The notes under the pieces: model-generated
What the model was told of the DNA's origin: nothing
Databases searched by the model: none
What the model saw: the letters and a program-made list of their open reading frames with translations, nothing else
Source of the DNA: Clostridia bacterium
GTDB lineage: Bacteria; Bacillota_A; Clostridia; Lachnospirales; Lachnospiraceae
Reading direction: 5' to 3'
DNA: 13,369 bases
Assembly: GCA_012515365.1 (NCBI GenBank)
Contig: JAAYYM010000553.1
Span: 1-13,369, forward strand
Program-made: the position numbers and the translations under genes
Part shown: piece after piece, positions 1 to 13,369 of the stretch
Position numbering within the stretch: the first letter of the stretch is position 1
How the letters are laid out: the number at the start of each line of letters is the position of its first letter

Positions 1-823
1 GAAGTACTTTACATGCAGTTGCCGTCGATACACCTGACTGATCGTATCCCGGAGACAGCTCTACGATATCCATGCCTACAATGTTTAATGCAGACATATC
101 CAGAATTCCTTTGAGCAGATCAAGGAAAGAAATTCCTCCTGCCTCAGGAGTACCGGTTCCCGGAAATACAGATGGATCCAAAACATCCAGATCAATCGTA
201 AGATATACAGGATATCCCTGACATTCCTTAATCGCATCCTCTAATCCACTCAGATTAAATTTCTGTAGCTTTGTATGTTGTTTTGCCCATTCAAATTCTT
301 CTTTTTCACCACTTCGTATTCCAAACTGGTAGATACGTCCATCACCTGTAATATCCCAGATTCTGCGTAATACTGTGGCATGTGACAAAGCTTCTCCCAG
401 ATATTCCTCACGCAAGTCTGTATGCGCATCAAAATGGATCACGCGTATGTCATGAAATTTCTCATATACAGCCCTAAATGCACCTAATGTCACAAGATGT
501 TCGCCACCTATCATACACGGACGTTTTCCGGCTGCAACAATTGTTCTGGTTGCTTCTTCGATCTGCTCCAAGGCTCTTTTTGCATTTCCGAAAGGAAGTT
601 CAATATCACCTCCGTCAAAGATCCGATACTCTGTCAGATCGCGATCCTGATACGGACTATAGGTTTCTAGTCCATAGGATTCACCACGCATAACATGACT
701 GGCGAATCTTGTTCCTGGTCGAAAGGAAGTCGTTGAATCAAAAGGTGCTCCAAACACAACTGTTGTTGCTTCCTCCCAATCTGACTCACAGCCTAAAAAG
801 GTCTCTACATTGCTATTCCACAT
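1..823 (-). CDS. speB: Agmatinase SpeB (3' end beyond window)
   Basis: Hydrolyses agmatine to putrescine and urea in the cytoplasm, the second step of the arginine route to polyamines. The reading frame opens with MWNSNVETFLG and stays open for 274 codons to the window edge. Ureohydrolase (arginase/agmatinase) family, with the binuclear Mn-binding motifs present: GGEH at residues 106-109, FDAHTD at 131-136 (D132, H134, D136) and DLDVLDP at 211-217 (D211, D213). The PEAGG family motif is at 226-230. Agmatinases usually have about 285-310 residues, so only a short C-terminus should be missing. The start overlaps the speE stop by 11 nt in another frame (agATGtggaaTAG), and GGAGGAG lies 10 nt upstream inside speE, which suggests translational coupling. 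Agmatinase rather than arginase is favoured because an arginine-type decarboxylase and an aminopropyltransferase lie directly upstream. It is the last gene seen in the spe operon. Confidence 0.95.
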   Translation of the reverse strand, partial: MWNSNVETFLGCESDWEEATTVVFGAPFDSTTSFRPGTRFASHVMRGESYGLETYSPYQDRDLTEYRIFDGGDIELPFGNAKRALEQIEEATRTIVAAGKRPCMIGGEHLVTLGAFRAVYEKFHDIRVIHFDAHTDLREEYLGEALSHATVLRRIWDITGDGRIYQFGIRSGEKEEFEWAKQHTKLQKFNLSGLEDAIKECQGYPVYLTIDLDVLDPSVFPGTGTPEAGGISFLDLLKGILDMSALNIVGMDIVELSPGYDQSGVSTATACKVL

Positions 824-1664
824 CTCTTAATAACTCCTCCACATAATTAGGCAAAGCAAAAGCTCCTACATGTAATCTTGTATTATAATACTGTGTTTTA
901 AGCCCAAGCGTATTCCATCTGACAGGATCAAAATCCTTGGTAGGATGGTATTTCTTTGAAGAAAAACCAAAAAGCCAGTGACCTGAAGGGTAGGTTGGAA
1001 TATGTGCCTGATATACTTTACTGATTGAGAAACTCTCTACAATTCTTTTATGTGCTCTTTGCATTGCAAGCGCATCTTCTTTATAAAATGGACTTTCATG
1101 CTGATTGACGATAATGCCATCATCCTTAAGCGCTTTAAAACAATTACCATAAAATTCCTTTGTAAACAAGCCCTCTCCCGGTCCAAACGGATCAGTCGAG
1201 TCAACAATGATCAAATCATATTCCTGATTACAATGGCGGATAAACTTAAGTCCATCCTGATATGTAATGGTAACTCGTTTATCAGTCAAACCACAGGCTG
1301 TCTTTGGCAGATATTTTTTACATACCTCGACTACCAGCTCATCTATTTCTACCATATCGATATGTTCAATGGTCTCATAGCGCGTCAGCTCACGGACCAC
1401 TCCTCCATCACCTGCTCCTATTACCAAAACATTCTTTACTGATGGATGGACTGCCATAGGCACATGTACCATCATTTCATGATAAATAAATTCATCCCGC
1501 TCTGTTAACATCATATATCCGTCCAAAGTCAAAAACCTTCCAAATTCCTTTGAATCAAATATGTCTATCCGCTGATAATCACTTTGTCCGGAATAAATCT
1601 GTTTATCAACCTTAATTGAAAAACTTGCTTCCTTAGTGTGTTGTTCCGTAAACCATAATTCCAT
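813..1664 (-). CDS. speE: Spermidine synthase SpeE
   Basis: Polyamine aminopropyltransferase: transfers the aminopropyl group of decarboxylated SAM to putrescine, giving spermidine and methylthioadenosine. 283 residues, the usual bacterial length. The N-terminal beta domain (about 1-70) contains the substrate-gate stretch YQRIDIFDSKEFGRFLTLDG. The Rossmann fold follows, with the dcSAM-binding motif VLVIGAGDGGVVREL at 79-93 and the acidic MVEID at 104-108. The catalytic-loop signature VDSTDPFGPGEGLFTKEFY starts at 154, with D155 and D158 as the expected putrescine-binding/catalytic acids. The start is supported by AAGGGGTG 6 nt upstream. It sits 24 nt after speA and overlaps speB by 11 nt, so it is an internal operon gene. 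Enzymes of this family can accept other diamines (cadaverine, agmatine); putrescine is inferred from the agmatinase next door. Confidence 0.97.
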   Translation of the reverse strand: MELWFTEQHTKEASFSIKVDKQIYSGQSDYQRIDIFDSKEFGRFLTLDGYMMLTERDEFIYHEMMVHVPMAVHPSVKNVLVIGAGDGGVVRELTRYETIEHIDMVEIDELVVEVCKKYLPKTACGLTDKRVTITYQDGLKFIRHCNQEYDLIIVDSTDPFGPGEGLFTKEFYGNCFKALKDDGIIVNQHESPFYKEDALAMQRAHKRIVESFSISKVYQAHIPTYPSGHWLFGFSSKKYHPTKDFDPVRWNTLGLKTQYYNTRLHVGAFALPNYVEELLRDVE

Positions 1665-1688
1665 AAAATCACCCCTTAATCCTGATTA

Positions 1689-3134
1689 TCATTTAATCAC
1701 ATTAATATGTTCGATTTTCATATCTTCCGGTCCTGTCATAAAACAGCCCTTTTCCTTTGCATAGCAGATATAATTGATAATATCTGGTGTGATATATTCG
1801 CCTGGTGCCAGAATCGGAATACCAGGAGGATAACACATCACAAACTCTGCACTGATCCTGCCGACACTTTTGTTAATCGGCAATGTCTCTTTGTCTGCAT
1901 AAAATGCCATCTGCGGAGTCGCCGCTACCTGCGGATTGATATATTCATGATCAAACATTCCTGATGTATTTTTCTTAAATCTGCGTCTGATCTCTGATAA
2001 TGCACTTACCAAACGTTCAATATCTTGTATTCTGTCACCTACAGAAAGATAAGCAAGTATGTTTCCAATGTCACCAAATTCTATCTGAATGTCATATTCG
2101 TCCCTTAACAAATCATATACTTCTATTCCGGCAAGTCCTGTCTCAAATGTATTGACAGAAAGCTTCGTCACATCAAAATCAAAAACAGACTCTCCATCGA
2201 TTAATTCCTTACAGTAAGCATAATAATCACCAATCTGGTTAATTTCTGAACGAGCATATTTTGCCAGTTTTCTTACTTTTTCAAAGATTTCTTCTCCGTT
2301 AAGTGCCAGATTGCAGCGGGAAATATCAAGACTGGACAACAATAGATAACTTCCACTTGTCGTCTGGGTCAGATTGATGATCTGACGTACATAATCCGCA
2401 TTCATCTGGGGGCCTGCCAATAAAAATGAACTCTGTGTCAGACTTCCGCCTGATTTATGCATGCTGACCGCTGCCATATCAGCACCTGCCTCCATCGCTG
2501 ATATTGGAAGCTTCTTATCAAAGTAAAAATGTGTCCCATGAGCTTCATCAGCCAGAAGTTTCATACCATGCTGATGTGCAAGTTCTGTTATTCTCTTAAT
2601 ATCCGAACAAATCCCGTAATAAGTCGGGTTATTAATTAAAATCGCCTTGGCATCCGGGTTTTTCTGAATTGCCTCTTCTATTTCTTTTACTGTTACGCCT
2701 AAAGAAATGCCCAGCCTTTGGTTTACAGCTGGATTTACATATACAGGAACAGCTCCACTGAGTACCAGTGCATTAATTGCACTCCTATGTACATTTCTCG
2801 GCATGATGATTTTATCTCCACTCTTGCAGACAGATAAAATCATAGATTGTACAGATCCAGTCGTTCCACTTACGATAAAAAAGGCATTTGCAGCACCAAA
2901 TGCATCCGCCGCAAGTGCCTCTGCCTCTCTGATTACAGAAACCGGATGGCATAGATTATCTAATGGTTTCATAGAATTAACATCTACGCTCATACATTTT
3001 TCACCGAGGAAATCAGTTAATTTCGGATTTCCTTTCCCACGTTTATGTCCCGGTACGTCAAATGGTACGACACGTTCTTTTCTGAATTTCTTTAATGCAC
3101 GGTAAATCGGCATTTGTGTCTGATCTAGCTCCAT
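1689..3134 (-). CDS. speA: Arginine decarboxylase, fold-type I PLP enzyme (SpeA, Bacillus type)
   Basis: Probably decarboxylates arginine to agmatine, the entry to the polyamine route encoded here. 481 residues, matching the short Gram-positive Orn/Lys/Arg decarboxylases of the aspartate-aminotransferase fold, which lack the N-terminal wing domain of the E. coli inducible enzymes. Visible motifs: FDVPGHKRG at 25-33 (the PGHKxG signature of the family), FFIVSGTTGSVQSMI at 85-99 (phosphate-binding loop), the DEAHG motif at 196-200, and SMHKSGG at 224-230 with K227 as the expected PLP Schiff-base lysine. Start: GGAGGAA lies 4-5 nt upstream of the ATG. It is 23 nt downstream of speD and 24 nt upstream of speE. 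Sequence alone does not separate arginine from lysine or ornithine specificity in this family. Arginine is inferred because agmatinase is encoded in the same operon. Confidence 0.9.
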   Translation of the reverse strand: MELDQTQMPIYRALKKFRKERVVPFDVPGHKRGKGNPKLTDFLGEKCMSVDVNSMKPLDNLCHPVSVIREAEALAADAFGAANAFFIVSGTTGSVQSMILSVCKSGDKIIMPRNVHRSAINALVLSGAVPVYVNPAVNQRLGISLGVTVKEIEEAIQKNPDAKAILINNPTYYGICSDIKRITELAHQHGMKLLADEAHGTHFYFDKKLPISAMEAGADMAAVSMHKSGGSLTQSSFLLAGPQMNADYVRQIINLTQTTSGSYLLLSSLDISRCNLALNGEEIFEKVRKLAKYARSEINQIGDYYAYCKELIDGESVFDFDVTKLSVNTFETGLAGIEVYDLLRDEYDIQIEFGDIGNILAYLSVGDRIQDIERLVSALSEIRRRFKKNTSGMFDHEYINPQVAATPQMAFYADKETLPINKSVGRISAEFVMCYPPGIPILAPGEYITPDIINYICYAKEKGCFMTGPEDMKIEHINVIK

Positions 3135-3157
3135 GATCTTCCTCCTGTCACAAACAA

Positions 3158-3952
3158 CTAAAAGATATTACTTCCGCTAAATATTTCTATCATTTCCTGA
3201 CGCAGACTGTTCGTAATAGAGAGCCGGGTCTTTGGTGTGATTTCATATACATCTGTTTTAAACAGATAATTTTGGAGATCAATCTCCTTAATCAGCATCT
3301 TTGTATGAAAGATATTTGACTGATACATGTTTACATCGATTGCATCGTATTTTTGTAATGTATCTGTCGCAATGTAATCCTGTATTGAGGTCATATGATG
3401 ATCCATGAAGAGCTTCTTTCCATCAATATCTCTTGTAAAACCACGTACCTTATAGTCCATCGTAATGATATCGGAATCAAAGCTGCCGATCAGATAATCC
3501 AGTGTTGATAGCGGGGTGATCTCACCACAAGTGGCAACATCAATATCTACGCGAAAGGTAGCAATAGATGTCTCCGGATGATATTCCGGATAGGTATGTA
3601 CAGTCACATGACTTTTATCCAGATGAGCCATCGTCAAATCATTGTGATTCATAATCTCTTCTGTCAATCCGCCGATGCGGGATTCATAAGTCTGTTCCTC
3701 TGCCAAAAGAATGGTAGCGCTTGCCCCCTGTGGCTCATAATCCTGTTTGGATACACTTAATACATGTGCTCCGATCATCTCAGATACCTTGCACAGGATA
3801 TTAACCAGACGTTCCGAACTATACTCTTCATCAATATATGCTATGTAATCCTTTTGCTCTCGCTGTGTTTTTGCATAACAAACATCATATATGTTAAAGC
3901 TCAGGGATTTTGTTAAATTATTAAATCCATATAATTTCATTTTTGTCGACAT
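3158..3952 (-). CDS. speD: S-adenosylmethionine decarboxylase proenzyme SpeD (class 1A, E. coli type)
   Basis: Makes decarboxylated SAM, the aminopropyl donor for SpeE. It is a pyruvoyl enzyme that cuts itself into a beta and an alpha chain. With the chosen start MSTKMKLYGFNNLTKSLSF the product has 264 residues, the same length as E. coli SpeD as I recall it, and resembles it along its length. The cleavage site is in LDKSHVTVHTYPE: K113/S114, where Ser114 would become the pyruvoyl group. H119 and C142 (in the STCG stretch) match the expected processing/catalytic His and Cys. The frame can be extended to a GTG at 4015, but that codon lies inside the terminator hairpin and has no ribosome site. 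The ATG at 3952 has GGGAG 8 nt upstream, so the shorter form is preferred. It is the first gene of speD-speA-speE-speB, behind a long structured leader. The well-known Bacillus SpeD is the much shorter class 1B type, so this long form is notable in a Firmicute. Confidence 0.96.
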   Translation of the reverse strand: MSTKMKLYGFNNLTKSLSFNIYDVCYAKTQREQKDYIAYIDEEYSSERLVNILCKVSEMIGAHVLSVSKQDYEPQGASATILLAEEQTYESRIGGLTEEIMNHNDLTMAHLDKSHVTVHTYPEYHPETSIATFRVDIDVATCGEITPLSTLDYLIGSFDSDIITMDYKVRGFTRDIDGKKLFMDHHMTSIQDYIATDTLQKYDAIDVNMYQSNIFHTKMLIKEIDLQNYLFKTDVYEITPKTRLSITNSLRQEMIEIFSGSNIF

Positions 3953-4275
3953 CTGATCATCTCCCGTTCTCTTCGTGTTTTCTATTAGATGAAAAAAAGA
4001 TTCAAGTGTATACACCTACGTACCGCTACACTTGAATCTTACTAATTGTTTTATTTATTCGGAGAATCTCCGTATTTTATCCAATATAGTGTTTGAGAGT
4101 CTATATAGCAAGAATTTACTTTTAATACTCTTATTGATTTTCACAAGTGTGATGTGCTATTGCACACGGTTGTATAGTCACCAACTTATAAAATTTGAGC
4201 TCTTCACTCTATCAATAGGGCAATTAGATTGCCTATGTACATAAAATTCCCGCAAAATCTCTAACACTTTTGCTA
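3953..4275 (-). promoter_or_regulatory. Long structured 5' leader of the spe operon, candidate attenuator or riboswitch
   Basis: Non-coding stretch of about 320 nt from the predicted start of transcription to speD. Hairpins visible, in transcript order: GCAAAA/TTTTGC (4268-4273 with 4252-4257); a strong GGCAAT/ATTGCC stem extended by ATA/TAT (4215-4236); TGTGC/GCACA with a 4-nt loop (4153-4166); ATATAG/CTATAT (4084-4089 with 4101-4106); CGGAG/CTCCG (4060-4072); then the terminator. Segment 4150-4136 reads ACACTTGTGAAAATC and resembles the terminator 3' arm. It could pair with the 5' arm through ACACTTG:CAAGTGT and AATC:GATT. GTGTG (4167-4163) could in turn pair with CACAC (4151-4147) and hide that segment. 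I do not recognise a named riboswitch class. Confidence 0.55.
3992..4040 (-). terminator. Intrinsic terminator in the speD leader (candidate attenuator)
   Basis: On the minus strand, arms AAGATTCAAGTGTA (4040-4027) and TACACTTGAATCTT (4010-3997) form a perfect 14-bp stem around a 16-nt loop. A run of seven T (3998-3992), two of them within the stem, follows. This is a textbook Rho-independent terminator pointing toward speD. It ends about 39 nt before the speD start codon and so lies between the promoter at 4282-4311 and the gene. It could also stop readthrough from galK-galT, but it is about 340 nt past the galT stop, with a good promoter in between. Regulated attenuation is the more interesting reading. 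Confidence 0.85.
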
Positions 4276-4281
4276 ACGATA

Positions 4282-4311
4282 ATTATATCTTAACTGATAC
4301 CGTTAAGTCAA
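4282..4311 (-). promoter_or_regulatory. Promoter of the spe operon with an internal inverted repeat
   Basis: The minus strand has -35 TTGACT (4311-4306), an 18-bp spacer and -10 TATAAT (4287-4282), a good vegetative sigma-factor promoter predicting transcription from about 4275. The spacer region holds a perfect inverted repeat CTTAAC-N7-GTTAAG (4289-4307), which partly overlaps the -35 box. It is placed like a repressor operator; the cognate protein is not evident in the window. The remaining bases between the galT stop and the promoter contain only a short direct repeat (separate entry). Confidence 0.7.
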
Positions 4312-4323
4312 TCTTTTTTTTAC

Positions 4324-4363
4324 TGCTGCTTCATTCCTTTTTTTTCTTGCTGCCTCATTCCTT
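4324..4363. repeat. Two 16-bp direct repeats just after galT
   Basis: TGCTGCTTCATTCCTT (4324-4339) and TGCTGCCTCATTCCTT (4348-4363) differ by one base and recur with a 24-bp period, separated by a T-rich spacer. On the minus strand the period keeps the reading frame and spells GMRQQEKK then GMKQQ before a TAA at 4322-4320. This frame is -1 relative to the galT stop, so it may be a relic or an alternative C-terminus of galT (see findings). Confidence 0.6.
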
Positions 4364-4381
4364 CCACTTCATCCGGACAGA

Positions 4382-5878
4382 TCAGTTTAATGCTTCTATA
4401 AATCGTCTAAAGTAGGTTCTTCCCTCTTTCGTACACTTAAATACACCCGCATCCTCAAGCACTTTTGTAAACACGATGCCTGTTTCTTTTTTTAGGATAC
4501 CCATTATGTTGTCTTGATTAACCGATGGATAAGATACAAGGATTTCATCTACCCATTCTTTATGCTTATTGACTTTTTCATTCTGGGTAATATCCTTACC
4601 TTCTATGATATATTCTGCCAATAGCTGCAGCTCTTCACTTAATCTGGAAGGCAGTATAGCCAGACCCATGACCTCAATCGCCCCGATATTTTCTTTTTTG
4701 ATATGATGATATTCCGGGCGCGGATGGTAAACACCAAGTGGGCGCTCAGGTGTTGTAATGTTGTTACGTAATGCAAGATCCAGCTCATACACACCGTTTT
4801 TGATGCGTGCTGCCGGTGTAATCGTATTATGGCGGGTTTCATTTGTATGAGAGAAAATAAAAGCTTCTTCATCTGTATACCCAATCCATGTATCCAGTAT
4901 TTTTGCGGCTGCATCTACAAGACGTTTTTCATCTTTTGAGCTGATACGGATAACAGATAACGGCCAATGCAGAATTCCGGCATCAACATCTTCAAAGCCT
5001 TTGATGGTAAAGTGCTCCTCTATGGCAGCTCTCGACATGGCAAATTCAAAATTGCCTCCCTGAAAATGCTCATGGCTTAAAATAGATCCTCCAACAATAG
5101 GCAGATCTGCATTTGTTGCGATCACATAATGTGGAAACTGACGTACAAAATCAAACAGTTTCTCAAAAACCGATTTGTCAATCACCATCGGCACATGCTT
5201 TTGATTTAAAACAATACAATGTTCATTGTAATATACATAAGGAGAATATTGGAATCCCCATGGTTCTCCACAAATTTCGATGGGAATGATTCTATGATTC
5301 TCTCGCGCAGGATGATCCAGACGTCCGGCATATCCTTCATTCTCCATACATAGTAAGCATTTTGGATATCCAGATGGTTTTGCTTTTCCTGCAAGAGCGA
5401 TTACTTTTGGATCTTTTTCCGGTTTTGACAGGTTGATGGTAATGTCGATCTGTCCATAATCGCTGTCTACCTGCCATTTGATATCCTTTTCAATGCGATA
5501 TCTGCGTATATAATCAGAATCCTGTGACAATTTATAATAGTAATCGGTTGCCTCTTTTGGATTCTTATGATATCTTTCCCTGAATTGGCGAATCACCTCA
5601 CTAGGTCTTTGAACCAAACAGTTCATCACTTTTGTATCAAACAAATCTCTATGAACAACGGAATTATCCTCTATCAGTCCATTTTCATATGCATAATCAC
5701 ATATTCCAGATAGAATCTGCTCTAAGCTTTTAGTTTCGTTCGGATTTGTCTCAGCTTTGTAATCACTTAGATGCAACAGATCTAATATCAGATTCGTTGT
5801 ATATATCTGATCTTCCTTTTGGATCAATTCACAGTCAAGTCCATATTGTACCAGTGCCGCTATATCCTGATCTATCAT
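4382..5878 (-). CDS. galT: Galactose-1-phosphate uridylyltransferase GalT, class 2 (Firmicutes type)
   Basis: Leloir enzyme exchanging UMP between UDP-glucose and galactose-1-phosphate, giving glucose-1-phosphate and UDP-galactose; cytoplasmic. About 498 residues, the long class-2 form of Gram-positive bacteria rather than the roughly 350-residue E. coli type. Landmarks, numbered from the preferred start: the Cys pair in YPKCLLCMENEGYAGR (about 172-187), ATNADLPIVGGSIL (about 254-267) and the class-2 active-site stretch SHEHFQGG (268-275). The frame also contains an ATG two codons earlier, at 5884, but GGAGG touches that codon directly. The ATG at 5878 has the same GGAGG 6 nt upstream and is the better start (MIDQDIAALVQYG). 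It follows galK by less than 20 nt and shares its transcript. No terminator is seen directly after the stop. Confidence 0.95.
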   Translation of the reverse strand: MIDQDIAALVQYGLDCELIQKEDQIYTTNLILDLLHLSDYKAETNPNETKSLEQILSGICDYAYENGLIEDNSVVHRDLFDTKVMNCLVQRPSEVIRQFRERYHKNPKEATDYYYKLSQDSDYIRRYRIEKDIKWQVDSDYGQIDITINLSKPEKDPKVIALAGKAKPSGYPKCLLCMENEGYAGRLDHPARENHRIIPIEICGEPWGFQYSPYVYYNEHCIVLNQKHVPMVIDKSVFEKLFDFVRQFPHYVIATNADLPIVGGSILSHEHFQGGNFEFAMSRAAIEEHFTIKGFEDVDAGILHWPLSVIRISSKDEKRLVDAAAKILDTWIGYTDEEAFIFSHTNETRHNTITPAARIKNGVYELDLALRNNITTPERPLGVYHPRPEYHHIKKENIGAIEVMGLAILPSRLSEELQLLAEYIIEGKDITQNEKVNKHKEWVDEILVSYPSVNQDNIMGILKKETGIVFTKVLEDAGVFKCTKEGRTYFRRFIEALN

Positions 5879-5896
5879 ATTCATCCTCCATTCTGA

Positions 5897-7180
5897 TCAT
5901 CCAATGATACGGATTCCACCATATTTTCGTATTTTTAATACCTGACAACAGCCTTTTCCAAAATAGTATTCGATATACTCTTTGTAGGAAGCTACTATAT
6001 CATCGTCAATGAATACCTGTATGGTTCCGGCGAAGCCTCCTCCATGAACCCTGCAGACTCCCATGTCCTTGATCAGCTTATTTGTTAAGACAAGTGCCAT
6101 CGGAACGCTCTGATTTTGATAATCTATATTTGCATATACATTTTGTAAATAGCAATATGAGCTCTCTCCAGACTCTTTAATTAATTCCTTAAAACGTGAA
6201 AATTTATTCGTTCTTAATGCTTCCACTTCTTCCCTGACACGCCGATTATCATCAAAGAAATGAATTGCTCTGAGCACACTACGATCGCCTATAGTTTCAC
6301 GAATCCTCGGAATTTCCTGATAGAATTCATTTTCATCTACATCCACTAGATATTCTTTATGAAAATATGCAGCTACCTCTTTCATTTCAATGGGTATAGC
6401 CGAATACTCTGCTGACAGATCTGCATGAGATCCTTTCGTATCTACGATACACAGACTATAATTAAATTGTTCAAATTCGACATCCAGCTTATCAATCACC
6501 GGATTATGATTATCATAAAAATTAATATGCACCAGACTTCCAACTGCAGACGCCGTCTGATCCATCAGACCGCTCAGCTTGTCAAAGTACACATTTTCTG
6601 CATATTGTCCAGCCTGAGCAAGTAAAATCGGACTGATTTCCATCCCGCAGAACAGACCGGACACAATCGTGCCAAGTACAATTTCAAAAGAGGCTGATGA
6701 TGATAAGCCTGAGCCATTTAGCACATCGCTGGTCAGATATGCCTGAAATGCTCCTGACGGGTATCCATGATCCTTAAGAAAAGCAAAAACGCCTCGCATC
6801 AAAGTCTCACTGGTATTAGCTTCTTCCTGACGTTTTTCATAATCGTCAACCACAATGTCTTTCATATGATAGCCATCCGATACGACCTTAATCAACCCCT
6901 CTTTATTATATCCAACGATTGCTATCACATCCAAATTAACTGCTGCAGCAAGCACCTCTCCTCTTTGGTGGTCTGTATGATTTCCGCCTACCTCTGTACG
7001 GCCCGGTGCACTATAAATCTCGATATCACCCTCTCCATATATCTCTTCATAGGTCCTGATCGCTTCCATAAAGCGTTCTCTTTGGTAATTTAGCTTTTTG
7101 GGATCTACATAGACTTCCAGCAAAAGATTGTCATATTCCTGTCTATCCAGTTCTGCTAATACTTGTTTTGAATTTCTCAT
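5897..7180 (-). CDS. galK: Galactokinase GalK (clostridial GHMP-kinase variant)
   Basis: Phosphorylates galactose at C1 with ATP, the first committed Leloir step; cytoplasmic. 427 residues, somewhat longer than the roughly 385-390 of typical bacterial GalK. All three GHMP-kinase motifs are present: motif 1 APGRTEVGGNHTDHQRG (58-74), ATP-binding motif 2 LNGSGLSSSASFE (154-166) and motif 3 CRVHGGGFAGT (376-386). GLMDQ has the expected catalytic Asp at 207. Motif 1 departs from the usual GRVNLIGEHTDY, with Asn where the galactose-contacting Glu normally sits (see findings). The extra length is mainly about 30 residues before motif 1. GGAG lies 7 nt before the ATG. It is the first gene of galK-galT, divergent from the LacI-type regulator and preceded by a putative operator overlapping its promoter. 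Other GHMP sugar kinases are conceivable, but pairing with galT makes galactokinase by far the best call. Confidence 0.93.
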   Translation of the reverse strand: MRNSKQVLAELDRQEYDNLLLEVYVDPKKLNYQRERFMEAIRTYEEIYGEGDIEIYSAPGRTEVGGNHTDHQRGEVLAAAVNLDVIAIVGYNKEGLIKVVSDGYHMKDIVVDDYEKRQEEANTSETLMRGVFAFLKDHGYPSGAFQAYLTSDVLNGSGLSSSASFEIVLGTIVSGLFCGMEISPILLAQAGQYAENVYFDKLSGLMDQTASAVGSLVHINFYDNHNPVIDKLDVEFEQFNYSLCIVDTKGSHADLSAEYSAIPIEMKEVAAYFHKEYLVDVDENEFYQEIPRIRETIGDRSVLRAIHFFDDNRRVREEVEALRTNKFSRFKELIKESGESSYCYLQNVYANIDYQNQSVPMALVLTNKLIKDMGVCRVHGGGFAGTIQVFIDDDIVASYKEYIEYYFGKGCCQVLKIRKYGGIRIIG

Positions 7181-7231
7181 TGTTATTCTCCATCAATTAA
7201 TGCTATTTTTAAAGGTTGTATTTCTTGACAT

Positions 7232-7259
7232 TTAGTAAACAATGTGATATGTTTACTAA
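7232..7259. promoter_or_regulatory. Putative GalR operator 1 (galK promoter)
   Basis: Perfect inverted repeat TTAGTAAACA-N8-TGTTTACTAA between galK and the divergent LacI-type gene. It begins 2 bp downstream of the galK -10 box on the minus strand, so it covers the galK transcription start, and it lies over a plus-strand promoter (TTGACA 7225-7230, 17 bp, TATGTT 7248-7253). The GTAAAC/GTTTAC half-sites recur in operator 2. Binding by the adjacent repressor is inference from position and symmetry. Confidence 0.7.
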
Positions 7260-7260
7260 T

Positions 7261-7266
7261 ATTATA
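7261..7266 (-). promoter_or_regulatory. -10 box of the galK-galT promoter
   Basis: TATAAT on the minus strand (7266-7261), about 80 nt upstream of the galK ATG and directly next to operator 1. No convincing -35 box sits 16-18 bp upstream. A TTGACT at 7312-7307 is too far away for this -10, but could serve GATAAT about 15 bp downstream of it. The exact promoter is therefore uncertain. Confidence 0.5.
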
Positions 7267-7332
7267 ACCAAATCTATATCATAAAATTATCATTTCATAT
7301 CGATTTAGTCAATATAAATTCGAATAATCGAT

Positions 7333-7358
7333 AGTAAACATCGTTTACTTTGTTTACC
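7333..7358. promoter_or_regulatory. Putative GalR operator 2 (autoregulatory site upstream of the regulator gene)
   Basis: Inverted repeat AGTAAAC-ATC-GTTTACT (7333-7349) followed by a further half-site GTTTAC (7352-7357), ending about 20 nt before the regulator ATG. It uses the same GTAAAC/GTTTAC half-sites as operator 1, about 100 bp away. Two sites with a shared motif around a divergent LacI-family gene fit autoregulation and possibly DNA looping. Function is inferred. Confidence 0.65.
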
Positions 7359-7377
7359 ATCAGCTGTGAGGTGTTGT

Positions 7378-8403
7378 ATGTCAACGATCAGAGAGATTGC
7401 TTCTATTGCCGGAGTTTCTCCCGGAGCTGTATCACGTATTTTAAATCAGGATAAAACCTTATCTGTTTCCGATGCTACCAGAAATAGAGTTTTTTCTGTT
7501 GCTCAAGAGCTTAAATACGAAGGCAGAAAGCTAAAAAAAACAGTCCGTCCCATATCAGAGAAACAAAAGACCTTCGGAATCCTGCAATGGTACTCTGCAT
7601 CTCAGGAGTTAGAAGATTCTTATTACCTTTCTATCAGAATGGGCGTTGAAAAATATTGTATGGAGAATAATATTCTTGTCAGACGTGCCTTTAAAAGTGA
7701 TTCCGACTATATTTCTTCATTAGATGATATCGATGGGATGATCTGCATCGGAAAATTTGGACAAAATGAACTCTCCTGCTTTCAAAAAATAACAGATAAT
7801 TACATACTGGTCGATATGCAGACTGAAAGGATCTCACATCCTTCCATTACCGTTGACTTTGAGCATGCGATCATTGATGTGATTGATTATCTTTATCATT
7901 TAGGCCATAGGAAGATCGGTTATCTCGGTGGATTAGAGTATATAGATGACGGTCAGCTATATTTTGAACAGCGTAAAGCTACCTTTGAACGCTATTGCAC
8001 TCGCCTTAAGATCGAATATAAACCTTATATGCTGGAATCAGCTTACTCCATTGAATCCGGTTATGAAATGATGAATCAGCTAATCGGTCGTAAGACACTT
8101 CCAACTGCATTATTTACGGCAAGTGATTCACTTGCACTAGGTGCTATGAGAGCACTAAACGAGCATAAAATCAAAGTGCCGGCTGATCTTTCGCTGGTTG
8201 GATTTAACAATATTGATGCTGCTGCTTATTCGACGCCACCTTTAACCACCGTAAATGCTCCGACTCAATTAATGGGCGCATGCGCTGCGAATTTTCTTGC
8301 AACCGGAAACCGCCTTCATACATCAAAAACTGTTCCGCTGCAAATGATCCTTCCTTGCCAGCTGATCAAAAGAGCTTCCTGCAGCATCCCACAGATTAAT
8401 TAA
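7378..8403 (+). CDS. galR: LacI/GalR-family transcriptional regulator of the gal genes
   Basis: DNA-binding repressor, the only plus-strand gene in the window. The product of about 341 residues starts MSTIREIASIAGVSPGAVSRILN, a typical LacI-family N-terminal helix-turn-helix (about 3-23), with hinge region to about 60. A type-I periplasmic-binding-protein fold follows, with family landmarks SITVDFEHAIIDVIDYLYHLGHRKIGYLGG (split here: SITVDFEHA, LGHRKIGYLGG), TALFTASDSLALGAMRAL and VPADLSLVGFNNIDAA. The frame extends upstream to a GTG at 7366, but the ATG at 7378 has GAGG 6 nt upstream and gives the standard LacI start. It diverges from galK-galT, with palindromic sites in between, so it most likely represses galK-galT and itself, with galactose or a metabolite of it as inducer. 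The symbol follows from context, not from a diagnostic residue. Its stop falls in TTAATTAA, overlapping the convergent gene. Confidence 0.88.
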   Translation: MSTIREIASIAGVSPGAVSRILNQDKTLSVSDATRNRVFSVAQELKYEGRKLKKTVRPISEKQKTFGILQWYSASQELEDSYYLSIRMGVEKYCMENNILVRRAFKSDSDYISSLDDIDGMICIGKFGQNELSCFQKITDNYILVDMQTERISHPSITVDFEHAIIDVIDYLYHLGHRKIGYLGGLEYIDDGQLYFEQRKATFERYCTRLKIEYKPYMLESAYSIESGYEMMNQLIGRKTLPTALFTASDSLALGAMRALNEHKIKVPADLSLVGFNNIDAAAYSTPPLTTVNAPTQLMGACAANFLATGNRLHTSKTVPLQMILPCQLIKRASCSIPQIN

Positions 8404-8722
8404 CATCCTGCTTGTCTGTTTCTTTTTCGTCTGTTTCTTTTTCAGCCTTTTCTTTTTCGGCCTTTTCCTTTGCCTCTAATTCTTCTATTTCATCCTGCTC
8501 GTAATACTCCTTTTTAACCAACGCTTTTATCGACAGGATGAGTATCGTCATTCCGGCAACTGCCAGAAATGCAGTGGCAATGATCATATAGATCTGATTC
8601 TTTCCCTGTGCCTTTTGTACAGCATCAATTAAATCATAGGCAATGTATACTATATAAGCTGATACTGCCATTCTCAAGTAAATGATTGTCTTCGTTGTAT
8701 ATTTTCTGTTACTTCCAGCCAT
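8396..8722 (-). CDS. Small membrane protein with charged C-terminal tail, unknown function
   Basis: 108 residues; I do not recognise the family. Basic N-terminus (MAGSNRKYTTK), then two probable membrane helices at about 13-35 (IIYLRMAVSAYIVYIAYDLI) and 43-66 (QIYMIIATAFLAVAGMTILI). A cytoplasmic-looking tail (71-108) rich in Glu, Lys and Asp follows, with repeated EKAEK and EKETD units that are likely helical or coiled. Both ends would lie on the same side of the membrane, and the N-terminal positive charge suggests the inside. GAGGG 6 nt upstream of the ATG supports expression. It is convergent with the LacI-type gene and overlaps it by 8 bp at the stop codons. It lies about 240 nt beyond the transporter operon with a long hairpin between, so it is probably a separate transcript. 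Confidence 0.75.
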   Translation of the reverse strand: MAGSNRKYTTKTIIYLRMAVSAYIVYIAYDLIDAVQKAQGKNQIYMIIATAFLAVAGMTILILSIKALVKKEYYEQDEIEELEAKEKAEKEKAEKETDEKETDKQDVN

Positions 8723-8808
8723 GATTAACCCTCTTCTTCACTATCCTATATTTGTTGTAATATCATTATTTATCTTAACAGAAATGAGAGCAGGAAACAA
8801 GATTGAAA

Positions 8809-8862
8809 CTATGGGAATAAAACAAGCTATGAGAATAAAACAAACTATGAATAGAATGCATA
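8809..8862. repeat. Three imperfect 18-bp tandem repeats
   Basis: Units CTATGGGAATAAAACAAG (8809-8826), CTATGAGAATAAAACAAA (8827-8844) and a more diverged CTATGAATAGAATGCATA (8845-8862) stand head to tail, immediately before the long inverted repeat. The first two differ at two positions. No gene is seen here and no function is evident. Confidence 0.65.
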
Positions 8863-8863
8863 T

Positions 8864-8914
8864 AGATGGGGTTAACGTTTCAAAATGTCTGATATTGAAA
8901 CGTTAACCCCATCT
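8864..8914. repeat. Perfect 20-bp inverted repeat, hairpin downstream of the sugar transporter operon
   Basis: The left arm 8864-8883 begins AGATGGGGTTAACG; the right arm 8895-8914 ends CGTTAACCCCATCT. The arms are exact reverse complements around an 11-nt loop. It lies about 47 nt past the permease stop, where a terminator is expected, but neither side has a run of T, so it is not a standard intrinsic terminator. It may protect mRNA 3' ends, act with another termination factor, or be a protein-binding or mobile palindrome. Confidence 0.8.
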
Positions 8915-8961
8915 CATAATGTTATATATAATAACTTCTGATCCTGCAATTTCTAATTATT

Positions 8962-10131
8962 TTATGATTTCTTTCTTTTTGAAAGGAGGTCGAATGTTAC
9001 AGCTCCGAGTAATACAATACCTTTTACTACTTTCTGTACATCTGTGGTCCATCCGATCAATGACATTCCGTTATTCAGAATACCCATGATAAAAGCTCCG
9101 ACTACTGCTCCGACAATCGTACCAACACCACCGGCTGCTGCTGCACCACCAATGTAACAGGAGCCAATTGCATCAAGCTCGAAACCATCACCTGCTTTTG
9201 GTGTAGCAGATGCATTACGTGCTGAAAGAACAATACCTGCAATAGCTGCCAGAATACCCATATTCGCATAAACCCAGAAGAATACTTTTTTCGTATTGAT
9301 ACCAGAAAGTCTAGCTGCTTTCGCATTACCACCAAGTGCGTAAACCTGACGTCCGGCTACGGTCTTGCTTGTAATAAAATGATAAATCGCTACCAGGATA
9401 AACATGATCACCAATACTACCGGAATACCATTATACTGTGCCAGTTTCATAAAGAAGAACCATACGATAAAGAGAATGATCGCATTTTTTAGAACCAGCT
9501 GCCACAATGGACTTGTATGGAATCCATATTTTTTCTTTGTTTTAAAATCCTTCATTTCTGTTAAGATCAGGAATATTGTCGCGATGACTGCAATTGCTAC
9601 TGCTACCAGATCGATGGTTCCTGTTCCAACTGTAATCTTTAAAGTGGGTAGGAATCCCGCTCCAACTTTGACATAATTGTCCGGGAGAGGACCTTTGGTC
9701 TGAGCCTTAAGTATGGTATAAGTAAGGCCTCGACCCATTAGCATCGTTGCGAGTGTAACAACAAAGGGCGGGATTCCAAGGTAGGCTATAAAGAAGCCTG
9801 CAAAAACGCCTGACACGGCACCAATCAACAAAGCTACAATAAATGCTACCCATACAGGTGCACCGAAATCTACGACTAAAATCGCGGATGATGCTCCACA
9901 AAGAGCAACTATGGATCCAACACCCAGATCGACATTTCCTGTTAAAACACAGAGTAACATACCTGTTGCCAGTATTACAACATATCCATTTTGCATAACC
10001 AGATTGTTAATATTTACAGGAGTTGCATTTGCTCCTTTTGATAAGATAAAAAACAGAATAAAAATTGCAATCAATGCAAGAAACATTCCATACTGTTTCA
10101 AATCAATATTTTTTGCTTTTTTTGTATTCAT
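8962..10131 (-). CDS. gguB: Monosaccharide ABC transporter permease (GguB/MglC-like)
   Basis: Membrane subunit of the sugar importer. 389 residues, hydrophobic throughout, of the BPD_transp_2 (MglC/RbsC/XylH) family. Roughly 9-11 membrane segments are seen, among them about 14-32, 45-75, 80-125, 170-190, 210-255, 285-305 and 320-355. Conserved family stretches include GNVDLGVGSIVAL, IPPFVVTLATMLMGRGL and GGNAKAARLSGI, the last being the likely coupling loop to the ATPase. It is longer than MglC (about 336) because of an extra loop and helices near 190-245, as in GguB/XylH-type permeases. GGAGGA lies 8 nt upstream of the ATG, and the gap to the ATPase gene is 14 nt, so they are co-transcribed. 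It is the last gene of the transporter operon. The substrate is not readable from the sequence; galactose or several monosaccharides are inferred from context. Confidence 0.9.
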   Translation of the reverse strand: MNTKKAKNIDLKQYGMFLALIAIFILFFILSKGANATPVNINNLVMQNGYVVILATGMLLCVLTGNVDLGVGSIVALCGASSAILVVDFGAPVWVAFIVALLIGAVSGVFAGFFIAYLGIPPFVVTLATMLMGRGLTYTILKAQTKGPLPDNYVKVGAGFLPTLKITVGTGTIDLVAVAIAVIATIFLILTEMKDFKTKKKYGFHTSPLWQLVLKNAIILFIVWFFFMKLAQYNGIPVVLVIMFILVAIYHFITSKTVAGRQVYALGGNAKAARLSGINTKKVFFWVYANMGILAAIAGIVLSARNASATPKAGDGFELDAIGSCYIGGAAAAGGVGTIVGAVVGAFIMGILNNGMSLIGWTTDVQKVVKGIVLLGAVTFDLLSKRKKS

Positions 10132-10145
10132 TTTTATTTCCTCCT

Positions 10146-11696
10146 CTACTTTCTGTTATGAGCCATGATGCAACCCATGATCTTTTCCTGTGATACTTCT
10201 TCACTTGATAATTCACCGGCTATTTCACCATTGTTAATCACATAAATGCGGTCACAGGTTCCGATTAATTCCGGCATTTCTGAGGAAATAACGATAACCG
10301 CTTTTCCTGATTTAGCAAGCTCATTAATTGCACAGTAAATCTCATACTTTGCACCCACGTCTATACCACGGGTTGGTTCATCCAAAATCAAAACATCCGG
10401 CTGTGTCAGCATCCATTTGGCTAAAACGACCTTTTGCTGATTACCACCTGACAAAGAACCGACTGTCTGATTGATAGAGGTTGCTTTGACATTGATTCTC
10501 TTTTTATATTCTTCTGATTTCACAATCTCTTCATTGCTGTTTACTACGCCATTTTTAGAAAAATAAGTACGTAGGGCAGCCATTGTCATATTATGCTTAA
10601 TATCATCGATCAAAACCAGACCATATGTCTTTCTGTCTTCAGATGTATAAGAAATCTTATGATCTATGGCATCCTTGACATTCTTTATGGTGATTGGTTT
10701 TCCATGCATTTTGATTTCTCCGGATATTTTCTGTCCATACTCTTTTCCAAAGATGCTCATTGCAAACTCTGTACGTCCGGCGCCCATAAGTCCTGCCAGA
10801 CCTACTACTTCTCCTGCTCTTACATTGATCGATATATCCTTGATCATTTGTCTTTCTGCATCGTCCGGATGGAATACGTTCCAGTGGTTGACTTCCATAA
10901 TGACATCACCGATCGGACATTCTTCTCTCTTTCGCTCCGGATAACGATTTGTCAGCTCTCTTCCGACCATGCCCTTAATGATTCTGTCTTCGGAAAAATC
11001 ATCCTCACCCTTTACCAAAGTTTCTATTGTTTTACCATCTCTGATAACCGTGATAGCATCTGATACATAGCTGATCTCGTTTAATTTATGTGAAATTATG
11101 ATACAAGTGATTCCGTGTTTCTTTAAATCAAGCATGATATCAAGTAACTTTTTACTTTCTTCATCATTTAAAGCAGCAGTAGGTTCATCTAAAATCAATA
11201 GCTCAACCTTCTTTGCCATTGCTTTTGCTATTTCAATTAATTGCTGTTTTCCTACACCCAAAGAATTAATCGGTGCATTTACATCTTCATTTTCAAGCCC
11301 AACCTTTGCCAAAACTTCTCTGGCTTTACTCCTGGTCTCTGTCCAGTTGATTACTCCCTTAAGCTGAGTCTGCTCATTTCCTATAAATACATTTTCAGCT
11401 ATCGATAAAAATGGACTAAGTGCCAGTTCCTGATGAATGATAACGATACCTTTTTCTTCGCTATCTTTAATCTTATGAAACTTACTGATTTCTCCGTTGT
11501 AAACAATATCCCCACTATATTCCCCATATGGATATACACCGGAAAGAACATTCATCAGCGTAGATTTCCCTGCTCCGTTCTCCCCACAGAGCGCATGGAT
11601 TTCACCACGTTTTACCTTGAATGTTACGTCATCCAATGCTTTTACACCCGAAAATTCTTTGGTAATGTGGTTCATTTCCAGAATAATATCAGACAT
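10146..11696 (-). CDS. gguA: Monosaccharide ABC transporter ATPase, two fused nucleotide-binding domains (GguA/MglA-like)
   Basis: Powers sugar import. 516 residues, the usual length for the carbohydrate-uptake-2 ATPases with two NBDs in one chain. NBD1: Walker [10 protein letters not shown] (38-46), signature region [16 protein letters not shown] (145-160), Walker B LLILDEPT (166-173), switch His in IISHK (200-204). NBD2: degenerate Walker [10 protein letters not shown] (302-310), signature [10 protein letters not shown] (414-423), Walker [13 protein letters not shown] (435-446). The degenerate second Walker A, which lacks the GKS/T lysine, is normal for this family and suggests one catalytically active site. 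Start ATG at 11696 with AAGGAG 10 nt upstream. It follows the receptor gene after a strong hairpin and precedes the permease by 14 nt. It is closest in appearance to GguA/MmsA and MglA proteins. Confidence 0.94.
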
Positions 11697-11746
11697 CTAC
11701 TCTCATCTCCTTCTCTTTTTTCGTGTCAGTGTTTTGCTTTTTTATG

Positions 11747-11778
11747 AAAAGAGCAGCGGCTAACGCCGCCGCTCTTTT
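11747..11778 (-). terminator. GC-rich hairpin between receptor and ATPase genes (partial terminator or mRNA stabiliser)
   Basis: The minus strand forms AAAAGAGCGGCGGC (11778-11765), loop GTTA, GCCGCTGCTCTTTT (11760-11747): a 14-bp stem with one G-T wobble, ending in only four T. It starts 22 nt after the receptor stop. Such hairpins after the receptor gene commonly raise receptor mRNA relative to the downstream ATPase and permease genes, by partial termination or by blocking 3' exonucleases. The short T run suggests incomplete termination. Confidence 0.75.
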
Positions 11779-11800
11779 GTCAATTCCTATAAACTATATC

Positions 11801-12976
11801 TTATAATCCGATATCAGCTGCTGAATGAATACCGCCATCTACGATAACTTCTTTCAGATTGTCAGCATCTACTGGAACTGGTGTACAAAGGTATGAAGGA
11901 ACTGTGATTACATTGTTGTTATACTGCTCTGTATCATTGATTTCAGGTTCTGTTCCTTCTAATACTGCCTGAACCATAGTTACACATTTTGAAGCAAGAA
12001 GACTTGTGTCTTTGCAGATTGACATTGTCTGATGTCCTGAAAGGATATTCTTGCATGCCATTGTTTCTGCATCCTGACCTGTGATCAATGGCCAGTCTTC
12101 TCCAACCTTGTAGCCTGCGCCTTCAAGTGCTGAACGAACGCCATATGACAGACCATCATAAGCTGTAATTGCGATATCAAGCTTCTTGTCAGCATAGTTT
12201 GCTGTCAGGATATTTTCACATCTCTGCTGAGCTGTTTCCTGTGACCAACGAAGTGTGTTGTTGCTCTCGAAATCAGTCTGTCCTGATTCACATACAAGTA
12301 CGCCATTGTCAAAGTAAGGCTGAAGAACTTCCATAACACCGTTGTAAAGGAATACTGCGTTGTTATCATCTGGTGAACCCATGAATAACTCTACTGTATA
12401 TGATTTTCCATCTGCTTCTGCAGTTGCAAGACTCATTTTATCTTCTACATATTTTGCAATTGCTGTACCAACACCTTTGTTATCAAATGTTGCATAGTAT
12501 GAAACTGCATCTGTATCCATTAAAAGACGATCATAAGCGATGATTGGAATACCAGCTTCTTTTGCCTGAGCCTCTACGTTAACGAGTGCTGAAGAGTCAA
12601 CAGCTGCAATAACAAGACAGCTTACATTTTTGGCGATCAGGTTTTCGATCTGTGAAACCTGAGCCTGTACATCATCCTCTGCATACTGTAAGTCTACAGC
12701 ATATCCAAGTGCTTCTAACTGCTCTTTCATATCTGCACCATCATTGATCCATCTCTCTGATGACTGTGTAGGCATTGCAACACCAACTGTTTTACCATTT
12801 GCTTCTGCTGCAGGAGCTGCTTCTTCTGTTTCTTCTGTTTCTGGAGCTGCTTCTGTTGTTTCCTCTGCTGCCTCTGGTGCAGGAGCTGCTGTCTGTGCAG
12901 ACTGTCCTGAACATCCGACAAGGAGTGTTGCTACCATTGCTGTGCTTAATAAAGCACTAAGTAATTTCTTCTTCAT
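11801..12976 (-). CDS. chvE: Monosaccharide-binding lipoprotein of the ABC importer (ChvE-like receptor)
   Basis: Extracellular substrate receptor of the transporter. 391 residues. Signal peptide MKKKLLSALLSTAMVATLLVGC with lipobox LVGC: Cys22 would be lipidated and anchored to the membrane. Residues 23-60 are a low-complexity Ala/Glu/Thr/Pro linker, common in lipoproteins of Clostridia. The type-I periplasmic-binding fold follows (from TVGVAMPTQSSERW), with VAMPTQSSERWINDG, LIAKNVSCLVIAAVDSSAL, AGIPIIAYDRLLMDTDAVSYY and the hinge/C-lobe stretch ITAYDGLSYGVRSALEGAGYK plus TGQDAE, as in ChvE/XylF-type receptors. AGGAGG lies about 7 nt upstream of the ATG. Family members bind aldoses such as galactose, glucose, arabinose or xylose; galactose is favoured here by flanking galM, galR and galKT. 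First gene of the operon, with its own promoter. Confidence 0.9.
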   Translation of the reverse strand: MKKKLLSALLSTAMVATLLVGCSGQSAQTAAPAPEAAEETTEAAPETEETEEAAPAAEANGKTVGVAMPTQSSERWINDGADMKEQLEALGYAVDLQYAEDDVQAQVSQIENLIAKNVSCLVIAAVDSSALVNVEAQAKEAGIPIIAYDRLLMDTDAVSYYATFDNKGVGTAIAKYVEDKMSLATAEADGKSYTVELFMGSPDDNNAVFLYNGVMEVLQPYFDNGVLVCESGQTDFESNNTLRWSQETAQQRCENILTANYADKKLDIAITAYDGLSYGVRSALEGAGYKVGEDWPLITGQDAETMACKNILSGHQTMSICKDTSLLASKCVTMVQAVLEGTEPEINDTEQYNNNVITVPSYLCTPVPVDADNLKEVIVDGGIHSAADIGL

Positions 12977-13000
12977 TTTGTTTCCTCCTATTAATAGCCT

Positions 13001-13018
13001 AGAACAAGTATTTGTTCT
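13001..13018. promoter_or_regulatory. Palindromic operator-like site in the 5' UTR of the receptor gene
   Basis: AGAACAA-GTAT-TTGTTCT, extendable by one T/A pair on each side, lies about 15-30 nt downstream of the predicted transcription start and about 25-40 nt upstream of the receptor ATG. It does not match the GTAAAC/GTTTAC motif in front of galK, so it would bind a different regulator, or act as a small RNA hairpin. The cognate protein is not visible in the window. Confidence 0.55.
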
Positions 13019-13038
13019 ATTTTTCTCTTACATGCTGA

Positions 13039-13047
13039 ATTATAGCA
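13039..13047 (-). promoter_or_regulatory. Extended -10 promoter of the sugar transporter operon
   Basis: The minus strand reads TGCTATAAT (13047-13039), a perfect -10 hexamer with the TGn extension, about 62 nt upstream of the receptor ATG. No good -35 hexamer sits at 17 bp, which extended -10 promoters tolerate and which would also fit an activated promoter. An ACATACAAT/ATTGTATGT inverted repeat (13065-13073 and 13105-13113, 31 nt apart) lies just upstream. Confidence 0.6.
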
Positions 13048-13124
13048 ATCAAACTGTTAAAACTACATACAATTTTCTTCGTTCTACCATTGAAATTATT
13101 AACTATTGTATGTTTTTTTACATT

Positions 13125-13161
13125 AAAAAAAGCATTTATGTACAATGTGCACAAATGCTTT
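13125..13161 (-). terminator. Intrinsic terminator after galM
   Basis: Minus-strand stem AAAGCATTTGTG (13161-13150) with CATAAATGCTTT (13140-13129), 12 bp including one G-T pair, 9-nt loop, followed by seven T (13131-13125), two of which are shared with the stem. It lies about 25 nt past the galM stop and separates galM from the transporter operon. Confidence 0.88.
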
Positions 13162-13185
13162 TCTTCTTATTTATATGATTCGCTA

Positions 13186-13369
13186 TTATACAAATTTATA
13201 AACGGTTGTTGTTTGATAAGGCTGTCCTGCATCAAAGATTGGCTGAGGGAATGATTTCTCATTTGCACTGTTTGGATAATACTGTGTTTCCAGACAGAAG
13301 CCACTTCTAGCAGAATAGGTAACGCCACCCTTTCCAACAGTATCTGAGATACAGTTACCTGCATAGAAC
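13186..13369 (-). CDS. galM: Aldose 1-epimerase (galactose mutarotase) GalM, C-terminal end only
   Basis: Interconverts alpha and beta anomers of galactose, feeding GalK with the alpha form. Only the last 60 residues are in the window; the gene begins beyond the right edge. The visible part contains YSARSGFCLETQYYPNSANE, followed by FPQPIFDAGQPYQTTTVYKF up to the stop. This is the characteristic mutarotase C-terminus (SGxCLExQxYPDxxN, then FP, and L.PGExYxxxTxYxF), including the conserved Glu of CLE-Q expected to act as catalytic base. Its presence next to the sugar transporter and galKT supports galactose as the cluster substrate. It is followed by a clear intrinsic terminator, so it is transcribed separately from the transporter, apart from any readthrough. 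Confidence 0.9.
   Translation of the reverse strand, partial: FYAGNCISDTVGKGGVTYSARSGFCLETQYYPNSANEKSFPQPIFDAGQPYQTTTVYKFV

Follow-up and report, generated by a model that had tools for sequence, protein, structure and literature searches.

A candidate class of riboswitch-type leader RNAs upstream of bacterial polyamine genes

Introduction

The existence of polyamine riboswitches has been a matter of dispute, and the class described in 2023 is made up of rare SAM-I variants; in the passages of that report available here, the spermidine riboswitch is described as an OFF switch that acts by transcription termination and precedes speB, speD, speE and ldcC, and its authors anticipate that more polyamine classes exist (Salvail et al. 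2023, PMC10853860). Excerpts of other papers place the speF and odc1 motifs in alphaproteobacteria, and the ABC-leader of potABCD in Haemophilus and Pasteurella (PMC11477304, PMC8632094, PMC2965389). In the pneumococcus, the region between SP0915 and SP0916 gives rise to a transcript reaching ~320 nt, which appears under the names SN20, F59, srn235, Spd_sr49 and M7 (PMC2887815, PMC3395615, PMC12323649): in the portions of these papers available, SN20 (318 nt) was guessed to be FMN-switch-like from a short shared motif (PMC2887815), F59 (82 nt) was listed as an sRNA (PMC3395615), and M7 (327 nt by its coordinates) was found in 385 of 385 strains (PMC12323649, 2025).

Here, the leader of a speD operon in a 13,369-nt stretch of bacterial DNA (the window) was compared with related loci. 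The comparison suggests that this leader is probably one of a widespread class of riboswitch-type attenuators of transcription, acting in cis, that would exert feedback control on polyamine synthesis and uptake.

Materials and methods

Eighty speD loci were fetched from genome contigs; loci are numbered with the prefix L. The covariance model R1 was built from speD leaders only, with 23 invariant columns over the 43 leaders chosen for the model. Alignment A1 comprises 43 of the 55 leader segments listed, the window's being one of the 55, and alignment A2 (MAFFT) comprises 56 of the 75 segments listed, short and odd variants having been left out of the latter. Nineteen loci (L081-L096, L111, L126 and L129) were set aside as repeats. 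The 112 loci used for counting were obtained from 122 places by removing 8 duplicates (leaving 114), then L028 (113), a false positive with no R1 match in its genome, and then L113 (112); these counts are without L005, L027, L038, L045, L048, L066 and L076, which were removed by a motif filter though their core is present by nhmmer.

P1 was assessed by comparing own with permuted duplexes, because alignment A2 pairs only 75% of P1 cells and its 5' strand is poorly aligned; 69 of the 112 loci entered this comparison. The putative antiterminator was assessed in the same manner, using a 31-nt segment ending at TCAATA (the P7 3' strand plus ACTTGTGAAACGGT) against the terminator 5' arm, in 104 loci (112 minus 7 terminator-less leaders, minus L039, in which speD is 823 nt away).

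Results

The speD leader in the window

The best match of the SpeD encoded in the window (85%) lies in a Lachnoclostridium MAG, and the window looks to be a piece of a Lachnospiraceae-type genome. Its minus strand carries, in order, speD, a decarboxylase gene, speE and speB, with galT- and galK-type genes upstream and sugar-transport genes more distant; the decarboxylase gene is presumed to lie in one operon with speD. The leader is located between galT and speD, with a terminator ahead of the speD ribosome site (Table 1).

Table 1. Features of the speD leader and its operon in the window, in the order of the minus strand
Feature	Positions	Strand	Remarks
Sigma-70-type promoter, TTGACT-N18-TATAAT	4282..4311	-	11/12 consensus matches
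Transcribed leader: aptamer-like domain and expression platform	3990..4276	-	transcription start inferred from promoter
P1 5' strand GCGGGAATTT	4244..4253	-	pairs with 4117-4108; 8/8 ungapped pairs in window
10-nt spacer, site of RF02440 subdomain in many relatives	4234..4243	-	subdomain absent here
P3 hairpin GGCAATCTAATTGCC	4219..4233	-	double-sided changes at 6/6 pairs; 74% of cells paired
P4 5' strand TATTGAT	4211..4217	-	pairs with ATCAATA 4138-4132, nearly invariant
P5 hairpin GAG...CTC	4197..4209	-	
P8 5' strand TTTTATAAG	4185..4193	-	pairs with CTTGTGAAA 4147-4139; predicted to sequester antiterminator strand
P6 hairpin region	4169..4185	-	
P7 hairpin GTGTGCAATAGCACAT	4152..4167	-	3' strand joins antiterminator in many relatives
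Putative antiterminator strand ACACTTGTGAAAATC	4136..4150	-	contains nearly invariant ACTTGTGAAA
P4 3' strand ATCAATA	4132..4138	-	3-nt overlap with antiterminator strand
Proposed pseudoknot 5' strand AGAGT	4127..4131	-	pairs with ACTCT 4100-4096 across P1
P1 3' strand AAATTCTTGC	4108..4117	-	
Conserved TATATAGACTCT, including pseudoknot 3' strand ACTCT (4100-4096)	4096..4107	-	
Terminator 5' arm AAGATTCAAGTGTA	4027..4040	-	alternative partner of 4150-4136
Terminator 3' arm TACACTTGAATCTT (4010-3997) and T run (3998-3992)	3991..4010	-	-18.6 kcal/mol
speD, adenosylmethionine decarboxylase	3158..3952	-	TIGR03331, 399.9 bits, cut-off 255.8
PLP-dependent Orn/Lys/Arg-type decarboxylase	1689..3134	-	PF01276; same strand as speD
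speE, spermidine synthase	813..1664	-	
speB, agmatinase	2..823	-	cut by window end

An earlier, sequence-only reading of this DNA had proposed a promoter, a structured leader of about 280 nt, and a perfect 14-bp terminator with a T run just before the speD ribosome site, and every element was recovered at the position it gave. The promoter hexamers (-35 TTGACT, 4311-4306; -10 TATAAT, 4287-4282) stand on the minus strand with the match recorded in Table 1; since a scan of the window returned 6 promoter-like sites against 5.0 +/- 2.6 in shuffles, it is the quality of the match and its location that support the promoter call. With a folding energy of -73.7 kcal/mol, the 292-nt leader beats all 200 of its shuffles (-53.1 +/- 4.4 kcal/mol; z -4.7). 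The terminator arms (4040-4027 and 4010-3997) form 14 of 14 pairs around a 16-nt loop; they were not listed by an initial scan limited to loops of 3-8. Between core and terminator, the window also has a small hairpin, CGGAGATTCTCCG (4060-4072), which was not seen in the relatives printed.

Alternative pairing of the terminator 5' arm

The same reading had proposed attenuation by mutually exclusive pairings, in which a segment of the leader imitates the terminator 3' arm. This segment, ACACTTGTGAAAATC at 4150-4136, does pair with the terminator 5' arm in the window, by 7+4 pairs around a 4-nt bulge, which are the 11 pairs proposed. In the window alone, the pairing of segment and arm was equalled by 0.46% of 5000 arm shuffles, the wider 31-nt segment gave no significant result (22% of 2000 shuffles), and the two states possible before the 3' arm is made are close in energy (-57.4 vs -54.5 kcal/mol).

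The weight of the case for the putative antiterminator is comparative. Across the 104 loci, own duplexes gave -16.65 kcal/mol vs -12.81 kcal/mol for permuted ones (z -15, 0 of 5000 permutations reaching the own value) and -9.74 kcal/mol with shuffled arms; the covariation persisted after correction for base composition (z -12.9, 0/5000) and after thinning to 50 representatives (z -9.1, 0/5000). A terminator-like hairpin with T run was found between core and gene in 105 of the 112 leaders at a limit of -7 kcal/mol, a count in which some hairpins may be spurious (that of L002 is a later hairpin than TCAAGTGT seen by eye), and the same hairpin scan found none in the other 7. With a coarser scan (even hairpin lengths, limit -10 kcal/mol, last 150 nt), which is less sensitive than the first, hairpins were found in 61 of 111 real leaders vs 10 of 111 shuffled ones. 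On the strength of these pairings, the two alternative states, which had been proposed from one sequence, are a property of the family, and the proposal of attenuation holds.

In the speD leaders of L029, L051, L053, L054, L064 and L078, the 3' half has diverged and a terminator was not found; translation control is possible in these leaders.

Attenuation coupled to the ribosome through a leader peptide was also considered. In 15 of the 112 leaders, a start codon has a Shine-Dalgarno-like site and opens a frame of 8 codons or more, and 104 of 112 hold some ATG frame of at least 8 codons if the ribosome site is disregarded; however, the 15 frames differ in position and length, with no common place in the leader, and 97 of 112 leaders have none, so that a leader-peptide attenuator was rejected as exceedingly improbable.

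The helix that would hold the antiterminator strand in the terminating state was described less accurately by the sequence-only reading, which had GTGTG pairing with CACAC so as to occlude that strand. Both motifs are present in the window (4167-4163 and 4151-4147), and the pairing recurs in those printed leaders that share its P7, but it is not general among the leaders printed, and the energy model of the window prefers the hairpin TGTGC/GCACA over it. As a general feature it was therefore dropped: the TTTTATAAG/CTTGTGAAA pairing (P8) is commoner, though not universal, and P8 and P4 are more general competitors of the antiterminator. The P8 5' strand was found by motif in 91 of 112 loci; given its absence from the other 21 in this motif search, some of which also lack P6/P7, the lock on the antiterminator may differ among subgroups.

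Architecture of the conserved domain

The window carries the conserved core ACTTGTGAAA..TCAATAAGAGT..TATATAGACTCT of the proposed class of polyamine-gene leaders, in the placement typical of it, with a terminator separating the RNA from a polyamine gene directly downstream. The conserved domain consists of P1, P3-P8 and a probable pseudoknot, and is followed by the terminator, whose 5' arm complements, with covariation, the segment around ACTTGTGAAA(CGGT). P1 links a strand upstream of the RF02440 subdomain to a strand inside the core. Over 69 loci, its own duplexes gave -10.1 vs -7.7 kcal/mol for permuted ones (z -7.6, 0/5000; composition-corrected z -6.7, 0/5000), the signal being weaker in 24 dissimilar representatives (z -2.6, 25/5000), and at two of its pairs both partners have changed, in 22 and 19 of 56 sequences. 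Double-sided changes were found at 4 of 4 pairs of P2a (86% of cells paired) and at 4 of 5 pairs of P7 (66% of cells paired). On its P6/P7 side, P8 has five pairs in which all 8 changed cells keep pairing (seven A-U to G-U, one U-G to U-A), and the outer three P8 pairs include two non-standard cells. The AGAGT/ACTCT pseudoknot is paired in 99% of cells, and its strands are nearly invariant; P4, P8 and the pseudoknot vary so little that they are plausible but scarcely tested by covariation.

For the 47-pair model as a whole, the covariation score over 56 sequences was 0.207 vs 0.120 +/- 0.005 for shuffled and at most 0.091 for slid pairings. Two of the five covariation measures were weak: pairs with double-sided change numbered 20 vs 16.0 in shuffles (reached by 10 of 500, with a slide by -1 giving 22), and pair types 55 vs 52.9 (reached by 128 of 500), a weak separation from controls.

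P6, P7 and the P8 5' strand are naturally deleted in L003, L004, L010, L011, L020, L025, L031, L034 and L110, all of which keep AGAGT/ACTCT and ACTTGTG (altered in L003, L004 and L031). In the potA leaders of L149, L150, L151, L152, L153, L156 and L158, a short variant was seen in which AGAGT is followed almost directly by an ACTCT-like strand (AAGAGTACGCGTATCAAACTCT in L149) and the usual P1 3' strand is missing; among the loci printed, this variant stands only before potA.

The comparative data support an RNA structure and a switch without naming what reads the signal, and would fit the same attenuator with an RNA-binding protein as the sensor of polyamines or another signal, the conserved domain then being the protein site. 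This element is larger than protein-leader hairpins usually are, with an almost invariant core and a probable pseudoknot, and a protein sensor appears quite unlikely.

Distribution and downstream genes

By blastn and nhmmer, 64 of the 80 related loci, in addition to the window, have the core in the 600 nt preceding speD; 6 of these 64 matches are weak (short variant, E 1e-4 to 5e-4). At the other 16 loci, nhmmer did not find the core within 600 nt upstream. L039 was counted among these 16, its RNA lying further upstream: two identical copies, ~390 bp apart, stand at L039:1657-2220, 0.8 kb upstream of speD with another frame between, and reflect a tandem duplication or an assembly effect.

R1 was searched for in 391 genomes from the class that includes Clostridium methylpentosum (G011) and matched 49 places in 48 of them, the search giving no copy in the other 343. 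The nearest polyamine gene, sought with six query proteins, begins at most 419 nt downstream at all 49 places: speD at 17, potA at 15 (two of which precede one gene), an Orn/Lys/Arg-type decarboxylase gene at 15 and a carboxynorspermidine-synthase-like gene at 2. An intervening ATG frame of at least 50 codons was found at 2 of the 49 places (50 and 53 codons). Together with the core at 64 of 80 speD loci, this placement supports control of the polyamine operon by the leader. All three PotA proteins tried pass TIGR01187 and two pass the equivalog NF043075; in L149, PotB-, PotC- and PotD-type models are the best or nearly the best matches of the genes after potA, with scores under the models' cut-offs. 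On NF043000, for which the cut-off is 800, the synthase-like protein reached 412 and 396 bits; it carries saccharopine-dehydrogenase domains.

In L160, two R1 places lie ~190 nt apart before one potA (E 4e-8 and 9e-4), reflecting either a tandem copy or two partial matches to a single RNA.

R1 was positive in 15 of 18 genomes of known loci; in the order of G117, a copy of the RNA is present in 1 of 10 genomes. R1 matched 8 places in 395 genomes from the class that contains L066 ([Clostridium] spiroforme). Six of them lie before polyamine genes (speD, decarboxylase and synthase-like, two each), and the other 2 (E 1.2e-4 and 4.6e-4) before genes for a C39-like and an M28 peptidase. RF02440 matched 4 places in these genomes, two before speD, one being the M28 case (64.8 bits) and one being L171, whose core is degenerate and whose 3-kb locus contains no query gene. 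The marginal L167 stands before the C39-like peptidase gene, followed by a MATE-type gene, the marginal L168 before the M28 peptidase gene, and the degenerate L171 before a putative lipoprotein gene (by eye). Perhaps these three represent a variant with another role, and the RNA or its variants may have been recruited to other genes in this class.

The ligand

The sequence-only reading had listed spermidine, putrescine, SAM and decarboxylated SAM (dcSAM) as possible effectors. Sensing of SAM or dcSAM would suit speD, which uses SAM, and the published spermidine riboswitch is, in the available passages of its report, a SAM-I variant (PMC10853860), but the same RNA stands before potA and before the SAM-independent carboxynorspermidine-synthase-like gene, and no Rfam SAM family, RF00162 included, matches the window at gathering score or positions 3900-4400 even at E 10. 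SAM and dcSAM were accordingly dropped from the list as very unlikely. A separate SAM riboswitch was seen in L012 (1450-1552, RF00162, 85 bits), ~1.3 kb upstream of a speD leader core near 2822.

The genes covered serve SAM-dependent synthesis (speD), SAM-independent synthesis (synthase-like), diamine supply (decarboxylase) and import (pot), and spermidine is the product common to both routes. What these four gene types share is a polyamine, which argues against SAM and dcSAM and makes a polyamine, most simply spermidine, the favoured part of the list: from gene associations, the ligand is likely to be a polyamine, and spermidine in particular is a fairly probable choice. Sensing of putrescine, agmatine, arginine or the Mg2+/polycation load in place of spermidine would agree with the naming of PotA-type importers for both spermidine and putrescine, and with agmatine or putrescine as the likely product of the decarboxylase step; yet putrescine repressing its own consumers, speD and the synthase-like gene, would be odd feedback logic, and these other signals are considered unlikely.

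Relation to Rfam RF02440 and the pneumococcal sRNA

The statement of the sequence-only reading that no described riboswitch class was recognisable holds in that no class matched; among the T-box and other Rfam cis-regulators, no covariance model matched the window, and among 14 loci only RF02440 matched in the leader regions. The RNA is nevertheless not entirely new, as Rfam lists a 54-nt subdomain, absent from the window, as RF02440 (SpF59_sRNA). At the gathering score of 37.2, this model matches the P2 subdomain of the leader in 11 of the 14 loci, and not the window, L001, L002 or L009; since the window is without the subdomain, Rfam is silent for it. A GGACAGC-type subdomain motif lies on the 5' side of the leader in 81 of 112 loci. 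In 398 genomes of the phylum, RF02440 matched 18 places, all 18 before polyamine genes (speD 7, decarboxylase 4, synthase-like 7), and among 14 control genomes it matched in Lactococcus lactis. Rfam thus holds a fragment of a much larger RNA, and the pneumococcal transcript is presumably identical with the core of this RNA.

Rfam types the family as 'Gene; sRNA', and three papers, in the parts available, count the pneumococcal transcript with this name among the sRNAs (PMC2887815, PMC3395615, PMC12323649), as would be expected if the RNA, listed in the pneumococcus as SpF59/srn235/M7, acted mainly in trans, with its position before polyamine genes incidental. Against this, the genes directly downstream are of four unrelated types yet belong to one pathway, and the terminator is complementary to the RNA itself; moreover, a prematurely terminated leader would look like an sRNA and would yield a transcript of this kind. 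A mainly trans-acting role is judged highly improbable, and a cis-acting attenuator is the reading retained.

Discussion

The pairings described above suggest the following switch. When polyamine, most likely spermidine, is sufficient, the RNA would fold into a compact domain, through putative direct binding of the polyamine, with ACTTGTGAAA locked in P8/P4; the terminator 5' arm would then be free, the terminator would form, and transcription would stop before speD (OFF). When polyamine is scarce, ACACTTG..AATC would pair with the 5' arm, no terminator would form, and speD, the decarboxylase gene, speE and speB would be transcribed. The sign follows from the position of the antiterminator strand inside the folded domain, which suggests that the folded domain is the OFF state.

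If this is correct, a type of RNA present in 48 of 391 genomes of one bacterial class, where its operons are those of pot, speD, decarboxylase and carboxynorspermidine-synthase-like genes, would reveal how polyamines are balanced in many bacteria, and an item listed as an sRNA would become a defined switch. The natural deletions (the RF02440 part, and P6/P7/P8) would be useful for defining a minimal switch.

In the literature as far as it is full-text searchable (few subscription journals, bioRxiv not included), no account of the class as a polyamine switch was found. The main text of a pneumococcal Term-seq study (PMC6296669) has 0 occurrences of polyamine, spermidine and SP_0916, and PMC6212727 has 0 occurrences of riboswitch, F59, ldcC, polyamine and spermidine.

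Compared with known systems, RF02440 shares the P2 subdomain, and its name, 'Streptococcus sRNA SpF59 (ldcC RNA)', ties it to a decarboxylase gene, but it covers one subdomain, misses the conserved core, P1, pseudoknot and terminator, and is filed as 'Gene; sRNA'. The pneumococcal SN20/F59/srn235/Spd_sr49/M7 is linked to the leaders through RF02440, which bears its name, but has been treated as an sRNA. The speF, odc1 and potE motifs and the potABCD ABC-leader are likewise candidate leaders before polyamine genes; they are set apart here by their descriptions, the potE passage naming no group. The spermidine-responsive SAM-I variants resemble the window leader in being OFF switches that act by termination before polyamine genes, whereas the window leader has another conserved core and no SAM-family match, a distinction drawn with family models and not with the variant sequences. 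The best reading is that this RNA represents an undescribed riboswitch-type class without a match to the SAM-I family. From comparative sequence data, and taken as one joint proposal, it seems somewhat more probable than not that these leaders form a second type of spermidine-sensing riboswitch, unrelated to the SAM-I variants and more widespread than they are, whose core is pseudoknotted and whose RF02440 subdomain is optional; that it controls import as well as both spermidine routes; and that pneumococcal F59/srn235 is the terminated leader of one of its members.
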